Shown one piece after another: positions 1 through 64,000 of a DNA stretch of 64,000 nucleotides. A model generated the notes under the pieces. That model had not been told where the DNA came from. It worked only from the letters and a program-made list of their open reading frames with translations, and did not search any database. Made by a program: the position numbers and the translations under genes. Origin of the DNA: Puerhibacterium puerhi (GTDB taxonomy: Bacteria; Actinomycetota; Actinomycetes; Actinomycetales; Cellulomonadaceae); the NCBI RefSeq assembly GCF_009846865.1, contig NZ_WUWN01000003.1, forward strand, positions 124,001 to 188,000. Reading direction: 5' to 3'. The stretch's first letter is position 1. Each line of letters starts with the position of its first letter.

Positions 1-70
1 CCAGGGTGATCGCCGTCATGCCTGCCGCGGCGGCGGTCAGTCGCCGTCCGGACACCCGGATCGAGCTCAT
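1..70 (-). CDS. N-terminus of a probable exported protein (partial)
   Basis: The reverse strand opens with ATG at 70 and stays open for 23 codons to the window edge. It begins MSSIRVSGRRLTAAAAGMTA: a short stretch with arginines, then an alanine-rich run, which suits a signal peptide. A purine-rich AGAGGGG lies about nine bases before the ATG as ribosome binding site. Too little is visible to name a family. The upstream DNA holds a 20-bp palindrome and repeated GTGAC boxes, so the gene may be under OmpR-type control; that part is inference. Confidence 0.55.
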   Translation of the reverse strand, partial: MSSIRVSGRRLTAAAAGMTAITL

Positions 71-109
71 CTCGTGGTTCCCCTCTCTGGGGCGTGTGCG
101 CGTTCTCCC

Positions 110-129
110 GCGGCCCGACGTCGGGCCGC
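110..129. repeat. 20-bp perfect palindrome in divergent promoter region
   Basis: GCGGCCCGAC followed directly by its exact reverse complement GTCGGGCCGC. It lies between the exported-protein gene (start 70, minus strand) and the flippase-like gene (start 364, plus strand). It could be an operator or an RNA hairpin; nothing in the sequence decides. Confidence 0.5.
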
Positions 130-180
130 CGCGCGCGGCCACGGGGCCGCGGCGCGGGGAGGTTTCTAGCACACCCGTGT

Positions 181-246
181 GTCACCCCCGTCACACATCC
201 GTGTCACACCGGACAGCTGTGACCGCATCGTGACCACAACGTGACC
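181..246. promoter_or_regulatory. Array of six GTGAC boxes, possible OmpR-family response regulator sites
   Basis: GTGACC occurs at 219, 230 and 241, a strict 11-bp period (GTGACC, five bases, GTGACC, five bases, GTGACC). The complementary GTCAC occurs at 181, 190 and 203. One-turn direct repeats of a GTnAC core are the kind of site bound by OmpR-family regulators; actinobacterial MtrA, which controls peptidoglycan hydrolases, is a candidate. The array lies upstream of both divergent genes (70 minus, 364 plus). Confidence 0.4.
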
Positions 247-350
247 GTGAGGCCCTCAGGGCCCGGCAGGACCGTCCGGCAGCTACCGGCGCTGCCGGAT
301 CGTGACCGGCACGACGCGTGCCGCCCCGGCGCTCGCGGGCGCCGCCGACC

Positions 351-356
351 TAGACT
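351..356 (+). promoter_or_regulatory. -10 hexamer TAGACT, leaderless start
   Basis: TAGACT ends seven bases before the ATG at 364, so transcription should begin at or next to the start codon. No Shine-Dalgarno sequence precedes this ATG. It is the main reason for choosing 364 as start. Confidence 0.55.
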
Positions 357-363
357 CGACGGC

Positions 364-3165
364 ATGTCCGACGACAGCGCGGCGGGTACGTCGCCTGCCC
401 GGGCGCAGCGGCCTCCGGTCGTCGAGGTCGGGTCGTTCGTCGGCCCCGACGGCGCGCTGCGGCGCGCCCCGGCCACCGCTGCGAGCACGCACGATGCCCG
501 CTCCGACGCCGCCCCGGCGACGGGGCGGGACGCGGGCGACCCCATCGGCGCCCCGTCCGGCCCCGCCGACTCCCGCCCTGCCGCCCCCGCGTCCGGGCCC
601 GCCGCGGCACCGCAGCGTGGCGGCGGCGGGTCGCACCCGTCGACGACGGCGCTGCAGGCAGTGCTCTTCGGCGACGGCGCCCTCCCGGGCACCGAGCCCG
701 ACCTGGTCCGCGTCGTGGACACCCCGGAGCGCCGGGTACGCCACCCCAGCGACGTGCTCGGCGTGATCGTCTCGGCGGTCGGCGTCGCGCTCGTGCTCGT
801 GCTGTCCGTCGTCGCGCACGGGACCACCGAGGGCGTCACGCAGGACGTGCAGGGCTTCGCCGGCCTGCTCGCGTCGCTGCTGTTCTTCCCCGTCAACGTG
901 CTCGAGGGCATCGTGACGATCATCGTCCCGGTGGCGGTGCTCCTCGAGCTGCTCGCGCGGCGGCTGATGCGCCAGATGGTCGAGTCGATCGCCGCCGCCG
1001 CGCTGGGCCTGGCCCTGGGCCTGCTGGCGCTGTTCCTCGTCACCCAGGTCGGCAGCCCCGAGCTGGTCCGCAGCATGTCGGTGTGGTCGTCGGGCCTGTG
1101 GCAGGTGACCATCCCCGCCTACATCAGCGCGATCGCCGCGCTGCTGACGGTCGCCGGCCCGCGCACGCGGCGCCGCACCGTGCGCTGGTCGTGGAACATC
1201 GTCACGGTCGCGGTGCTCGTCGTGCTCATCACCGGCCAGGTCTCCCTGCCCGGTGTCCTGGTGACGCTGCTGCTCGGCCGCCTGGCCGGGCAGGCCGTGC
1301 AGTACCTGTCCGGCGTGCGCAGCGAGCGCGCCTACGGCCCCGAGCTGGTGCAGGCGGTGCAGCGCGCCGGCTTCCGCCCGGTGGCGCTCGTGCGGGTGCG
1401 CGACCTGGGCGAGGAGGTGCCCGACGGCGGTCCTCGGGACGGCGAGGCCGTCGCGCGCTCGTCGGACCCGGCCGCCGCCGCCCTGACCCGTACCGGGGAC
1501 AACCGCGTCTACGCGATGCTCGACGAGGAGGGTGTGCGCCGCGACGTCGTCGTGCTCGACGGCGACCGGCAGGTGTTCGGCGCGCTGGCCCGCGTCTGGC
1601 GGGTCGTGCGCATGCGCGGGTTCGAGAGCCGCGCGGCGATGTCGCTCAAGGCGGTCGCGGAGCACACCGCCCTGCTGAGCCACGCCGCCGCCGCGGCGGG
1701 CGTGCGCACCCCGCGGCTGCTCGGCGTCGGCATGGCCGCCGACTCGGTGGCGCTGGTGCAGGAGCACGCGCGCGGCGCGGTGGCGCTGCGCGACCTGCCG
1801 GACGCCGCCTTCGCCGGCGAGCGCGGGGACGCCCTGCTCGCCGCGGCCTGGGACCAGCTGCGCCGGGCCCACGCCGTCGGCATCACCCACCACATGCTCA
1901 CGCCGGACACCGTGCTCGTGCACGACGACGACGCGGGCCGTCCGCACGTGTGGCTGACCGGCTGGGAGCTGGGCGAGATCGCCTCCTCGGCGCTGTCGCG
2001 GCGCCTGGACCTCACGCAGATGCTGGCGCTGCTGGCGCTGCGCGTGGGCGCCGAGCGGGCGGTCGCCTCGGCGGTCGCCGCGCTGCCCGACGAGGACATC
2101 GCCGCGATCGGCCCGCTGCTGCAGACCATCGCCCTGCCGCCGGACACCCGCGTGGCGGTGCGGCGCGTCAAGGGGCTGGTCAACGACCTGCGCACCGCCC
2201 TGGTGGAGCGGCTGCCGGAGGCCGACGTGCAGCCCGTGCGGCTGACGCGCTTCGGCGCTCGCACGATCATCACGGCCACGCTGACCGTCGTCGCCGTCGC
2301 CGTCATCGTCACCACGATCAACTTCCAGGAGATCCGCGCTGCGTTCGCCGAGGCCAACCCGTGGTGGGTCGCCGCAGCGTTCGTGCTCGCCACGGCCACG
2401 TGGTTCGGGTCGGCGCTGACCCTGGTGGCGTTCTCCCCCGGCCGCATCCCGGTCTGGCGGGCGACGCTCGTGCAGATGGCGGGCTCCTTCGTGTCGCTGG
2501 CCGCGCCGGCCGGGATCGGCCCGGCGGCGCTCAACCTGCGCATGCTGACCCGCCGGCAGATCACGACGCCGATGGCCGTCGCCACGGTGGGGCTGGTGCA
2601 GGTGTCGCAGTTCGTCGTCACCGTGCTGCTGCTCGTGGTGCTGTCGCTGACCACCGGGTCGGGCAGCCTCGTGTCCCTGCCGTCGACCACGGTGCTCATC
2701 GCCATCGCGCTGGTCGCCGTCGTGGTCGTCGCGCTGCTGCTCGTGCCCGCGATCCGGCGCTGGGCGTGGGAGAAGACGCGCCCCACGATCGAGCAGGTGT
2801 GGCCGCGGCTGTCCCAGGTGCTCGGCCAGCCCGTGCGGCTCGCCCTGGGCCTCGGCGGCAACGTGATCATGACGCTCGGCTACGTGCTGGCGTTCGACGC
2901 GGCGCTCGAGGCGTTCGGCCGCGACCTCGGCATCGTCGACGTGGCGGTCATCTACCTCGTGGGCAACACCCTCGGCGCGCTCGTCCCGACGCCCGGCGGC
3001 ATCGGCGGCGTGGAGGGCGCGCTCACCGCGGGCCTCACCGCCGCCGGCGTCCCCGCCGCGATCGCGCTGTCTGTGACGATGCTCTACCGCGTCGTCTCCT
3101 ACTGGGGCCGGGTGCCCGTGGGCTGGGCGGCGATGCGGTACCTCGAGAAGAAGGGCGACCTCTAG
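364..3165 (+). CDS. Flippase-like membrane protein with internal pseudokinase-like domain
   Basis: Predicted 933 residues. Residues 1-115 are a Pro/Ala-rich, probably disordered cytoplasmic tail. A first block of membrane segments follows (about 130-320), then a soluble region (about 330-630), then a C-terminal block of hydrophobic helices resembling the UPF0104/LPG-synthase transmembrane family, with PTPGGIGGVEGALTAGL typical of its last helices. The soluble part resembles a protein kinase fold (HHMLTPDTVLV near residue 509, TGWE near 533), but the HRD aspartate and the DFG motif are missing, so it is probably a pseudokinase. Likely role: lipid-linked envelope precursor transport or its control. 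Related multi-domain proteins occur in other actinobacteria. No RBS; a leaderless -10 sits upstream. Confidence 0.7.
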   Translation: MSDDSAAGTSPARAQRPPVVEVGSFVGPDGALRRAPATAASTHDARSDAAPATGRDAGDPIGAPSGPADSRPAAPASGPAAAPQRGGGGSHPSTTALQAVLFGDGALPGTEPDLVRVVDTPERRVRHPSDVLGVIVSAVGVALVLVLSVVAHGTTEGVTQDVQGFAGLLASLLFFPVNVLEGIVTIIVPVAVLLELLARRLMRQMVESIAAAALGLALGLLALFLVTQVGSPELVRSMSVWSSGLWQVTIPAYISAIAALLTVAGPRTRRRTVRWSWNIVTVAVLVVLITGQVSLPGVLVTLLLGRLAGQAVQYLSGVRSERAYGPELVQAVQRAGFRPVALVRVRDLGEEVPDGGPRDGEAVARSSDPAAAALTRTGDNRVYAMLDEEGVRRDVVVLDGDRQVFGALARVWRVVRMRGFESRAAMSLKAVAEHTALLSHAAAAAGVRTPRLLGVGMAADSVALVQEHARGAVALRDLPDAAFAGERGDALLAAAWDQLRRAHAVGITHHMLTPDTVLVHDDDAGRPHVWLTGWELGEIASSALSRRLDLTQMLALLALRVGAERAVASAVAALPDEDIAAIGPLLQTIALPPDTRVAVRRVKGLVNDLRTALVERLPEADVQPVRLTRFGARTIITATLTVVAVAVIVTTINFQEIRAAFAEANPWWVAAAFVLATATWFGSALTLVAFSPGRIPVWRATLVQMAGSFVSLAAPAGIGPAALNLRMLTRRQITTPMAVATVGLVQVSQFVVTVLLLVVLSLTTGSGSLVSLPSTTVLIAIALVAVVVVALLLVPAIRRWAWEKTRPTIEQVWPRLSQVLGQPVRLALGLGGNVIMTLGYVLAFDAALEAFGRDLGIVDVAVIYLVGNTLGALVPTPGGIGGVEGALTAGLTAAGVPAAIALSVTMLYRVVSYWGRVPVGWAAMRYLEKKGDL

Positions 3166-3186
3166 CGCGGGTCCCCCGGCGGCGCG

Positions 3187-3210
3187 GCGGCGTCCCGGCG
3201 GGGACGCCGC
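3187..3210. terminator. Hairpin between convergent genes
   Basis: GCGGCGTCCC (3187-3196), loop GGCG, then GGGACGCCGC: a perfect 10-bp stem. A second overlapping stem follows up to about 3232. It sits between the stop codons of the flippase-like gene (3165) and the minus-strand gene (3235), so it probably serves as a bidirectional terminator, although no T-run is present. Confidence 0.55.
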
Positions 3211-3234
3211 GGCGTCCGGGCGGGGACGCCGCGC

Positions 3235-3705
3235 TCAGTCCTCCTCGCGGTCCGCGACGGTGCCGTCCCAGCCCGGCAGGAGCCGGTCGAGCGCCGCGTG
3301 CCGCTCGGTGCTCCAGCGGCCCGGCCGGTCCGGGTCGGCGGCCGCCGCCCGCTGGTCGTGCAGCCATCGCCCCAGGCGCGCGGTCTCGGGGTCGGCGGCG
3401 CGCTTGGACGGCCACGCCCCGGTCGCCGCGCGGTACGCCGCGACGGCGCGCGCGTTGAGGTTCCAGCGCATCATGTGCGGGTCGCGCCACCCGGGCAGGG
3501 CGTCGTCGAGCCGGCGCACCTGGTCCTCGGTCAGCGCCCGGCCGGCGAAGCTCCCGGTCCACCGCTTGCGCTGGCGCGCGAACCACCAGGCGAGGGCGCG
3601 CTCGGCGTCGGCGCCCGCGCTGGACGACGGCAGGCGGCCGCGCTCGGCGACGAACCGCACGAGCGCCTCCAGGCTGTCCGTCCAGGCGTCGGGCACGGAG
3701 CGCAT
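3235..3705 (-). CDS. Helicase-associated domain protein
   Basis: 156 residues from ATG at 3705. It consists of two copies of a Trp-rich three-helix module of the helicase-associated (HA) type: W..SLEALVRF....GRLP......ER.LAWWFARQRKRW (about 8-75) and a second NARAVAAYRAATGAWPS....RLGRWLHDQR module (about 82-150). HA modules occur in tandem at the ends of large actinobacterial helicases and are thought to bind nucleic acid; here they form a free-standing small protein with no helicase nearby. The open frame continues upstream to 3825, but the extra N-terminus is Arg/Pro-rich and unlike a domain. Convergent with the preceding gene. Confidence 0.6.
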   Translation of the reverse strand: MRSVPDAWTDSLEALVRFVAERGRLPSSSAGADAERALAWWFARQRKRWTGSFAGRALTEDQVRRLDDALPGWRDPHMMRWNLNARAVAAYRAATGAWPSKRAADPETARLGRWLHDQRAAAADPDRPGRWSTERHAALDRLLPGWDGTVADREED

Positions 3706-3938
3706 GGTGGTCGAGCCTCCGGGGGCGTCGAGTGAGGGAGCCGGGCCGGCACGCCGGCGCGGGGCCTCGCACGGGGAGGCCACCCCGCTCCGGGCGCGCG
3801 CTTGCCGGTTGCCGGAGGAGAGCACATCGGGAAAACCGCCGGCAGGCCCGCCCAGCGGCGGAAATTCATCAACGCTTCATCCACCCGGGCGGGTGCTTCG
3901 GCCCATTTGTCCCTGGGGACGCTTGGCAGGATCCAAGG

Positions 3939-5558
3939 GTGACCCATCCGGTGACGGACGGCGGCGACCAGGCGGTGCGCGCCGCGCTCACGTCGGGCGG
4001 CCTCACGGCCGTGGAGGAGCTCTTCGACGAGCTCTGGTTCGACCTGCCCGACCGGTTCGCGCGGGAGGTCGTCGCCGCCACGCGTACGGTCGGCCCCGAC
4101 GAGCTCGACCGGCGTCCCCGGCTGCTCCAGGCGGTGTTCCTGTCCGAGTACCGCCTCGGCTACGGGGCCGGCGATCCGGAGCTGCGCAAGGTCGTGCAGT
4201 TCTACCGGGACCAGGGCCGCCGGTACAGCCTGCGGCTGTCGTCGGTGCGCAGCGCTGACCTGCTCACCGCCGGGACCATGGCCGTGATCTCGGCCCGGCT
4301 GCAGGGCGACCTCGAGGCCTCCGAGCGCATCGGGTCCTGGGTGGACAAGCAGCTGACGCTCGGCGGCGGCCGCCGGATCGTGCCCGTCGGCAGGACGGAG
4401 GTCCCCGCCCGGCCCGGGTGGCTCGCGACCGAGCGGGGCCTCACCGCCACCCTGGCCGGCCGGCTCGACCACGCCGTCCAGCTCTACCAGCAGGCCCGCG
4501 CGCAGGCCGGCCGCCCGCCCCGCGCCCACTACGCGGGGGCCAACGCCGTCGCGAACCTGGCCCTGCTCGCCGCGTACCGGGGCCACCTCGACCTGGCGAA
4601 CCGGTGGCTGGACGAGCTCGACGGCCTCGGGGCGGTCCCGGCGTGGACCGAGCACCTCACCACCGTGGGCGCGAAGATCGCCCGCGCCCTGGTGGCCGTC
4701 GAGGAGCTGGACCAGGCCGCCGCCGAGGCGTACCTGGCGCAGGCGGGCAGCGCGACGCAGAGCGTCGAGCTGTGGCCGTTCCTGGCCTACGCGCACGCCC
4801 TGCGCGACGCGGTGTGGGGCGACCCGCACTCGGGCCTCGCCCGGCTCGACGAGGCGCGCTTCAGCCACGGCGCCGAGGGCGCCGACGTCCCGGCGATGAC
4901 CGGCGAGCTGCTCGCGCGCGCCGAGGGCGTCCTGCTGGCCCGGGCCCAGGCGGTCAGCCGGCTCGTCCACCTGCGCGACGAGCGGCACCACGAGGACACG
5001 CTGGGATTCTGCGCCGCCTGGGCCTACCTGCGGGCGGGCCAGCACCACAAGGCGGTCCAGGCGGCGGTGCAGGGACTCCAGGCCGGCCCGCGCCGGGTCT
5101 CGGACGTCGTCGGGCTCCACGCCACGCTGGCGGTCGCGCACCTGCGCCTGGGCCGGACCGACCGCGCGGCGACGGCGTTCACCTCGGCCGTCCACGCGCG
5201 GTCGGGCCCTCGCCACCTGCTGCCCTTCATCGGCCTCGACCCCGCGGACCTGCGCCGGCTGTCGGCGGCGGCCGGGCTCGAGATCGACCTCCCGCTGCCG
5301 GTCTGGCGCTCGGCGACGGGCGCGGCCGACGTCGCCGCGGCCCCCGTCCGGCTCACCCCCCGTGAGCACGCCGTGCTGGCGGGCCTCAGCGACGGCAGCA
5401 CCGCGGCGAAGGTCGCCGCGTCCCTCGGCGTCGCCCCCACCACGGTGCGCACGCAGATCCGCAGCATCTACAAGAAGCTCGGGGCGTCCTCCCGCCAGGA
5501 GGCGCTGGCGCGCGCCCACGACCTGGGGCTCGTGCCCTCCCGGCCGATCGGTCGCTGA
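3939..5558 (+). CDS. LuxR-family transcriptional regulator
   Basis: 539 residues from GTG at 3939. The C-terminus (from about residue 470) is a LuxR/GerE helix-turn-helix: LTPREHAVLAGLSDGSTAAK.AA.LGV..TTVRTQI.SIYKKLGASSR. The 470 residues before it are helical with repeated Ala/Leu-rich pairs (LA.RLDHAVQLYQQARAQ, LALLAAYRGHLDLANRWL), like the TPR-like sensor part of MalT/LAL regulators, but no Walker A motif is visible, so this is the ATPase-less type. A CAGGAT hexamer ends six bases before GTG, weaker than the TAnnnT boxes elsewhere but with the same spacing. Ligand and targets are unknown; it stands alone between divergent and convergent neighbours. Confidence 0.75.
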   Translation: MTHPVTDGGDQAVRAALTSGGLTAVEELFDELWFDLPDRFAREVVAATRTVGPDELDRRPRLLQAVFLSEYRLGYGAGDPELRKVVQFYRDQGRRYSLRLSSVRSADLLTAGTMAVISARLQGDLEASERIGSWVDKQLTLGGGRRIVPVGRTEVPARPGWLATERGLTATLAGRLDHAVQLYQQARAQAGRPPRAHYAGANAVANLALLAAYRGHLDLANRWLDELDGLGAVPAWTEHLTTVGAKIARALVAVEELDQAAAEAYLAQAGSATQSVELWPFLAYAHALRDAVWGDPHSGLARLDEARFSHGAEGADVPAMTGELLARAEGVLLARAQAVSRLVHLRDERHHEDTLGFCAAWAYLRAGQHHKAVQAAVQGLQAGPRRVSDVVGLHATLAVAHLRLGRTDRAATAFTSAVHARSGPRHLLPFIGLDPADLRRLSAAAGLEIDLPLPVWRSATGAADVAAAPVRLTPREHAVLAGLSDGSTAAKVAASLGVAPTTVRTQIRSIYKKLGASSRQEALARAHDLGLVPSRPIGR

Positions 5559-5586
5559 CGGCCGCGCCGGCCCGTCGGCGCTCGCC

Positions 5587-5610
5587 GCCGCGGGCCCGTC
5601 GGGCCGCGGC
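5587..5610. terminator. GC-rich hairpin between convergent genes
   Basis: GCCGCGGGCCC (5587-5597), GTC loop, GGGCCGCGGC (5601-5610), a stem with one bulged base. It lies in the 59-bp gap between the LuxR gene stop (5558) and the copper-binding gene stop (5618). Confidence 0.45.
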
Positions 5611-5617
5611 CCCCGGC

Positions 5618-6019
5618 TCAGCCGATGCTGTCGAGGAGCGCGACGCACGCCTCCTCGCAGGCCCGGCAGGCCTGCGCGCACACCTTGCAGTGCTCGTGCA
5701 TCTCGGCGTGCGAGGCGCACTCGTCGCCGCACGCGCGGCAGACCTGGACGCAGGCGCCCAGCACCGCGCGCGTGACGCTCGCGTCGTAGGCGGTGTGGCG
5801 GGACAGCACCCGGGCCGTGGTGTCGCAGACGTCCGCGCAGTCGAGGTCCGTGCGGACGCACCTGCGCAGGTCGGCCACCATGTCCTCGCTCAGGCAGGCG
5901 TCGGCGCACGCGGTGCACGCCTGCGCGCACGCCACGAGGGCGTCGACGGCGTGCGCGAGCAGGTCGCGGTCGAGGCCGATCTCGCCGGGGTGGGCGTCGA
6001 TCATCGCGCTGGTGTGCAT
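5618..6019 (-). CDS. Four-helix-bundle copper-binding protein (Csp/DUF326 type)
   Basis: 133 residues with 16 cysteines arranged on helices, for example ACAQACTACADAC, GACVQVCRACGDEC and CKVCAQACRACEEAC, plus His-containing HAEMHEHC. This Cys-lined four-helix bundle is the signature of the cytosolic copper storage protein/DUF326 family, whose inward-facing Cys residues bind many Cu(I) ions. There is no signal peptide, so cytosolic storage or buffering is likely. The start at 6019 has AGGAG about seven bases upstream. A CopC-type exported copper protein is encoded 1.2 kb away, suggesting a local copper-handling theme. Confidence 0.85.
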   Translation of the reverse strand: MHTSAMIDAHPGEIGLDRDLLAHAVDALVACAQACTACADACLSEDMVADLRRCVRTDLDCADVCDTTARVLSRHTAYDASVTRAVLGACVQVCRACGDECASHAEMHEHCKVCAQACRACEEACVALLDSIG

Positions 6020-6163
6020 GGCTGCTCCTGGGCTCGACCGGGTCACCCTCCCGACCGCCGCGGCAGCGGCCCGGCGCGGGCGTCGTCCTCTCGACGCTAA
6101 CGACGCCGTGCGGCGCCCGCACGCGCGGCGGCCGCAGAAGTCGTGACCGCCCGGCACCCCGTC

Positions 6164-6169
6164 TAACGT
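6164..6169 (+). promoter_or_regulatory. -10 hexamer TAACGT, leaderless start
   Basis: TAACGT ends six bases before ATG at 6176. No Shine-Dalgarno sequence lies between them, so the VOC mRNA is probably leaderless. Confidence 0.55.
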
Positions 6170-6175
6170 GGGGGA

Positions 6176-6562
6176 ATGTTCCTGGGGTCGCAGGTGAACC
6201 TGTATGCGGACGACGTCGAGCGGGTCGTCCACTTCTACGCCAAGCTCGGCTTCGTGGAGACCTACCGGCACGGCCCGGAGGGCTCGCCGCGGCACGTGGA
6301 GGTCAAGGGCCCGGGGCTCGTGCTGGGGATCGCGTCCCCGCAGGCGGCCCTGGAGGAGCACGGGCTCGACGTCTCCCAGGACGGCGCCGCCATGGAGATC
6401 GTGCTGTGGTGCGAGGACCTGGACGTCGCCTACGCCGCCGCGCTCGACGCCGGCGCCGTCGTGCTGCGCGAGCCGCACGTGTTCCAGGACGGGCGGCTGC
6501 GGGTGGCGTGGGTCGCCGACCCGGCCGGCAACCCGCTGGAGCTGGTGCAGCAGCTGCGCTGA
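6176..6562 (+). CDS. VOC/glyoxalase superfamily protein
   Basis: 128 residues, the length of a two-module VOC protein. It starts MFLGSQVNLYADDVERVVHFYAKLGF, the usual first beta-alpha module, and ends with VAWVADPAGNPLELVQQL, the typical closing strand with a metal-ligand-like Glu. VOC proteins cover glyoxalases, dioxygenases and resistance proteins, and the substrate cannot be told from sequence. Divergent from the copper-binding gene and convergent with hup. Confidence 0.8.
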   Translation: MFLGSQVNLYADDVERVVHFYAKLGFVETYRHGPEGSPRHVEVKGPGLVLGIASPQAALEEHGLDVSQDGAAMEIVLWCEDLDVAYAAALDAGAVVLREPHVFQDGRLRVAWVADPAGNPLELVQQLR

Positions 6563-6603
6563 CCGCCGTCGGCCACCGGCTCCGTCGCCACCGCGGCCCG
6601 GCC

Positions 6604-6648
6604 GCCGGTCCGTTCCCGGAGCGCGACCCGGGCGCCGGTCCGTTCCCG
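6604..6648. repeat. 15-bp direct repeat, 30-bp period
   Basis: GCCGGTCCGTTCCCG occurs at 6604-6618 and again at 6634-6648, just after the VOC stop codon. Function unknown. Confidence 0.5.
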
Positions 6649-6670
6649 AACCGCGGCCGCCCGCGGACGC

Positions 6671-6709
6671 CGAGAGGCCCGCCCCGCACGACGCGGGACG
6701 GGCCTCTCG
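6671..6709. terminator. Bidirectional terminator between VOC gene and hup
   Basis: CGAGAGGCCCG (6671-6681) pairs exactly with CGGGCCTCTCG (6699-6709); the 17-base loop can extend the pairing further. On the plus strand the stem is followed by CTCTCGCTG. It lies between two convergent stop codons (6562 and 6737). Confidence 0.75.
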
Positions 6710-6736
6710 CTCTCGCTGACCGGGGTCAGCGCGAGG

Positions 6737-7018
6737 TTACTGGGCGACGGCCTTCTTCAGCAGCGAGCCGGCCGAGACCTTGACGCCGTAGCCGGCGGGG
6801 ATCTGGATCTCCTCGCCCGTGCGCGGGTTGCGGCCCGTGCGGGCGGCGCGCTCGACGCGCTCGACCGCGAGCAGACCGGTGACCTTGACGGCCTCGCCCT
6901 TGCCGAGGGACTCGATCAGCACCTCCTGGAACGCGTTGAGGGCGTTCTCCGCGTCCGCCTTGGTGAGGCCGGACTTGGCAGCGATCGCCGAGACGAGCTC
7001 GGACTTGTTGAGCGACAT
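6737..7018 (-). CDS. hup: HU family nucleoid DNA-binding protein
   Basis: 93 residues, the full length of classical HU. It reads MSLNKSELVSAIAAKSGLTK at the start and has the DNA-binding beta-arm signature GRNPRTGEEIQIPAGYGVKVSAGS. It lacks the long Lys/Ala/Pro tail of mycobacterial HupB, so it is a short HU. HU bends and compacts DNA as a dimer. GGAGAAGGGA lies seven or so bases before the ATG as a strong ribosome binding site, as expected for a highly expressed gene. Transcribed alone, with its own promoter and terminator. Confidence 0.95.
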   Translation of the reverse strand: MSLNKSELVSAIAAKSGLTKADAENALNAFQEVLIESLGKGEAVKVTGLLAVERVERAARTGRNPRTGEEIQIPAGYGVKVSAGSLLKKAVAQ

Positions 7019-7111
7019 GCGGATCCCTTCTCCAGTTCACGCCGCACGGCGGGTGCCGTGGAGCGTCACGTTCAGCGCCTTCCACGGCCCGAGGGCGGGA
7101 AGTCGAGGGAC

Positions 7112-7140
7112 ACACTAGGGAATCGGCGCGGATTTCCGCG
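7112..7140 (-). promoter_or_regulatory. Putative hup promoter with CGCGGA-TT-TCCGCG palindrome
   Basis: On the minus strand a TAGTGT -10 hexamer lies at 7117-7112. About ten bases upstream of it, at 7127-7140, is CGCGGA, two bases, TCCGCG, spanning the expected -35 region. The palindrome could be an operator. No clear -35 hexamer is seen. Confidence 0.35.
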
Positions 7141-7235
7141 ACTCTGCGCCCCTGTGTCTGCCGTTGTGTCGTGCCGGTTCCGCGTCGATCCTGTGGACGG
7201 ACCACCCCGCGGGCCCCCGGCGCCCGGTGACACCC

Positions 7236-7919
7236 TCAGCGCTCGGCGGGCCCGTCCTCGCGCCGCGCGGCCTGGCTGATCGCGGCCCTGCGGCGGGCCG
7301 CCGTCACCGCCGCCGTCCCGCCGGCGACCAGGAGGGCCAGCAGGCCGAGCACCGCCCACGGCCCGGTCACGCCGCCGCCCTCGTGGCCGGCGTGGGTGCC
7401 CGCGGCCGGGGCCGCCGCGGCCGACGAGGTCGCCGACGGCGTCGGCGCGGCGGCGGACGACGCGGCGGCGGACGGCGAGGCGGCGGACGGCGACGGCGAG
7501 GCCGCGCCGTCGAGCGTGAAGCCGAGCGCGCCCTCGATCGGGTGCCCGTCGGAGGACACGACGCGCCAGGCGACCGTGTACGCGCCCGCCGGGAGGTCGG
7601 CCGGGAGCGCTGCGACGACCTGCGTGCCCGCGACCTCCGGCGCACCCGCGTCGACCGGGGCGCCGGACGCGTCGGTGACCACCACCTGCGTCCCCGTGGG
7701 GATCACCTCGCCGCTGAACTCCAGCGTGACGGCGGCCGGTGGCGCACCCAGCACCGCGCCGTCCGCGGGGTCGGAGGAGACGAGACTGTCGTGCGCACCG
7801 GCCGGGGCGGCGGCCAGCGCGCCGCCGACCAGCGCGGCGAGCACGACGAGGAGCGGACGCAGGAGCGCGACGGGCGCAGGGCGGCGCCGCGCGACGGCGT
7901 CGAGAACGGCGACGGGCAT
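7236..7919 (-). CDS. CopC-domain copper resistance/transport protein, membrane-anchored
   Basis: 227 residues. A signal peptide (1-42) ends APAGA, which would leave H43 as first residue of the mature protein (HDSLVSSDPADGAVL), the position of the CopC copper-ligand histidine. The second ligand site is visible as SSDGHPIEG. The domain is followed by a Ser/Ala/Pro linker, a THAGHEGG stretch, one membrane helix and a basic cytoplasmic tail, the usual build of actinobacterial CopC proteins. They carry Cu(II) outside the membrane, usually with CopD, which is not in this window. The start at 7919 is supported by a -10 hexamer seven bases upstream. Confidence 0.88.
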   Translation of the reverse strand: MPVAVLDAVARRRPAPVALLRPLLVVLAALVGGALAAAPAGAHDSLVSSDPADGAVLGAPPAAVTLEFSGEVIPTGTQVVVTDASGAPVDAGAPEVAGTQVVAALPADLPAGAYTVAWRVVSSDGHPIEGALGFTLDGAASPSPSAASPSAAASSAAAPTPSATSSAAAAPAAGTHAGHEGGGVTGPWAVLGLLALLVAGGTAAVTAARRRAAISQAARREDGPAER

Positions 7920-7926
7920 GGCCTCG

Positions 7927-7932
7927 ACCCTA
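7927..7932 (-). promoter_or_regulatory. -10 hexamer TAGGGT, leaderless start of CopC gene
   Basis: On the minus strand TAGGGT ends seven bases before ATG at 7919, with no ribosome binding site in the gap. Confidence 0.55.
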
Positions 7933-7945
7933 GGGCGCGGCGCGG

Positions 7946-8461
7946 TCAGTCGCGCTCGACGGGCCGGCCGGTGCGCACGTCCGCCGTGCGCACGGCGATG
8001 AGCCCGTCGGGGTCGAGCTTCTCGAGCAGCGCGTCGGCGATGGCGGTGAGCTGGCCGACCTGCTGCGGGGTGAGCGCGTCGAAGACGTGCCGGCGCACGT
8101 TCTCCACGTGCGCCGGCGCCGCCTCCTGGATGGTGGCCCAGCCGCGGTCGGTGAGGTAGGCGTTGGTGGCCCGCGCGTCCTCCGGGCAGGGGCGGCGCTC
8201 CACCAGCCCCCGCTCCTCCATGCGGCGCACCACGTGGGACAGGCGGGGCAGCGTCGCGTTGGTGCGGGCGGCCAGCTCGCTCATGCGCAGCACCATCCCC
8301 GGCGCCTCGGACAGCCGGGCCATCACGAAGTACTCGTAGTTGGTCAGGCGCGAGTCGCGACGCAGCTGGCTGTCGAGCACGCCGGGCAGCAGCTCGACGA
8401 CCGCCACCAGCCGGGTCCAGGCCTTGAGCTCGTCGTCGTTCAGCCACCGCACGTCGTCCAT
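7946..8461 (-). CDS. MarR-family transcriptional regulator
   Basis: 171 residues from ATG at 8461, a typical MarR length. Centre: SRLTNYEYFVMARLSEAPG...RMSELAARTNATLPRLSHVVRRMEERGLVERRPCPEDARATNAYLTDRG, which is the winged helix with the DxR wing motif (EDARA). The C-terminal helices would dimerise. It is divergent from a reductase-like gene with two matching palindromes in the shared spacer, so it probably represses that gene and perhaps itself. GAGAAT ends six bases before the ATG. An alternative ATG at 8479 would add six residues. Confidence 0.85.
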   Translation of the reverse strand: MDDVRWLNDDELKAWTRLVAVVELLPGVLDSQLRRDSRLTNYEYFVMARLSEAPGMVLRMSELAARTNATLPRLSHVVRRMEERGLVERRPCPEDARATNAYLTDRGWATIQEAAPAHVENVRRHVFDALTPQQVGQLTAIADALLEKLDPDGLIAVRTADVRTGRPVERD

Positions 8462-8481
8462 GCCCGCATTCTCGCACATTG

Positions 8482-8535
8482 GTTGACGCAACAACTTATG
8501 CGGGCTACGGTGCCCGTGTTGGTTGTAGGGACAAC
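8482..8535. promoter_or_regulatory. Double MarR operator and promoter
   Basis: Two copies of GTTG-N6-CAAC lie at 8482-8495 and 8522-8535, centres 40 bp apart. For the reductase gene a TTGACG -35 (8483-8488) and TACGGT -10 (8506-8511) with a 17-bp spacer can be read. The first palindrome covers the -35 and the second lies just past the expected transcription start. This is a classical repression layout, and both sites also lie upstream of the MarR gene. Confidence 0.7.
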
Positions 8536-8559
8536 TTTCATCGATCCGAGGAGGGCCGC

Positions 8560-9135
8560 ATGGCCACCGTCAGCATCATCGGTACCGGGAACATGGGCAC
8601 CGCCATCGCCGGGATCGCCCGCAAGGCCGGCGCCACCGTCGAGGTCATCGCCCACGCCGACGCCGACAAGCCGGTCACCGGCGACGTCGTCGTGCTCGCG
8701 GTCCCGTTCCCCGCGCTGGCCGAGATCGCCGCGCAGCGCGGCGAGCAGCTCGCCGGCAAGGTCGTGGTCGACATCACCAACCCGGTGGACTTCGCCACCT
8801 TCGACGGGCTGACCGTGCCCGCCGACAGCTCCGCCGCCGCGCAGCTGCAGTCCGCCCTGCCGCAGGCCCGCGTGGTCAAGGCGTTCAACACCAGCTTCGC
8901 CGCCACCCTCGCCTCCGGCACCGTGGGCGAGCAGACCACCACGGTGCTCGTGGCGGGCGACGACGACGCCGCGAAGGCGCAGGTCGTGGACCTCGTCAAG
9001 GGCGGCGGGCTGCGTGCCCTGGACGCCGGCGGCCTGAAGCGCGCCCGGGAGCTCGAGGCCGTCGGGTTCCTGCAGATGGTGCTGGCCGCGCGCGAGCAGA
9101 TCGGCTGGACGGGCGGCTTCGCCGTCCAGGCCTGA
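8560..9135 (+). CDS. NADP/F420-dependent oxidoreductase-like protein (NAD-binding)
   Basis: 191 residues. The N-terminus VSIIGTGNMGTAIAG carries the GxGxxG dinucleotide-binding loop (residues 8-13), followed by VVVLAVPFPALAEIA, VVVDITNPVDF and KAFNTSFAATLASG, the order seen in the F420H2:NADP oxidoreductase-like (FNO/YrdB-type) family. At about 190 residues it is mostly the Rossmann domain. Its redox partner is not predictable. Strong RBS GAGGAGGG before ATG 8560. Divergent from, and probably controlled by, the MarR regulator; comparable MarR/reductase pairs often respond to quinones or electrophiles, which is inference here. Confidence 0.8.
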   Translation: MATVSIIGTGNMGTAIAGIARKAGATVEVIAHADADKPVTGDVVVLAVPFPALAEIAAQRGEQLAGKVVVDITNPVDFATFDGLTVPADSSAAAQLQSALPQARVVKAFNTSFAATLASGTVGEQTTTVLVAGDDDAAKAQVVDLVKGGGLRALDAGGLKRARELEAVGFLQMVLAAREQIGWTGGFAVQA

Positions 9136-9200
9136 CCCGGCACGGGGGCCGACGCCCCGCCGACCCAGCCCGCCCGCCCGCCGGCCCAGCCCGCCCCGCC

Positions 9201-9253
9201 CGTCGGCCCCGGTCGACCCCGGTCGGCCCCGGTCGGCCCCGGTCGGCCCCGGT
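9201..9253. repeat. 10-bp tandem repeat, about five copies
   Basis: GGTCGGCCCC repeats head to tail at 9211 (one change), 9221, 9231 and 9241, with an imperfect copy at 9201 and a partial unit at 9251. It fills the gap between the reductase-like gene and nadE. Confidence 0.85.
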
Positions 9254-9309
9254 GGGGCGCACGGGCGGGCGTCGGGGCACGTCGCAGCCACCTGCGGCAG
9301 ACTCGGGGC

Positions 9310-11361
9310 ATGCCGGTCAGCAAGGACTTCTACTCCGCCTACGCCCAGGGCTACGCCCGGGTGGCGGCCGTCACCGTGCCGGTGCGCGCCGCCGACCCCG
9401 CCGCCAACGCCGCGACGATCCTCGAGCAGGCGCGCGCCTGCCACGACGAGGCGGTCGCCGTCGCCGTCTTCCCCGAGCTCGGGCTGTCCGGCTACTCCAG
9501 CGACGACCTGTTCCTGCAGGACGTGCTGCTCGACGGCGTGCTGGAGGCCCTGGCCGAGATCGTCGAGGCGAGCGCCGACCTGCTGCCCGTGCTGGTCGTC
9601 GGCGCCCCGCTCGAGGTCGGCTCCCGCGTGCTCAACTGCGCCGTCGTCGTGCACGGCGGCCGCATCCTCGGCGTCGCCCCGAAGTCCTACGTGCCCACCT
9701 ACCGCGAGTTCTACGAGCGGCGCTGGTTCGCCCCCGGCGACGACCGCCGCGGCCAGACGATCGAGCTGCTCGGCCAGCCGGTGCCGTTCGGGCCGGACCT
9801 GATCTTCGCCGCGTCCGACGTCGCCGGCCTGCGCGTGCACGTCGAGGTGTGCGAGGACCTGTGGGTGCCCGTGCCGCCGTCGGCCGAGGCGGCGCTGGCC
9901 GGGGCGACCGTGCTGGTCAACCTCTCGGGCTCGCCCATCACCGTGGGCCGGGCCGAGGACCGCCGGCTGCTGGTGCGCTCGCAGAGCGCCCGCTGCCTGG
10001 CCGCGTACGTGTACGCCGCCGCCGGCCAGGGCGAGAGCTCCACGGACCTGTCCTGGGACGGGCAGACGATGATCTACGAGCGCGGCGAGCTGCTCGCCGA
10101 GACCGACCGGTTCCCGGACGGCCCGCGCCGCGCCGTCGCCGACGTCGACCTGGACCACCTGCGCCAGGAGCGGCTGCACCAGGGCACGTTCGACGACAAC
10201 CGCCGCACGCTGGCCGACCGCACCGGCGCCTTCCGCACCGTGGAGTTCGAGCTGCGCCCGCCGGCCGGCGACGTGGGCCTGCGCCGGCGCGTGGATCGCT
10301 TCCCGTTCGTGCCGGACGACCCCGAGCGCCTGGCCCTGGACTGCTACGAGGCGTACAACATCCAGGTCTCCGGCCTGGAGCAGCGCATGACGTCGATCGG
10401 CAGCCCGAAGATCGTCATCGGCGTCTCGGGCGGCCTCGACTCGACGCACGCGCTGATCGTGGCCGCCAAGGCGATGGACCGGCTGGGCCGGCCGCGCACC
10501 GACATCCTGGCCTACACGATGCCGGGCTTCGCCACCGGCACCGAGACGAAGGACCGCGCCTGGCGCCTGGGCCGCTCCCTCGGCGTGACGTTCGAGGAGC
10601 TCGACATCCGGCCCGCCGCCACGCAGATGCTCACGGACATGGGCCACCCCTTCGGGCGGGGCGAGAAGGTCTACGACGTCACCTTCGAGAACGTCCAGGC
10701 GGGCCTCCGCACCGACTACCTGTTCCGGCTGGCCAACCACCACGGCGGCATCGTGCTGGGCACCGGCGACCTGTCCGAGCTCGCGCTCGGCTGGGCCACC
10801 TACGGCGTCGGCGACCAGATGTCGCACTACGCGGTCAACACCGGCGTGCCCAAGACGCTGATCCAGCACCTCATCCGTTGGGTCATCGAGTCGGGGCAGT
10901 TCGAGGCCGAGACCAACACGGTGCTCGACGAGATCCTCGGTCAGGAGATCTCCCCCGAGCTCGTGCCCGCCGACGACGACGGCAAGCTGCAGTCCACCGA
11001 GTCGAAGATCGGCCCGTACGCGCTGCAGGACTTCACGCTGTTCTACGTGCTGCGCCACGGGTACGCGCCGAGCAAGATCGCCTTCCTCGCCTGGCACGCC
11101 TGGCGCCACGCGGCCGCCGGCGAGTGGCCGCCCGGGTTCCGCGGCGAGCACGCCGAGTACGACCTGGCGACGATCCGCCGGTGGATGCAGCTGTTCTTCC
11201 GCCGGTTCTTCGCCAACCAGTTCAAGCGGTCGGCGATCCCGAACGGCCCCAAGGTGGCCGGCGGCGGCACGCTGTCCCCGCGCGGCGACTGGCGCATGCC
11301 GTCGGACGCGTCGTCGGCGGCGTGGCTGGCCGAGCTGGAGGCGAACGTCCCGGAGGCCTGA
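9310..11361 (+). CDS. nadE: Glutamine-dependent NAD+ synthetase
   Basis: 683 residues, the length of two-domain NadE. The N-terminal amidase (nitrilase fold, about 1-300) frees ammonia from glutamine, with the Glu-Lys-Cys triad in [10 protein letters not shown] (E56), PKSYVP (K125) and EVCEDLW (C181). The C-terminal synthetase adenylates and amidates deamido-NAD, with its PP-loop SGGLDST at 373-379. [11 protein letters not shown] and [12 protein letters not shown] are further family motifs. This is the last step of NAD biosynthesis in the cytosol. No SD is seen; CAGACT ends six bases before ATG, so the mRNA may be leaderless. Monocistronic. Confidence 0.96.
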
Positions 11362-11420
11362 CGGACCCGGGGCGCGGCCGGCCCGCGTCCCGCCCGCGCC
11401 CGTGCCGCCGCCCCTGCCGG

Positions 11421-11624
11421 CGTTGCGGGTCCCTGGGACGACGGCGACCAGCACCGCAGGCGGACGCGCCCGCGCACGCCCCCCCTGCGGGGGGTGGGGG
11501 CCCGTGGGCGGCCGCCACAGGGGGCCCTGTCTCGGACGCCCAGGGACCCGCAACGGCGGTCGGGCGGCGGGTGGTACCCCGGGACGACGGCGACCAGCAC
11601 CGCAGGCGGACGCGCCCGCGCACG
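11421..11624. repeat. Composite repeat: 17-bp inverted plus 44-bp direct repeat
   Basis: CGTTGCGGGTCCCTGGG (11421-11437) is matched by its exact reverse complement at 11539-11555. A 44-bp sequence beginning GGGACGACGG at 11435-11478 is repeated without change at 11581-11624. The intervening DNA is itself GC-palindromic (a CCCCCCC/GGGGGG run near 11479, GTGGGCGGCCGCCAC near 11510). No open frame of its own is convincing. It occupies nearly all of the nadE-kinase spacer and looks like a small non-coding mobile or recombination-derived element. Confidence 0.8.
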
Positions 11625-11632
11625 TCCCCGCG

Positions 11633-11638
11633 TAGCGT
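11633..11638 (+). promoter_or_regulatory. -10 hexamer TAGCGT, leaderless start
   Basis: TAGCGT ends six bases before GTG at 11645, nine bases after the end of the 44-bp repeat. The promoter upstream half therefore lies inside the repeat. Confidence 0.5.
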
Positions 11639-11644
11639 CGGAGC

Positions 11645-13033
11645 GTGCTGTCGCTGCCCGGCCCCGCCGCGGGACCCGCCGAGCCCGTCCCGCCGGCGCC
11701 CGGCCCGCCGCCCGGCCCGCTGGACCGACGCCGCCCGCGCGTCTTCCTCGCGGTCGCCGTCGCGCTCGTCAGCGTGGTCGGCACGCTCGGCGCCGCCTAC
11801 GGCCCCGGACGGTGGGGCGGCTGGGGCCCGCGGCACGCCCCGTCCGACGCCGTGGCGGGGACGGCCGGCGTGCTGGCGGCGCGCCCGCTCGACGCCGGGG
11901 CGTTCCTGCTGGTCCTCGTCGCGCCGGCGGCGATGGTGGTGCTGCTGCCCCGCTGGCAGCGCACCGCGACGGTGGTGACGGTCGCGGCGACCGGCGCCTA
12001 CCTGCTGGTGGGCTACCCGTGGGGACCGGTGATCGCCGGCGCCACGGTGCTGCTGGCCGCCGTCGTGCTGTCCGGGCCCGCCCACGCCGCGCGCCGGACG
12101 GCGTGGGCGGGGGGCGCCCTCCTGGCGGGTGCGGTGTGGAGCGCGGCCGCGCTGCGCGGCGACTCCCCCGCGCCGGGCGGGCTCGCCGGCGGGGCGGCCT
12201 GGGCCGCGGTCGCGCTGCTGGTGGTCAGCGCCCTGCGCGACCGGCTCACCCGGGCGGCCGAGGCGCGCGCCGCCGCCGCCCGCAGCCTCGCCGAGCGCCA
12301 GCGCACCGCCGTCGCCGCCGAGCGCCTGCGCATCGCCCGCGAGATGCACGACGTGCTGGCGCACTCGCTGTCCGCGATCACCGTGCAGGCCGGGGTGGGG
12401 CTGCACCTGCTCGACCGCGACCCCGCCCAGGCCCGCACCGCGCTGACGAACATCCGCGACACCAGCCGCCAGGCGCTGGACGAGGTCCGGCTCGTGCTCG
12501 GCGTGGTGCGCGCCGGCGGGGAGGACGCGGCAGACGGCGCCGGCCCCGCCGACGCCGCCGCGTCGCTCGCGCCCACGTGGACGCTCGCCGCCCTCCCCCG
12601 CCTCGTCGAGCTGGCCGGCACGCAGACCCGCGCGGCACGGCTGGTGGTCGACCCCGCGGCGCGCGACCTGCCCGAGCACCTGGCCGGCGTGGTCTACCGC
12701 GTCGTGCAGGAGTCGCTGACCAACGTGCGCCGGCACGCGCCGGCGGCCACGCGCGTCGACGTCGCGGTCGCCGTCGCGGGCGGCCGCCTCGTGGTCACCG
12801 TGGACGACGACGGCGGTGCGACCGCGCCGCCGGGCGCCGCGGGCTACGGCCTGCTCGGCATGCGCGAGCGGGTCGAGGGCGTGGGCGGCGTGCTGGACGC
12901 CGGCCCGACGGCGGCCGGCTGGCGCACGCGTGCGACGCTGCCGTGGCCCGGGGCGGGCGGGACCCCGCCCGGCACCCCGCCCGGCCCGCCGACGCCCCGC
13001 CCGCCAGCACCCGACCCCGAGGAGGCCCCGTGA
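11645..13033 (+). CDS. Sensor histidine kinase, DesK/NarX type
   Basis: 462 residues. An N-terminal Pro-rich tail (1-30) is followed by several hydrophobic segments (about 35-200) and a HisKA_3 dimerisation domain, ERLRIAREMHDVLAHSLSAI, with phospho-acceptor H235. The ATPase domain follows: VVYRVVQESLTNVRRHA (N box), VDDDGG (G1) and GYGLLGMRERVEGVGG. The signal is unknown since the sensor part is all membrane. The stop overlaps the start of the response regulator (GTGA), so the two are translationally coupled. A disordered Pro-rich tail ends the protein. Confidence 0.92.
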   Translation: MLSLPGPAAGPAEPVPPAPGPPPGPLDRRRPRVFLAVAVALVSVVGTLGAAYGPGRWGGWGPRHAPSDAVAGTAGVLAARPLDAGAFLLVLVAPAAMVVLLPRWQRTATVVTVAATGAYLLVGYPWGPVIAGATVLLAAVVLSGPAHAARRTAWAGGALLAGAVWSAAALRGDSPAPGGLAGGAAWAAVALLVVSALRDRLTRAAEARAAAARSLAERQRTAVAAERLRIAREMHDVLAHSLSAITVQAGVGLHLLDRDPAQARTALTNIRDTSRQALDEVRLVLGVVRAGGEDAADGAGPADAAASLAPTWTLAALPRLVELAGTQTRAARLVVDPAARDLPEHLAGVVYRVVQESLTNVRRHAPAATRVDVAVAVAGGRLVVTVDDDGGATAPPGAAGYGLLGMRERVEGVGGVLDAGPTAAGWRTRATLPWPGAGGTPPGTPPGPPTPRPPAPDPEEAP

Positions 13034-13695
13034 TCGACGTGCTGCTCGCCGACGACCAGGCGCTGGTGCGCGGCGGCTTCCGCGCCCTGCTCGACGCCGA
13101 GGACGACGTGCGCGTGGTCGGCGAGGCCGCCACCGGGGACGACGCCGTCGCCCTCGCGCTGCAGCACCTGCCCGACGTCATGCTCATGGACGTGCGCATG
13201 CCCGGCACCGACGGCCTGGAGGCCACCCGCCGCATCGTCGCCGACCCGCGCGCGGCGGGCGTGCACATCGTCGTGGTGACCACCTTCGAGCTCGACGAGT
13301 ACGTGGCCGAGGCGATCCGGGCGGGCGCGTCCGGGTTCCTCGTCAAGGACACCGAGCCGGCCGACCTGGTGCGCGCCGTGCGGGTCGCCGCCCGCGGCGA
13401 CGCGCTGCTGTCCCCCACCGTGACCCGTCGGCTGCTGGCCCGCGTCGCCCTCGCGACGCGCGACGTCGCCGCGCCCGCCGCCCTGGCCGACCTCACGCCG
13501 CGCGAGCGGGAGGTGCTGGTCGAGGTGGCGCGCGGGCTGTCGAACGACGAGATCGCCCGGGCGCTCTACCTGTCGGAGTCCACGGTCAAGACGCACGTGT
13601 CCCGGGTGCTCACCAAGCTCGACGCCCGCGACCGCGCCCAGCTCGTGGTGGTGGCGTACGAGGCGGGGCTCGTGCGGCCCGGCTGGGCCCGCTGA
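13030..13695 (+). CDS. Response regulator, NarL/LuxR family
   Basis: 221 residues. Receiver domain MIDVLLADDQALVRGGF with acidic pair D8/D9, phospho-acceptor D54 (LMDVRMPG) and conserved K in FLVKDTEP. A LuxR-type helix-turn-helix follows (LTPREREVLVEVARGLSNDEIARALYLSESTVKTHVSRVLTKLD). It is the partner of the kinase directly upstream, with which it overlaps by four bases. Targets are unknown; the SHOCT membrane protein gene follows 132 bp downstream and could be one, which is a guess from position. Confidence 0.93.
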   Translation: MIDVLLADDQALVRGGFRALLDAEDDVRVVGEAATGDDAVALALQHLPDVMLMDVRMPGTDGLEATRRIVADPRAAGVHIVVVTTFELDEYVAEAIRAGASGFLVKDTEPADLVRAVRVAARGDALLSPTVTRRLLARVALATRDVAAPAALADLTPREREVLVEVARGLSNDEIARALYLSESTVKTHVSRVLTKLDARDRAQLVVVAYEAGLVRPGWAR

Positions 13696-13790
13696 CCCCG
13701 GCACGCGGCGCGGCTCGGACGGCACCGCGGGACCACGGCGGTCGGTACGCGGGGCCGACGACGTGCCGACCGCCGCCGACCAGGGTGGGT

Positions 13791-13815
13791 GGTGCGGCCG
13801 ACGGTCGGCCGCACC
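13791..13815 (+). terminator. Perfect 11-bp hairpin directly before an RBS
   Basis: GGTGCGGCCGA (13791-13801), CGG loop, TCGGCCGCACC (13805-13815). The ribosome binding site GAGGAGG (13816-13822) follows with no gap. It may end the kinase-regulator transcript, or control access to the RBS of the next gene. Confidence 0.45.
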
Positions 13816-13827
13816 GAGGAGGTCGTC

Positions 13828-14130
13828 ATGCTCACCACCGACGTCGCCACGCTCGTGGCGCACCCCGGCTGGTACGCCGCCCAGGGCGGCGGGCCCGGCT
13901 GGTGGATCGTCTTCCCGATCCTGTGGTTCCTGCTGTTCGCGACGGTGGTCTTCCTGATCGCGCGCCGCGCCCGCCGCGGCTGGGCCGCGTGGGGCCCGAA
14001 CGGCCCGCACCGGGGGTCGGGGCCCGACCCCGTCGCCATCCTGGGCGAGCGGTACGCCCGCGGCGAGATCGACGAGGCCGAGTACCGCACGCGGCTCGCG
14101 GTGCTGCGGCCGGAGCCGCCGCAGCGCTGA
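13828..14130 (+). CDS. Small membrane protein with SHOCT domain
   Basis: 100 residues from ATG 13828, with RBS GAGGAGG six bases upstream. One membrane helix (about residues 24-45, WWIVFPILWFLLFATVVFLIA) is followed by a basic loop and a C-terminal SHOCT motif, DPVAILGERYARGEIDEAEYRTRLAVL. SHOCT helices usually end small actinobacterial membrane proteins and are thought to mediate oligomerisation; no precise role is known. Confidence 0.8.
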   Translation: MLTTDVATLVAHPGWYAAQGGGPGWWIVFPILWFLLFATVVFLIARRARRGWAAWGPNGPHRGSGPDPVAILGERYARGEIDEAEYRTRLAVLRPEPPQR

Positions 14131-14212
14131 GCCGCGAGGTGCGGGGCCGGCGCCTGCGGCTGCGCCTGCGCCTGCGCCGAAGGGCGTCAGGGTCGGCGCG
14201 GCGGCCGCGGGG

Positions 14213-16342
14213 TCAGGAGCCGGTGAGGAATGCGTGCATCAACGGGCCCGACGTCGTCGACCCGCGCTCGCCGGTCTCGACGAACACCGCGACTGCCAGG
14301 TCGCCGGCGATCGCGATCATCCAGGTGTGCTGCTGCGCGCCGTCGGCCCCGTACTGGGCGGTGCCGGTCTTGGCGCCCACGATGTCGGGCACGTCCTGCA
14401 GCGCGCTCGCGCTGCCGTCCGTGACGACGGCGTGCATGAGGTCCCGCAGCGTCGCGGCCTCCTCCTCGGTGAGCTTCGACTCCGGGGCCGGGCTGGCGGA
14501 GGCCGACGCCGGCGCGTCCGGGTCCGCGGACGCGTCCGCCGACGCGCCCGCCGAGGCGGCCGCGGGCGCCGCCGACGCGCCCGCGTCGGGCGCCTCGCCG
14601 GACTCCTCGCCCTCCGCACCGCCGGCCGCCACGGGCTGGACCAGCACCGGCTCGACGCGGTGCCCGGCGGCCACGCTCGCGGCGACCGTGGCCATCGTCA
14701 GCGGCGAGACCTCGATCCGGTCCTGGCCGATGAGGCTCGCCGCGTGCTGGGTCGGGTCCGCGTCGGTGGGCACGTTGCCGAAGAACGCCGGCGCGCCGAG
14801 CGCCGACTCCACGCCGAGGCCGAGGTCCGCGGCGGCGTCGTGCAGCTCCTGCTGCGAGACGCGCTCGTGCTGGCCGATCATCGCCGTGTTGCACGAGTGC
14901 GCGAACGCGGTGCGGAAGGGCACCTCGCCCGTGGCCGACGCGGGGTACTCGGGCACGTTGGCGAACCGGCGCCCGCCCACGGTGATGGTCTCCGGGCAGG
15001 TCACGGTGGTGTCGGGGGCGATGCCCGCCCGGCCGAACGCCAACGCGTCGACCACCTTGAAGGTGGAGCCGGGCGCGTACTTGCCCAGCATGGCGGTGTT
15101 GTAGCCCTCGCTGCCCGGGCCCGAGGCCGCGGCCAGCACCTCGCCCGTCGACGGCCGGACCGCGACGATGGCGCTCGCCGGCTCCTGGTCGGCCAGCACC
15201 TGCTCGGCGCGCTGCTGCAGGCCGACGTCGAGCGTGGTCTGCAGCGGCGTCCCCGCCTGGGCCTCCTGCCGGTACAGCTCGCGCGGCTCGCCGCCCTCGG
15301 ACTGCGCGGTGACGACGACGCCGGGCGTGCCGGCGAGCTGCTCGTCGTACTGCCGCTGCAGGCCGGACAGCCCGGTGACGTCCCCGGCCACGACGCGGCC
15401 GCCGGACTCCTCGACGATCTCCGCGGTCGCCTCCCCGGCGCGCCCGAGCACCGGCCGGGCGAACGTGGAGGTCGGCGCCAGCTCCATGGTGTCCTCGACG
15501 GCCAGGACGCCCGGGATGGCGGTGGCGGCCGCGACGTCGACCACCGGCGCCTCCCGGCGCACCGTGATCGCCTCGACGAACGCCTTCTCCCCCGCGCCGG
15601 CGACCTTCTCGGCGTACGCGGCCGGGTCCATGGGCGTGCCGCCGGCGGAGACCAGCTCCGCGAGCGCCGTGGCCGACGACGCCCACGCGTCCGACCCGAC
15701 GCGCGTCTTGTCGATGCCCAGGCGCCACACGTCGCGCGCGGTGACGATCGGCTGGCCGGCGCCGTCCAGGATGTCCGCCCGGTCGGCCTGCACGCGGCTC
15801 ACCGTGAGCCGCTCTCCGCCCTCGAGCTCGGGCGCGAGGATCGCCGGCGTCCACGCCACCGACCAGTCACCCTGCTCGTCGGACCCCTCCGCGCCCTCCT
15901 CGTAGGTCATCTCGGCGCTCGTGAGGTAGGTCCACTCGGCGTCGCCGCCCAGGTCCCACGTCCACGCGAGCGTGGCGGTGGCCCGCTTGCCGGCGTCGTC
16001 GCCGTCGTCGTCCACCGACACCTTCTCCAGCTCGACGCCCGCCTCCTCGCTGCCGGACGCCTCGAGCAGCGGCGCGAGCACCTCGGTCAGCTGCGTCTGC
16101 GGGTCCGACGACGTCTCCGTGGTGAGCTCGACGCCGCTGAGGTCGCCGGCCCGCAGCGCCCCGACGAGCTCGTCGGCGGCGTCCTGCGCCGGTGGCACGT
16201 CGGGCGTGCAGGCGGCCAGCGGCAGCGCGAGCGCGGGGACGACCAGCAGCGCGAGGCGGCGGCGGGCGCGGGGCAGCACCCGGGAGGTCACCGACGGGGC
16301 ACGACGCCCCGGGGATCGGGTGGCACGGGTCACAGTGGGCAC
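14213..16342 (-). CDS. Penicillin-binding protein, MecA/PBP2a-like class B transpeptidase
   Basis: 709 residues. It begins with a basic stretch and a lipoprotein-type signal (ALALPLAAC, Cys near residue 44). Next come an NTF2-like MecA N-terminal domain (about 45-160), a PBP dimerisation domain, and a transpeptidase domain with the catalytic motifs STFK (S426), SCN (within FAHSCNTAMIG) and KTGTAQ (K658). It cross-links peptidoglycan outside the membrane. An acidic Ala/Ser/Gly/Pro-rich insert (about 570-627) separates the SCN and KTG motifs. TAGCCT ends seven bases before GTG 16342, pointing to a leaderless message. Whether it confers beta-lactam tolerance cannot be told. Confidence 0.9.
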   Translation of the reverse strand: MPTVTRATRSPGRRAPSVTSRVLPRARRRLALLVVPALALPLAACTPDVPPAQDAADELVGALRAGDLSGVELTTETSSDPQTQLTEVLAPLLEASGSEEAGVELEKVSVDDDGDDAGKRATATLAWTWDLGGDAEWTYLTSAEMTYEEGAEGSDEQGDWSVAWTPAILAPELEGGERLTVSRVQADRADILDGAGQPIVTARDVWRLGIDKTRVGSDAWASSATALAELVSAGGTPMDPAAYAEKVAGAGEKAFVEAITVRREAPVVDVAAATAIPGVLAVEDTMELAPTSTFARPVLGRAGEATAEIVEESGGRVVAGDVTGLSGLQRQYDEQLAGTPGVVVTAQSEGGEPRELYRQEAQAGTPLQTTLDVGLQQRAEQVLADQEPASAIVAVRPSTGEVLAAASGPGSEGYNTAMLGKYAPGSTFKVVDALAFGRAGIAPDTTVTCPETITVGGRRFANVPEYPASATGEVPFRTAFAHSCNTAMIGQHERVSQQELHDAAADLGLGVESALGAPAFFGNVPTDADPTQHAASLIGQDRIEVSPLTMATVAASVAAGHRVEPVLVQPVAAGGAEGEESGEAPDAGASAAPAAASAGASADASADPDAPASASASPAPESKLTEEEAATLRDLMHAVVTDGSASALQDVPDIVGAKTGTAQYGADGAQQHTWMIAIAGDLAVAVFVETGERGSTTSGPLMHAFLTGS

Positions 16343-16349
16343 GGCCGGG

Positions 16350-16355
16350 AGGCTA
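16350..16355 (-). promoter_or_regulatory. -10 hexamer TAGCCT, leaderless start of PBP gene
   Basis: On the minus strand TAGCCT ends seven bases before GTG at 16342. Confidence 0.5.
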
Positions 16356-16465
16356 TCGGAGGCCGCCGACGGCGTGGGGCAGGCCGCGCGGTCCTCTCCG
16401 CGGCGTCCACAGGGCTTTCACCCGACGCCACGTCGCCCGCGCGCCGCCTCCTCGCGGTGGACGCG

Positions 16466-16502
16466 CCGGTGCCGCGCCACCCGGGGGGCGACGCGGCACC
16501 GG
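16466..16502 (-). terminator. Terminator hairpin downstream of unknown gene
   Basis: CCGGTGCCGCG (16466-16476) and CGCGGCACCGG (16492-16502) form a perfect 11-bp stem with a 15-base loop, 38 bases past the stop of the minus-strand gene ending at 16541. Confidence 0.6.
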
Positions 16503-16540
16503 CGGTGCCGTCAGCGCGGAGCTGCTCGGCGACGCGAGGC

Positions 16541-17245
16541 TCAGGCGCTGGCCAGGGGTACGGCCTTGACCACCGGCTCCCAGCGGCCACGGTCCAGCGG
16601 CGGGGCGTCCTCGTCGATGCGCCCGGCCCAGACACGAGCGTCCGCGATCGTGGCCTCCAGCAGCTCGCGCAGCCGGTCGTCGCAGTCGGGGACGAAGGCC
16701 TCGGCGATGCCCTGCACGGCCGTGGACACCACCGACGGGGCGGCGTCGCGCACGAACCGCTTGGGCTTCACGTGCGTGCCCTCGCAGAACTTCTGCGCCC
16801 ACTCCGCCGTGCGGGGCACGGTCGCGAGCGCCGCGACGGACTCCGGGGCGAGCGTGCCCAGCGGGCGTCCCTCCAGCACGTCGAGCATGCGCTCCGACCC
16901 GTAGATGGCCACGGCGAGCGTCTGCTGGCGGTCGGCCGGCGCCACGGGCAGGGCGGTCTGCGCGGCGCGCAGGGCGATGCGCACGTCCCAGCGCGGGTCG
17001 TCGCTGGCGAGCCCGATGACCGACGGGATCAGCGGCGCCAGGCGCGGGCGCTTCTCGTCGCTGGTCAGGTCGTTCACCGCACGCGCGAGCATGGCCAGCA
17101 GCGGGTGCGTGCACTGCGGGTGGTCGCTCCAGCGTTCGCCTGCGAGATACGACGCCAGCTCCATGAAGCAGGCGCCTTTCTTCGGGTTCCGGTGCTTGCC
17201 GCGTCCCAGCATCGGCAGGACGTCGAGCGTGTCGTCTCCAGCCAC
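16541..17245 (-). CDS. Conserved-looking protein of unknown function
   Basis: 234 residues from GTG 17245. I do not recognise a named family. It begins with a positively charged loop (MLGRGKHRNPKKGACFMELAS) and continues with helical, leucine-rich segments, HPLLAMLARAVND and RLAPLIPSVIGLASDD, reminiscent of an all-alpha repeat fold. There is no signal peptide or membrane helix, so it should be cytosolic. Codon use and GC3 match the neighbours. It is a single-gene unit with a terminator after it. GGGGGTGG before the GTG may be its RBS. Confidence 0.7.
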   Translation of the reverse strand: MAGDDTLDVLPMLGRGKHRNPKKGACFMELASYLAGERWSDHPQCTHPLLAMLARAVNDLTSDEKRPRLAPLIPSVIGLASDDPRWDVRIALRAAQTALPVAPADRQQTLAVAIYGSERMLDVLEGRPLGTLAPESVAALATVPRTAEWAQKFCEGTHVKPKRFVRDAAPSVVSTAVQGIAEAFVPDCDDRLRELLEATIADARVWAGRIDEDAPPLDRGRWEPVVKAVPLASA

Positions 17246-17466
17246 GGTCCACCCCCGGTTCGGGTTCGGCTCTGCACTTCGTCGGCAGCTACTCCAGTGT
17301 GCGCGCGGTGTGACGCACGCCGCAACGGATAAGCGGCGCCCGGGGGCCGCCCACGGCTACCCGTGGCGGGTGAACTCTCGCCGGCCGGCGACGGGCGGGT
17401 CGTCGCGGGGTCCACCCCCGTGCCGCGTCCGCGCGGGTGCGGGCCGGAGGTCGACGAAGGGCGACT

Positions 17467-17528
17467 GTTCGGTGATTCGTTGGCTGATCGGCGATCCGGA
17501 TCGCCGATCAGCCAGCGAATCACCGAAC
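17467..17528 (-). repeat. 62-bp dispersed palindrome, copy 1
   Basis: Two 31-bp arms meet at ATCC|GGAT with no loop. The left arm begins GTTCGGTGATTCG and the right arm ends CGAATCACCGAAC. One arm position is a G-T wobble. A second copy lies at 57900-57961 in opposite orientation, judged from matching flanks: GGTCCG next to one end and CAG next to the other. The copies differ at several positions, and one pair of changes is compensatory. This copy lies between divergent genes, so it is not a simple gene-end terminator. Confidence 0.85.
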
Positions 17529-17595
17529 GGACCGGAGGCCTCGCGCGGGGCCGGCCGCGGACGGCGCCGCACGGCGCTGCCCACGGCACTGGGCC

Positions 17596-17703
17596 GCCGC
17601 GCCCCCGGCACCGGGACGCCGCGCCCCCGCCACTGAGGCGCCGCGCCCCCGGCCCTGAGGCGCCGCGCCCCCGCTCTGAGGTGCCCGGTGGCCGTCTGAG
17701 GTG
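17596..17703. repeat. Degenerate tandem repeat of about 22 bp
   Basis: Units read CGCCGCGCCCCCG followed by a variable few bases and CTGAGG. Clear copies start near 17618, 17640 and 17662, with looser units before and after (a final GCCGTCTGAGG ends at 17702). Function unknown. Confidence 0.6.
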
Positions 17704-17822
17704 GGCCGACGCCCCAGGAACGGTCGATCGCCCGATGCCGCCACCCGGTGCCTTACCGCGAGCGTGGAGCGCATCGAGGGATGCACGAGGCGCCGACGCG
17801 GCGCGAGGACGAGGGAGCGGTC

Positions 17823-18146
17823 ATGACGAGCAGCACGTGGGACCCGAGCACCGACGCCGAGGTGGCGTACCGGGCCGAGCAGGCGCAGCGGGCGTACGCC
17901 GGCGGAGCGCGAGGCGGGCGCCGCGAGAGCTGGGTGCGCGCCGCCGCGCGCCAGTGGTGGGACCTGTGGGTGCGGGGCACGGCGTGGGTCGGCGAGGGCG
18001 TCTCCCGCGTCGGCGACACGCTCGACGGCGTCACCGCCCAGCACGACGGCTCGTGGGACGAGTACGTGGCGCGACGTGCCGCGGAGATCGAGCGTGGCCT
18101 GGACGGGGCGCGGCCCGAGGACGCCCGCCGCGCGACCGGCCGATGA
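17823..18146 (+). CDS. Small hydrophilic protein of unknown function
   Basis: 107 residues from ATG 17823, with GAGGGAG about seven bases upstream. The protein is charged and Trp/Arg-rich (RQWWDLWVRGTAWVGEGVSRVGDTLDGV in the middle), probably helical, without membrane or signal segments. I do not recognise it. It precedes the large LuxR ATPase gene; if that gene starts at 18143 rather than 18272 the two would overlap by ATGA and be coupled. Confidence 0.55.
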   Translation: MTSSTWDPSTDAEVAYRAEQAQRAYAGGARGGRRESWVRAAARQWWDLWVRGTAWVGEGVSRVGDTLDGVTAQHDGSWDEYVARRAAEIERGLDGARPEDARRATGR

Positions 18147-18271
18147 GCGCGGGGGTGCCGGTGCACGGCACGCGGGCGGCCGGCGGCCCGACCGCCGCCA
18201 CCGACGCGGCGCCGTCGGCACCCCCGCGAAAGACGGCGACGCGCGTGGGTGGCGGGTGGGACGATCGGCAG

Positions 18272-21199
18272 GTGCGCCGATCCACGTCCGTCCCCCTCGT
18301 CGGTCGCCAGGACCAGGTGGCGACCTTCCGCCGCGCGCTCGAGCGCGCCGCCGACGGGCGCCCCGGGGTGCTCCTCGTCGGCGGCGACGCCGGCGTCGGC
18401 AAGACCCGCCTCGTGACGGACCTGGCCCGCACGGCCGAGGCGGCCGGGGCGCGCGTCGTCGTGGCGCACTGCGTGGACCTCGGCGAGGTGGGCATCCCGT
18501 ACCTGCCCTTCGCGGAGGCGCTGAGCCTGCTGCGCGCACCGGGCGGCGCGGTGGACGCCGCGGTGCGCGAGCGCCCGGCCCTGGCCCGGCTGCTCGACCC
18601 GGCGTCCGCGCCCGCCCCGGCCGGCGGCTCGAGCGCCGACCAGGCGGAGCGCCTGCAGCTCTTCGACGGCATCGCCTGCTGCCTCGCCGCGGCGGGCGCG
18701 CCGGGCGCCCCGCTCGTCCTCGTGCTCGAGGACCTGCACTGGGCCGAGCCGTCGACCCGCGACGTGCTGCGGTTCCTCGTCGCCCGGCTGCGCGGCGAGC
18801 ACCTGCTGGTGGTCGGCACCTACCGCAGCGACGACCTGGACCGGCGCCACCCCCTGCGGCCGCTGCTGGCGGAGCTGCACCGGATGTCCGCCGTCGAGCA
18901 CGTCGAGCTGGCGCCGTTCACCGCCGACGAGCTGCGCGCGTTCACCACCGCCCTGGCCGAGGCGCCGCTGCCCGACGACGAGTTCGACCAGGTGCTGCGG
19001 CGCAGCGAGGGCAACGCGTTCTTCGCCGAGGAGCTCGTCAGCGCCGGCGTGCCGTCCGCCGGCCTGCCGTGGTCGCTGACGGACGTGCTGCACGCCCGGC
19101 TGCAGCGGCTGGACCCGGCCGTGCAGGAGGTGGCGCGCGTGGCGTCCGTCGCCGGCCGGCAGGTGCGCGAGGACGCCCTGCGGGCCGCGGCGGCCCGCAC
19201 CCGAGCGCTCGCCGACCCGGCGGTGCTCGACGCCGCCCTGCGCGAGGCCGTGGCCCGGCAGGTGCTCGTCGTCGAGGGCGAGAACCTCGCGTTCCGGCAC
19301 GCGCTGCTCGCCGAGGCGCTCTACCTCGACCTGCTGCCCGGCGAGCAGGCCGCGCTGCACCGCGCCTACCTCGCCGCGCTCGACGAGGCCCCCGGCCTCG
19401 GCAGCCCCGCGCAGCGGGCGCACCACGCGCTGCGCGGGCACGACCTGCCGGCGGCGCTCGCGGCGTCGTACGAGGCCGCGACCCGGGCGGCGCGGCTGCT
19501 CGCGCCGGACGAGCAGATGCGCCACCTGGAGCAGGTGCTGGACCTGTGGGACTCCGTGCCCGACGCCGCGGCGCGGGTGGGCACCGACCGCGTCGCGGTG
19601 ACGCTCGCCGCGAGCGACGCCGCCAGCCGCGCCGGGCACCGGACGCGCGCCGAGCAGCTCGCGCGGCTCGCGGTCGGCGCGCTCGAGGACGACCCGGCGC
19701 GCCAGGCGACGGCGCGCAACGTGCTCGCGCGCTGCCTGCTCGACCTGGACATCACCGTCGCGGCGCACGAGCAGGCCACCCTCGCCGTCGAGCAGCTCGA
19801 CGGCGACGGCCCGTCGCCCGCGCTGGCGCACGCCCTCTCGCTGCTGGCCCGCACGCTGCTGGAGCTCGACGAGGACGACCGCGCCCGCGCGGTCGCCGCC
19901 CGCGCCGTCGCGACCGGGCGGGCGGCCGACGCCCCCGAGGCCGAGGCCGACGCGCTGACCACGCTGGCCGTCCTCGAGGTCGACGACCACGCGGCCGCCG
20001 CCGACGTCCTGCGCCAGGCGGCCCGGCGCGCTGCAGACGCCGGCGACCTGCTCACCGAGCTGCGCTCGGCGTTCAACCTCATGACCACCTACTACTACGC
20101 GGGCGACCTGCCCACGGCCGAGCGGCTGCTGCACGAGGCGCTGGACCGCGCCCGGGCGACAGGCCTGGCCTGGAGCCCGTACGGCGTCTCGCTGCACCAG
20201 CTCGCGGAGATCGTGCGGTTCGTGCGCGGCGACCTCGCCGTGCGGCCCGCGCCCGACGACGTCCCCGCCCCGGCGCTGCCCGCGGTCCTCGCCGCGGGCA
20301 TGTACGCCGCCGTCGCGCGGGGCGACGACGACGTCGTGCAGCGCGCCGAGGCGCTGCGCGCGCACTGGGAGACCGACGGGTCGCTGGCGCTGTACGCCGG
20401 CGGCACCCACGTCGACGCGCTGACGTGGGCGGGCCGCTACGGCGACGCCGTCGCCGCCGCCGTCGAGCTCACCGACCACCTGGGCCGCGTGTGGTGGGAG
20501 TTCTTCCTGGGCCGCATCTGGATCTGCGCGCTGGCGATCGCGGCGCTGGCCGAGGCCGCCGAGGCGGTCGGCGCCGACGAGGCAGCCCGCCCGGCGCTGC
20601 TGGCGCAGGGCGACGAGCTGCTGCGGCTCGCGCACACGACCGCCGAGCGCGGCAGGCCCCGCGGCGGGCGCATGGGCCCCGAGGGCCGCGCCTGGCTGCT
20701 GCGCGCCGAGGCGGAGCACTCCCGGCTGCGCGCCGCCGTCGGCGAGGCCGCGCCCGACCCGGCGATCTGGGAGGCGACGCTGCGGGAGTTCGACTTCGGC
20801 TACCGCTACGAGGTCGCGCGCACCCGCTTCCGGTGGGCGCAGGCGCTGCACGCCTCCGGCGACGCCGGCGCGGCCGAGGTGGAGGCGGCCGAGGCGCTGA
20901 CCGAGGCCGACGCCATGGGCGCCGCGCCGCTGGCCGCCGCCGTGCGGGCGTGGGCGCGGCGCGCGCGCATGCCGCTGCCCGGCGTGCGCCGCGAGGGCCC
21001 GTCGCCGCTCACCGACCGCGAGGAGGAGGTGCTCGAGCTCGTGGCCCAGGGCCTGAGCAACCGGCAGATCGGCGAGCGCCTGTACATCTCCACCAAGACG
21101 GTGAGCGTCCACGTGTCGAACCTGCTCGCGAAGCTCGGCGTGTCCGGGCGGGCCGAGGCCGTCGCCGTCGCGCACCGCCGCGGGCTGCTGCGGGCCTGA
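18272..21199 (+). CDS. Large LuxR regulator with AAA ATPase domain (LAL/MalT-like)
   Basis: 975 residues from GTG 18272. N-terminal ATPase: LVGRQDQVATFRRAL, Walker A GGDAGVGKT (37-45), Walker B LVLVLEDLHWAEPS. The long middle is TPR-like helical repeats (about 350-890). A LuxR helix-turn-helix ends it (LTDREEEVLELVAQGLSNRQIGERLYISTKTVSVHVSNLLAKLGV). This is the LAL layout: an ATP-driven activator switched on by an inducer that binds the helical part. The inducer is unknown. An in-frame ATG at 18143 overlaps the previous stop, but its extra 43 residues are low-complexity, and GACGAT ends six bases before GTG 18272, so I prefer the later start. Confidence 0.85.
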   Translation: MRRSTSVPLVGRQDQVATFRRALERAADGRPGVLLVGGDAGVGKTRLVTDLARTAEAAGARVVVAHCVDLGEVGIPYLPFAEALSLLRAPGGAVDAAVRERPALARLLDPASAPAPAGGSSADQAERLQLFDGIACCLAAAGAPGAPLVLVLEDLHWAEPSTRDVLRFLVARLRGEHLLVVGTYRSDDLDRRHPLRPLLAELHRMSAVEHVELAPFTADELRAFTTALAEAPLPDDEFDQVLRRSEGNAFFAEELVSAGVPSAGLPWSLTDVLHARLQRLDPAVQEVARVASVAGRQVREDALRAAAARTRALADPAVLDAALREAVARQVLVVEGENLAFRHALLAEALYLDLLPGEQAALHRAYLAALDEAPGLGSPAQRAHHALRGHDLPAALAASYEAATRAARLLAPDEQMRHLEQVLDLWDSVPDAAARVGTDRVAVTLAASDAASRAGHRTRAEQLARLAVGALEDDPARQATARNVLARCLLDLDITVAAHEQATLAVEQLDGDGPSPALAHALSLLARTLLELDEDDRARAVAARAVATGRAADAPEAEADALTTLAVLEVDDHAAAADVLRQAARRAADAGDLLTELRSAFNLMTTYYYAGDLPTAERLLHEALDRARATGLAWSPYGVSLHQLAEIVRFVRGDLAVRPAPDDVPAPALPAVLAAGMYAAVARGDDDVVQRAEALRAHWETDGSLALYAGGTHVDALTWAGRYGDAVAAAVELTDHLGRVWWEFFLGRIWICALAIAALAEAAEAVGADEAARPALLAQGDELLRLAHTTAERGRPRGGRMGPEGRAWLLRAEAEHSRLRAAVGEAAPDPAIWEATLREFDFGYRYEVARTRFRWAQALHASGDAGAAEVEAAEALTEADAMGAAPLAAAVRAWARRARMPLPGVRREGPSPLTDREEEVLELVAQGLSNRQIGERLYISTKTVSVHVSNLLAKLGVSGRAEAVAVAHRRGLLRA

Positions 21200-21303
21200 C
21201 CGCCAGCCGGGCGCGCGCCTGACGCCCGCCGGACGGGCGAACTCGGCGACGCCTCCGGAACTGCACCTGGAACTGCGGGGGCGTCGTGGCTTTTACTGAG
21301 CCA

Positions 21304-23595
21304 ATGGCTCCCGACGTGCAGGCTGCCCGCCAGCCCCGCCCGGGGCTCTCTGCTGCCGACGAGGCCTTCGACCGGGTGGCGCGGCTCGTGCACCGCCACC
21401 TCGGGGTCCCGGCGGCCTTCGTCTCCGTGCTGGCGCCCGGCGGCACCGTCCTGCCGGGGGCGCTCGGCCTCGCGGCGGACGTGCAGGCCGCCCGCCGCAC
21501 GGAGGTGCCGCAGCCGCTGACCCGCCGGGTGATCGACTCCGGCCCGCTCGTGCTGCCCGACACCGCCGGCGACGCCGACGCGCCGTCCGTGACGGGCCTG
21601 GTCGAGTGCCCGGTCGCGGCCGTGGCCGCCTACCCCCTGCACGGGGCGGGCACCGGCGCGGTGGGCGCGCTGTTCGCCGTCGACGACCGCCCGCGGGCAT
21701 GGACGGACGCGGACCTCGCGACGCTCGCCGACCTGGCCGCCACGTGCAGCGGCGAGATCCGCCTGCGCACCGAGCGGGAGCGGGCGCAGGCGGCCGAGCG
21801 CGCCGCCCGGCGGGCGCAGCGGCGCTCCCAGCTGCTGCTGAGCCTGTCCGAGGCGTTCGCCGACGCCATCAGCGCGGCGCAGGTCGAGGAGCGCATCGGG
21901 GAGATCCTGCGCACCGGGGCCGGCGCGCGCTGGTCGTCGCTGGCGCTGGTCGACGGCGACCGGCGGCGCATCGCGTACGTCTCCCCGGGACCGCAGGACC
22001 CCTACCTGTCGGCCTCGATGGCGCCGGCCCGGATCGACGACCCCCGGCCGCTCGCCCAGGTGGTCCGGACCGCGCGGCCGCTGTACTTCCGCGACCACGC
22101 GGAGCTCGCCGCGGCGTTCCCGACGGTGGCGCCCCAGGTGAGCACCGGCGGGGCGTGGTCGTTGTTGCCGGTGGTCGCCCGCGGCCTGGTCGTCGGCGTG
22201 ATCGTGACCGGCTGGGACGACGAGCGCGAGCAGGACCCGGACACCGCTGCGCTGGAGACCACGCTGGCGCAGTACGTGGCGCACGCGCTCGACCGCGTGG
22301 CGCTGCTCGAGGAGCGCCGGCACGTGGCCACCACGCTGCAGGAGGCGCTGCTGACGGCGCCGCCCGCCGTGCCGCACCTCGACATCGCCTCGACGTACGT
22401 GCCCGCCACGCGCACCGACCAGGTGGGCGGCGACTGGTACGACGCCGTGGCGATCGACGAGGACACCACCGTGCTGATGATCGGCGACGTCACGGGCCAC
22501 GACATGGCCGCGGCGGCGCAGATGGGCCAGCTGCGCTCGATGCTGCGGGCGCTGGCGTGGAGCCACGACGAGCTGCCGTCGGCGCTGCTGACGCTGCTGG
22601 ACCGCGCCAACCACCGGCTCGGCCCGGGCGCCGGCGCCAGCGCCGTCGTCGTACGCCTCGAGCGGCTGCCGGCCCGCGGCGAGCACGCCGAGACCGCCGC
22701 GGAGCCCGGCTCCTACGTCGTCACCTGGTCGAACGCGGGCCACCCGCCGCCGCTGGTGCTGCGCCGCGACGGGAGCGTGGAGCGGCTCGACGCCCGCCCG
22801 GACCTGCTTCTCGGCGTCGCGCCCGCGACCGAGCGGCACGACCACACCGCGACCCTCGGTCCCGGCGAGACGCTGCTGCTGTACACGGACGGGCTGGTCG
22901 AGCGGCGCGGCCTGCTGCTCGCCGACCGGATCGCCGAGCTCGCCCGCGCGCTGGCGGCGACGCGCGGCGCACCGACCTCGACGCTGCCGCCGACGCTCGT
23001 GCGCCGCCTCGTCACCGGGCCGCAGCGCGACGACGTCGCGGTGCTCGCCGTCCGCGCCCGCGTCACCGCGCCCGCGGGCGTGCAGCCGTCCGTCGGCCCG
23101 GTGCGGGCGGTGCGGCAGGTCGCCCCGCACCTGGACGACCTCGGGCCCGCCCGGCGGTGGGTCGACGACGTGCTCGAGACGTCGGGCGTCGGCGCCCGCG
23201 AGCGGCACACCGCGGTACTGCTGACCAGCGAGCTGGTGACGAACGCGCTCGAGCACGGCGCGCCGCCGGTCACCGTGACCGTGGAGGTCACGTGCGCGGC
23301 GCTGCGGATCGCCGTGCGCGACGGCTCCGGCGCGCTGCCCGTGGTGCGCCACCCCGCACCCACCGAGCTGTCCGGCCGCGGTGTGCAGTTCCTCGCGCGG
23401 CTCTCGGCGCGCTGGGGCGTGGAGGTGCACGACGGCGTCGGGGCGCCGGGCGCGGACGGTGCCCGCCGCGCGGGTGACGACGTCGCGCGCGGCACGGGTG
23501 AAAACGGCGTCGGTGGCGATGCCGTCGCTCCCCCCGGCAAGACCGTCTGGTTCGAGCTCGACACCGCGCCGGCGCCGGTAGGCGCCGAGGCGTGA
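21304..23595 (+). CDS. GAF-domain PP2C (SpoIIE-type) phosphatase with anti-sigma-like kinase domain
   Basis: 763 residues from ATG 21304 (GTG 21286 is also possible). Order: a GAF-like domain (about 10-160), a second GAF-like domain (about 185-335), a SpoIIE/PP2C phosphatase domain (about 350-590; VGGDWYDAV, GDVTGHDMAAA, SNAGHPPPL, GPQRDDVAVLAV) and a C-terminal HATPase of the RsbW type (about 605-755; LTSELVTNALEHGAP, LSGRGVQFLARL). Such proteins act in partner-switching control of sigma factors: the phosphatase resets an anti-anti-sigma factor and the kinase domain phosphorylates it. The ECF sigma gene downstream may or may not be a target. Confidence 0.9.
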   Translation: MAPDVQAARQPRPGLSAADEAFDRVARLVHRHLGVPAAFVSVLAPGGTVLPGALGLAADVQAARRTEVPQPLTRRVIDSGPLVLPDTAGDADAPSVTGLVECPVAAVAAYPLHGAGTGAVGALFAVDDRPRAWTDADLATLADLAATCSGEIRLRTERERAQAAERAARRAQRRSQLLLSLSEAFADAISAAQVEERIGEILRTGAGARWSSLALVDGDRRRIAYVSPGPQDPYLSASMAPARIDDPRPLAQVVRTARPLYFRDHAELAAAFPTVAPQVSTGGAWSLLPVVARGLVVGVIVTGWDDEREQDPDTAALETTLAQYVAHALDRVALLEERRHVATTLQEALLTAPPAVPHLDIASTYVPATRTDQVGGDWYDAVAIDEDTTVLMIGDVTGHDMAAAAQMGQLRSMLRALAWSHDELPSALLTLLDRANHRLGPGAGASAVVVRLERLPARGEHAETAAEPGSYVVTWSNAGHPPPLVLRRDGSVERLDARPDLLLGVAPATERHDHTATLGPGETLLLYTDGLVERRGLLLADRIAELARALAATRGAPTSTLPPTLVRRLVTGPQRDDVAVLAVRARVTAPAGVQPSVGPVRAVRQVAPHLDDLGPARRWVDDVLETSGVGARERHTAVLLTSELVTNALEHGAPPVTVTVEVTCAALRIAVRDGSGALPVVRHPAPTELSGRGVQFLARLSARWGVEVHDGVGAPGADGARRAGDDVARGTGENGVGGDAVAPPGKTVWFELDTAPAPVGAEA

Positions 23596-23642
23596 CCGCG
23601 CGCGCCGGGCGCGGGCGGCGCCGCCAGGCCCCGGCGCGCGGC
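23595..23642 (+). terminator. Possible GC-rich terminator after the phosphatase gene
   Basis: CCGCGCGCGCCGGG near 23597 can pair with CCCCGGCGCGCGG near 23629-23641, starting two bases after the stop. The match is imperfect and all sequence here is GC-rich. Confidence 0.3.
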
Positions 23643-23696
23643 CGGCGGGACGGTTGACCGGGCGCACGGCCCCTGCCGTTCGTCGGACCCTCCGCG

Positions 23697-23702
23697 TAGC
23701 GT
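23697..23702 (+). promoter_or_regulatory. -10 hexamer TAGCGT, leaderless start of sigma gene
   Basis: TAGCGT ends seven bases before ATG at 23710; no Shine-Dalgarno sequence is present. Confidence 0.55.
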
Positions 23703-23709
23703 GTGAGGC

Positions 23710-24732
23710 ATGACTCAGGCCACCGCTGCGCCGCGGGTCGCCGACGACGACGTCGCCGCCGCGCTGGAGTCCTACCGAACCGAGCTGCGGGGCTACTGCT
23801 ACCGCATGCTGGGCGGCGCCTTCGAGGCGGACGACGCCGTCCAGGAGACGCTGCTGCGGGCGTGGCGCGCCTACGACCGGTTCGAGGGCCGGTCGTCGCT
23901 GCGCTCGTGGCTGTACCGGATCGCCACCAACGTCTGCTTCGACCACCTCGGCTCCGCCGCCGCGCGCCGCGAGCGCCCCATGGGCCTGGGCGGGCCCGCC
24001 GAGCCGGTGGAGGAGAGCTTCGGCGAGACGTTGCCGGAGGAGCGCTGGGTCGAGCCCGTGGCCGACGACGCCGTGCTGCCGCGCGAGGGCGATCCCGCGC
24101 AGGTGGCGGTGGGCCGCGAGTCGATCCGCCTGGCCTTCGTCGCGGCGCTGCAGTACCTGCCGCCCCGCCAGCGGGCGGTGCTCGTGCTGCGCGAGGTGCT
24201 GCGCTGGTCGGCGGCCGAGGTCGCCGGGCTGCTCGAGATGTCGGTGCCCGCGGTGAACAGCGCGCTCCAGCGCGCCCGGGCGACGCTCGAGCAGAAGGCG
24301 CCGTCGCGCGAGGAGGCCGCGGCCGCGCCGGCGGCCCGGCCGGGCGCCGCGTGGGCGGAGGCGATGCTCGAGCGCTACCTCGACGCCTTCGAGCGCTACG
24401 ACATGGAGGCGCTGGTCGCGCTGCTGCGTGACGACGCCGTGCTGAACATGCCGCCGTACACGATGTGGGTCCAGGGCAAGGAGGACATCGCCGCGTGGAT
24501 GCTCGGCCCCGGCGCGGAGTGCCGCGGGTCGCGCTGCGTCCCCGTGCGGGCGAACGCCTCCCCGGCGTTCGGGCAGTACCGACCATCCCCCGGTGGCGGC
24601 TACCACGCCTGGGGCCTGGTGGTGCTGGAGGGTGACGAGGTCGGCCGGGTCTCCGGGATCACCACGTTCCTCGACACCGGGACGTGGTTCCCGAGGTTCG
24701 GCCTGCCGGAGCACCTGCCCGCCGAGGGCTGA
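23710..24732 (+). CDS. ECF sigma factor with C-terminal NTF2/SnoaL-like domain
   Basis: 340 residues, long for ECF. Region 2 (about 20-90): YRTELRGYCYRMLGGAFEADDAVQETLLRAW and SSLRSWLYRIATNVCFDHL. Region 4 (about 140-195): ALQYLPPRQRAVLVLREVLRWSAAEVAGLLEMSVPAVNSALQRARATL. The last 130 residues are an NTF2/SnoaL-like domain (YLDAFERYDMEALVALLRDDAVLNMPPYTMWVQG). This is the layout of the SigG/SigJ-like ECF groups, where the fused domain replaces an anti-sigma factor and modulates activity. No anti-sigma gene is adjacent, in line with that. Confidence 0.92.
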   Translation: MTQATAAPRVADDDVAAALESYRTELRGYCYRMLGGAFEADDAVQETLLRAWRAYDRFEGRSSLRSWLYRIATNVCFDHLGSAAARRERPMGLGGPAEPVEESFGETLPEERWVEPVADDAVLPREGDPAQVAVGRESIRLAFVAALQYLPPRQRAVLVLREVLRWSAAEVAGLLEMSVPAVNSALQRARATLEQKAPSREEAAAAPAARPGAAWAEAMLERYLDAFERYDMEALVALLRDDAVLNMPPYTMWVQGKEDIAAWMLGPGAECRGSRCVPVRANASPAFGQYRPSPGGGYHAWGLVVLEGDEVGRVSGITTFLDTGTWFPRFGLPEHLPAEG

Positions 24733-24834
24733 CGGGCGCCTCGGCGCCGCTCGGGGCCCGCCCCGGCGGGGCCGACGCGCGGGCGGGTCAGCGGTGCGCG
24801 CGGCGCGCGGCGCGTGCTGCACGGCAGCGTGCTG

Positions 24835-24840
24835 TACCAT
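24835..24840 (+). promoter_or_regulatory. -10 hexamer TACCAT, leaderless start of crcB pair
   Basis: TACCAT ends six bases before GTG at 24847. This spacing favours GTG 24847 over the in-frame ATG at 24814. Confidence 0.5.
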
Positions 24841-24846
24841 GGGTCG

Positions 24847-25362
24847 GTGACCTCCGCGCCGCTCCCCCGCTCCCGGCAGCCCCGGGAACGGGTCGTCCCG
24901 TCGGCGCGCGCCCCGCACCGCGACTGGCGGCTGGTCGGCTGGGTGGCGCTCGGCGGCGCCGTGGGCTCGGTGCTGCGGTACGCCGTCGCGCTGGCGACGC
25001 CGGCGCCCGGCGGCTGGCCGCTCGGCACCCTCGCCGTCAACGTCGTCGGGGCGTTCCTGCTGGGCCTGCTGCTGGAGGCGGTGGCCCGGCGCGGCCCCGA
25101 GACGCGGCGCCTGCAGCGGCTGCGGCTGACCCTCGGCACCGGGGTGCTCGGCGGGTTCACCACGTACTCGTCGTTCGCGCTCGAGGCCGACCAGCTGCTG
25201 CGCGACGGCGCCGCCCCGCTCGCCGTCGGCTACCTCGCCGCCACCCTGGTGCTCGGCACGCTCGCCGCGCTCGCCGGCGTCGCCGTCGGCGCGCGGACGC
25301 CGCGCGGCCCCGTCGCGCGGCTGCTGCACGCGCCCGACGACGCCCCGGGGCGCGCCTCGTGA
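24847..25362 (+). CDS. crcB: Fluoride efflux channel CrcB/Fluc, first of two
   Basis: 171 residues. After a 25-residue polar start come four membrane helices with the Fluc motifs: GGAVGSVLRYAVA in helix 1, GTLAVNVVGAFLLGLL in helix 2 with the pore Asn, and GFTTYSSFALEA in helix 3 with the Phe/Thr-Ser fluoride track. Fluc channels are dual-topology dimers. Many actinobacteria have two adjacent genes whose products form a heterodimer, and the overlapping second gene here fits that. I looked for a fluoride riboswitch upstream and did not see one. Confidence 0.92.
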   Translation: MTSAPLPRSRQPRERVVPSARAPHRDWRLVGWVALGGAVGSVLRYAVALATPAPGGWPLGTLAVNVVGAFLLGLLLEAVARRGPETRRLQRLRLTLGTGVLGGFTTYSSFALEADQLLRDGAAPLAVGYLAATLVLGTLAALAGVAVGARTPRGPVARLLHAPDDAPGRAS

Positions 25363-25754
25363 CGGGCCCGCTCGCGTTCCTGCTGGTCGCCGTCGGCGGC
25401 GGCGTGGGCGCGGCGGCCCGGTTCGTCGTCGCCGACGCCATCAGGGCCCGCCGCACCACCGCCCTGCCGTGGGGAACGGTCACGGTCAACGCGGTCGGGT
25501 CCCTCGTGATCGGCGTGGTGGCGGGGCTGGTGCTCACGGTGGGCGCCGACGGCGGCGGCCTGGAGTCGTGGCGCCTGCTGCTCGCGACGGGCCTGTGCGG
25601 CGGGTTCACCACCTTCTCCACGGCCACTGTCGAGGCGGTGACGCAGCTGCGGGGCGGGCGGCCCGGCCGCGCGCTCGCCACGACAGCGGCCAACCTGCTG
25701 CTGTCGCTGGCCGCCGTGGCGCTCGGGCTGGGGATCGTCCTCCTCCTGGCCTGA
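25359..25754 (+). CDS. crcB: Fluoride efflux channel CrcB/Fluc, second of two
   Basis: 131 residues from GTG 25359, which overlaps the first crcB stop by GTGA. Motifs: GGGVGAAARFVVADA, GTVTVNAVGSLVIGVVAG and GGFTTFSTATVEAV, the same three Fluc signatures. Four membrane helices are expected. It probably assembles with the first CrcB as an antiparallel heterodimer to export fluoride. Translational coupling should keep the two in balance. Confidence 0.93.
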   Translation: MTGPLAFLLVAVGGGVGAAARFVVADAIRARRTTALPWGTVTVNAVGSLVIGVVAGLVLTVGADGGGLESWRLLLATGLCGGFTTFSTATVEAVTQLRGGRPGRALATTAANLLLSLAAVALGLGIVLLLA

Positions 25755-25861
25755 GGTGGAGGCGACCGGGACGCGGGGCCGGGGCCGCCGCCGAGGCCGC
25801 CGTACGCGCCGCGCGCCCAGGGTGCCGCCGCCGCGTCACCGCCGGGTGCGAGAGTGTCCCC

Positions 25862-26797
25862 GTGAGCCTCCTCCTGCTCGACACGGCGTCCCTGTACTTC
25901 CGGGCCTTCCACGGCGTGCCGGACTCGCTGCGCTCGCCCCGGGGCGAGCCGGTCAACGCCGTGCGCGGCCTCCTCGACACCATCGCGTTCCTCGTCACCG
26001 AGCACGGCCCGGACCGGCTCGTGGCGTGCTGGGACGACGACTGGCGGCCGGCCTGGCGGGTCGAGGCGATCCCGTCCTACAAGGCGCACCGCGTCGCGCA
26101 GCCCGGCGGCGGTCCCGGCGGACGCGACGTCGAGGAGGTGCCCGAGGCGCTCGTGCCCCAGATCGCTGTGATCGTCGACGTGCTCGCCGCCCTGGGCATC
26201 GCCCGCGTCGGCGCGCCGGGCTACGAGGCCGACGACGTCATCGGCACGCTGACCACGCGCGCCGTCGCCGCGGGCACCGGGCCGGTGAGCGTGATGACCG
26301 GCGACCGCGACCTGTTCCAGCTCGTCGACGACGCCGCGGGCGTGCGCGTGCTGTACCCGGCGCGCGGCGTGCGGGACCCCGACGTCGTGGACCAGGCCCG
26401 CCTCGCCGAGAGGTACGGCGTGGCGGACGGCGACGCCTACGCCGACATGGCCGTGCTGCGCGGCGACCCCTCCGACGGGCTGCCCGGCGTGCCCGGGATC
26501 GGCGAGAAGACGGCGGCCAGGCTGCTCGCCGAGTTCGGCTCGCTCGAGGCGCTGCTCGCCGCCCGCGACGCCGGCGACCCGCGCCTGACGAAGACCCAGC
26601 GGCAGCGGCTGCTCGACGCCGCGGACTACCTCGCCGTGGCGCCCGCCGTCGTGCGCGTGGCGCGGGACGCCCCGCTGCCCGACGCCGACGACGCGCTGCC
26701 CCAGGCCCCCGCCGACCCGGAGACGCTGCAGCAGCTCACCGAGCGGTGGGGCCTGCGCTCCAGCGTCCAGCGCTTGCTGACGGCCATGGCGCTGTGA
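25862..26797 (+). CDS. 5'-3' exonuclease (FEN/PolA N-terminal family)
   Basis: 311 residues from GTG 25862. PIN-like nuclease core with metal-ligand motifs LLLLDTASLYFRAFHG, GYEADDVIGTL, VMTGDRDLFQLV and AVLRGDPSDGLPGVPGIGEKTAARLL, the last being the helix-hairpin-helix that binds the DNA backbone. It matches the N-terminal 5' nuclease domain of DNA polymerase I as a stand-alone protein; its role would be removal of flaps and RNA primers. GAGAGT ends six bases before the GTG. The stop overlaps the next gene (GTGA). Confidence 0.9.
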   Translation: MSLLLLDTASLYFRAFHGVPDSLRSPRGEPVNAVRGLLDTIAFLVTEHGPDRLVACWDDDWRPAWRVEAIPSYKAHRVAQPGGGPGGRDVEEVPEALVPQIAVIVDVLAALGIARVGAPGYEADDVIGTLTTRAVAAGTGPVSVMTGDRDLFQLVDDAAGVRVLYPARGVRDPDVVDQARLAERYGVADGDAYADMAVLRGDPSDGLPGVPGIGEKTAARLLAEFGSLEALLAARDAGDPRLTKTQRQRLLDAADYLAVAPAVVRVARDAPLPDADDALPQAPADPETLQQLTERWGLRSSVQRLLTAMAL

Positions 26798-27756
26798 CGG
26801 CGGCTCCGGCCGCCCGGGGTGCCGTCGGGGACGCCATGCCGCTGCGCGACCGGCTGCTGGCGGTGTCCGTGGCGGTGATGTGGGGCGCGAACTTCCTGGC
26901 CATCGACGCCTCGCTGGGGCACTTCCCGCCGATGTTCCTCGTGGCGCTGCGGTTCGCCCTCATCGCCGTGCCGACGATCCTGCTGGTGCCGCGGCCCGAC
27001 GTGCCGCTGCGGTGGCTGGTCGGGTACGGCGTGGGGTTCGGCACGCTGCAGTTCCTGTTCCTGTACTGGGGGATGGCCGCCGGGATGCCGGCCGGCCTGG
27101 CCTCGCTGGTGCTGCAGGCGTCGGCCCCGTTCACGGTGCTGCTGGGCGCGGTGCTCCTGCGCGAGCGGGTCAGCGGCCGGCGCCTGGTGGGGATCCTCGT
27201 CGCGGCGGCCGGGCTCGCCGTCGTCGGCTGGGAGCGGGCCGAGCACGCCGCGGTGCTGCCGTTCCTGCTGACCCTGGCCGGGGCGCTCGGCTGGGCCTTC
27301 GGCAACCTCTGCAGCCGGCAGGCGCGCCCGTCGCAGCCCCTGCACCTGACCCTGTGGATGTCGGTGGTGCCGCCGCTGCCGATGCTGGCGCTGTCCCTGC
27401 TCACCGAGGGTCCGGCCCGCATCGCGGAGTCGTTCGCCACGCTGGGCTCGCGCTCCGGCGTGGTCGCCCTGGTCGGTCTGGCGTACACGGTGCTGGTGGG
27501 CACCGTGCTGGGCTCGGGCGTGTGGACCGGGCTCATGGCCCGGCACCCGGCCGGCGTCGTCGCGCCGTTCTCCATGCTCGTGCCGGTGGTGGGCATCTCG
27601 ACGGCGTGGCTGGTGCTCGGCGAGACCGCCTCGCTGCTGGAGATCGCCGGCGGCGTGCTCGTGGTGGGCGGCGTGCTGCTGGGCGCCGCCGGGTCGCGGC
27701 GCCGCGCGCCGGAGCCTGCGGTCCCGGAGCCGGCGCCCGTCAGGCCGACGGGCTGA
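26794..27756 (+). CDS. EamA/DMT-family transporter
   Basis: 320 residues from GTG 26794 (ATG 26836 also possible). Ten hydrophobic helices in two EamA halves: LLAVSVAVMWGANFLAIDASL at the start, LVLQASAPFTVLLGAVLLRE at the end of the first half, and APFSMLVPVVGISTAWLVLGE at the end of the second. DMT-family exporters carry amino acids or other small metabolites; the substrate is unknown. Translationally coupled to the exonuclease gene, with no obvious functional link. Its 3' end overlaps the convergent VOC gene by 17 bp. Confidence 0.9.
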   Translation: MTAAPAARGAVGDAMPLRDRLLAVSVAVMWGANFLAIDASLGHFPPMFLVALRFALIAVPTILLVPRPDVPLRWLVGYGVGFGTLQFLFLYWGMAAGMPAGLASLVLQASAPFTVLLGAVLLRERVSGRRLVGILVAAAGLAVVGWERAEHAAVLPFLLTLAGALGWAFGNLCSRQARPSQPLHLTLWMSVVPPLPMLALSLLTEGPARIAESFATLGSRSGVVALVGLAYTVLVGTVLGSGVWTGLMARHPAGVVAPFSMLVPVVGISTAWLVLGETASLLEIAGGVLVVGGVLLGAAGSRRRAPEPAVPEPAPVRPTG

Positions 27757-28417
27757 AGACGCAGAACTCGTTGCCCTCGACGTCCGCCATCACGGTCCAG
27801 CGGATCTCGTCGTCGGGCTCGCGCAGCACGCGCGCGCCGCGGGACACCAGGTCGGCGACCGTCACCCCGGGGCGCAGGTCCACGTCCCAGTGCACGCGGT
27901 TCTTCACGGTCTTCGGCTCGGGCACGGGCGCGAAGTCGAACGACTCGAACGGCACGCCGGCGGCGCCGTCGAGCCACCACCAGCCGTGCTCGGCGTCGTG
28001 GCCGAGCTCACCGCCGAGCAGCCCCTGCCAGAACCGGGCCACCGCCTCGGGGTCGGCGCAGTCGACGACGACGTCCTTGAGCCGGTAGTCGCCCACGGGC
28101 CTCTGCTCGAAGACGCACAGCTCGCCGCCCTCGGGGTCGGCCACCACGGTCCACGGGAAGCGCCCCGGCGCGGACAGCCGCGGGCCGACGACGTCGTCAA
28201 GCGCGGCCGCCCGCACGTCCAGGTGCACGCGGTGCTTGACGGTCTTGGGCTCGGGCACCGCGTTGACCCACACCGTGCGCTCGGGCCGGTCGCCGCGCAG
28301 CACGACGCCGCGGTCGAACGGCTCGGGCCGCAGGCCCAGCACCTGCCCCCACCACCGGCTCAGCAGGTCGGCGTCGACGGCGTCCACGCACAGGTCCTTG
28401 TACGACACCAGCGTCAT
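27740..28417 (-). CDS. VOC-family protein with two glyoxalase-like modules
   Basis: 225 residues. Two modules of the glyoxalase-like type: DLCVDAVDADLLSRWWGQVLGL...HLDV...VVADPEGGELCVFE (1-110) and DVVVDCADPEAVARFWQGLLGGELG...HWDVDL...VMADVEGNEFCVFS (115-222). Both keep PEPKTVK(H/N)RVH, a motif common in actinobacterial proteins of this group. Substrate unknown. The start at 28417 is supported by TACGCT six bases upstream. Its last 17 bp overlap the EamA gene on the other strand. Confidence 0.85.
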   Translation of the reverse strand: MTLVSYKDLCVDAVDADLLSRWWGQVLGLRPEPFDRGVVLRGDRPERTVWVNAVPEPKTVKHRVHLDVRAAALDDVVGPRLSAPGRFPWTVVADPEGGELCVFEQRPVGDYRLKDVVVDCADPEAVARFWQGLLGGELGHDAEHGWWWLDGAAGVPFESFDFAPVPEPKTVKNRVHWDVDLRPGVTVADLVSRGARVLREPDDEIRWTVMADVEGNEFCVFSPSA

Positions 28418-28423
28418 GCCGGG

Positions 28424-28429
28424 AGCGTA
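28424..28429 (-). promoter_or_regulatory. -10 hexamer TACGCT, leaderless start of VOC gene
   Basis: On the minus strand TACGCT ends six bases before ATG at 28417. Confidence 0.55.
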
Positions 28430-28460
28430 CGGCGACCGCGGCCCGCGCACCGCCGCACCC

Positions 28461-28553
28461 GCCGAGATAGAGAGGTGCCCCGCCGAGATAGAGAGGGGGC
28501 TCTCTATCTCGCCGGGACACCTCTCTATCTCGGCGCGAGGGGTCTCTATCTCG
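28461..28553. repeat. Nested palindrome of five 12-mer units
   Basis: CGAGATAGAGAG occurs at 28463 and 28484; its reverse complement CTCTCTATCTCG occurs at 28500 and 28521, and an 11-base version at 28543. The first four form an almost perfect palindrome with arms of about 35 bp (28461-28495 and 28500-28534; two mismatches) around a short GGGG centre. It is much AT-richer than its surroundings. It lies past the stop of the RpiB-type gene and before the VOC promoter, so it may end the long catabolic operon. Confidence 0.85.
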
Positions 28554-28562
28554 GCGAGGAGG

Positions 28563-29045
28563 TCAGCAGGCCGGGGCCTGTCGCTCGCCCGCCGCGCGGT
28601 CGTACTCCTCGAGCGCGGCCACCTTCGCCGCCGAGGCGGAGGTCTCGTCGAAGACGTGGTCCAGCCACTGGCTCGCGAGCTGCTTGGCGAGCTCCAGCCC
28701 GATGACGCGCTGGCCGAACGTCAGCACCTGGGCGTTGTTCGACTTCACGAGGCGCTCGACGGAGAAGGAGTCGTGCGCCACCGAGGCGCGCACGCCCGGC
28801 ACCGTGTTCGCCGCCATCGCGACGCCGATGCCGGTGCCGCACACCAGCAGCGCGCGGTCCACCTCGCCGTCGGCGACCTTGCGGCCGGCCGCGACGCCGA
28901 TGTGCGGGTAGTCGACGTCCTCGTCCGAGCCGACGCCGACGTCGACGACCGCGTCGACGCGCGGGTCGTCCTGCAGCTGCTTCTTCAGCGCTTCCTTGTA
29001 CTCGTAGCCGGCGGAGTCAGCGCCGACGGCGATGCGCCATCCCAT
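28563..29045 (-). CDS. RpiB-family isomerase, probably for a tetrulose 4-phosphate
   Basis: 160 residues, RpiB length. CGTGIGVAMAANTVPGVRA carries the catalytic Cys and the phosphate loop. The usual His of the SDHAG motif is Ser here (GADSAGYEYK) and the usual NDANVL reads SNNAQVL, deviations I associate with the erythritol/threitol branch of the family (EryI/DerI), which interconverts D-erythrulose 4-phosphate and D-erythrose 4-phosphate. That assignment is inference, backed by the adjacent DAK-type kinase. Last gene of the five-gene catabolic operon; plain ribose-5-phosphate isomerase is the alternative. Confidence 0.82.
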   Translation of the reverse strand: MGWRIAVGADSAGYEYKEALKKQLQDDPRVDAVVDVGVGSDEDVDYPHIGVAAGRKVADGEVDRALLVCGTGIGVAMAANTVPGVRASVAHDSFSVERLVKSNNAQVLTFGQRVIGLELAKQLASQWLDHVFDETSASAAKVAALEEYDRAAGERQAPAC

Positions 29046-29080
29046 GTCGTGGTCCTTCGCTCTCGATGTCAGAGGTTCGG

Positions 29081-30808
29081 TCAGCGGGCCTGCGCGGCGA
29101 AGACGTCGGCCGCGGCGGTGACGCACAGCGCGAACGACACCGCGCCCGGGTCCGGCGTGCCCACCGAGCGGGCCGCCAGCGGGCGGGCGCGGCCCACCTG
29201 CGGCGTCAGCTCGGCGGTCTTCTCGGCGGCCCAGGTGGCGTCCTCGGCGGCCCGGCGCCAGGCGCCGGCCAGCCCGCCGGCCCCGGAGGCCAGCTCGCGC
29301 CCGAGCGCCTCGACGAACGGCACGACGGCATCGAGCAGCGTCTTGTCGCCCACGTGCGCCTTGCCGAGCGAGGTCAGCGCGTCGAGGTAGGCGCGGGTGG
29401 CGGTCACGGCGGCGTCGGGCCCGGGCAGCCCGGCGTTGCCGAGCACAGCGCCGGCGGCGCGCAGGCCGGCGCCCCACAGGACGCCGGACGTGCCGCCGGC
29501 GAACTCCGCCCACGCGTCGCCCGCGGCCTCCAGCACGCCCCGCGCGCCCCAGCCGGCCTCGGCGGCGCGGCGGGCGGCGGCCAGCCCGTGGTCGATGCCG
29601 CGGACCATGCCGCGCCCGTGGTCGCCGTCGCCGGCCACCGCGTCGATCCGGCCGAGCTCCTGCTCGGCGTCGTGGATCACCGCGGCCGCGGCCTCCAGGG
29701 CCGCGACGACGCCGGCGGCCAGGGCCCGCGAGCCCTCGTCGCCCTCGGCCGGCACGGCCTCGGCGGTCAGGTCCGCCAGCTCCTCGTCGGCGTCGTCCCC
29801 GGCCTCGACGGCCGCGGCGCCGCGGCGCCACGCCGGGGTCACCGCGGGGTCCAGCCACAGCTCCTCGAGCTCGTCGTCCAGCCAGGTCAGGGTCAGCGAG
29901 ACGCCGCCCATGTCCAGGCTGGTGACCAGCTCGCCGACCTCCGGAGCGACGATCGTCAGCCCGGCCTCGCGCAGCAGCGGCGCCACCGACGCCCACAGCA
30001 CGAACAGCTCCTCGTATTTGGTGGAGCCCAGGCCGTTGAGCACCACCGCCACGCGGCCGTCGGCGTCGGCGGGGCGCTCGGCGAGCAGGCGCTCCACGAG
30101 CAGCCGCGCCATCTCGGGCGCCGGCATCGAGTCGATGTCCTCGAGGCCCGGCTCGCCGTGGATGCCCAGGCCGAGGCCGACCGCGCCGTCCGGAACGGTG
30201 AAGTGCGGGGTGTCGGCGCCGGGGAACGTGCACCCGGAGAACGCCAGCCCGAGCGTGAACGTGCGGTCGTTGGCCAGCTGCCCCAGGCGCACGACCTCGT
30301 CGAGGTCGTGCCCGCGCTCGGCCGCGGCGCCCAGCACCTTGAAGACGACGAAGTCGCCCGCGATGCCGCGGCGGCGGTGCTTCTCGTCCGCCCCGGCCGA
30401 CGCGACGTCGTCGGTGACGATCAGCTGACGCGCCGGGATGCCCTCGGCCTCGAGGCGCTCGCCCGCCAGGCCGAAGTTCATGACGTCGCCGGCGTAGTTG
30501 CCGTAGGTGTACACCACGCCGCGGCCGCTGTTCGCGAGCCGGCCCACCGAGTAGGCCTGGGCCGTGGACGGCGAGGTGAAGATGTTGCCGACGACGGCGC
30601 CGTCGGCGAAGCCCGGGCCCACCACGCCCATGAACGCCGGGTAGTGGCCGGACCCGCCGCCGACGACGACGGCGACCTTCGGCGTGCGCGAGCGGCGCCG
30701 GCGCACCACGCCGCCGGGCACCTCGCGCACGAGGTCGGCGTGCAGGTCGGCGAAGCCGGTGACGGCGTCGGCGGCGAACTCGGCCGGGTCGGCGTAGATG
30801 CGGGTCAT
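29081..30808 (-). CDS. DAK-type kinase (DhaK-DhaL fusion), likely dihydroxyacetone or erythrulose kinase
   Basis: 575 residues, the ATP-dependent single-chain DAK form. DhaK domain (1-330): VVVGGGSGHYPAFMGVVGPG, YGNYAGDVMNF and the covalent substrate-binding His in LGIHGEPGLEDI. DhaL domain (about 360-575): AVAGDGDHGRGMVRGI with the ATP-Mg Asp cluster, EFAGGTSGVLWG and GDKTLLDAVVPF. It phosphorylates dihydroxyacetone or a C4 ketose. In Mycobacterium smegmatis this fold serves as D- and L-erythrulose kinase beside an RpiB-type isomerase, and the same pairing is seen here. Start overlaps the upstream TIM-barrel stop (ATGA). Confidence 0.9.
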   Translation of the reverse strand: MTRIYADPAEFAADAVTGFADLHADLVREVPGGVVRRRRSRTPKVAVVVGGGSGHYPAFMGVVGPGFADGAVVGNIFTSPSTAQAYSVGRLANSGRGVVYTYGNYAGDVMNFGLAGERLEAEGIPARQLIVTDDVASAGADEKHRRRGIAGDFVVFKVLGAAAERGHDLDEVVRLGQLANDRTFTLGLAFSGCTFPGADTPHFTVPDGAVGLGLGIHGEPGLEDIDSMPAPEMARLLVERLLAERPADADGRVAVVLNGLGSTKYEELFVLWASVAPLLREAGLTIVAPEVGELVTSLDMGGVSLTLTWLDDELEELWLDPAVTPAWRRGAAAVEAGDDADEELADLTAEAVPAEGDEGSRALAAGVVAALEAAAAVIHDAEQELGRIDAVAGDGDHGRGMVRGIDHGLAAARRAAEAGWGARGVLEAAGDAWAEFAGGTSGVLWGAGLRAAGAVLGNAGLPGPDAAVTATRAYLDALTSLGKAHVGDKTLLDAVVPFVEALGRELASGAGGLAGAWRRAAEDATWAAEKTAELTPQVGRARPLAARSVGTPDPGAVSFALCVTAAADVFAAQAR

Positions 30809-31653
30809 CGCTGCACCTCCGCCACCAGGGCGGTCATCTCGTCGTACGAGCGCTGGGCGTCGGCCTCGCGCTCGTGCTCCTCGACGTCGTGGGTCTCGAG
30901 CTCCAGCACGTACGTGCCCGCAAAGCCGGCCGCCTCGAGCGCTGCCATGGTGCCGCGGAAGTCGACCTTGCCCCGGCCGATGCCGAGGTTGAGGTTGCCC
31001 GGCACGGCGTCGCGCAGGTGGACGCGCTCGACGCGGGCCGCGTGCTTGGTGGCCCAGGCCACGAGGTCCTCGTCGGAGGCGACGACGTGCGAGGTGTCGA
31101 GCAGCAGGCCGATCTGGTCCGGCCCGAGCAGCTCGAGCACCCGGTCGGCGCGCGCGGCCGACCAGGCGAAGCGGCGGTGGTGGAGCACCTCGGCCAGCAG
31201 GCGCACCCCGTGCTCGGCGGCCAGCGCCGACACGAGGCGCAGGTTCGCCGCGATCCGCTCGAGGTCGGCGGCCTCGTCCACGTACGGGTCCCAGGACTGC
31301 CCGCCGGCCGGCAGGATGAGCGCCCCGCCGGTCGCGGCCGCGAGCCGCACCAGCGGCAGGGCCGTGGCCGTGAGCGTCTCGGCGTCGAGCGCCGGGTCGT
31401 TCAGCGGGCCGACGTCGCCGTTCACCGCGCCGGCGCGCAGGCCGTGGCGCTCCAGCTCGGCCACGTAGTCCTGCGGGTCACCCGTGAAGGGCACCGGCAC
31501 GTGGTCGCAGACGCCGGGCAGCGCGCCCAGGTCGACCTCCTCGGCGCCGGTCGCGGCGATGAGCCGCACGGCCTCCTCGAAGGGGCGGAACCGGAAGGTG
31601 ATGGTCGAGATGCCGACGCGCTGCGTCGACGCAGCCGCTGCAGGGGTGCTCAT
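30805..31653 (-). CDS. Xylose-isomerase-like TIM-barrel sugar phosphate isomerase/epimerase
   Basis: 282 residues. AP-endonuclease-2/xylose-isomerase-like barrel: VGISTITFRFRPFEEAVRLIAATGAEEVDLG, LLAEVLHHRRF (metal Glu), GLLLDTSHVVAS (metal Asp and His), RVHLRDAVPG and TYVLELETHD (final metal Glu). Enzymes of this family isomerise or epimerise sugars and sugar acids through a divalent metal. In this operon it would convert an isomer of the four-carbon substrate, or supply a parallel entry; the exact reaction is open. Coupled to the kinase gene by a 4-bp overlap. Confidence 0.85.
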   Translation of the reverse strand: MSTPAAAASTQRVGISTITFRFRPFEEAVRLIAATGAEEVDLGALPGVCDHVPVPFTGDPQDYVAELERHGLRAGAVNGDVGPLNDPALDAETLTATALPLVRLAAATGGALILPAGGQSWDPYVDEAADLERIAANLRLVSALAAEHGVRLLAEVLHHRRFAWSAARADRVLELLGPDQIGLLLDTSHVVASDEDLVAWATKHAARVERVHLRDAVPGNLNLGIGRGKVDFRGTMAALEAAGFAGTYVLELETHDVEEHEREADAQRSYDEMTALVAEVQR

Positions 31654-31683
31654 GGTGGTGCTCCGTCCGCTCGTGGCCCGCCG

Positions 31684-32460
31684 TCAGGCGATGTACGAGC
31701 CGCCGTTGATGTTCTGGGTGGTGCCGGTGATGTACGAGGAGTCCTCGCTGGACAGGAAGACGGTCAGCGCGGCGATGTCCTCCGGGGTGCCCTGGCGGCC
31801 CATCGGCACGGACGCGGCGAGGCGGGCCTCGTTCTCGGCGTCGGTGGCGCCGGCGCGGATGTCGGTGTCGACGACGCCGGGGCTGATCGCGTTGACGGTG
31901 ATGCCGTGCGGGGCCATCTCGCGGGCCAGCGAGCGGGTCAGGCCGAGGATGCCGGCCTTGGCGGCCGAGTACGGCGTCTTGGAGAACACGCCGCCGCCCT
32001 GCTGCGCGGAGACCGACGACATGTTGACGATGCGGCCGTAGCCGTTCTCGATCATCGCGGGCAGGAAGGCCTGGCAGGCCAGGAACGTGCCGGTGAGGTT
32101 GATGTCCAGGACGCGGCGCCACTCCTTCATGTCCACCTCGAGGAACGGCACGGGCGAGGCGACGCCGGCGATGTTCGCCAGGGCGCCGACGGGCGGCAGC
32201 CCGGAGGCGGCGACGGTGGCGGCGGCGCTGCGCACCGACTCCGGGTCGGTGACGTCGACGCCGAGGCCGATCACCGGGACGCCGTGGGCGGCGGCCAGGT
32301 CGTCGGCGGCCGACTTGGCGCCGGCCTCGTCGATGTCGAGCAGGGCGACGGCCCAGCCCTCGGCGGCGAAGCGGGTGGCGGTGGCGAAGCCGATGCCGCG
32401 GCGGGAGGCGGCGCCCGTGACGACGGCGGTGCGCTGGCCGACTCCGGTCTGGTAGCTCAT
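31684..32460 (-). CDS. SDR-family dehydrogenase
   Basis: 258 residues, a classical SDR. Coenzyme loop VVTGAASRRGIGFA, NIAG (ANIAGVAS), catalytic Ser in VNMSSVSA, YxxxK in TPYSAAKAG, and the C-terminal PGVVDTDI, ITGTTQNINGGSYIA. It would oxidise a polyol or sugar alcohol to the ketose with NAD(P)+. D-threitol dehydrogenase of mycobacteria is an SDR next to a DAK kinase and an RpiB isomerase, so a C4 polyol is the best guess. Second gene of the operon that starts with the MFS transporter. Confidence 0.88.
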   Translation of the reverse strand: MSYQTGVGQRTAVVTGAASRRGIGFATATRFAAEGWAVALLDIDEAGAKSAADDLAAAHGVPVIGLGVDVTDPESVRSAAATVAASGLPPVGALANIAGVASPVPFLEVDMKEWRRVLDINLTGTFLACQAFLPAMIENGYGRIVNMSSVSAQQGGGVFSKTPYSAAKAGILGLTRSLAREMAPHGITVNAISPGVVDTDIRAGATDAENEARLAASVPMGRQGTPEDIAALTVFLSSEDSSYITGTTQNINGGSYIA

Positions 32461-32561
32461 GGGAGGTTCCTTCTCTTCGTGGTCTCTTCGTGGTGCGGGG
32501 GGTCGGCCGGCGCCGCCGACGCCCCGGGCCGAGGCGCCGCGCGGGCGCCCCGGCCCGGGTG

Positions 32562-33953
32562 TCAGGCGCCGGTGGTGGCGAGGCTCGAGGCGCGGCCGGT
32601 AGTGCCGCCGGCGGCCTGCTCCTGCGCGAGGGCCGCGGCGGTGGCGCGCTCGGCCTCGGCGCGCCTGGCGGGGCCGTACGTCTCCGGCGTGACGAGCGCG
32701 GCGACCAGGCCGATCGCGCCGTAGACGACGAACAGGACGGCGGGGCCGGCCCAGCCGAACGCCTCGTACAGGGACACGGCCCAGAACGCGGTGAAGCCGG
32801 AGACCACGGCGGCGAGCTGGTAGGCCAGCGAGGCGCCCGAGGAGCGGGTCTCGGTGGAGAACAGCTCGGAGAACCAGGCGCCCTGCGTGCCGGCCAGCGA
32901 GTTGTGGCAGAACACGAACGCGATGACGAACACCGCGATGACCAGGCCGAGCCGGCCCGTGTTCACCATGAGGAACATCGGGACGCCGAACAGCAGCATC
33001 AGCGTGGTGCCGATCAGGTAGACCGGGCGGCGGCCGACGCGGTCGGTGAGGCGGCCCCACAGCAGCGTGGCCGGCAGGCCGAGCAGCGCGGCGACGACGA
33101 TCGCGAGGATCGTGTGCGGGCGGGTGGCCAGGCCGTTGCTCTGGACGTACGAGGTGATGTAGGTGATCGAGACGGCGTAGCCGGCGGTCTCCGCGATGCG
33201 CAGGCCGAACGCGCGCAGCAGGTTGCGCCAGTCCTGGCGGATCACGGTGAGCAGCGGGTTCTTGGCCAGCGTGCCCTGCTCCTTGGCGTCCTCGAACTCC
33301 GGGGACTCCTCCACCTTCAGGCGGATGTACAGGCCGGCGGCGATGAGCACGGAGCTGAGCAGGAACGGCACGCGCCAGGCCCAGTCGCCCGGCAGGCCCG
33401 CGCTCGCGAGGAACGCGAGGTTGGCGAGCAGCAGGCCGAGCGGGAAGCCGGCCTGCGGGATGGCCGTGAAGGCGCCCTTGCGCCGCCACGGGGCGTGCTC
33501 GTACGTCATGAGGATCGCGCCGCCCCACTCCGCGCCGAAGGCCAGGCCCTGGATGACGCGGACGATGACGAGCAGCACCGGGGCCAGGATGCCGACGGTG
33601 GCGTACGTGGGCAGCGCCCCGATCGCCACGGTGGACAGGCCCATGATCAGCAGCGAGGCGACGAGCACGGGGCGACGGCCGATCTTGTCGCCGAGGTAGC
33701 CGCCGATGATGCCGCCGAGCGGGCGGGCCGCGAAGCCGATGCCGAGCGTGGCGAAGGACAGCAGCAGGCCCGTGGTGGGGTTGCTGTCGGGGAAGAACGC
33801 GTCGCCGAAGTAGAGCGCGGCCGCGGTCCCGTAGCCGATGAAGTCGTAGTTCTCCACCGTGGTGCCGACCGCGCTGCCGATGGCGGTGCGCAGCTTGTGG
33901 CGGGTGCCGAGCACCGGGCTGGCGTCGCCCGCTGCGGCCGTCGTCGATGTCAT
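32562..33953 (-). CDS. MFS transporter, metabolite:H+ symporter (MHS) type
   Basis: 463 residues, about twelve membrane helices. It has the MHS-family start TTVENYDFIGYGTAAAL, the loop 2-3 motif GGYLGDKIGRRPVLV and the second-half repeat WGRLTDRVGRRPVYLIG, plus RVIQGLAFGAEWGGA. MHS members (ShiA, KgtP, ProP) bring in organic acids or small polar metabolites with protons. As first gene of the operon it probably imports the substrate of the enzymes downstream. The operator-bearing promoter lies 43-70 bp upstream. Confidence 0.9.
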   Translation of the reverse strand: MTSTTAAAGDASPVLGTRHKLRTAIGSAVGTTVENYDFIGYGTAAALYFGDAFFPDSNPTTGLLLSFATLGIGFAARPLGGIIGGYLGDKIGRRPVLVASLLIMGLSTVAIGALPTYATVGILAPVLLVIVRVIQGLAFGAEWGGAILMTYEHAPWRRKGAFTAIPQAGFPLGLLLANLAFLASAGLPGDWAWRVPFLLSSVLIAAGLYIRLKVEESPEFEDAKEQGTLAKNPLLTVIRQDWRNLLRAFGLRIAETAGYAVSITYITSYVQSNGLATRPHTILAIVVAALLGLPATLLWGRLTDRVGRRPVYLIGTTLMLLFGVPMFLMVNTGRLGLVIAVFVIAFVFCHNSLAGTQGAWFSELFSTETRSSGASLAYQLAAVVSGFTAFWAVSLYEAFGWAGPAVLFVVYGAIGLVAALVTPETYGPARRAEAERATAAALAQEQAAGGTTGRASSLATTGA

Positions 33954-33995
33954 CGCATCTCCCTTGATGTGGGCCTCGTCAGTAAAGCCGCGTTC

Positions 33996-34023
33996 AGATT
34001 CGACTGTTAACAGTCAGACACAA
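33996..34023 (-). promoter_or_regulatory. Promoter with GACTGTTAACAGTC operator between -35 and -10
   Basis: On the minus strand TTGTGT (34023-34018) and GAATCT (34001-33996) are 16 bp apart. A perfect 14-bp palindrome, GACTGTTAACAGTC (34002-34015), fills that spacer. The core TGTTAACA is repeated before the ABC operon (40573-40580). FCD-type GntR proteins, two of which are encoded nearby, bind short palindromes with a GT-AC core. Confidence 0.65.
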
Positions 34024-34090
34024 GAAGGTTGCCGAACGGTGCGCCGGGTTGTCAAGCGGCCTGGTGACGACCTGGCGGGAAGGCCGGTTG

Positions 34091-34136
34091 CGCGCGCCGT
34101 CGCACGTGGTCGGCGCGCGCCGTCGCACGTGGTCGG
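34091..34136. repeat. Perfect 23-bp tandem repeat, two copies
   Basis: A unit beginning CGCGCGCCGTCGCACGTGG runs from 34091 to 34113 and again from 34114 to 34136. Each holds a CACGTG hexamer. It lies between the regulator stop (34143) and the MFS promoter. Confidence 0.85.
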
Positions 34137-34142
34137 GCGCCC

Positions 34143-34883
34143 TCAGGCCCCGCCGCGCTCCTGCATCCGGGCGACGATCCGCGTCGCGGCGTCATGCATG
34201 TGCTCGCGCAGGAACTCTGCGCCGCCGGCGGCGTCGCCTGCCTCGACGAAGTCGACCAGCGGCAGGTGACGCTCGGCCGCCATGTTGTGCAGCGCGGTCT
34301 CCGGCCCGGCGGCGGTGATGGCCGCGCGGGTGAGGCCGCTGACCGCGCGCCAGCTCCGCACGAGCGTCTCGCTCCCGCTGAGCGCGCAGAGCAGCTCGTG
34401 GAACGCCATGTCGGCCTGGATCTGGGCCGGGAAGTCCCCGACGGTGCCGCGCATTGCCCCGAGCGCCTCCCGGAGGCGGGTGGCCGCCCGGACGTGCTCC
34501 GGCGCGGCGCACACGAGCTCGACGGCGAGGCTCTCCAGTGCCCGGCGGACGGCGAAGATGTCGCCCACCTCGCGGTCGGTGACCACGCGGACCGACAGCC
34601 GGCCGCGGGCGTCGGCCGACACCAGGCCCTCCTGCTGCAGGTGCCGCAGCGCCTCGCGCAGCGTGCCGCGGCTGACGCCGAGGGACTCGCTCAGCTCGAC
34701 CTCGGCCAGGTGCGTCCCCGGCGCCAGCTCGCCCGAGCTGATCGCGTCCCGCAGCCGGGCGTGCACGTGCTCGCGGCGCGTCTGGGAGTCGATCGAGCCG
34801 AGCGCACGCAGGCCGCCCGCACGTCCCGGTCGCCCGCCCTCGCTCCGGGCGCGGGCGGATGCGGCCGGGAGCGCTGTACTCAC
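34143..34883 (-). CDS. FCD-subfamily GntR transcriptional regulator (1 of 2 paralogues)
   Basis: 246 residues from GTG 34883, which overlaps the cyclase stop (GTGA). Winged helix: ARLRDAISSGELAPGTHLAEVELSESLGVSRGTLREALRHLQQEGLVS (about 50-100). FCD ligand/metal domain: IFAVRRALESLAVELV, MAFHELLCALSGSETLVRSW and NMAAERHLPLVDFVEAGDA. It is closely similar along its full length to the product of 40688-41386, so one arose by duplication. It probably controls the MFS operon next door and/or the ABC operon it belongs to. Confidence 0.9.
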   Translation of the reverse strand: MSTALPAASARARSEGGRPGRAGGLRALGSIDSQTRREHVHARLRDAISSGELAPGTHLAEVELSESLGVSRGTLREALRHLQQEGLVSADARGRLSVRVVTDREVGDIFAVRRALESLAVELVCAAPEHVRAATRLREALGAMRGTVGDFPAQIQADMAFHELLCALSGSETLVRSWRAVSGLTRAAITAAGPETALHNMAAERHLPLVDFVEAGDAAGGAEFLREHMHDAATRIVARMQERGGA

Positions 34884-35818
34884 AGGATCGCCACCGGGTT
34901 GAGCGGCGAGCCGGTGCTTCCCGGGATGTTCAGTGGCGCGACGACGAGCGCGAACGTCGAGCGCCCTGCCTGCGCGCAAGCCTCCGACAGGGCGTCGAGC
35001 TCGAGGTTGTCGAGCAGCGGCACCCCGGCCATGGTCAGGCAGAGCACGTGGATGGGCAGAGTGACCCCGGCGACCGGGCTGGGCCGTACGTCCGTCTCGC
35101 CGTCCGCACCGAACACCGACACGCCTTGCTCGAGCAGCCAGGGCACAGCTGCGGCGTGCAGGCCCGCCGCGGCGGCGTCCGCGTCCCAGGCGCCGAGCTC
35201 GCGCCTGCGCCGGTCGTGCCCGTTGCGCAGCAGGAGTGCGTCGCCCGCCCGCAGCGTGACGCCCGTGCGGGCGAGCGCCTCCTGCACGTCGGCCAGGGAC
35301 CACACGGTCCCCGGCTCCGTCCAGGGCTCGCCCGTCAGCGCCGGCATGTCGAGCAGGACGCCGCGCGTGGCCAGCACGCCGAACTCGGTCACGTCCCCCA
35401 CGCGCATCCCCTCGGCCGTCGTCGCCTTCGCCGCGTCCGCGCCACCGAAGAAGGCGCCCTCGTAGGCGATGTGGGAGAACGAGTCGATGTGGCTGACCAC
35501 CTTGCCGTGGTAGTCCACGCCCACGAAGTCCTTGTAGCAGGTCGGCTCGACGTCGCCCTCCGCCAGGGTGCTGCCGGCCATGGACAGGTAGTGCAGCGCG
35601 GGCCGGGGGTTGTCGAGGTCCGGCTGCGTCGGCAGTGGCCTGGACAGTCCGACCGTCCGGCCGATCCGCACCTCCTCGGCGAACGCCGTGCGGGCGACCT
35701 GGTCGGTGATCCGGCGGTAGAGGGGAACCCCGTCCCGCCCGTCACCCCAGACGCGCACCCGCGCGGCGAGCTCGTCGAACTGCGCCTTGGTGGTGTCGAT
35801 GGTCGAGGCAGTGGGCAT
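34880..35818 (-). CDS. Cyclase-family hydrolase (kynurenine-formamidase-like fold)
   Basis: 312 residues. The metal site of the cyclase/KynB family appears as HIDSFSHIAYEGAFF, a variant of the HxGTHxDxPxH signature, with further family pieces GRTVGLSRPLP, LRNGHDRRRR and LPIHVLCLTMAGVPLLDNLELD. Members hydrolyse amides, lactones or cyclic compounds. Placed between the ABC binding protein and the GntR gene, it may open a lactone or process the imported substrate. The reaction cannot be fixed from sequence. Confidence 0.85.
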   Translation of the reverse strand: MPTASTIDTTKAQFDELAARVRVWGDGRDGVPLYRRITDQVARTAFAEEVRIGRTVGLSRPLPTQPDLDNPRPALHYLSMAGSTLAEGDVEPTCYKDFVGVDYHGKVVSHIDSFSHIAYEGAFFGGADAAKATTAEGMRVGDVTEFGVLATRGVLLDMPALTGEPWTEPGTVWSLADVQEALARTGVTLRAGDALLLRNGHDRRRRELGAWDADAAAAGLHAAAVPWLLEQGVSVFGADGETDVRPSPVAGVTLPIHVLCLTMAGVPLLDNLELDALSEACAQAGRSTFALVVAPLNIPGSTGSPLNPVAIL

Positions 35819-35880
35819 GGTGCGTCCGTCCTTGCGGTGGTCGGGAGCGCGGCCCCGAGGAGCCGCGCTCCCGGCGTCGG

Positions 35881-36921
35881 TCAGAAGTCGTAGTCGTCGA
35901 TGTTGTCAGCCGTGAAGACCAACGGCGGCGACAGCGTGATCCGCAGGCCGGCGTCGTCCTTCTCGGGCGAGTACTCCCCGAGCCGTCCGGCCTCGAAGGC
36001 CTGATCGGTGGCGACGTCGCCGTGCGCGAGGGCGTAGGCCGTCTCGACCACCAGGTAGCCGTGGTCGGCCGGGTTCCACAGGGCCGCGGACTTCAGGGTG
36101 CCGCTCTTGAAGTACTGCCGGATCGCGTTGGGCGTGGAGTTGCCGACGACGGCCACCTTGCCCGACAGCCCGAGGTTCTCCACCGCCTGCGCGGCGCCCG
36201 GCAGGGCTGCGGTCGTCACCGCGAACAGCCCCTTGAGGTCCGGGTTGGACTGGATGAGGTCCGTGGCCTGCTGCATGGCGCGCTGCTGGTCCTCGCCCGA
36301 CTCGACGGTGGTGACGACGTCGATGTCCGGGTACTTCGCCGCCAGCTCCTTCTCGATGCCGTCGATCCACGCCACCTGGTTCGGCGCGGTGAACGTGGAG
36401 GTGATGATCGCGACGTCGCCCGCGCCGCCCACCTGCTCGCCCATCAGGTCGGCGAGCTGGGCGCCGAAGGCCGCCGGGTCGACGAGCTGGACGAACACGT
36501 CGCGCACGTCCGCGTCGCCGTCCCAGCTCATGACCTTCACGCCGGCAGCCTCGGCAGCCTTGAGGGCCGGCGCGACGGCGGCCTCGTCGTTGGCCGCGAT
36601 CGCGATCACGTCGACCTTGGCGTTGACCATGTTCTGGATGATCTGGATCTGCTGGCTCGCCTCGTCGGTGCTCGGGCCGTTCCAGATGACCTCGACGTCG
36701 TCACCCAGCTCGGCGGCCGCCTCGTCGACGCCCTTCTTGACGACCTCGTAGTACGGGATGCCGTTGATCTTGGGGATCACGGCGACGCGCACGGGCCCGT
36801 CGGCGCTCGTCGCCGAACCGCTCACAGCGGCACCGGAGGTGTCGGGGCCCGCGCACGCCGTGAGGAACAGCGCGGCGGAGCTCGCGAGGGCCGCGGCGAG
36901 GAGGAGGGACTTCCGCTTCAT
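35881..36921 (-). CDS. Sugar ABC transporter substrate-binding lipoprotein
   Basis: 346 residues. Lipoprotein signal with lipobox LTAC (Cys 23), then a periplasmic-binding-protein type 1 fold: VRVAVIPKINGIPYYEVVKKGVDEAA, VIWNGPSTDEASQQIQIIQNMV, VKVMSWDGDAD and GLFAVTTAALPGAAQAV. It resembles the ribose/rhamnose/autoinducer-2 binding group (RbsB/RhaS/LsrB). It is anchored outside the membrane and hands substrate to the two permeases encoded upstream. The ligand is unknown; a C4-C6 sugar or polyol fits the setting. Confidence 0.92.
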   Translation of the reverse strand: MKRKSLLLAAALASSAALFLTACAGPDTSGAAVSGSATSADGPVRVAVIPKINGIPYYEVVKKGVDEAAAELGDDVEVIWNGPSTDEASQQIQIIQNMVNAKVDVIAIAANDEAAVAPALKAAEAAGVKVMSWDGDADVRDVFVQLVDPAAFGAQLADLMGEQVGGAGDVAIITSTFTAPNQVAWIDGIEKELAAKYPDIDVVTTVESGEDQQRAMQQATDLIQSNPDLKGLFAVTTAALPGAAQAVENLGLSGKVAVVGNSTPNAIRQYFKSGTLKSAALWNPADHGYLVVETAYALAHGDVATDQAFEAGRLGEYSPEKDDAGLRITLSPPLVFTADNIDDYDF

Positions 36922-36981
36922 CGTGGTGTCCTTTGCTGGCTGGGGACGGCGGCGCTGTTGCCGCCGCCCGGGGGGGTGGGG

Positions 36982-38007
36982 TCAGGCAGAGGTGGGGGCG
37001 GGGATCTCGCCCGGGGCCGCTGCGCCCCCGGAGCGGGACGGCGCGGCCTGGCGGCGCGCCGCCAGGCGCGTCAGCATCGGGGGGGTCCAGCGGTAGATGC
37101 TCGCGGTGACGATCAGCGTGACGCCGACGAAGAGGGTCTGGACCTCGGTCGGCACGAAAGCGATCGACATCCCGTTGTTGAGCAGCGCGATGAAGACCGT
37201 CGCCATCGCGGTTCCCCAGAGGGTGCCGCGCCCACCGGTGAGCGCGGCCCCGCCGACGACCACGACCGTGACCGCGAGGAGCTCGAACCCGGTGCCGAAG
37301 TTGGACTTGGCGCTCGAGGACATGCCGGCGACGAGCAGCGCCGCCAGACCGCTCAGGACGCCGGAGGTGGCGTACACCGTGAGCGTGAGGGCACGTACTC
37401 GCAGCGTCGCGTACCGGGCGGCCGAGGCGGAGGTGCCGGTCGCGTACAGGTACTCGCCCAGGGCCGTGCGCGACAGCGCGAGAGCGGCGAGGAGGACCAC
37501 GACGACCCACAGCACCACGGGCGTCGGCAGGCCCCCGGTGGTGCCGAGACCGACGAACGCGAGGGCCGGGTGCACCGTCAGCGAGCGGCCCCCGGACAGT
37601 GCGAGCGCGAGGCCGCCATAGACGGCCATGGTCGCCAGCGTGACGACGATGGCCGGGAGGGCCAGGCGGCTGACGAGCCAGCCGTTGGCCAGCCCGCACA
37701 GCGCGCCGACGATGAGCGGCACCGCGATGCACACCGCTGCCGGCGACCCGGCCTCCGAGACGAGGCCGGCGGAGACGGCGCTGAGCGCGAGGGTCGACGC
37801 GACCGAGAGGTCGATGCCGCCGATGAGGATGACGAAGGTCATGCCGACCGCGATGATCCCGAGGGGCGCGGCGAGGTTGATGGCGCTGACGACGTTGCCG
37901 ACGCTGAGGAAGTAGGGCGAGAGCGTCGACATCGTCACCACGACGATGACGAGCAGGAGCGCGAGCACGGTCGGGGCGAGCGCCCGCTGCAGCGACCTAG
38001 CGGACAT
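36982..38007 (-). CDS. Sugar ABC transporter permease (RbsC-like), second
   Basis: 341 residues, about ten membrane helices. Family motifs GIIAVGMTFVILIGGIDLSVASTLALSAV and VVGGAALTGGRGTLWGTAMATVFIALLNNGM are those of RbsC/LsrC/LsrD permeases. It pairs with the permease encoded directly before it (37997-38983), whose end it overlaps by 11 bp. The C-terminal tail is Pro/Ala/Arg-rich. Confidence 0.92.
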   Translation of the reverse strand: MSARSLQRALAPTVLALLLVIVVVTMSTLSPYFLSVGNVVSAINLAAPLGIIAVGMTFVILIGGIDLSVASTLALSAVSAGLVSEAGSPAAVCIAVPLIVGALCGLANGWLVSRLALPAIVVTLATMAVYGGLALALSGGRSLTVHPALAFVGLGTTGGLPTPVVLWVVVVLLAALALSRTALGEYLYATGTSASAARYATLRVRALTLTVYATSGVLSGLAALLVAGMSSSAKSNFGTGFELLAVTVVVVGGAALTGGRGTLWGTAMATVFIALLNNGMSIAFVPTEVQTLFVGVTLIVTASIYRWTPPMLTRLAARRQAAPSRSGGAAAPGEIPAPTSA

Positions 38008-38983
38008 GGGCCACGTCCTTTCGGGTGAGGAACCTCGCGCGCAGCGACGCCCCCTGGCGCCGGCGCTGGAGGACGGAGACGACGAGCGCCGCGACGATGA
38101 ACAGCCCCTGGAGGGCACGGGTCCACATCGAGTCGATGTGGAAGAAGATCAGGGCGGAGCCGGTCAGCTCCACCAGCACGGCGGCGAGCGAGATGCCCAG
38201 GACCGTGCCGGTCCCGCCGAAGACGCTCGCACCGCCAACCACCGCGATGGTGATCGCAGCCATCGTGATGTTCGCGCCCAGGTTGGTCTGGGCCTGACCC
38301 AGACGGGCGACGGTGAGCGCCGCCGCGAGCCCCAGCATCAGGCCGTTGACGACGAACGTGCCGCCCTCCACCGCCTTGACGCGGATCCCCGCGAGCCGGG
38401 CGGCCTCGAGGTTGGACCCCACGGCAAACACGGTCCGCCCGAGCGGCCGGCGGGTGAGCACCCACCAGCCCAGGACGAGCGCGGCGAGCGCGACGTAGAT
38501 GGGCACGGGCAAGCCGAGCAGACGGCCGGTGCCGAACCAGGTGTAGCCGGCCGGCAGGCCCACCACCCACGCGCCGCCGTGGGTCAGCAGGACGAGAGCC
38601 CCGGTGAAGATGCTCGAGGTGCCGAGGGTGGCGATGATCGACGGGATCTGGACGATCGTCACCAGCACCGCGTTCACCAGGCCCAGCAGGGCACCGGCAA
38701 CGACGGCCGCGAGCACGGCGACCAGCGGAGGGACGCCGGCGAGCGCCACCTGCGCGCCGATCACGCCGGTGATCCCGAAGATTGCGCCGGCGCTGACGTC
38801 GATGTTGCCGGTCGCGATCACGACGAGGGCGCCGAGCCCGACGATCGCCGACACCGCGACGCTGGTGGCGAGGGTCAGCACGTTGGCGCCCGCGTAGAAG
38901 GACGGGGCCGCGACGCCGAGGGCGACGAGGACGACGACGAGGAAGGCCCCGATCGAGACCGAGGCTGAACGGTCGTGGTGCAC
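37997..38983 (-). CDS. Sugar ABC transporter permease (RbsC-like), first
   Basis: 328 residues from GTG 38983, with GGAGG upstream. Motifs: GALVVIATGNIDVSAGAIFGITGVIGA, VGSNLEAARLAGIRV and VVGGASVFGGTGTVLGISLAAVLVELTGSAL, as in RbsC-type permeases, about nine or ten helices. Two different permeases plus one fused ATPase and one binding protein is the AI-2/rhamnose-type arrangement rather than the single-permease ribose type. Confidence 0.92.
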   Translation of the reverse strand: MHHDRSASVSIGAFLVVVLVALGVAAPSFYAGANVLTLATSVAVSAIVGLGALVVIATGNIDVSAGAIFGITGVIGAQVALAGVPPLVAVLAAVVAGALLGLVNAVLVTIVQIPSIIATLGTSSIFTGALVLLTHGGAWVVGLPAGYTWFGTGRLLGLPVPIYVALAALVLGWWVLTRRPLGRTVFAVGSNLEAARLAGIRVKAVEGGTFVVNGLMLGLAAALTVARLGQAQTNLGANITMAAITIAVVGGASVFGGTGTVLGISLAAVLVELTGSALIFFHIDSMWTRALQGLFIVAALVVSVLQRRRQGASLRARFLTRKDVAHVR

Positions 38984-38986
38984 GGG

Positions 38987-40501
38987 TCATGCCTCCGAGA
39001 CGACGGGGGTGGACGTGAACGCGAGCGACATGACGTCCTCGGGACTGGCTCCGCCGGGAAGCTCCCCCACGACCCGCCCTTCGCTCATGACCAGGACGCG
39101 GTCGGACATGGAGACCAGCTCCGGGAGGTCGGACGACAGCAGCAGGACGCCGACACCGTCGGCGACGAGGGCGTCGACCATCTTGTGGATCTCGAGCTTG
39201 GCCCCGATGTCCACGCCGCTCGTCGGCTCCTCGAGGATGACGACGGAGGGCTTCGGCTCGAGCACCCGGCCCAGGAGGACCTTCTGCTGGTTGCCGCCGG
39301 AGAGGTCGCCGATCGCGTAGTCCGGGATCGCCGGCCGGACGCCGAGCTCGTCCAGACGGCCGGCGGCGGCCTTCGCGCGACGGCGGTTGTCCAGCAGCCC
39401 GAAGCGCGTGTACCGCGACAGCGTCGTCAGCGTGAGGTTGGAGATCAGGCTGCGCCCACCGAAGACGCCCTGGCCGCTGCGGTCACCGGGCAGGTAACCG
39501 AGGCCGGCGCGGCGGCGTGCCCACGGCGTCGCCGGGGGCTCCTGACCGAGGATGCGCACGGTGCCCGACTCGGCGGGGCGCAGCCCGGCTACGGCCTGGG
39601 CCACCTCGGTGCGGCCGCACCCCACCAGGCCACCGATCCCGACGATCTCGCCGGCCCGGAGGGTGAACGACACGTCGCGCACCTCGGGCCCGCTGCGCAA
39701 GGCCTCGACCTGGAGCACCGGGGCCCCGGGCTCCTGCCGGGCGTGGGCGTGCAGGGCGGCCACGTCTCGGCCCACCATCCGGTTGATCACCCACGCCTCG
39801 TCGACCTCGGCCGCCGGTGCGGTGGCGATGCTCTCCCCGTCCCGCAGGACCGTGATGCGGTCCGCGATGCGGAAGATCTCCTCGAGCCGGTGCGAGATGT
39901 ACACGACGGCGACGCCGCGCTGCCGGGAGTCGACGAGGAGCGAGTGCAGGCTCTTGAGCTCGTCGTCGTTCAGCACCGAGCCGGGCTCGTCGAGGATGAG
40001 GATGCGAGCGTTCCTCAGGAGCGCCCGAGCGATCTCCACCTGCTGCGCCACAGCCTTGCTGACATCGCCGACGCGCCGCCCGAGCGGGATGTCCATCCCG
40101 AGGCGGTCGAAGAGCTCGCGGGCCTCGGCCCGCATCGCCGCCCAGTCGATCCGTCCGGCGGCGCGCTTCCAGGCGCCCAGGTAGAGGTTCTCGAGGACCG
40201 ACAGGTCGGGCGCGAGGCTGGTCTCCTGGTAGACGACCGCGACCCCCCGGTGCAGCGCGTCGTGCGGCCCACGCAGGGTCACGGGCTGCCCGTCCAGCTC
40301 CACGGTGCCCCCGCTCGGCTGGTGCGCGCCCGCGATGATCTTGATGAGCGTGGACTTGCCGGCGCCGTTCTCGCCGAGAAGGGCATGGACCTCGCCGGCT
40401 CGGAGCTCGAAGTCGACCCCCCGCAGCGCCCGGACCCCGCTGAAAGTCTTCGTGATGCCGCGCAGCCGCAGAGTCGGCTGCTGTGGCGACGTCGTCGTCA
40501 T
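38987..40501 (-). CDS. Sugar ABC transporter ATP-binding protein (RbsA-like, two NBDs)
   Basis: 504 residues with two nucleotide-binding domains. NBD1: Walker A GENGAGKST, Walker B ILILDEPGS, with a divergent signature VSKAVAQQ in place of LSxGxxQ. NBD2: degenerate Walker A GLVGCGRTEV, intact signature LSGGNQQK, Walker B VVILEEPTSG. One degenerate site per half is normal for RbsA-type proteins. First gene of the ABC operon; ATG 40501. The operator-like TGTTAACA and a good promoter lie 70-125 bp upstream. Confidence 0.93.
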   Translation of the reverse strand: MTTTSPQQPTLRLRGITKTFSGVRALRGVDFELRAGEVHALLGENGAGKSTLIKIIAGAHQPSGGTVELDGQPVTLRGPHDALHRGVAVVYQETSLAPDLSVLENLYLGAWKRAAGRIDWAAMRAEARELFDRLGMDIPLGRRVGDVSKAVAQQVEIARALLRNARILILDEPGSVLNDDELKSLHSLLVDSRQRGVAVVYISHRLEEIFRIADRITVLRDGESIATAPAAEVDEAWVINRMVGRDVAALHAHARQEPGAPVLQVEALRSGPEVRDVSFTLRAGEIVGIGGLVGCGRTEVAQAVAGLRPAESGTVRILGQEPPATPWARRRAGLGYLPGDRSGQGVFGGRSLISNLTLTTLSRYTRFGLLDNRRRAKAAAGRLDELGVRPAIPDYAIGDLSGGNQQKVLLGRVLEPKPSVVILEEPTSGVDIGAKLEIHKMVDALVADGVGVLLLSSDLPELVSMSDRVLVMSEGRVVGELPGGASPEDVMSLAFTSTPVVSEA

Positions 40502-40572
40502 GTGTCTCTCTCTGTCCCTGTGCTGCACTGCACGGGCGTCCTCGATCGGAGGATGCTGTTTGTCAGTCGTAT

Positions 40573-40624
40573 TGTTAACAGACCGACAGCAGGACTGTAG
40601 CGTGCGTCACGGTGCAGATGTCAA
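40573..40624 (-). promoter_or_regulatory. ABC operon promoter and TGTTAACA operator
   Basis: On the minus strand a consensus TTGACA (40624-40619) and TACAGT (40599-40594) are 19 bp apart. The palindrome TGTTAACA (40573-40580) follows about 13-20 bases after the -10, near the transcription start. The same core sits in the MFS operon promoter at 34005-34012, which suggests one regulator or two related ones act on both. Confidence 0.6.
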
Positions 40625-40687
40625 GCGGGTGCTGCGCCGGTGTCGCTGAGCCGCCCTGGGCCGCTTGCGCGCGGGCGCGCGAACGCC

Positions 40688-41386
40688 TCAGGCAGTGGCG
40701 TCGGCAGCCTGGGCCATGTGCTGCTTGATGCGCTCGGCGGCCTGGAGCATGTGGGTGCGCAGGAACTCCCGGCCACCCGCTGCGTCGCCGGTCTCGACGA
40801 ACTGCACGAGCGGAGCGTGCCGCTCCACAGCCATGTTGAGCACCGCGGTCTCCGCGCCGGCGGCGGTGATCGCCGCACGCGTCAACCCGCTGACGCTCCG
40901 CCAGCTGTGCACCAGCGTCTCGTTCCCGCTGAGCTCGCACAGGAGCTCGTGGAACGCGAGGTCGGCATCGAGCTGCGCCACGAAGTCACCCTCGCTGCGG
41001 CGCAGACGCTCGAGCCCTTCGGCCATCCGCGCCGCGGCGCCCTCGCGGCGTTCCAGCCCGCACACCAGCTCGAACGCCAGGCTCTCCAGGGCGTGCCGAA
41101 CCGCGAAGATCTCGTCGACCTCCCGCGCCGAGACGATGCGGACGGAGAGCCGCCCGCGCGAGTCGGAGGACACGAGCCCCTCCTGCTGCAGCTGCCGCAG
41201 CGCCTCGCGCAGCGTGCCCCGGCTGACGCCCAGCGACTCGCTCAGCTCGACCTCGGCCAGGTGCGTCCCCGGCGAGATCTCCCCAGAGCTGATGGCCTCA
41301 CGCAGCCGCGCATGGATGAGCTCCCGTCGGGTCTGAGGCTCGATAGAACCCAACGCGCGCAAGGACGACTTCGCTGCGGATGCCAC
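40688..41386 (-). CDS. FCD-subfamily GntR transcriptional regulator (2 of 2 paralogues)
   Basis: 232 residues from GTG 41386. HTH: ARLREAISSGEISPGTHLAEVELSESLGVSRGTLREALRQLQQEGLVSSDSRGRLSVR. FCD domain: IFAVRHALESLAFELV, LAFHELLCELSGNETLVHSWRSVSGLTRAAITAAGAET and NMAVERHAPLVQFVETGDAAGG. Very similar to the regulator at 34143-34883. The open frame begins at GTG 41392, but a TAGGCT -10 ends exactly there, so the start six bases further in is the only one compatible with that promoter. It likely represses the ABC operon downstream until an inducer binds the FCD domain. Confidence 0.9.
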   Translation of the reverse strand: MASAAKSSLRALGSIEPQTRRELIHARLREAISSGEISPGTHLAEVELSESLGVSRGTLREALRQLQQEGLVSSDSRGRLSVRIVSAREVDEIFAVRHALESLAFELVCGLERREGAAARMAEGLERLRRSEGDFVAQLDADLAFHELLCELSGNETLVHSWRSVSGLTRAAITAAGAETAVLNMAVERHAPLVQFVETGDAAGGREFLRTHMLQAAERIKQHMAQAADATA

Positions 41387-41392
41387 GGGCAC

Positions 41393-41398
41393 AGCCTA
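41393..41398 (-). promoter_or_regulatory. -10 hexamer TAGGCT, leaderless start of GntR gene
   Basis: On the minus strand TAGGCT ends six bases before GTG 41386 and directly abuts the earlier GTG at 41392, which therefore cannot be the start of a message from this promoter. Confidence 0.55.
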
Positions 41399-41524
41399 CG
41401 GGCGCGCCCGCCGGACCTCACCGAGCACCGGCTCGATGAGTTCGGCCCCGGAGCGTCGTCTCCATCCCCGCAAGGCCTGCCGGCCCGCCACGACCGGCTC
41501 CCTTTCGACCCGATGGAGGCGCTC

Positions 41525-42295
41525 ATGCCCGCACGTCCCGCCGTCCCGGACGGCGCACCGATCTGGCTCGACCTCACCACCGCGGACGCCGGCGCCAACG
41601 ACCGGGCCGTGGCGTTCTACACCGCCCTGTTCGGGTGGCAGCACGCAGGCTACGGCCCCGACTTCGGCGACTACGGCGCGTTCACCAAGGACGGCGCGCC
41701 CGTGGCCGGCGTCGGGCCGCGCATGACGCCCGAGCAGCGCCCCGCCTGGGGCGTGTACCTGCGCTCGTCCGACGTCGACGCGACCGCCACCGCGATCACC
41801 GCCCATGGCGGCACGGTGATCGCCGGGCCCGACGACGTCCCCACCCAGGGCCGCTTCCTCACCGCCGTCGACCCCACCGGCGCAGAGATCGGCTTCTGGC
41901 AGCCCGGGGGCCACGACGGCTACGCCCTCTACGGCGAGCACGGCGCCCCGAGCTGGTTCGAGCTGTGGACGAACCGGTACGAGGACGCCGTGGAGTTCTA
42001 CCGCGCCGCGGCGGGCTGGCCGGTGAGCACCATGAGCGACACCCCGGACTTCCGGTACAGCACCTACGGCGAGGGCGACCAGGCGCTGGCCGGGATCTTC
42101 GACGCGACGGCGGTGCTCGGCGGCGGCACGCCGTCGTGGGCCGTCTACCTCGGGGCCGACGACGCCGACGCGACGGCGGCGCGCGCCGTCGAGCTCGGCG
42201 GCAAGGCCGGCGAGGGGCAGGACACGCCGTACGGCCGGCAGGTGGGCGTCCAGGACCCGAACGGCACCTGGTCCCAGCTCATCGGCGTCCGCTGA
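41525..42295 (+). CDS. VOC-family protein with two glyoxalase-like modules
   Basis: 256 residues. Module 1: PIWLDLTTADAGANDRAVAFYTALFGW...VYLRSSDVDATATAITAHGGTVIAGPDDVPTQGRFLTAVDPTGAEIGFWQP. Module 2: PSWFELWTNRYEDAVEFYRAAAGW...VYLGADDADATAARAVELGG. This two-module form is common in actinobacteria (27-kDa antigen/hydroxylase-like VOC proteins) and its substrate is not known. GGAGG at 41515-41519 places the start at ATG 41525 rather than 41513. A 60-bp palindromic terminator follows. Confidence 0.85.
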   Translation: MPARPAVPDGAPIWLDLTTADAGANDRAVAFYTALFGWQHAGYGPDFGDYGAFTKDGAPVAGVGPRMTPEQRPAWGVYLRSSDVDATATAITAHGGTVIAGPDDVPTQGRFLTAVDPTGAEIGFWQPGGHDGYALYGEHGAPSWFELWTNRYEDAVEFYRAAAGWPVSTMSDTPDFRYSTYGEGDQALAGIFDATAVLGGGTPSWAVYLGADDADATAARAVELGGKAGEGQDTPYGRQVGVQDPNGTWSQLIGVR

Positions 42296-42320
42296 CGCCG
42301 CGTCGGCGCCCGCCGACACG

Positions 42321-42380
42321 TTGTGGGTAAAGGACACGCCGGGCGTTCCGCGGAACGCCCGGCGTGTCCTGTACCCACAA
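42321..42380. terminator. 60-bp palindromic bidirectional terminator
   Basis: Left arm TTGTGGGTAAAGGACACG... (42321-42350) and its reverse complement (42351-42380) match at 29 of 30 positions with no loop. It lies between the convergent stops of the VOC gene (42295) and ppc (42390). Confidence 0.8.
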
Positions 42381-42389
42381 CGGGGAGGG

Positions 42390-45074
<2,685 letters not shown>

Positions 45075-45080
45075 GCCCCG

Positions 45081-45086
45081 AGGGTA
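45081..45086 (-). promoter_or_regulatory. -10 hexamer TACCCT, leaderless start of ppc
   Basis: On the minus strand TACCCT ends six bases before GTG at 45074. Confidence 0.55.
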
Positions 45087-45164
45087 TGCCGGAATGCCCG
45101 AGGGGTGGACATCGCGTCCGGCACCCGGGCAGCGCCGTGGACCGGTCCGCCCAGGGCCGCGGCC

Positions 45165-45752
45165 TCACCCCCAGTCGTGCAGCGTGGCGAGCAGCGCGCG
45201 CCGGGCGCGGTGGATGCGGACCTTGACGGCGCTCTCCGTGGTGCCGAGCAGGCGGGCGACCTCGGCCTGCGAGCGCCCGTCGAACGTGTGCAGCACCAGC
45301 GCGGCCCGCTGGTCGAACGGCAGGCGCGCGATCGCCGCGACCACGGCGTCCTGCCGCCCGCGCCCCTCCACCACGGCCTCGAGCGGGGTGCCGGCGTCGG
45401 CCAGCGTGTCGTCCGGCGGCACGGCGGCCTGCGGGCGCGCCCGGCGCAGGTCCCGGCAGCGGTTGATCACGATGCGCACGAGCCACGTGGACAGCCGCGC
45501 GTCCTGCCGGAAGCGGGGCACCGCCCGCCACGCGTGCTCGAGGGCGTCCTGGACCACGTCCTGGGCGTCCTCGGGGTCGCCGGTCATGCGCAGGGCGACG
45601 CCGTAGAGGCGGTCCCGGTGCCGCCGCACCAGGACGTCGAACGCCGCGGCGTCGCCGGCGCGCGCCCGGGCGACGAGGTCCGCCTCCAGGAGCGGGGCGT
45701 CGTCGGGCCACCGGCCGGGGCCGGCCACGGGAGCCTGCGCGTCGTCGGGCAT
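45165..45752 (-). CDS. ECF-family RNA polymerase sigma factor
   Basis: 195 residues. Region 2: FDVLVRRHRDRLYGVALRMTGDPEDAQDVVQDALEHAWRAVPRF and LSTWLVRIVINRCRDLRR. Region 4: IARLPFDQRAALVLHTFDGRSQAEVARLLGTTESAVKVRIHRARRALL. No anti-sigma gene is adjacent. It is divergent from a seven-gene Asp23/AmaP envelope operon, the likely target. Its gene start (ATG 45752) and the operon share a 115-bp spacer with an ECF-like promoter. Confidence 0.92.
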   Translation of the reverse strand: MPDDAQAPVAGPGRWPDDAPLLEADLVARARAGDAAAFDVLVRRHRDRLYGVALRMTGDPEDAQDVVQDALEHAWRAVPRFRQDARLSTWLVRIVINRCRDLRRARPQAAVPPDDTLADAGTPLEAVVEGRGRQDAVVAAIARLPFDQRAALVLHTFDGRSQAEVARLLGTTESAVKVRIHRARRALLATLHDWG

Positions 45753-45760
45753 GGCGGTCT

Positions 45761-45786
45761 GTAACCTCCCCGACCTCCCCCGGGTC
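45761..45786 (+). promoter_or_regulatory. ECF-like promoter before the Asp23 operon
   Basis: GTAAC (45761-45765), 17 bases, GGTC (45783-45786) followed by TAAA. A GnAAC -35 with a GTC -10 at about 16-17 bp is the ECF pattern. It points at the Asp23 operon starting at 45868 and lies next to the divergent sigma gene. Confidence 0.4.
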
Positions 45787-45867
45787 TAAAGGGTGGGCGG
45801 ACAACCACCGTCCCCCAGCCCCGGGCCCGGCGCATGCCGGGCCGCCAGCACGGGAGGCAGGACAGAC

Positions 45868-46341
45868 ATGAGCAACCCGACCAGCTCCCCCTCGCCCGGC
45901 TCGACGTCGGGCTCCGGCTCGAGCGCCGTGGCCTCCTCGACGCAGCAGGGCTCGCACGGCAGGACCTCCATCGCGGACGGCGTCGTCCAGAAGATCGCCG
46001 GCCTCGCGGCGCGCGAGGTCTCCGGGGTCTACGCGCTCGGCGGCGGCGCGGCCCGCGCGTTCGCCGCGGTGCGCGAGCGCATCCCGGGCTCCTCGCAGTC
46101 CGCCGGCCAGGGCGTCAGCGTCGAGGTGGGCGAGAAGCAGGCGGCCGTCGACCTCGACCTGGTCACCGAGTACGGGGTCTCGATCACCGACGTGGCGCAG
46201 GCCGTGCGCCGCAACGTGATCTCCAACGTGGAGGGGATGACCGGCCTGGAGGTCACCGAGGTCAACGTGTCGGTCAACGACATCCACCTGCCGACCGACG
46301 ACAGCGACCAGGCCGGTCAGGAGCCGGCGCGGGTGCAGTGA
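45868..46341 (+). CDS. Asp23/Gls24 family envelope stress response protein
   Basis: 157 residues from ATG 45868 (RBS GGGAGGCAGG upstream). After a Ser/Gly/Pro-rich tail comes the Asp23 core: TSIADGVVQKIAGLAAREVSGVYALGG, VGEKQAAVDLDLVTEYGVSITDVAQAVRRNVISNVEGMTGLEVTEVNVSVNDI. Asp23 proteins form a layer on the inner face of the membrane and help with alkaline or envelope stress. First gene of a run of seven, all overlapping or nearly so. Confidence 0.92.
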   Translation: MSNPTSSPSPGSTSGSGSSAVASSTQQGSHGRTSIADGVVQKIAGLAAREVSGVYALGGGAARAFAAVRERIPGSSQSAGQGVSVEVGEKQAAVDLDLVTEYGVSITDVAQAVRRNVISNVEGMTGLEVTEVNVSVNDIHLPTDDSDQAGQEPARVQ

Positions 46342-46691
46342 GCGAGACGGCCGCCGCGCCCCCGGCGCCGCTCACCGAGGCGGACCGCGTCGCCGCCGCG
46401 GTGGTCGCGTGCCCCGGCGTCGTGCGCCTGTCCGGCGCCGGCCCCGCGCCCGTGGCGACCTACCTGCCCGGGCGGCGGGTCGACGGCGTGCGGACCGACG
46501 CCGAGCGCGTGCGGGTCGCCGTCGTCGCCCGGGTCGGGGTGCCGGTCGCGGAGGTGGCCGCCCAGATCCGGACCGCCGTCATGGACGTGGCGGCCGGCCG
46601 GCCGGTGGACGTGCACGTCGCGGACCTCGACGTCGCCGGCTCCGGGGCACCCACGCTCCTCGACCGGTCGCTGGGCACGGGCGGGCAGTGA
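46338..46691 (+). CDS. Asp23/Gls24-like protein, divergent
   Basis: 117 residues from GTG 46338, overlapping the previous stop by GTGA. It keeps the second half of the Asp23 fold: RVRVAVVARVGVPVAEVAAQIRTAVMDVAAGRPVDVHVADLDV. The N-terminal half is shortened (VAAAVVACPGVVRLSGAGPAPVATYLPGRRVDGV). Probably a partner of the other Asp23 proteins in this operon. Confidence 0.75.
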   Translation: MSETAAAPPAPLTEADRVAAAVVACPGVVRLSGAGPAPVATYLPGRRVDGVRTDAERVRVAVVARVGVPVAEVAAQIRTAVMDVAAGRPVDVHVADLDVAGSGAPTLLDRSLGTGGQ

Positions 46692-46930
46692 TGGTGCCCG
46701 ACCGCGCGCGGCCGGACCGGCTGGCCCGCCGGGCGCTGTACCGCGCGCACCACCCCGACCGCGGCGGGGACCCGGCCGAGCTCGTCCGCAGGCTCGGGGA
46801 GCTGGACGCCCGGCAGCGGGCGTCCGCCGAGCCTGCCGCCCCGGCGGACGTCGTCTTCGTCCACCGACGCCGCCTCGCCCGGCTGCGGGCGTGGGCGGCA
46901 CGCCGCCGCCGGCCGCCGCGGGTCGTGTGA
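46691..46930 (+). CDS. Small J-domain-like protein in the Asp23 operon
   Basis: 79 residues. ATG 46691 shares its first base with the previous stop (TGATG). It contains RRALYRAHHPDRGGDPAELVRRLGELDARQR: the HPD tripeptide with flanking helices as in helices II-III of a DnaJ J-domain. The N-terminal helix I is very short and the C-terminus is a basic tail. J-domains stimulate Hsp70 ATPase, so it could recruit DnaK to the membrane layer; that is inference. It might instead be a decayed J-domain. Confidence 0.6.
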   Translation: MVPDRARPDRLARRALYRAHHPDRGGDPAELVRRLGELDARQRASAEPAAPADVVFVHRRRLARLRAWAARRRRPPRVV

Positions 46931-46970
46931 CGCGCGGGGCACAGGAGCCGAAGGACACGTGGAGGTACCG

Positions 46971-47156
46971 ATGTCACCGACGATCGTGGGACTGTTCACC
47001 GGCCTGCTGCTGGGCCTCGCCTGGGTCATCGGGGGCTTCGACGCCTTCGTCGGCACGGCCGTGCTCGGGCTGATCGGCTGGGTGGTCGGCAAGGTGGTCG
47101 CCGGCCAGCTCGACCTGACCCGCTACCTCGGCGGCTCGGGCCGAGACGGGCGATGA
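46971..47156 (+). CDS. DUF2273-like small membrane protein
   Basis: 61 residues from ATG 46971, with GGAGG (46961-46965) spaced as an RBS. Two hydrophobic helices: TIVGLFTGLLLGLAWVIGGFDAFVGTAVLGLIGWVVGKVVAG. DUF2273 proteins are regular members of Asp23/AmaP operons and probably sit with AmaP in the membrane. An in-frame GTG at 46959 is possible but lies inside the RBS region. Confidence 0.8.
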   Translation: MSPTIVGLFTGLLLGLAWVIGGFDAFVGTAVLGLIGWVVGKVVAGQLDLTRYLGGSGRDGR

Positions 47157-47596
47157 CCGCCACGACCGGCGGGCGCCACCTGTCGGACGCGCCCGCGGAC
47201 GCCGCGCGGGGCGGCCGCGCATCCCCGGAGCCCCGGGCACCGCAGGAGCGCGGGTCGCTCTCGATCGCCGACCGGGTCGTCGTGAAGGTCGCGAGCCACG
47301 CCGTGGCGGCGGTGCCGCACGCGGCGGCGGCCCCGCGCAGGGTCCTGGGCGTGGCGGTGGGCCAGGCGCGCCCCGAGGACGAGGCCCACGTGCAGGCCAC
47401 CGTGCACGGCGCGACGGCCACGATCGACGTGGCGCTGGCCGTGGCGTGGCCGCACCCCGTGGGCGAGGTCGCCGAGGCGGTCCGGCGGCAGGTGCGTCAG
47501 GACGTCGAGCGGATCACCGGCGTGCGCGTCACCCGCGTCGACGTCGAGGTGACGTCGCTCGACGTGCCCGACCGCGCCGGGTCCCGGGTGAGGTGA
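47153..47596 (+). CDS. Asp23/Gls24 family protein, third copy
   Basis: 147 residues; ATG 47153 overlaps the preceding stop (ATGA). Asp23 core: LSIADRVVVKVASHAVAAVP, VHGATATIDVALAVAWPHPVGEVAEAVRRQVRQDVERITGVRVTRVDVEVTSLDV. The variable charged N-terminus (1-38) differs from the first copy. Confidence 0.88.
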   Translation: MTATTGGRHLSDAPADAARGGRASPEPRAPQERGSLSIADRVVVKVASHAVAAVPHAAAAPRRVLGVAVGQARPEDEAHVQATVHGATATIDVALAVAWPHPVGEVAEAVRRQVRQDVERITGVRVTRVDVEVTSLDVPDRAGSRVR

Positions 47597-47601
47597 GGGA
47601 C

Positions 47602-48135
47602 ATGCGGCTGCTCCAGCGCGTCCTGGCCACCGTGCTCGCCCTGGTCCTGCTGCTCGGGGGGCTGCTGGTGGTCGTCGAGATCGTCCTGGCCCAGCTCGGC
47701 CGCCCCCCGCTGGTGGTGCCCCGCCAGCGCTGGAGCGCCTGGGTCGCGGGCCAGACCTGGGAGCTGTCCACGGTGCGCGCAGTCCTCGTGCTGGTCACGG
47801 TGGTCGGCCTGCTGCTCGTGGTCGCCGCCGCGCGGCGCGGCAGGCCCGCCGCGCTGGCCCTGCCGGCCGGCGAGGCGCCGCCCGGGGTCCGGGCCAGCGC
47901 GTCGCGGCGCACCGTCGAGAAGGCGCTGGCCGACGCGGTCCGGGACGTCGACGGCGTCGTCTCCGCGCACGCCCGGGCGGGCCGCCGCCGGGTCACCGTG
48001 AGCGCCACGGCCATGACCCGCGCCGGGGGCACCGAGCAGCACGTGCGCGAGGCGGTCGACGAGGGCCTGCGGTCGCTCGGGCTGGCCGGCTCGCTGCAGC
48101 CCAGGGTCGAGATGTCGTTCGAGGAGCGGTCATGA
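47602..48135 (+). CDS. Membrane protein with DUF6286-like Asp23-type tail
   Basis: 177 residues from ATG 47602, with AGGTGAGG as RBS; GTG 47593 overlapping the previous stop is the alternative. Two membrane helices (about 7-30 and 60-78) precede a soluble tail, SRRTVEKALADAVRDVDGVVSAHARAGRRRVTVSATAM...VREAVDEGLRSLGLAG, which resembles an Asp23 module. It would anchor the complex. Confidence 0.78.
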   Translation: MRLLQRVLATVLALVLLLGGLLVVVEIVLAQLGRPPLVVPRQRWSAWVAGQTWELSTVRAVLVLVTVVGLLLVVAAARRGRPAALALPAGEAPPGVRASASRRTVEKALADAVRDVDGVVSAHARAGRRRVTVSATAMTRAGGTEQHVREAVDEGLRSLGLAGSLQPRVEMSFEERS

Positions 48136-48704
48136 GGAACGTCGACGCCGCCAACCGCGCGGGCCTGCTGGTCGTCGGCCTGCTGCTGACCGTCGCCGGC
48201 GTGGCCGGCCTCGTGCTGAGCCTGGGCGGGTTCGGGTACGACCTGGCCGAGCGGCCGCTGCTGCCCGTCGCCTGGCGCGAGCGCCTGGCGCTCGACCCGT
48301 GGCTGTGGTGGGTCGTCGCGCTGGTGGCCCTGGTCGTCGCGCTCGTGGGGCTGCGCTGGCTCCTGGCCCAGCTGCGCACCGACCGCGTCGGGCGCCTCGG
48401 GCTGCAGCCCGGCGGCCGCGACGGGCGCACCGTGCTGCACGGCGGGGCGCTGTGCGACGCCGTGGCCGCCGACGCCCGCACGCTGCCCGGCGTGGGCGGC
48501 GCGTCGGCCCGGCTCGCCGGCCAGCGCCGCCACCGGCTGTCCCTGACCGTCGACCTGACCGACCGGGCGGACGTCGCCGAGGTGTGGCGCGACGTCGCCG
48601 GCCAGACGATCCCGCGGGCGCGGCAGGCGGTCGGCGACCCGGACCTGCCGGTGGACGTCGAGCTGCGGCCCGGGCGCGCCGGCGGCGGGTCGCGGGTGAC
48701 CTGA
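48132..48704 (+). CDS. AmaP-like alkaline shock membrane anchor protein
   Basis: 190 residues; ATG 48132 overlaps the previous stop. Two membrane helices (AGLLVVGLLLTVAGVAGLVLSL and WWVVALVALVVALVGLRWLLA) separated by a loop of about 35 residues, then a soluble domain with an Asp23-like end (RHRLSLTVDLTDRADVAEVWRDVAGQTIPRARQAVG). This is the layout of AmaP, which tethers Asp23 to the membrane. Last gene of the operon; it ends five bases from the convergent anti-sigma gene. Confidence 0.82.
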   Translation: MRNVDAANRAGLLVVGLLLTVAGVAGLVLSLGGFGYDLAERPLLPVAWRERLALDPWLWWVVALVALVVALVGLRWLLAQLRTDRVGRLGLQPGGRDGRTVLHGGALCDAVAADARTLPGVGGASARLAGQRRHRLSLTVDLTDRADVAEVWRDVAGQTIPRARQAVGDPDLPVDVELRPGRAGGGSRVT

Positions 48705-48709
48705 ACCGG

Positions 48710-49555
48710 TCAGAGCGTCGCCGAGGCGAGCGGCTCCGGGCGTCCGCCGACGGCGATCTCGACCCGCTGCACGTCGTCGAGCGGCACCGCCGACGACGCG
48801 CCGAGGCCCTCCGCCTCGAGCCCCTCCGCCGTCCAGGAGGCCACGACGGTGCGCGCCCCGGTGCCGTCGACGATGACCAGCTCGTAGGTCCGGTCGCCGT
48901 CGCCCGCGGCGCCGGACGGCCCCGCCGTGCCGTACGTGCTCGCCGCGGGCGGGCGGGGATACCGGCACCGCCAGTCGAGGCGCGTGCCCCACGCGGTGGC
49001 CGTGGCCGTCAGCTCGGCGTGCACGTCGGTGCCGCCCACGGGCTCCAGCACGATGGTGCGGGACTCGGCGGTCGGGGCCGGTCCGCCCGGCTGTGCCTGC
49101 CCCTCCGACGGCGCCTCCGCGCTCGCCTGCACGGACGACGCCAGCGGCACGCCGGCGCCGAACCCCCCGGCCAGCGCGACGCCGCCGGTGACGCCGCCGG
49201 CCACCAGGGCCGCGGCGGCCGCGACCAGCAGCGACCGGCGCCGGGCCCGCGAGCGCCGTGCGGCGGCCGCGACGCCGGCCAGCGGCACCACCACCGGGCC
49301 CCCGCCGCCGTCGTCGGGCTCGGCACCCTCCCCCGCCGGTGCGAGCAGCCCGGCACGCTCCTGGGGCGTGACGGTCCCCAGCACGCCCGGGATGCCCGCG
49401 ATCTCGGCCACGGCCTCGCGGCAGGCGTCGCAGGCGGCGAGGTGGCGCTCGTACTCGCGGCGCTCGCCGGGCGCGAGGGCGCCGAGCACGTAGGCGGCGT
49501 CCCACTCGCGGTACGGGTCGTCGGCGGGGTCGAACCCGCCTGGCACGACGGTCAT
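48710..49555 (-). CDS. Zinc-binding anti-sigma factor (RskA-like)
   Basis: 281 residues. N-terminal anti-sigma domain with YVLGALAPGERREYERHLAACDACREAVAEI, the HxxxCxxC zinc motif. One membrane helix (about 110-133, SLLVAAAAALVAGGVTGGVALAGG) follows, then an extracytoplasmic part of about 145 residues. It holds the sigma factor encoded directly upstream at the membrane until a signal triggers its proteolysis. ATG 49555 overlaps the sigma stop. Confidence 0.9.
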   Translation of the reverse strand: MTVVPGGFDPADDPYREWDAAYVLGALAPGERREYERHLAACDACREAVAEIAGIPGVLGTVTPQERAGLLAPAGEGAEPDDGGGGPVVVPLAGVAAAARRSRARRRSLLVAAAAALVAGGVTGGVALAGGFGAGVPLASSVQASAEAPSEGQAQPGGPAPTAESRTIVLEPVGGTDVHAELTATATAWGTRLDWRCRYPRPPAASTYGTAGPSGAAGDGDRTYELVIVDGTGARTVVASWTAEGLEAEGLGASSAVPLDDVQRVEIAVGGRPEPLASATL

Positions 49556-50070
49556 GCCGTGACTCCCTTCTCCTGCAGCGCGAGCCTCAGCGCTCGCATG
49601 GCGTAGTGCATGCGCGACTTCACGGTGCCCGGCGGCACGCCCTGCTCCGCCGCCAGCTCGGCCACCGACCGGCCGCCGTAGTAGGCGCCGACGACGACCG
49701 CGCGGTGCTCGGGCGACAGCTGCAGCAGCGCGTCGGCCACGAGCCAGCCGTCGAGCACGGCCTGGCTGCGGTCCGCCTCGGTCCGGTCGGGCACCCGCTC
49801 GGTGACGTGCTCGCGGGTGTGGCGGGCGCTGCGCAGGTGGTCGAGCACGAGGTTGCGGGCCACGGTGAACAGCCAGGCGCGCACGGCGTCGTCGGGCCGC
49901 TGCAGCACCTCCGGGTGGCGCCAGGCGCGCAGCAGGGTCTCCTGCACCACGTCCTGGGCATGCTGCTCGTCGCCGGTCAGCCGCAGCGCGTAGCGGTGCA
50001 GGTCGGCGGCGTGCGCGCCGTGCACCGCCACCAGCAGCTCGGAGTCCGCGCCCCGCCCGTCGGTGCCCAC
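49552..50070 (-). CDS. ECF sigma factor, SigK/SigL-like
   Basis: 172 residues from GTG 50070 (GAGGGA upstream). Region 2: ADLHRYALRLTGDEQHAQDVVQETLLRAWRHPEVL and RAWLFTVARNLVLDHLRSARH. Region 4: LLQLSPEHRAVVVGAYYGGRSVAELAAEQGVPPGTVKSRMHYAMRALRLAL. The partner anti-sigma is encoded downstream with an ATGA overlap. The YceI gene nine bases upstream appears to be in the same transcript. Confidence 0.92.
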   Translation of the reverse strand: MGTDGRGADSELLVAVHGAHAADLHRYALRLTGDEQHAQDVVQETLLRAWRHPEVLQRPDDAVRAWLFTVARNLVLDHLRSARHTREHVTERVPDRTEADRSQAVLDGWLVADALLQLSPEHRAVVVGAYYGGRSVAELAAEQGVPPGTVKSRMHYAMRALRLALQEKGVTA

Positions 50071-50078
50071 GCCGTCCC

Positions 50079-50765
50079 TCAGGCCTGCGGCGCCAGGCGC
50101 AGCGAGAACTCGACGGCGCCCTGCTCCTCGACCGTGACGAAGCCGAGCGACGGCGCCTCGACGCCGAAGTCGGCGAACGTGACCGGCACGCTGCCCACCA
50201 CCTGCACCGCGTCGACGCCGTCGGCACCGCTCCCGGCCACCTCGGCCGCCACGGTCACCTGCTGCGTGACGCCGTGCACGGTGAGGTCGCCGACCAGGTC
50301 GACGGCGGTGGCGCCGTCCGCGAGCGCGGCGGGCTCGGTGAGGGTGAACGTGGCGGTCGGGTAGGTGTCGGTCTGCAGCGCCCGGGAGCGGAAGTACTCG
50401 TCGCGGGGCGGCTCGTCGGTGGCCACGGAGGCCATGTCGACGACGATCTCGGCCTCGGTGACGCTGCCGCCGTCGAGCGTGACCGAGCCGGCGACCTGCT
50501 CGGTGCGGCCGGTCACCGTGACGTCCTCGCCGCTGAGCACCTCGTCCACGCGGTAGCCGGCGAACGAGCCGTCCGCCACGGTCCAGGTGCCGCTCAGGGC
50601 GGACGCGTCGACCGGGGCGGCCGACGCCGCGTCGAGGGTGGGGGCGTCGTCGACGCCGCGCTCGGCCCAGTCGGCGTAGAGCCCGGGCCCGAAGACGGCC
50701 GCTGCCACGCCGAACACCACCACGCCGGCTCCCGTGCCGACCGCCACCTTCACCCCTGTGCGCAC
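50079..50765 (-). CDS. YceI-family lipid-binding protein, membrane-anchored
   Basis: 228 residues from GTG 50765 (GAGAGG eight bases upstream). One N-terminal membrane helix (VAVGTGAGVVVFGVAAAVFG), then a YceI lipocalin-like barrel: LSGTWTVADGSFAGYRVDEV, RTEQVAGSVTLDGGSVTEAEIVVDMASVATDEPPRDEYFRSRAL, YPTATFTLTEP, DLTVHGVTQQVTVAAE. YceI proteins bind isoprenoid-type lipids. Being first in an operon with an ECF sigma and its anti-sigma, it may belong to the stress signal or be a regulon member. Longer in-frame starts exist up to 50840, but they overlap the terminator hairpin. Confidence 0.85.
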   Translation of the reverse strand: MRTGVKVAVGTGAGVVVFGVAAAVFGPGLYADWAERGVDDAPTLDAASAAPVDASALSGTWTVADGSFAGYRVDEVLSGEDVTVTGRTEQVAGSVTLDGGSVTEAEIVVDMASVATDEPPRDEYFRSRALQTDTYPTATFTLTEPAALADGATAVDLVGDLTVHGVTQQVTVAAEVAGSGADGVDAVQVVGSVPVTFADFGVEAPSLGFVTVEEQGAVEFSLRLAPQA

Positions 50766-50818
50766 GCGCTCCACCTCTCGTCCGAGCCGCCCGCGGCGGC
50801 CTCCACCCCTCACCACGG

Positions 50819-50860
50819 ACGAGGGGCCCGGACGGTTCACCGACCGTCCGGGCCCCTCGT
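50819..50860 (-). terminator. 18-bp perfect stem terminator of pdxK
   Basis: ACGAGGGGCCCGGACGGT (50819-50836), loop TCACCG, ACCGTCCGGGCCCCTCGT (50843-50860). It starts 29 bases past the pdxK stop codon in the direction of transcription and precedes the YceI gene. Confidence 0.75.
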
Positions 50861-50888
50861 GCGCGCTGCGCGACGGCGACCGCCGGCG

Positions 50889-51716
50889 TCAGCCGGCGAA
50901 GGCGCCCTGCCACACGGTGGCGAACGGCGTGCTCGCGGTGACGCGCGCCTGGATGCCCTGGGTCACCATGTCCTTGGCCGTCTGCACGGCGGCCTTCACG
51001 TCGGCGCCCTTGGCGAGCTCGGCGGTGATCGCGGCGGCGAAGGTGCAGCCGGCGCCGGAGACGCGCTCCTCGCCCACCTTCGGGGCGGCGTAGACGGTCA
51101 CGTCCTCGCCGTCGAACAGCACGTCGACGGCGTCCGGGCCGGGCAGCTCGACGCCGCCCTTGGCCACGACGTAGCGCGGACCGGCGGAGGTGTCGAGGCG
51201 GGCGTGGATCTTCCTGGCGGCCTCGACCAGGTCCTCGACGGACTCGATGGTGTCCATGCCGGCCAGCGTCTTGGCCTCGAACAGGTTTGGCGTCACCACG
51301 GTGGCCTGCGGCAGCACCTGCTCGCGCAGCGCGTTGTCGGTGTCGAGCGCCGCGCCGGGCTCCTGGCCCTTGCAGATGAGCACCGGGTCGAGCACCACGT
51401 GGCGCCACGGCTTGCTGGCCAGCGCCTTGCCGACGACGTCGATCGTGGCGGGCGTGCCGAGCATGCCGATCTTCACCACGTCGAGGTCGTGCGTGGCGGT
51501 GGCGGCCTCGAACTGGTCGGCGATCACCTGCGGGTCCACCGGGACGAACCGGTGGCCCCAGTCGTTCTTGGGGTCGAACGACACGATGCAGGTGAGCGTG
51601 CCGACGCCGTAGACGCCGAGCTGCTGGAAGGTCTTGAGATCGACCTGGATGCCGGCGCCGCCGGTCGCCTCGGATCCGGCGACGACGTACGCGAGCGGCG
51701 GGGTCTGGGTGGTCAT
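50889..51716 (-). CDS. pdxK: Pyridoxal/pyridoxine kinase of the ThiD-like family
   Basis: 275 residues. Ribokinase fold: GSEATGGAGIQVDLKTFQQLGVYGVGTLTCIVSFDP, VLDPVLICKG, TPNLFEAKTLAG, and ERVSGAGCTFAAAITAELAKG with the anion-hole GAGC cysteine. The Cys in TCIVSFDP and the GAGC Cys fit the dual-cysteine kinases (Bacillus/Staphylococcus PdxK type) that phosphorylate pyridoxal, pyridoxine and pyridoxamine and may also act on HMP. It supplies pyridoxal phosphate by salvage. RBS GAGGAGCG; an AGCGTA at 51760-51765 reads TACGCT on the minus strand and may be its -10. Confidence 0.88.
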   Translation of the reverse strand: MTTQTPPLAYVVAGSEATGGAGIQVDLKTFQQLGVYGVGTLTCIVSFDPKNDWGHRFVPVDPQVIADQFEAATATHDLDVVKIGMLGTPATIDVVGKALASKPWRHVVLDPVLICKGQEPGAALDTDNALREQVLPQATVVTPNLFEAKTLAGMDTIESVEDLVEAARKIHARLDTSAGPRYVVAKGGVELPGPDAVDVLFDGEDVTVYAAPKVGEERVSGAGCTFAAAITAELAKGADVKAAVQTAKDMVTQGIQARVTASTPFATVWQGAFAG

Positions 51717-51936
51717 GCGGGGGCGCTCCTCGAGCTGTGCGTGGCGCGGGCGGGCCTCCAGCGTACGCGCGCGGAGGCCGACGGCCGGTGGGCGTCTCGC
51801 GCCCGGTCCCGCGCGCCGTGCACGCGTCGGTGCCACGCGGGGGCAGGGTGCGGGCCGCCGGCCCGTCTCTCGGGTCAACAGCGGCGGGAGGCCCGGAATT
51901 CCGCCGTCCGCGGCACAACCCGTCCGTGCCGCGCGC

Positions 51937-52401
51937 TCAGGCCGGCGGCGCGTACCAGTACGTCGTGACCTGCGGCAGGCCGGCCTCCGCCGCCCAGGCG
52001 GCGTCCTCCTGCCCGGTGCGGCGCCAGCCGCGGCGCTCGTACAGCGCGACGGCGTCGGCGTTGTGCGCCATGACCTGCAGGACGATGTCGCGTCCCGCCG
52101 CGCGGGCGTGCGCGGTCGCGTGGTCGAGCAGGGCCGTGGCGAGGCCGCGGCCGCGCGCCGCCGGGGCGAGGAACAGCCGCACGACCTCGGCGGGGGCGCC
52201 CTCCTCGGGCGGCACGTCGAGGGCCACGTGCCCGACGGCGGCGCCGCCGTCGTCGGCCACCCACGCCGGGCCGCGGTGCTCGGTCAGCCAGCCGGCGCGG
52301 ACGTTCTGCGGGCGCACCGGGTACGCGTCGCGCGCGTGCGTGGCGCGCAGGTGCTCGACGAGCGCCGGGAGGTCGCCGTCGCGGCGGGGTCGGATCTGCA
52401 C
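51937..52401 (-). CDS. GNAT-family N-acetyltransferase
   Basis: 154 residues. MQIRPRRDGDLPALVEHLRATH at the start, the acetyl-CoA loop VVRLFLAPAARGRGLATALLDHATAHARA and the last helix-strand NADAVALYERRGWRRTGQE are the GNAT signatures. Substrate unknown. Leaderless-type TACGCT six bases before GTG 52401. Alone and divergent from nfo. Confidence 0.88.
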   Translation of the reverse strand: MQIRPRRDGDLPALVEHLRATHARDAYPVRPQNVRAGWLTEHRGPAWVADDGGAAVGHVALDVPPEEGAPAEVVRLFLAPAARGRGLATALLDHATAHARAAGRDIVLQVMAHNADAVALYERRGWRRTGQEDAAWAAEAGLPQVTTYWYAPPA

Positions 52402-52407
52402 CGCGCC

Positions 52408-52413
52408 AGCGTA
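52408..52413 (-). promoter_or_regulatory. -10 hexamer TACGCT, leaderless start of GNAT gene
   Basis: On the minus strand TACGCT ends six bases before GTG 52401. Confidence 0.55.
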
Positions 52414-52561
52414 GGGCGCGACGCCGGCGGGCGGTCAGCCGCGGGCCCGACCGGTCGGTCCGGCACCTCGGGCGTGCGGAACGGCGCGTCCTCGGGCATG
52501 CCGGGGGGCGAGCCGCCGGCGTGCACCGGTCGCGCGCCGGGCCGCCGTCGGACCCGCCTCG

Positions 52562-52567
52562 TAGGGT
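52562..52567 (+). promoter_or_regulatory. -10 hexamer TAGGGT, leaderless start of nfo
   Basis: TAGGGT ends six bases before ATG 52574; no ribosome binding site in the gap. Confidence 0.55.
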
Positions 52568-52573
52568 GGCGCC

Positions 52574-53365
52574 ATGAGCAGCTTCCGCATCGGTGCCCAC
52601 GTGGACGCGTCCGACGCCGTGGCGCAGGCGAAGGCGATCGGCGCCGACGTGGCGCAGGTGTTCGTCGGCGACCCGCAGGCCTGGACGGTGGCCGGCCCGG
52701 ACTACCCCGGCGGCCCCGAGGCGCTGCGGGCCGACGCCGAGGCGGCGGGCCTCGACCTGTACGTGCACGCCCCGTACGTCATCAACGTGGCCTCGACCAA
52801 CAACCGCATCCGCATCCCGAGCCGCAAGCTGCTGCAGCAGACCATGGACGCGGCCGCCGCGATCGGCGCCAAGGGCGTGGTGGTGCACGGCGGGCACGTC
52901 ACGGGCAAGGACGACCCGGCGGTCGGCTTCGACAACTGGCGCAAGGCGATCGACGCCCTGGAGACCGACGTGCCGGTGCTCATCGAGAACACCGCCGGCG
53001 GCGACTTCTCGATGGCCCGCCGGCTGGAGCGCATCGAGCAGCTGTGGGCCGCGGTGCAGCGCGCGAACGGCGCCGAGAACGTCGGCTTCACGCTCGACAC
53101 CTGCCACGCCTGGGCCGGCGGCATGGACCTGACGACGGCGGCCGACCAGGTCCGCGCGATCACCGGCCGCATCGACCTGGTGCACGCCAACGACTCGCGC
53201 GACGAGGCGGGCTCCGGCGCGGACCGGCACGCCCACTTCGGCGAGGGCTCGATCCCCGAGGACCTGCTGGTCGGCGTCGTCGCCGCGGCGGGCGCCCCCG
53301 TCGTGTGCGAGACGCACGGGGACATGGGCCCGGACATCGCGTGGCTGCGCGAGCGCCTGGGCTGA
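52574..53365 (+). CDS. nfo: Deoxyribonuclease IV (AP endonuclease Nfo)
   Basis: 263 residues. TIM barrel with the nine-ligand trinuclear zinc site visible in order: [69 protein letters not shown] and VVCETHGD. It cuts the backbone 5' to abasic sites in base excision repair in the cytosol. Leaderless-type start. Stands alone between GNAT genes on the other strand. Confidence 0.93.
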
Positions 53366-53372
53366 GACCGAG

Positions 53373-53420
53373 GCCGCAGAGCTGGCCGCAGAGCCGGCCT
53401 CAGAGCCAGCCTAAGAGCTG
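53373..53420. repeat. 12-bp tandem repeat, four copies
   Basis: GCCGCAGAGCTG, GCCGCAGAGCCG, GCCTCAGAGCCA and GCCTAAGAGCTG follow head to tail. The last units cover the C-terminal codons and stop of the convergent GNAT gene, and the first lie just past the nfo stop. Confidence 0.85.
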
Positions 53421-53921
53421 CCTGACCATCACCGCGCTGTCGTAGGTCTTGCCCTCCCAGCGGATCACGTCGCGCAGCTCGAAGCCCCACGCGGCGTAGA
53501 GCGCCACCAGGTGCTCGGCCGGCGCTGCCGTGTCCACGCCGATCGACGTCGCCCCGGCCTCGCGCGCCCAGCGCCGGCCGAGCGACCACAGGTGCCCGGC
53601 GATGCCCCGCCGGCGGCGGTCCGGCGCGACGGCGAGCTGGTTCAGCCACGCCCGGCGCGGCGTGCGGGCGTGCTCGGACATCGCCTGCAGCGCGGTCGAC
53701 GGCGGCAGGGACACGGTGGCCGTGCCGACGAGCACGCCCTCGTCCTCCACGACCCAGCACCGGCCGGCCAGCGCCCGGGCGCGCGTCGTGGCCACGTCCT
53801 GGTCCACGGCGGTGAAGTTGAGCCCGCGGTCGCCCAGCTCGGCGTACGCCGCGTGCAGCAGCGCCGTCAGCGGGGCCGCGTCGGCGACGTCGAACGGGCG
53901 GACGACGAGCGAGGGATCCAC
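53400..53921 (-). CDS. GNAT-family N-acetyltransferase
   Basis: 173 residues from GTG 53921 (GTG 53939 possible). LVVRPFDVADAAPLTALLHAAYAELG, the acetyl-CoA loop LNQLAVAPDRRRRGIAGHLWSLGRRWAREAG and LVALYAAWGFELRDVIRWEGKTYDSAVMVRQL form a complete GNAT domain. A CAGACT hexamer between the two GTGs favours the later start. Substrate unknown. The final residues are encoded within a 12-bp tandem repeat. Confidence 0.85.
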   Translation of the reverse strand: MDPSLVVRPFDVADAAPLTALLHAAYAELGDRGLNFTAVDQDVATTRARALAGRCWVVEDEGVLVGTATVSLPPSTALQAMSEHARTPRRAWLNQLAVAPDRRRRGIAGHLWSLGRRWAREAGATSIGVDTAAPAEHLVALYAAWGFELRDVIRWEGKTYDSAVMVRQLLGWL

Positions 53922-53961
53922 GGTCCCGGAGTCTGGCACGCCGCCGGTCGCCGACCGGCGG

Positions 53962-54699
53962 CTACACCAGCCCGGCGTCGTGCACGACGATCGCGGCCTG
54001 CACCCGGTTGGCCGCGTCGAGCTTCGTGAGGATGCGCGACACGTGCGTCTTGACCGTCGGCACGCTCATGAAGAGCTCCTCGGCGATCTCCGCGTTCGAC
54101 AGCCCGCGGGCCACCGCGAGCGCCACCTCGTGCTCGCGCTCGGTGAGCGCCGCCACGCGGTCGCCGGCGCTGCGACGACGACCGTCGTCGGAACCCTGCG
54201 AGACGGCGGCGATCAGCTGCGCGGTGACGCTCGGCGAGAGCGTCGGCTCGCCCGCCGCCGCGGCGTGCACGGCGCCCACGAGCCGGTCGGGCGGGGTGTC
54301 CTTGAGGAGGAACCCGGCCGCGCCCACGCGCAGCGCCTCGAGCACCATGTCGTCGGCGTCGAACGTGGTCAGCACGATGACGCGCGCGGGCGAGGCGGCG
54401 GTGACGAGCCGCCGGGTCGCCTCGAGCCCGTCCAGGCGCGGCATGCGGATGTCCATGAGCACGACGTCCGGGCGCAGCCGCCCCACCAGGTCGATCGCGG
54501 CGAGCCCGTCGGCCGCCTCCCCCACCACCTGCAGCGCGGGCGAGCCGCCGAGGATCAGGCCCAGGCCGGCGCGGACCAGCGGGTCGTCGTCGACGAGGAC
54601 GACGCGCACGGGCGCGGCGCCGCCGTCGGCGTCGGGCGGCGGGACTGCGGACGGCGCGGCGGGCGGCGCGGCGGGCGCGGGGGTGTCGGCGGAGGTCAC
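53962..54699 (-). CDS. Response regulator, NarL/LuxR family
   Basis: 245 residues from GTG 54699, overlapping the kinase stop. A Pro/Ala tail (1-30) precedes the receiver domain VRVVLVDDDPLVRAGLGL with phospho-Asp in VVLMDIRMPRLDG and the Lys in FLLKDTPPD. LuxR HTH: LTEREHEVALAVARGLSNAEIAEELFMSVPTVKTHVSRILTKLDA. Probably controls the ABC exporter genes encoded divergently at 56188-57884, as DesR/LiaR-like regulators often do. Confidence 0.93.
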   Translation of the reverse strand: MTSADTPAPAAPPAAPSAVPPPDADGGAAPVRVVLVDDDPLVRAGLGLILGGSPALQVVGEAADGLAAIDLVGRLRPDVVLMDIRMPRLDGLEATRRLVTAASPARVIVLTTFDADDMVLEALRVGAAGFLLKDTPPDRLVGAVHAAAAGEPTLSPSVTAQLIAAVSQGSDDGRRRSAGDRVAALTEREHEVALAVARGLSNAEIAEELFMSVPTVKTHVSRILTKLDAANRVQAAIVVHDAGLV

Positions 54700-56024
54700 G
54701 GCGCCCACGGTAGCCAGGCCGAGACGACGAACTGGCCGCCCTGCGCGCCGTAGGCGAGCCGGCCGCCGCTGAGCTCGGCCCGCTCGGTCAGCCCCACGAG
54801 GCCCAGGCCCGACGACGGCGGCGCCTCCTGCGGCGCGGGGCCGACCGTGCGCAGCGGGTTGCGCACCGTCAGCGTCAGCCCCTCCCCCGGCGCCCCGGCG
54901 ACGCCCACCGTGACGGGCGCCCACGGGGCGTGCTTGCGGGCGTTGGTCAGCGCCTCCTGGACGATGCGGTAGGCGTTGCGGGACACCGCCTCCGGCAGCG
55001 CGCCGAGGCCCGCGGCGCGCCGCTCGACGCGCACCTCGCCACCACCGGCGCGCGCCTCGGCGACGAGCTCGTCGAGGTCGGCCAGCGTGGGCTGCGGGCG
55101 CTCGGGGCGCAGGTGGTCCCCGCCGTCGGCGGCGCCGGCGTGCGCGCCGTCGGCGCTGCGCAGCACGCCGAGCACGTCGCGCAGGTCCTGCAGCGCGGCG
55201 TGGGCGCCTGCCTGCACGACGGCGGCCGTCTCGGCGACCTTCTCCGGCGGCAGGTCCGTGCGGTAGGCCAGCGCGCCGGCGTGCATCGCGACGAGCGACA
55301 TACGGTGGGCGAGCACGTCGTGCATCTCCCGGGCGATGCGGGCGCGCTCGTTGGCGCGGGCCTGCGCGGCACGGCTGGCCTGCTCGCGCTCGGCGGTCTC
55401 GACCCGTTCCTGCAGCGAGCGCACGTGGTCGCGGCGCAGGCCGATGTAGGCGCCGACCCACACGCACAGGCCGAAGACCAGGAGCCCGGTCGCCGCCTCC
55501 GCGAGCGTCCCGCCCGGGAGGGGATCGACGGGGTGGACGACGTTGTACGCCAGCCCCCCGCCGACCCACACCACGCCCACCGCCGCGATGACCACCCACC
55601 GCCGCGCGGTGGCCAGGGACACCACGGCGAGCGCCGAGGCGGGCGCGGCGAAGACCGACAGCGCGGTGGCCGCGCCGGTCACCACCGCGACCGTGACCGG
55701 CAGCCGGCGCCGCAGGACCAGGAGCGCGCAGCACAGCAGGCCGAGGACCGGGTCGAGGAACAGCAGCGCCTCGTTCGCGCGGCGCCCGCCCACCTCGACG
55801 TCCTCCAGGACGGTGCCGAGGAACACGAGGCCGCCCAGCAGCGCGAGGCCGATGCGCCAGGTCTCGCCCCACAGCCGCCCGTACCACCGCGGCGGGGACG
55901 CCGGGGCGGTGACCGTGCCGAGGGGCAGGCGCGCCGACGACGCGGCCGGCGCGGCCGGCTGGCTCGGGTCCGGGCCGCCCGCGGCGACCAGACCCGAGGT
56001 GCTGAGGGAGCCCGGCGTCGTCAT
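54696..56024 (-). CDS. Sensor histidine kinase, DesK/NarX type
   Basis: 442 residues. Several membrane helices (about 55-215) form the sensor. HisKA_3: ERARIAREMHDVLAHRMSLVAMHAGALAYRTD with the phospho-His. HATPase: NAYRIVQEALTNARKHAPWAPVTV and SSGLGLVGLTERAELSGG. Coupled by overlap to its regulator. TAGGCT ends seven bases before ATG 56024. Divergent from an ABC transporter pair, the usual setting of envelope-stress sensors. Confidence 0.92.
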   Translation of the reverse strand: MTTPGSLSTSGLVAAGGPDPSQPAAPAASSARLPLGTVTAPASPPRWYGRLWGETWRIGLALLGGLVFLGTVLEDVEVGGRRANEALLFLDPVLGLLCCALLVLRRRLPVTVAVVTGAATALSVFAAPASALAVVSLATARRWVVIAAVGVVWVGGGLAYNVVHPVDPLPGGTLAEAATGLLVFGLCVWVGAYIGLRRDHVRSLQERVETAEREQASRAAQARANERARIAREMHDVLAHRMSLVAMHAGALAYRTDLPPEKVAETAAVVQAGAHAALQDLRDVLGVLRSADGAHAGAADGGDHLRPERPQPTLADLDELVAEARAGGGEVRVERRAAGLGALPEAVSRNAYRIVQEALTNARKHAPWAPVTVGVAGAPGEGLTLTVRNPLRTVGPAPQEAPPSSGLGLVGLTERAELSGGRLAYGAQGGQFVVSAWLPWAP

Positions 56025-56031
56025 GCGCCCG

Positions 56032-56037
56032 AGCCTA
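56032..56037 (-). promoter_or_regulatory. -10 hexamer TAGGCT, leaderless start of kinase gene
   Basis: On the minus strand TAGGCT ends seven bases before ATG 56024. Confidence 0.55.
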
Positions 56038-56187
56038 GGCACTCGGCCGTCGCGGCGGCATCGGCCGAGGGGCGCGGCGGCGTCATCCCTTCGGACGACC
56101 CGGGCCCCTCGAACGGTGCACCCGCCGCGCCGGGAACCATGCGTCCGACCGATGCGGCGCCCGCCCGCGCCCGGGGAGCCTGGAGCC

Positions 56188-57087
56188 ATGATCACCGTGG
56201 AGCACCTGACCAAGAGGTACGGGCCGCACACGGCCGTGGACGACGTGTCGTTCACGGCCGCGCCGGGCCACGTCACCGGCTTCCTGGGCCCGAACGGCGC
56301 CGGCAAGTCGACCACCATGCGGATGATGTGCGGGCTGACGCCGGCCACGTCCGGCACGGCGCGCGTGCTCGGTGTGCCGTACGCGGCGCTGCCCAACCCG
56401 GGCCGCCGCGTCGGCGTGCTGCTCGACGCCGCCGCCCAGCACGCCGGCCGCACGGGCCGCGAGGTGCTGACGCTGACCGCCCTGCTGACCGGCGTCGAGC
56501 GCCGCCGCGTGGACGCGATGCTCGACCTCGTCGGGCTCACCTCCCGTGAGGCCTCGCGCCGCGTCGGCGCCTACTCGCTCGGCATGCGTCAGCGCCTGGG
56601 CATCGCGAACGCCCTGCTCGGCGACCCGGAGGTGCTGATCCTCGACGAGCCGGCCAACGGCCTGGACCCGGCCGGCATCCGCTGGATGCGCGACCTGCTG
56701 CAAAACTTCGCCGGCCGCGGCGGCACCGTGCTGCTGTCCTCCCACCTGCTCAGCGAGGTGGAGCTGGTGGCCGACCGCCTCGTCGTGATCGGCCGCGGCC
56801 GCATCGTGGCGCAGGGCACCAAGGACGAGCTGCTGCGCCGGGCCGGCACGTTCGCCCGGTCGGACGACGACGCCGCGCTCGCCGCGGCGCTCCAGGCCGC
56901 GGGCATCGCGGCCGAGCGGCTGGCGACCGGCGGCGTCACCGCCGAGGCCGAGGCCCCCGACGTCGCCCGCGCGGCCGCCCGCGCCGGCGTCGTGGTCGTC
57001 GAGCTGCGCGCCGCCGACTCCCGCGGCCTCGAGGAGCTGTTCCTCGAGCTCACCGCCGACGACGCCCGAGAGGCGGTGTCCGCATGA
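56188..57087 (+). CDS. ABC transporter ATP-binding protein
   Basis: 299 residues from ATG 56188 (GGGGAG nine bases upstream). MITVEHLTKRYGPHTAVDDVSF, Walker A LGPNGAGKST, signature YSLGMRQRLGIA (LSGGQ variant), Walker B VLILDEPANGLDPAGI, switch His LLSSHLLSEVE, and the C-terminal FLELTADDAREAVSA typical of the BcrA/CcmA group. Powers the permease encoded next, with which it overlaps by four bases. The group exports peptides, lipids or antibiotics. Confidence 0.93.
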   Translation: MITVEHLTKRYGPHTAVDDVSFTAAPGHVTGFLGPNGAGKSTTMRMMCGLTPATSGTARVLGVPYAALPNPGRRVGVLLDAAAQHAGRTGREVLTLTALLTGVERRRVDAMLDLVGLTSREASRRVGAYSLGMRQRLGIANALLGDPEVLILDEPANGLDPAGIRWMRDLLQNFAGRGGTVLLSSHLLSEVELVADRLVVIGRGRIVAQGTKDELLRRAGTFARSDDDAALAAALQAAGIAAERLATGGVTAEAEAPDVARAAARAGVVVVELRAADSRGLEELFLELTADDAREAVSA

Positions 57088-57884
57088 GCGCCCCCGCCGT
57101 CGCGCGCCCGACCTCCCACGCCGGCGCCACCGGCGCGGTCCGGCCCGTCTCCTTCGCCACGCTGACGCTCGTCGAGTGGCGCAAGCAGCTCGACACCCGC
57201 GCCGGGCGCTGGCTGCTCGTCACCATCGGCATCGTCACCGCCGCCGTCCTGGCGATCATGGCGATCGTCGACGGCGGGAACCACTCGTTCGAGGCGTTCC
57301 TGGTGGGCACCTCGACGCCGATGCTCCTGCTGCTGCCGATCGTCGGCGTGCTGGCGGCCACGTCCGAGTGGTCGCAGCGCACCGCCCTGGTGACGTTCGC
57401 CCTCGAGCCGCGGCGCACCCGCGTGGGCCTGGCCAAGCTGCTCAGCGCGGTCGCCTCCGGCGTCGTGTTCTTCCTCGGCGCCGTCGCGCTGGCCGCCCTG
57501 GCGCACCTCGCCGTCGTCGTGCTGCGCGACGCGGACCCCGCGTGGAGCCTCGACGCGGGCGTCCTCGGCGGGCTGTTCCTGATGGTCGTGCTGGTCATGG
57601 CGCAGGGCATCGGCTTCGGCCTCGTGCTGCTCAACACGCCCGCCGCGATCGTGAGCCTGCTGGTGCTGCCGACGGTGTTCACGATCGTCGGCTCGCTCAT
57701 CCCCGGCATCGTCGACGCGCTGCCCTGGATCGACCTGAGCACCGCGAGCGAGCCGCTGCTGCTGGGCGAGGCCCCCGACGGCGAGCAGTGGGCGCACCTG
57801 GCCACCGCGTCGCTCATCTGGGTGGTCGCGCCGGTGGTCGGCGGCCTGGTACGGGTGGAGCGGCGCGAGGTGAAGTCGGCCTGA
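57084..57884 (+). CDS. ABC-2 type transporter permease
   Basis: 266 residues, ATG 57084 overlapping the ATPase stop. About six membrane helices, starting with VEWRKQLDTRAGRWLLVTIGIVTAAVLAIMAIV, then FLVGTSTPMLLLLPIVGVLAATSEWSQRTALVTFALEPRRTRV, the usual amphipathic loop of BcrB-like permeases. Forms the exporter with the ATPase. Under probable control of the divergent two-component system. Followed by palindrome copy 2. Confidence 0.9.
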   Translation: MSAPAVARPTSHAGATGAVRPVSFATLTLVEWRKQLDTRAGRWLLVTIGIVTAAVLAIMAIVDGGNHSFEAFLVGTSTPMLLLLPIVGVLAATSEWSQRTALVTFALEPRRTRVGLAKLLSAVASGVVFFLGAVALAALAHLAVVVLRDADPAWSLDAGVLGGLFLMVVLVMAQGIGFGLVLLNTPAAIVSLLVLPTVFTIVGSLIPGIVDALPWIDLSTASEPLLLGEAPDGEQWAHLATASLIWVVAPVVGGLVRVERREVKSA

Positions 57885-57899
57885 CGCCGCGCGGGTCCG

Positions 57900-57961
57900 T
57901 TCGGTGATCCGTTGGCTGATCGGTGATCCGGATCGCCGATCAGCCAACGGATCACCGAACA
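57900..57961 (+). repeat. 62-bp dispersed palindrome, copy 2
   Basis: 31-bp arms (57900-57930, 57931-57961) meeting at ATCC|GGAT. Same family as 17467-17528. Where copy 1 pairs T with A (GATTCG/CGAATC), copy 2 pairs C with G (GATCCG/CGGATC). This copy starts 16 bases after the permease stop and ends 24 bases before the antiporter stop, so here it may serve as bidirectional terminator. Confidence 0.88.
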
Positions 57962-57984
57962 GACGCTCGGGGGCCGGCTGCGGC

Positions 57985-59721
57985 TCAGGCGGGCCCGCGC
58001 CGCATCTCGAGCGTGATCTGCTCGGCGTCGAGCAGGTCGAGCGCCCGCTCGAGCTGCCGCGAGTCGTGCACGCCGGCCGACCGCTCCTTGAGCAGCGCGG
58101 CCCGCTGCGCGTCGATGGTGCGCAGGCGCAGCTCCCGGTACTGCTTGAAGCGGTGGGTGGTCTCGCGGGCGTCGACCTCCTCGGTCGCGTGGTCGTGCAC
58201 GACGTCGCCCCGCACCCGCGCGACGACGTCCGGCTCGTAGGGGGTGCCGTCGGCGCGGGCCAGCCCGCCGTCGTCGAGCAGCCGCTGCGCGGCCGCCTCG
58301 ATCACGGCGCGCAGGGCCGCGTACTCCTGCGGGTCCACCTGCCGCGTGCCGCCGAGCCCGAGCCGCTTGACCACCCACGGCAGCGTGCCGCCCTGCACCA
58401 CCAGCGTGCCGGCGGCGACGCCGAACGCCACCAGCACCACGAACGAGCGGTGGGGGAACTCCGCCGGCAGCGACTGCGCCGCGGCCAGGGTGACGACGCC
58501 GCGCATGCCGGCCCACACGAGGAGCACGCCCTCGCGGGGACCGAGCGGCTTGGCGGTGAGGTAGTCGATGTCGGCCGCGCGCCGGCGCAGGAGCCGCTGC
58601 ACGCGCCGGGCCCGCGCCGCGGGCACCTGGCCGGGGCCGCCGGTGCGGCCGCCGTCGGACGCGGCGGCGGCGAGCTTGTCCTGGATGCGGTCCTGCATCC
58701 CCTGCAGCACGCTGCGCAGCGACTCGGCCCGCCGGGCCCGCCGGGACAGCTGCCACAGCAGGGGCGCCACGTACGCCGACCGGACGACGAGCACGATGAC
58801 GGCCGCGAGGGCCGCGATCCCGGCCCCGCGCCACAGGCTGCCGTGCTCGGCCCGCACGTCCTCCACCAGCGCGAACAGCTCGAGGCCCATGACGAGGAAC
58901 ACCGCGCCCTCGAGCAGCATGTCCACGGTGTGCCAGTTCGCGTTCTCCGCGACGCGGTCCTGCGGCCGCAGGCGCGCCGCGCCGTGGCCGGTGATGAGGC
59001 CCGCCGTGACCACGGAGACCAGGCCCGACGCGTGCACGTGCTCGGCCGGCAGGTACGCCACGAACGGCACCACGAGCGAGACGGCAGTGGACAGCGCCGC
59101 GCTGGCGACCCGGCGTCGGACCTGCAGGCCCAGCCACCCGACGACGGCGCCGCACACCACCGCGCCGACGACCGCCCACAGGAAGTCGCCCACCACCTCG
59201 GCCAGCGACACGCTGGCCGCCGTCGCCGCGACGGCGGAGCGCAGCAGCACCAGGGCCGAGGCGTCGTTGAGCAGCCCCTCCCCCTCGAGCACGGTGACCA
59301 CGCGCGGGTTGGCGCCGAGCCGCCTGACGATGGACGTCGCGACGGCGTCGGTGGGGCTCACGATGGCGCCGAGCGCCACGCCGCCCGCGAACCCGAGCCC
59401 GGGCACGAGCGTGGAGAACACCAGGCCGAGCAGCAGCGACGTGATCACCACGAGCACCACCGACAGCCCGCCGATCGCGGCGAAGTCGCGCCGGAAGTCC
59501 ATGGTGGGCATCGACACGGCGGTGGAGTACAGCAGCGGCGGCAGCACGCCGGCGAGGATCCACTCGGGCTCGATCTCGATGGCCGGCACGAACGGCAGGA
59601 AGCTCACCGCCACGCCGAGGAGCACGAGGATCAGCGGTGCGGCCACGCCGGTCCGGGGTGCGAGGGCGGTCACGGCGATGATGACGACGGCCGCGGCGGC
59701 CCCGATGACCAGCAGATCCAT
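57985..59721 (-). CDS. Na+/H+ antiporter, CPA1 family
   Basis: 578 residues. About twelve membrane helices with the CPA1 core: GAIVSPTDAVATSIVRRLGANPRVVTVLEGEGLLNDASALVL (ND ion site) and WAGMRGVVTLAAAQSLP. The C-terminal 150 residues are a soluble, helical regulatory tail. It would exchange Na+ (or K+) for H+ across the membrane for pH and salt balance. GAGACT ends six bases before ATG 59721. Monocistronic; it converges on palindrome copy 2. Confidence 0.93.
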   Translation of the reverse strand: MDLLVIGAAAAVVIIAVTALAPRTGVAAPLILVLLGVAVSFLPFVPAIEIEPEWILAGVLPPLLYSTAVSMPTMDFRRDFAAIGGLSVVLVVITSLLLGLVFSTLVPGLGFAGGVALGAIVSPTDAVATSIVRRLGANPRVVTVLEGEGLLNDASALVLLRSAVAATAASVSLAEVVGDFLWAVVGAVVCGAVVGWLGLQVRRRVASAALSTAVSLVVPFVAYLPAEHVHASGLVSVVTAGLITGHGAARLRPQDRVAENANWHTVDMLLEGAVFLVMGLELFALVEDVRAEHGSLWRGAGIAALAAVIVLVVRSAYVAPLLWQLSRRARRAESLRSVLQGMQDRIQDKLAAAASDGGRTGGPGQVPAARARRVQRLLRRRAADIDYLTAKPLGPREGVLLVWAGMRGVVTLAAAQSLPAEFPHRSFVVLVAFGVAAGTLVVQGGTLPWVVKRLGLGGTRQVDPQEYAALRAVIEAAAQRLLDDGGLARADGTPYEPDVVARVRGDVVHDHATEEVDARETTHRFKQYRELRLRTIDAQRAALLKERSAGVHDSRQLERALDLLDAEQITLEMRRGPA

Positions 59722-59810
59722 GCCGTCAGTCTCTCAGGCGCACATGTGCGCCACGTGAACTGCCGGCGGCTCCGCCCAGGCCCGGTGCCGCCCGCCGCCC
59801 CCTCCCGTGA

Positions 59811-59891
59811 GGTCGGCAGCTCGTCGCCGGGTCGGCAGCTCGTCGCCAGGTCGGCAGCTCGGGGTGCCGATCTCGCGACGAGGTGCCGAGC
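59811..59891. repeat. 19-bp tandem repeat with inverted copies
   Basis: GGTCGGCAGCTCGTCGCCG (59811), the same with a final A (59830) and a partial third copy (59849-59864). Inverted, diverged copies of the core follow (CGCGACGAGGTGCCGAGCTC near 59874), so the block can fold into hairpins. It lies between the divergent antiporter and lipoprotein genes. Confidence 0.8.
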
Positions 59892-59965
59892 TCAGGAGCC
59901 GACGGCGCCCGGCTCCCGGCGGCTGCGCGTGCGGAACGCGGTGACCAGGGGCAACATCCTCAGCC

Positions 59966-60460
59966 ATGAGAAGGCACGCCAGGGGCGCCCTCGTCCTCGC
60001 GGCAGCAACGGCGCTGGCGGGAACGCTGGCCGGCTGCGGCCCGGCGGCGCACCGCGCGGACGCCCGCGGCGCCCTGGAGTCGGTGGCCGAGCACCTCGAC
60101 ACCGCGTCGTCGGCCGTCGCGACGGTGCAGCTCGCCGTCGACCAGGCCGTCGCGGGCCGGCTGCCGGCCGTCTCCGCCGACGTCGCCGCGTCCGACGCCG
60201 CCGAGGGCGCCACGGACGCCGTGCACGGCCTGGGCACGATCGTCGTGCCGGACGCCGCCGTGGGTGGCGCCGACGCCCCCGCGCTGCGGGACCAGGCGCT
60301 CGCGGCCGCCGGGCAGGCGGCCGACGCCGTCGCCGCGGTACGCACGTGGCTCGACGCCGACGGCCCGCCGGACGCGCTGCTCGCGCAGCTCGACGACGCC
60401 GCGGCGGCCCTGGACCAGGCGCACGGCGCCGTGGCCGACGCGGCGGGGATCCCGTCGTGA
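59966..60460 (+). CDS. Small lipoprotein, Ala-rich helical
   Basis: 164 residues. Lipoprotein signal MRRHARGALVLAAATALAGTL then lipobox LAGC (Cys 24). The mature part is Ala-rich and predicted helical (ESVAEHLDTASSAVATVQLAVDQAVAG, LLAQLDDAAAALDQAHGAVADAA), like a four-helix bundle. Unknown function. Its stop overlaps the transporter start (GTGA), so it is probably an accessory subunit. I see no known family motif. Confidence 0.75.
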   Translation: MRRHARGALVLAAATALAGTLAGCGPAAHRADARGALESVAEHLDTASSAVATVQLAVDQAVAGRLPAVSADVAASDAAEGATDAVHGLGTIVVPDAAVGGADAPALRDQALAAAGQAADAVAAVRTWLDADGPPDALLAQLDDAAAALDQAHGAVADAAGIPS

Positions 60461-61686
60461 AGAAGCTGCTCGCCGTCGCGCTCGGCATCCTCACCGCCAT
60501 CGGCGGCTTCCTCGACATCGGGGACCTGGTCACCAACGCCGTCGTCGGGTCGCGGTTCGGCCTGTCGCTGGCGTGGGTCGTGGTGGTCGGCGTGGTGGGG
60601 ATCTGCGTGTTCGCGCACATGTCCGGCAAGGTCGCCGCCGTCTCCGGGCGCGCCACCTTCGAGATCATCCGCGAGCGCCTCGGACCGCGGGCCGCCGGCG
60701 CCAACCTCGTGGCGAGCCTCGCCGTCACCGTGCTGACGCTGGTGGCCGAGGTGGGCGGCATCGCGCTGGCGCTGCAGCTGGCCAGCAGCGTGGACCACCG
60801 GCTGTGGGTGCCCGTCGCCGCGCTGGCGGTGTGGCTGGTCCTGTGGCGCGTGAAGTTCGAGGTGATGGAGAACGTCACGGGCCTGCTGGGCCTGGCCCTC
60901 GTGGGGTTCGCGGTGGCGGTGTTCCTGCTCGGGCCGGACTGGGGCGCGCTGCTCGACCAGGCCCTGACGCCGCAGGTGCCGGCCGCCGAGGGGCAGGCGA
61001 CCTACTGGTACTACGCGATCGCGCTGTTCGGCGCGGCGATGACGCCGTACGAGGTGTTCTTCTTCTCCTCCGGCGGCGTCGAGGAGCGGTGGTCGGTCAA
61101 GGACCTGGCGACGTCGCGCCTCAACGTGCTGGTGGGCTTCCCGCTGGGCGGCCTGCTGTCGATCTCGATCGCCGCCTGCGCGGCGATCGTGCTGCTGCCC
61201 GGCGGCGTGCAGGTGGACGCCCTGTCGCAGCTGCTGTTGCCCGTGGCGCAGGCCGGCGGGAAGCTGCTGGTGGCGCTCATCATCGTGGGCATCGTCGCCG
61301 CGACGTTCGGCGCCGCCCTCGAGACGGCGCTGTCCACCGGCTACACGCTCGCGCAGTACCTCGGGTGGTCGTGGGGCAAGTTCCGCCGGCCGGTGCAGGC
61401 CGCGCGCTTCCACGTGGCGATGATCGTGGCGCTGGTGGTGGCGGTCGGGGTGCTGATGACCAACGTGGACCCGGTGGCGGTCACCGAGTACTCGGTGGTG
61501 TTCTCCGCCGTCGCGCTGCCGCTGACGTACCTGCCCGTCCTCGTGGTCGCGAACGACCCGGAGTACATGGGCGAGCACGTCAACGGGCGGGCGATGAACC
61601 TGCTGGGCACCGTGTACCTGGTGATCCTGGTCGTGGCCTCGGTGGCCGCGATCCCGCTGATGATCGTGACGAGGGCAGGCGCATGA
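60457..61686 (+). CDS. NRAMP-like transporter lacking the canonical metal motifs
   Basis: 409 residues, about eleven helices, NRAMP/LeuT-like. The TM1 metal motif DPGN reads DIGD (GGFLDIGDLVTNAVVGSRFG) and the TM6 MPH motif reads MTPYE (GAAMTPYEVFFFSSGGVEERW), so two of the usual metal ligands (Asn and the MPH pattern) are changed. KDLATSRLNVLVGFPLGGLLSISI and VTEYSVVFSAVALPLTYLPVLVVANDPEYMG continue the family. Its substrate could be Mg2+, another cation, or something else. Encoded between a lipoprotein and two PRC-barrel-like proteins, all overlapping. Confidence 0.8.
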   Translation: MKKLLAVALGILTAIGGFLDIGDLVTNAVVGSRFGLSLAWVVVVGVVGICVFAHMSGKVAAVSGRATFEIIRERLGPRAAGANLVASLAVTVLTLVAEVGGIALALQLASSVDHRLWVPVAALAVWLVLWRVKFEVMENVTGLLGLALVGFAVAVFLLGPDWGALLDQALTPQVPAAEGQATYWYYAIALFGAAMTPYEVFFFSSGGVEERWSVKDLATSRLNVLVGFPLGGLLSISIAACAAIVLLPGGVQVDALSQLLLPVAQAGGKLLVALIIVGIVAATFGAALETALSTGYTLAQYLGWSWGKFRRPVQAARFHVAMIVALVVAVGVLMTNVDPVAVTEYSVVFSAVALPLTYLPVLVVANDPEYMGEHVNGRAMNLLGTVYLVILVVASVAAIPLMIVTRAGA

Positions 61687-62138
61687 GACGACGACGCCCC
61701 GAGCGGTGGTCCGGCCCGCTCGCACCCGAGCCGCGGCCGGCCGGCCGCGTGCTGGACGCGCGCCTGCACCTGCTGGACCGCCAGGTGCTCGACGACGACG
61801 AGGTGCCGGTGTGCACGCTCGACGACCTCGAGCTGGAGCCGGTCGACGACGGTGCGACCCCCGGCCCGCACGCCGGCACACGTCCGGCAGGTGCGGCGAC
61901 CGTCGTCGTCACCGCGCTGCTCAGCGGCCCGGTGCTGCGCACGCGCATCTTCGGCGGGCGCCCGCCGTCGTCGCGCTGGCAGTCGGTCGCCTGGCGGCAC
62001 GTGCGCGACCTCGGCACGGCCGTGCGGCTGGGGGTGCGGGGCGACGACCTGGACCTCACGTGGCCCGAGCGCTGGACGCGCGACCACGTCGTGGGCCGCC
62101 TCCCCGGCGGGCGGCACGACCCGGAGGGCCGGTCATGA
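61683..62138 (+). CDS. PRC-barrel-like soluble protein (1 of 2)
   Basis: 151 residues, ATG 61683 overlapping the transporter stop. RVLDARLHLLDRQVLDDDEVPVCTLDDLELEPVDD resembles the first strands of a PRC-barrel. The later VVVTALLSGPVLRTRIFGG and a Trp-containing helix (RWQSVAWRHVRDLGTAVRLGV) follow. In some actinobacteria PRC barrels accompany Mg transport proteins, where they might gate or sense the cargo. Function inferred from position only. Confidence 0.6.
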   Translation: MRRRRPERWSGPLAPEPRPAGRVLDARLHLLDRQVLDDDEVPVCTLDDLELEPVDDGATPGPHAGTRPAGAATVVVTALLSGPVLRTRIFGGRPPSSRWQSVAWRHVRDLGTAVRLGVRGDDLDLTWPERWTRDHVVGRLPGGRHDPEGRS

Positions 62139-62494
62139 TCGCGAGCGACCTGCTGGACGTCCCCGTGCTCGACGCCGACGGCACGCACGTGGGGTTCGTG
62201 GTGGACCTGCGCCTGGTGCTGGACGGGCCGCCCGACGGCCCCCTCGCCCGCCCGCGGCTGCACGGGCTGGTGGTGTCGCCGCGCTCGCGGTCGTCGTTCC
62301 TGGGGTTCGAGCGCTCGGCGGTGCGTGCGCCGTGGCCCGTCGCCCACCTGGTGCGCCGGCGGCACCGGGGCACGTTCCTGGTGCACTGGTCCGACGTCGC
62401 GTCGGTGCCGACGCCGGGCGAGGCCGCCGACCCGCGGCAGGAGGCCGCCGTCGTCCTGGCGCGGGGCATGACGCGGTACGACGCGCGGCTCTAG
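62135..62494 (+). CDS. PRC-barrel-like soluble protein (2 of 2)
   Basis: 119 residues, ATG 62135 overlapping the previous stop. MIASDLLDVPVLDADGTHVGFVVDLRLVLDG is a standard PRC-barrel opening; LHGLVVSPRSRSSFLGFERSAVRAPWPVAHLVRRRHRGTFLVHWSDV follows. Last gene of the four-gene transporter operon. Confidence 0.65.
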   Translation: MIASDLLDVPVLDADGTHVGFVVDLRLVLDGPPDGPLARPRLHGLVVSPRSRSSFLGFERSAVRAPWPVAHLVRRRHRGTFLVHWSDVASVPTPGEAADPRQEAAVVLARGMTRYDARL

Positions 62495-62522
62495 CCTCGT
62501 GCCGCGGGCCCGGCCCGGGCGC

Positions 62523-62605
62523 CGTGGTCAGCCACCGTGGTCAGCCACCGTGGTCAGCCACCGTGGTCAGCCACCGTGGTCAGCCACCGTGGTCAGCCAC
62601 CGTGG
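62523..62605. repeat. 13-bp tandem repeat, six copies plus partial
   Basis: CGTGGTCAGCCAC repeats six times without a single change (62523-62600), followed by CGTGG. Each unit is itself an inverted repeat (GTGG-TCAG-CCAC). Thirteen is not a multiple of three, so it is not a coding repeat. It precedes the GyrI-like gene by 31 bp. Confidence 0.93.
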
Positions 62606-62635
62606 GACAGCATCGACGACAGAGAGGTCGCGCCG

Positions 62636-63358
62636 ATGACGGACGAGACGACGGCGCCGGCGGCCGGCAAGGTCGACTTCCGCCGGACGCTGGACGCCTA
62701 CCGGGCGCGGCGGGGCGAGCTCCGCCTCGTCGACGTGCCGCCCCTGCAGTACCTGATGATCGACGGCCACGGCGACCCGAACACCTCGCCGGCGTTCGCC
62801 GAGGCGGTCGCGGCGCTCTACCCGCTCGCGTACCGGATCAAGTTCGCCAGCAAGGCGGACCTCGGGCGCGACTACGCCGTCATGCCGCTCGAGGGGCTGT
62901 GGTGGGCGGACGACATGGACGCGTTCACCGTGTCGCGGGACAAGTCCCGGTGGCGCTGGACGCTGATGATCATGACCCCGGACTGGGTCGACGCCGGCAT
63001 GGTCGCCGCCGCGGCCGAGCGCGTCGCTGCCAAGGCCGCGCCGGCGCGGCTCGCCGACGTCCGCCTCGCGACCCTCGACGAGGGGCGCTGCGTGCAGACG
63101 CTGCACGTGGGGTCGTTCGACGACGAGGCCGGCGTGCTGGCGCAGATCCACCACGAGCTCGTCCCCGCCCAGGGCCTGCGCCTGACCGGCCGCCACCACG
63201 AGATCTACCTCAGCGACTTCCGCCGGGTGCCGCCCGAGCGGCGCCGCACGATCCTGCGCCAGCCGGTCACCGACGTCGTCGCGGACGACGTCCCGGTCGG
63301 CGTCCCCGACGACGCCCCGGTCGGCGTCCCCGACGACGCCCCGGACGACGTCGCCTAG
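62636..63358 (+). CDS. GyrI-like small-molecule-binding protein
   Basis: 240 residues from ATG 62636 (RBS AGAGAGG). It starts KVDFRRTLDAYRARRGELRLVDVPPLQYLMIDGHGDPNTSPAFAEAVAALYPLAYRIK, the stand-alone SOUL-like/GyrI fold, then DKSRWRWTLMIMTPDWV and LHVGSFDDEAGVLAQIHHELV. Members bind or hydrolyse small, often cyclic compounds. The C-terminus is a 24-bp in-frame repeat (PVGVPDDA twice, then PDDVA). Confidence 0.82.
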   Translation: MTDETTAPAAGKVDFRRTLDAYRARRGELRLVDVPPLQYLMIDGHGDPNTSPAFAEAVAALYPLAYRIKFASKADLGRDYAVMPLEGLWWADDMDAFTVSRDKSRWRWTLMIMTPDWVDAGMVAAAAERVAAKAAPARLADVRLATLDEGRCVQTLHVGSFDDEAGVLAQIHHELVPAQGLRLTGRHHEIYLSDFRRVPPERRRTILRQPVTDVVADDVPVGVPDDAPVGVPDDAPDDVA

Positions 63359-63423
63359 CGGCGCGGGTCGCCGCCGCAGCCGGGCGACGCTCTCCGTGGC
63401 GGCACCCGCGAGCGCAGCAGCAC

Positions 63424-63454
63424 TTGCGTAACGATATATCTTTGACGTATCTTC
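63424..63454 (+). promoter_or_regulatory. AT-rich promoter/operator before PadR-like gene
   Basis: An AT-rich island in a GC-rich spacer. Two 11-bp direct repeats abut: GATATATCTTT (63433-63443) and GACGTATCTTC (63444-63454). The first contains the palindrome GATATATC. TTGCGT (63424-63429) and TATCTT (63448-63453), 18 bp apart, could be -35 and -10. Likely operator for the regulator encoded downstream. Confidence 0.55.
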
Positions 63455-63622
63455 GACGAGTTCGGTCGAGCGGCAGCCCACGCGCCGCCGCTCCCTCCCG
63501 ACGGGGCCGGGCCCCGCGCGCCGCGACGGCGCGCCGCCCGCACGAGGCCCGCGCGCACCGGTGTGCGCCGCCTCCGCCCCGCCGCACCCCCACGACTTCC
63601 GCACCACCCGCAGGAGAACCCC

Positions 63623-64000
63623 ATGCGCACCCCCGACTTCACCTCTTCCTTCCCCTTCCGCCCGGCGGACGCCTCGGGCCGCCCGGGTCGACGTCGCGAC
63701 CGCGGCGAGCGCGGCCCGCGCCCCGAGCGCGGCGCCGAGCGCGGCTTCGACCCGTGCGCCGAGGGCGCCGGCGCCTGGCAGGGCTTCGGCCCGCGCTGGG
63801 CGATGGCCGGCGGGATGCCCGACGACGCCGCGCCCCGCGGCGGCGTGCACCACTCCGGCCGCCCGACGCCCGAGGGCGACGAGCCGTTCCCGGTGCGCCG
63901 GGGCGGCCGCCGCGGGCCGGGCTTCGGCCCAGGCTTCGGCCCCTTCGGACCCGGCAGCGACCCCCGCGGCCCGGGCTTCGGCCACGGGTTCGGCCCCCGC
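63623..64000 (+). CDS. Gly/Phe/Pro-rich N-terminus of a probable PadR-family regulator (partial)
   Basis: Open from ATG 63623 (RBS CAGGAGAA) to the window edge, 126 codons. It begins MRTPDFTSSFPFRPADASG and becomes rich in Arg/Gly, ending with repeated GFGPGFGPFGPG units. Actinobacterial PadR regulators often carry such a Gly/Phe-rich N-terminal extension just before the winged helix (GFGPGFGxxGxxRxRRGDVR), which would lie past the edge. The AT-rich operator-like site upstream supports a self-regulated repressor. The DNA-binding domain itself is not seen, so the call is tentative. Confidence 0.6.
   Translation, partial: MRTPDFTSSFPFRPADASGRPGRRRDRGERGPRPERGAERGFDPCAEGAGAWQGFGPRWAMAGGMPDDAAPRGGVHHSGRPTPEGDEPFPVRRGGRRGPGFGPGFGPFGPGSDPRGPGFGHGFGPR

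Follow-up and report, generated by a model that had tools for sequence, protein, structure and literature searches.

What kind of sequence is a long, nearly perfect palindrome that occurs twice in the same 64,000-nucleotide stretch of the Puerhibacterium puerhi genome (hereafter the window), once between divergent and once between convergent genes? The first-pass annotation had reported a pair of 62-bp palindromes at 17467-17528 and 57900-57961. Both are present at these places, and alignment with further copies establishes an element of 70 bp rather than 62, made up of GTCTGTTCGGTGATTCGTTGGCTGATCGGCGATCC with its mirror directly after it and thus of two 35-bp arms. Copy 1 occupies 17463-17532 (arms 17463-17497 and 17498-17532, no strand assigned), matches a covariance model of the family with 92.8 bits, and does lie between divergent genes as had been reported, namely a 234-aa ORF on the minus strand (16541-17245; no Pfam or NCBIfam match) and an ORF of about 121 aa on the plus strand (about 17781-18146, start uncertain; no convincing family match), both of which have their starts towards it. 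Copy 2 (57895-57964, likewise without strand) fills a convergent gap: a membrane-protein-like ORF (57084-57884, plus strand, no Pfam match), which follows an ABC ATPase-like ORF directly, stops 10 bp short of it, and the stop codon of a gene that by eye resembles a cation/proton antiporter (57985-59721, minus strand) lies 20 bp from its other side. The start of this last gene faces a third element at 59827-59895 (no strand assigned; model E-values 2.9e-7 and 4e-11), situated between divergent genes, which belongs to a second subfamily (B) of the superfamily that also holds the first two copies (subfamily A), and in which a 19-bp tandem repeat (GGTCGGCAGCTCGTCGCCR), starting at about 59812, forms the left side. 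A simple independent-base estimate at the GC content of the window puts the number of chance palindromes of this quality (at least 31 of 35 pairs) at about 1e-7 per 64 kb.

The two copies of subfamily A proved to be part of a larger set. A DNA search combined with an 18-mer arm search of the P. puerhi assembly (3.9 Mb in 94 contigs) recovered 22 full copies of subfamily A and 1 cut by a contig end, and a broader covariance model (R2, built from 60 elements), which added subfamily B with its GTGAGCTCGGCACCTCGTC units, brings the total with sister subfamilies to about 30. On the practical side, one contig of this assembly (C63) stops within a copy, at 10970, and some copies may therefore hide in assembly gaps. 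With up to 2 mismatches allowed, all 44 of the 44 arm matches fell inside palindromes, one of which loses its mirror at a contig end; apart from degraded or contig-end copies the 18-mer search of this genome found no lone arms, and none standing singly in genes. The inverted DNA-uptake sequences of Neisseria and Haemophilus act as terminators, and single uptake sequences are also very numerous, most of them lying within genes. The elements described here share with them the inverted pairs at gene ends and the lineage dialects, but their 18-bp arms are found solely in mirrored pairs and the copies are few, and a DNA-uptake reading was rejected on account of the missing lone arms. Nothing in the window matched Rfam above the gathering score, and collections of phage, plasmid and viral sequences gave no real match to the element.

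Each element consists of four copies of a unit of roughly 12-16 bp with the core NTCGN, set in the order forward, forward, reverse, reverse about the centre, such that an arm is two direct unit copies at 19-bp spacing. Nearly all arms carry the trinucleotide TCG at arm positions 7-9 and 26-28, which the picking rule favoured and which the BLAST-found set shows as well, and most have (T)TCG at 15-17. Units from one element resemble each other more than they resemble those of the other elements in the genome (p 0.0005 in P. puerhi; p < 0.0005 in genome G003, from another genus), and tandem 19-bp or partial-arm repeats adjoin some elements. One position of subfamily A behaves differently from the rest: at arm pair 30/41 the states are T|G in 11 copies, C|A in 10, C|G in 12 and T|A in 1 (n=34), so the arms differ in most copies and an asymmetric state is in excess within an otherwise symmetric element.

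Is the pairing itself maintained? A T-A pair in copy 1 that is C-G in copy 2 had been noted at one arm position, and this is correct (arm position 15/56), while the remaining differences, which had been taken for G-T wobbles, are one-sided transitions that read as G-T on one strand and A-C on the other. The fair tests of covariation are the set of BLAST-found copies and the counts among orthologues. In the former (35 copies, gathered with no structure filter) double changes occur at 10 of the 33 pairs, and none of 500 shuffles reached the covariation score; among 12 same-genus orthologous pairs of copies, 14 changes from one Watson-Crick pair to another were observed where about 1.4 are expected. 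A second alignment (A2) shows very strong covariation, which is partly circular because its members were chosen with a palindromicity filter. It is almost certain that the dispersed family is real and keeps its pairing. The earlier proposal went further and took pairing-preserving changes to imply selection on a folded RNA or on extruded DNA; the compensatory changes are real in both fair tests, yet on their own they fall short of proving selection, and templated correction from arm to arm could produce them too. Taken to its limit, such correction would make the likeness of the arms a product of mutation alone, with template switching or hairpin repair copying arm to arm, slippage copying unit to unit, and the compensatory changes as by-products. 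The greater likeness of units within an element, the tandem repeats beside some elements and the strand symmetry of the pairing are all consistent with this account, but it leaves unexplained the near-constant consensus across copies, the fixed TCG positions, the placement at gene 3' ends and the retention at shared sites amid flank turnover described below, and we regard it as improbable.

Across the family, BLAST detected the element in its own genus only, plus one marginal partial match elsewhere in the order. Reaching further required covariance models, the first of which (R1) recovered full-length relatives from 43 of 150 genomes, representing 9 of the 25 genera of the family. At the level of the order, R2 matched 27 of 297 genomes, in several families and more weakly than within the family, and for some weak order-level matches (L223, L228-L236) the layout is not clear. 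Among 396 genomes of the phylum the own genome was the sole match, in a run where only 12 candidates were scored per genome under strict filters and weak or rare copies could escape; R2 therefore does not fire on GC-rich palindromes generally. Between genera the layout is constant and the letters differ, as in the arms TGATCGGTAGTTCGTCGCATGATCGGCAGTTC (G003), GTCTGGTCGTCGGTTCGGGGTCTGGTCGTCGGTTC (G033) and GTGGTCGGTAGTTTGTCAGGTGATCGGCACCCC (G114), and units 1 and 2 change together across lineages, matching each other more closely than the lineage average would give (identity 0.78 between the units of an arm, 0.63 to other genera). In a genome of another family (G212), CCGAGTTCGCTAGTTCGTG-type units alternate in orientation to form BIME-like arrays, their centres spaced at 42 bp. 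These data show a superfamily of dispersed intergenic repeats that is restricted to one actinobacterial order and keeps its pairing while its sequence drifts into dialects.

With regard to genes, all copies of the genus that have two called neighbours are intergenic, the calls coming from a simple codon-position-GC caller that leaves some error in individual contexts. Of 24 contexts in P. puerhi, 12 were co-directional, 7 convergent and 5 divergent, convergent gaps being over-represented by length (p 0.007) and marginally by number (p 0.06). The bias was stronger in G003 (9 convergent, 11 co-directional and no divergent contexts, n=20; p 4e-5 by intergenic length and 0.007 by pair count), where a TGA inside the element serves as the stop codon of some genes and yields a repeated gap of -6; some divergent cases occur in other genera. 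The median distance past the stop codon was 19.5 bp in G003, 21.5 bp in other genera, 43 in the sister species introduced below and 102 bp in P. puerhi. Coding signal dips at the element in apparent in-gene copies of other genera, and such calls look like merged ORFs. In P. puerhi and its sister species the neighbours are ordinary genes (purC and purD, ndk and smc, leuA and recO, pgm and bpa, transporters), and a regulon reading was discarded since they share no common function.

From the position of copy 1 between divergent genes it had been concluded that simple termination does not explain the element. This is true of copies in divergent gaps, copy 1 included; over the family as a whole, copies cluster at 3' ends and in convergent gaps, and termination is therefore still a leading explanation. 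We put at about 50% the probability that the elements act as bidirectional, U-less hairpin signals for transcript ends, a reading drawn from sequence and position. Transcribed from either side, an element would fold into a hairpin of about 33 bp (the predicted RNA fold, with flanks, is about -70 kcal/mol, z -8 to -10), which would halt RNA polymerase or act as a roadblock to it, cap the mRNA 3' end, or do both, and would keep transcription from running on into a convergent neighbour; copies in divergent gaps may be insulators or tolerated by-products of spreading, and new copies would arise through a copying mechanism that does without a RAYT transposase. This account is the best supported: it agrees with the position of the copies, their pairing and symmetry, their retention in place and their replacement by other hairpins. 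Canonical L-shaped terminators differ in having a T-tract directly after the hairpin, which hardly any element has (57 of 68 flanks carry 0-1 T in 8 nt). A closer likeness is to the U-less 'I-shaped' terminators described within 50 bp of stop codons in mycobacteria, whose sufficiency is disputed (PMC12288462): those too are strong GC-rich hairpins with no T-tract close behind stop codons, although the hairpin here is far longer, has a sequence shared between copies and occurs also between divergent genes. Several observations speak against a terminator. Five of the 24 P. puerhi copies, some of them conserved, lie between divergent genes, where a terminator has no need to be; a shared primary sequence and four co-varying units are not needed for termination; and the stop distances in P. 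puerhi are the longer ones. Nor is there a clear RNA-strand signal, as non-Watson-Crick pairs on the transcribed strand of co-directional contexts comprise 33 G-U versus 23 A-C (p 0.23).

Comparison with a sister species (G001, contigs matching Isoptericola variabilis JZ7, NZ_LWGM01; 13 copies) bears on how the copies are kept. At 12 aligned orthologous sites the element is 77-96% identical, against about 0.47-0.61 in a gapped alignment of the adjoining intergenic DNA, and the orthologue of copy 2 in this species (L102) is identical at 64 of 70 positions between flanks that can barely be aligned. Copies are also kept in divergent gaps of both species (L078/L098, L090/L099 and L083/L104), and differences in the presence or absence of copies exist. 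Orthologous copies do not resemble each other significantly more than non-orthologous copies do (63.0 against 62.8 of 70 identical, p 0.32), and copies are therefore held near a common consensus through selection, conversion, or both. At two orthologous gene ends one long hairpin substitutes for another: where P. puerhi has the element, at L088 (pgm/bpa; sister locus L110) and at L080:1312 (siderophore-interacting protein / DUF3072; sister locus L107:3443), the corresponding gap of the sister species holds an unrelated perfect hairpin family.

The divergent minority, the shared four-unit sequence and the absent RNA-strand bias give some weight to a mobile-element origin and to a DNA-binding or topology role. 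The former would be a miniature non-autonomous element, its arm a terminal repeat with two sites for a putative transposase or copying enzyme, and its 3'-end placement a matter of harmless insertion spots. Multicopy families with lineage dialects, the mosaic arrays of G212, the differences in copy presence between sister species, the co-variation of units 1 and 2 (expected if one protein reads both) and the equal likeness of orthologues and paralogues (compatible with copy replacement) are in keeping with this. Weighing in the other direction, Y1 tyrosine transposases (RAYT, PF01797) were found in none of 8 element-bearing genomes from 6 genera while control genomes were positive; 18-mer matches in P. 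puerhi come in mirrored pairs, bar degraded or contig-end copies; most copies of the genus sit conserved at shared ancestral sites; and by eye neither target duplications nor flank homology was noticed, the flanks being too diverged for clean empty sites. On balance we consider mobility a rather unlikely explanation.

The same transposase search bears on the earlier suggestion of an undescribed REP-like element of the lineage, which is supported by the many copies, by the significant covariation in BLAST-found copies and by the 14 double compensations among orthologues, and is to be amended in that the element is not confined to the lineage, forming an order-wide superfamily with dialects, and is not REP proper. 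Neither of the outcomes that were to refute the suggestion, a genome with no more than these two copies or an alignment lacking significant covariation, came about. REP units are 20-40 bp palindromes tagged at one end by an unpaired GTAG or CGTC (PMC3733652). Like the REP, REPIN and BIME sequences of Enterobacteria and Pseudomonas, the present elements are dispersed, multicopy intergenic palindromes, arranged as inverted doublets, hairpin-forming and lineage-specific in sequence, with mosaic arrays in one family (G212). They differ in being loop-less, near-perfect, symmetric 70-bp palindromes of four units without a one-sided unpaired tag, and in numbering tens of copies versus hundreds. The element thus works like a REP/BIME system yet fails two defining features of REPs, the RAYT partner and the 20-40 bp tagged unit. 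ERIC, NEMIS and similar repeats are palindromes, imperfect to perfect, that lie between genes, are inherited vertically at many sites and have no obvious transposase of their own. The elements resemble them in all of these respects, and are set apart, going by general descriptions, through sequence, length and internal four-unit layout. No description of such repeats in this order was found in open-access papers, and an undescribed, REP/BIME-like superfamily is the best reading.

In a role at the DNA level the four units would serve, as an array of binding sites or as an extruded cruciform, a putative protein that structures the chromosome (a nucleoid protein or topoisomerase, for instance), comparable to the E. 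coli BIMEs, which lie where transcription units end and supercoils accumulate. For REP itself, binding by gyrase is a known case, as indicated by an entry in the reference list of PMC8049555. The strand-symmetric pairing constraint, the TCG cores at fixed 19-bp spacing (in part a selection criterion), the co-varying units, the copies conserved between divergent genes and the G212 arrays with centres about 42 bp apart would all suit such a protein, and the absence of a theme among neighbour genes is neutral. Binding by a dimer alone, however, would not require one arm to compensate for the other at variable positions, and we consider this role unlikely as well.

More speculatively, the superfamily might be the cis partner of a putative order-specific trans factor, RNA- or DNA-binding, that reads the four NTCGN units at 19-bp spacing on a hairpin or cruciform. 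Shifts in its specificity between genera would drag all four units and so create the dialects, and the whole would form a termination, insulation or chromosome-topology system outside REP/RAYT, a proposal that we hold only tentatively. The superfamily itself would represent a REP-like system that spans an actinobacterial order, shows strong covariation and clear lineage dialects, and lacks the transposase by which REPs are explained elsewhere. Its elements are suited to the study of U-less termination or boundary elements in high-GC bacteria, and of the spread of short palindromes and their co-evolution with their readers, and are ready-made candidate two-way insulators.

Several further observations concern single loci and other hairpins. 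In P. puerhi two copies lie about 1.07 kb apart (L091:2967-4038), whereas the sister species has one and a half copies (L103:1735) and is missing the intervening stretch, possibly through recombination between palindromes. A gene for a 323-aa protein (L081:3263-4234; orthologue L100:938-1885) has an element copy on either side of it in each of the two species; a two-copy composite transposon was considered here and dropped, the protein having no Pfam or NCBIfam match. A separate multicopy hairpin family, CGTTCCGGGTCCCTGGCGGTCCGAGACAG plus its mirror, stands at gene ends in the sister species (L107:3409-3479, L108:5455-5520, L110:1738-1800) and in P. puerhi (L239:200); it is the family that takes the place of the 70-bp element at the two orthologous gene ends mentioned above. 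Within the window, a long hairpin repeat at 28453-28556, between two minus-strand genes (27740-28417 and 28563-29045), contains several CGCCGAGATAGAGAGG units in mixed orientation and matches R2 weakly; GAGATAGAG palindromes in G127 (L174:820, L184:316) resemble it. Finally, a 64-bp near-perfect palindrome with CGTTGTGGGTAAAGGACACGCCGGGCGTTCCG arms occupies a gap between convergent genes at 42315-42386, 20-odd bp past a stop codon, in a layout like that of the third hairpin family of the sister species.
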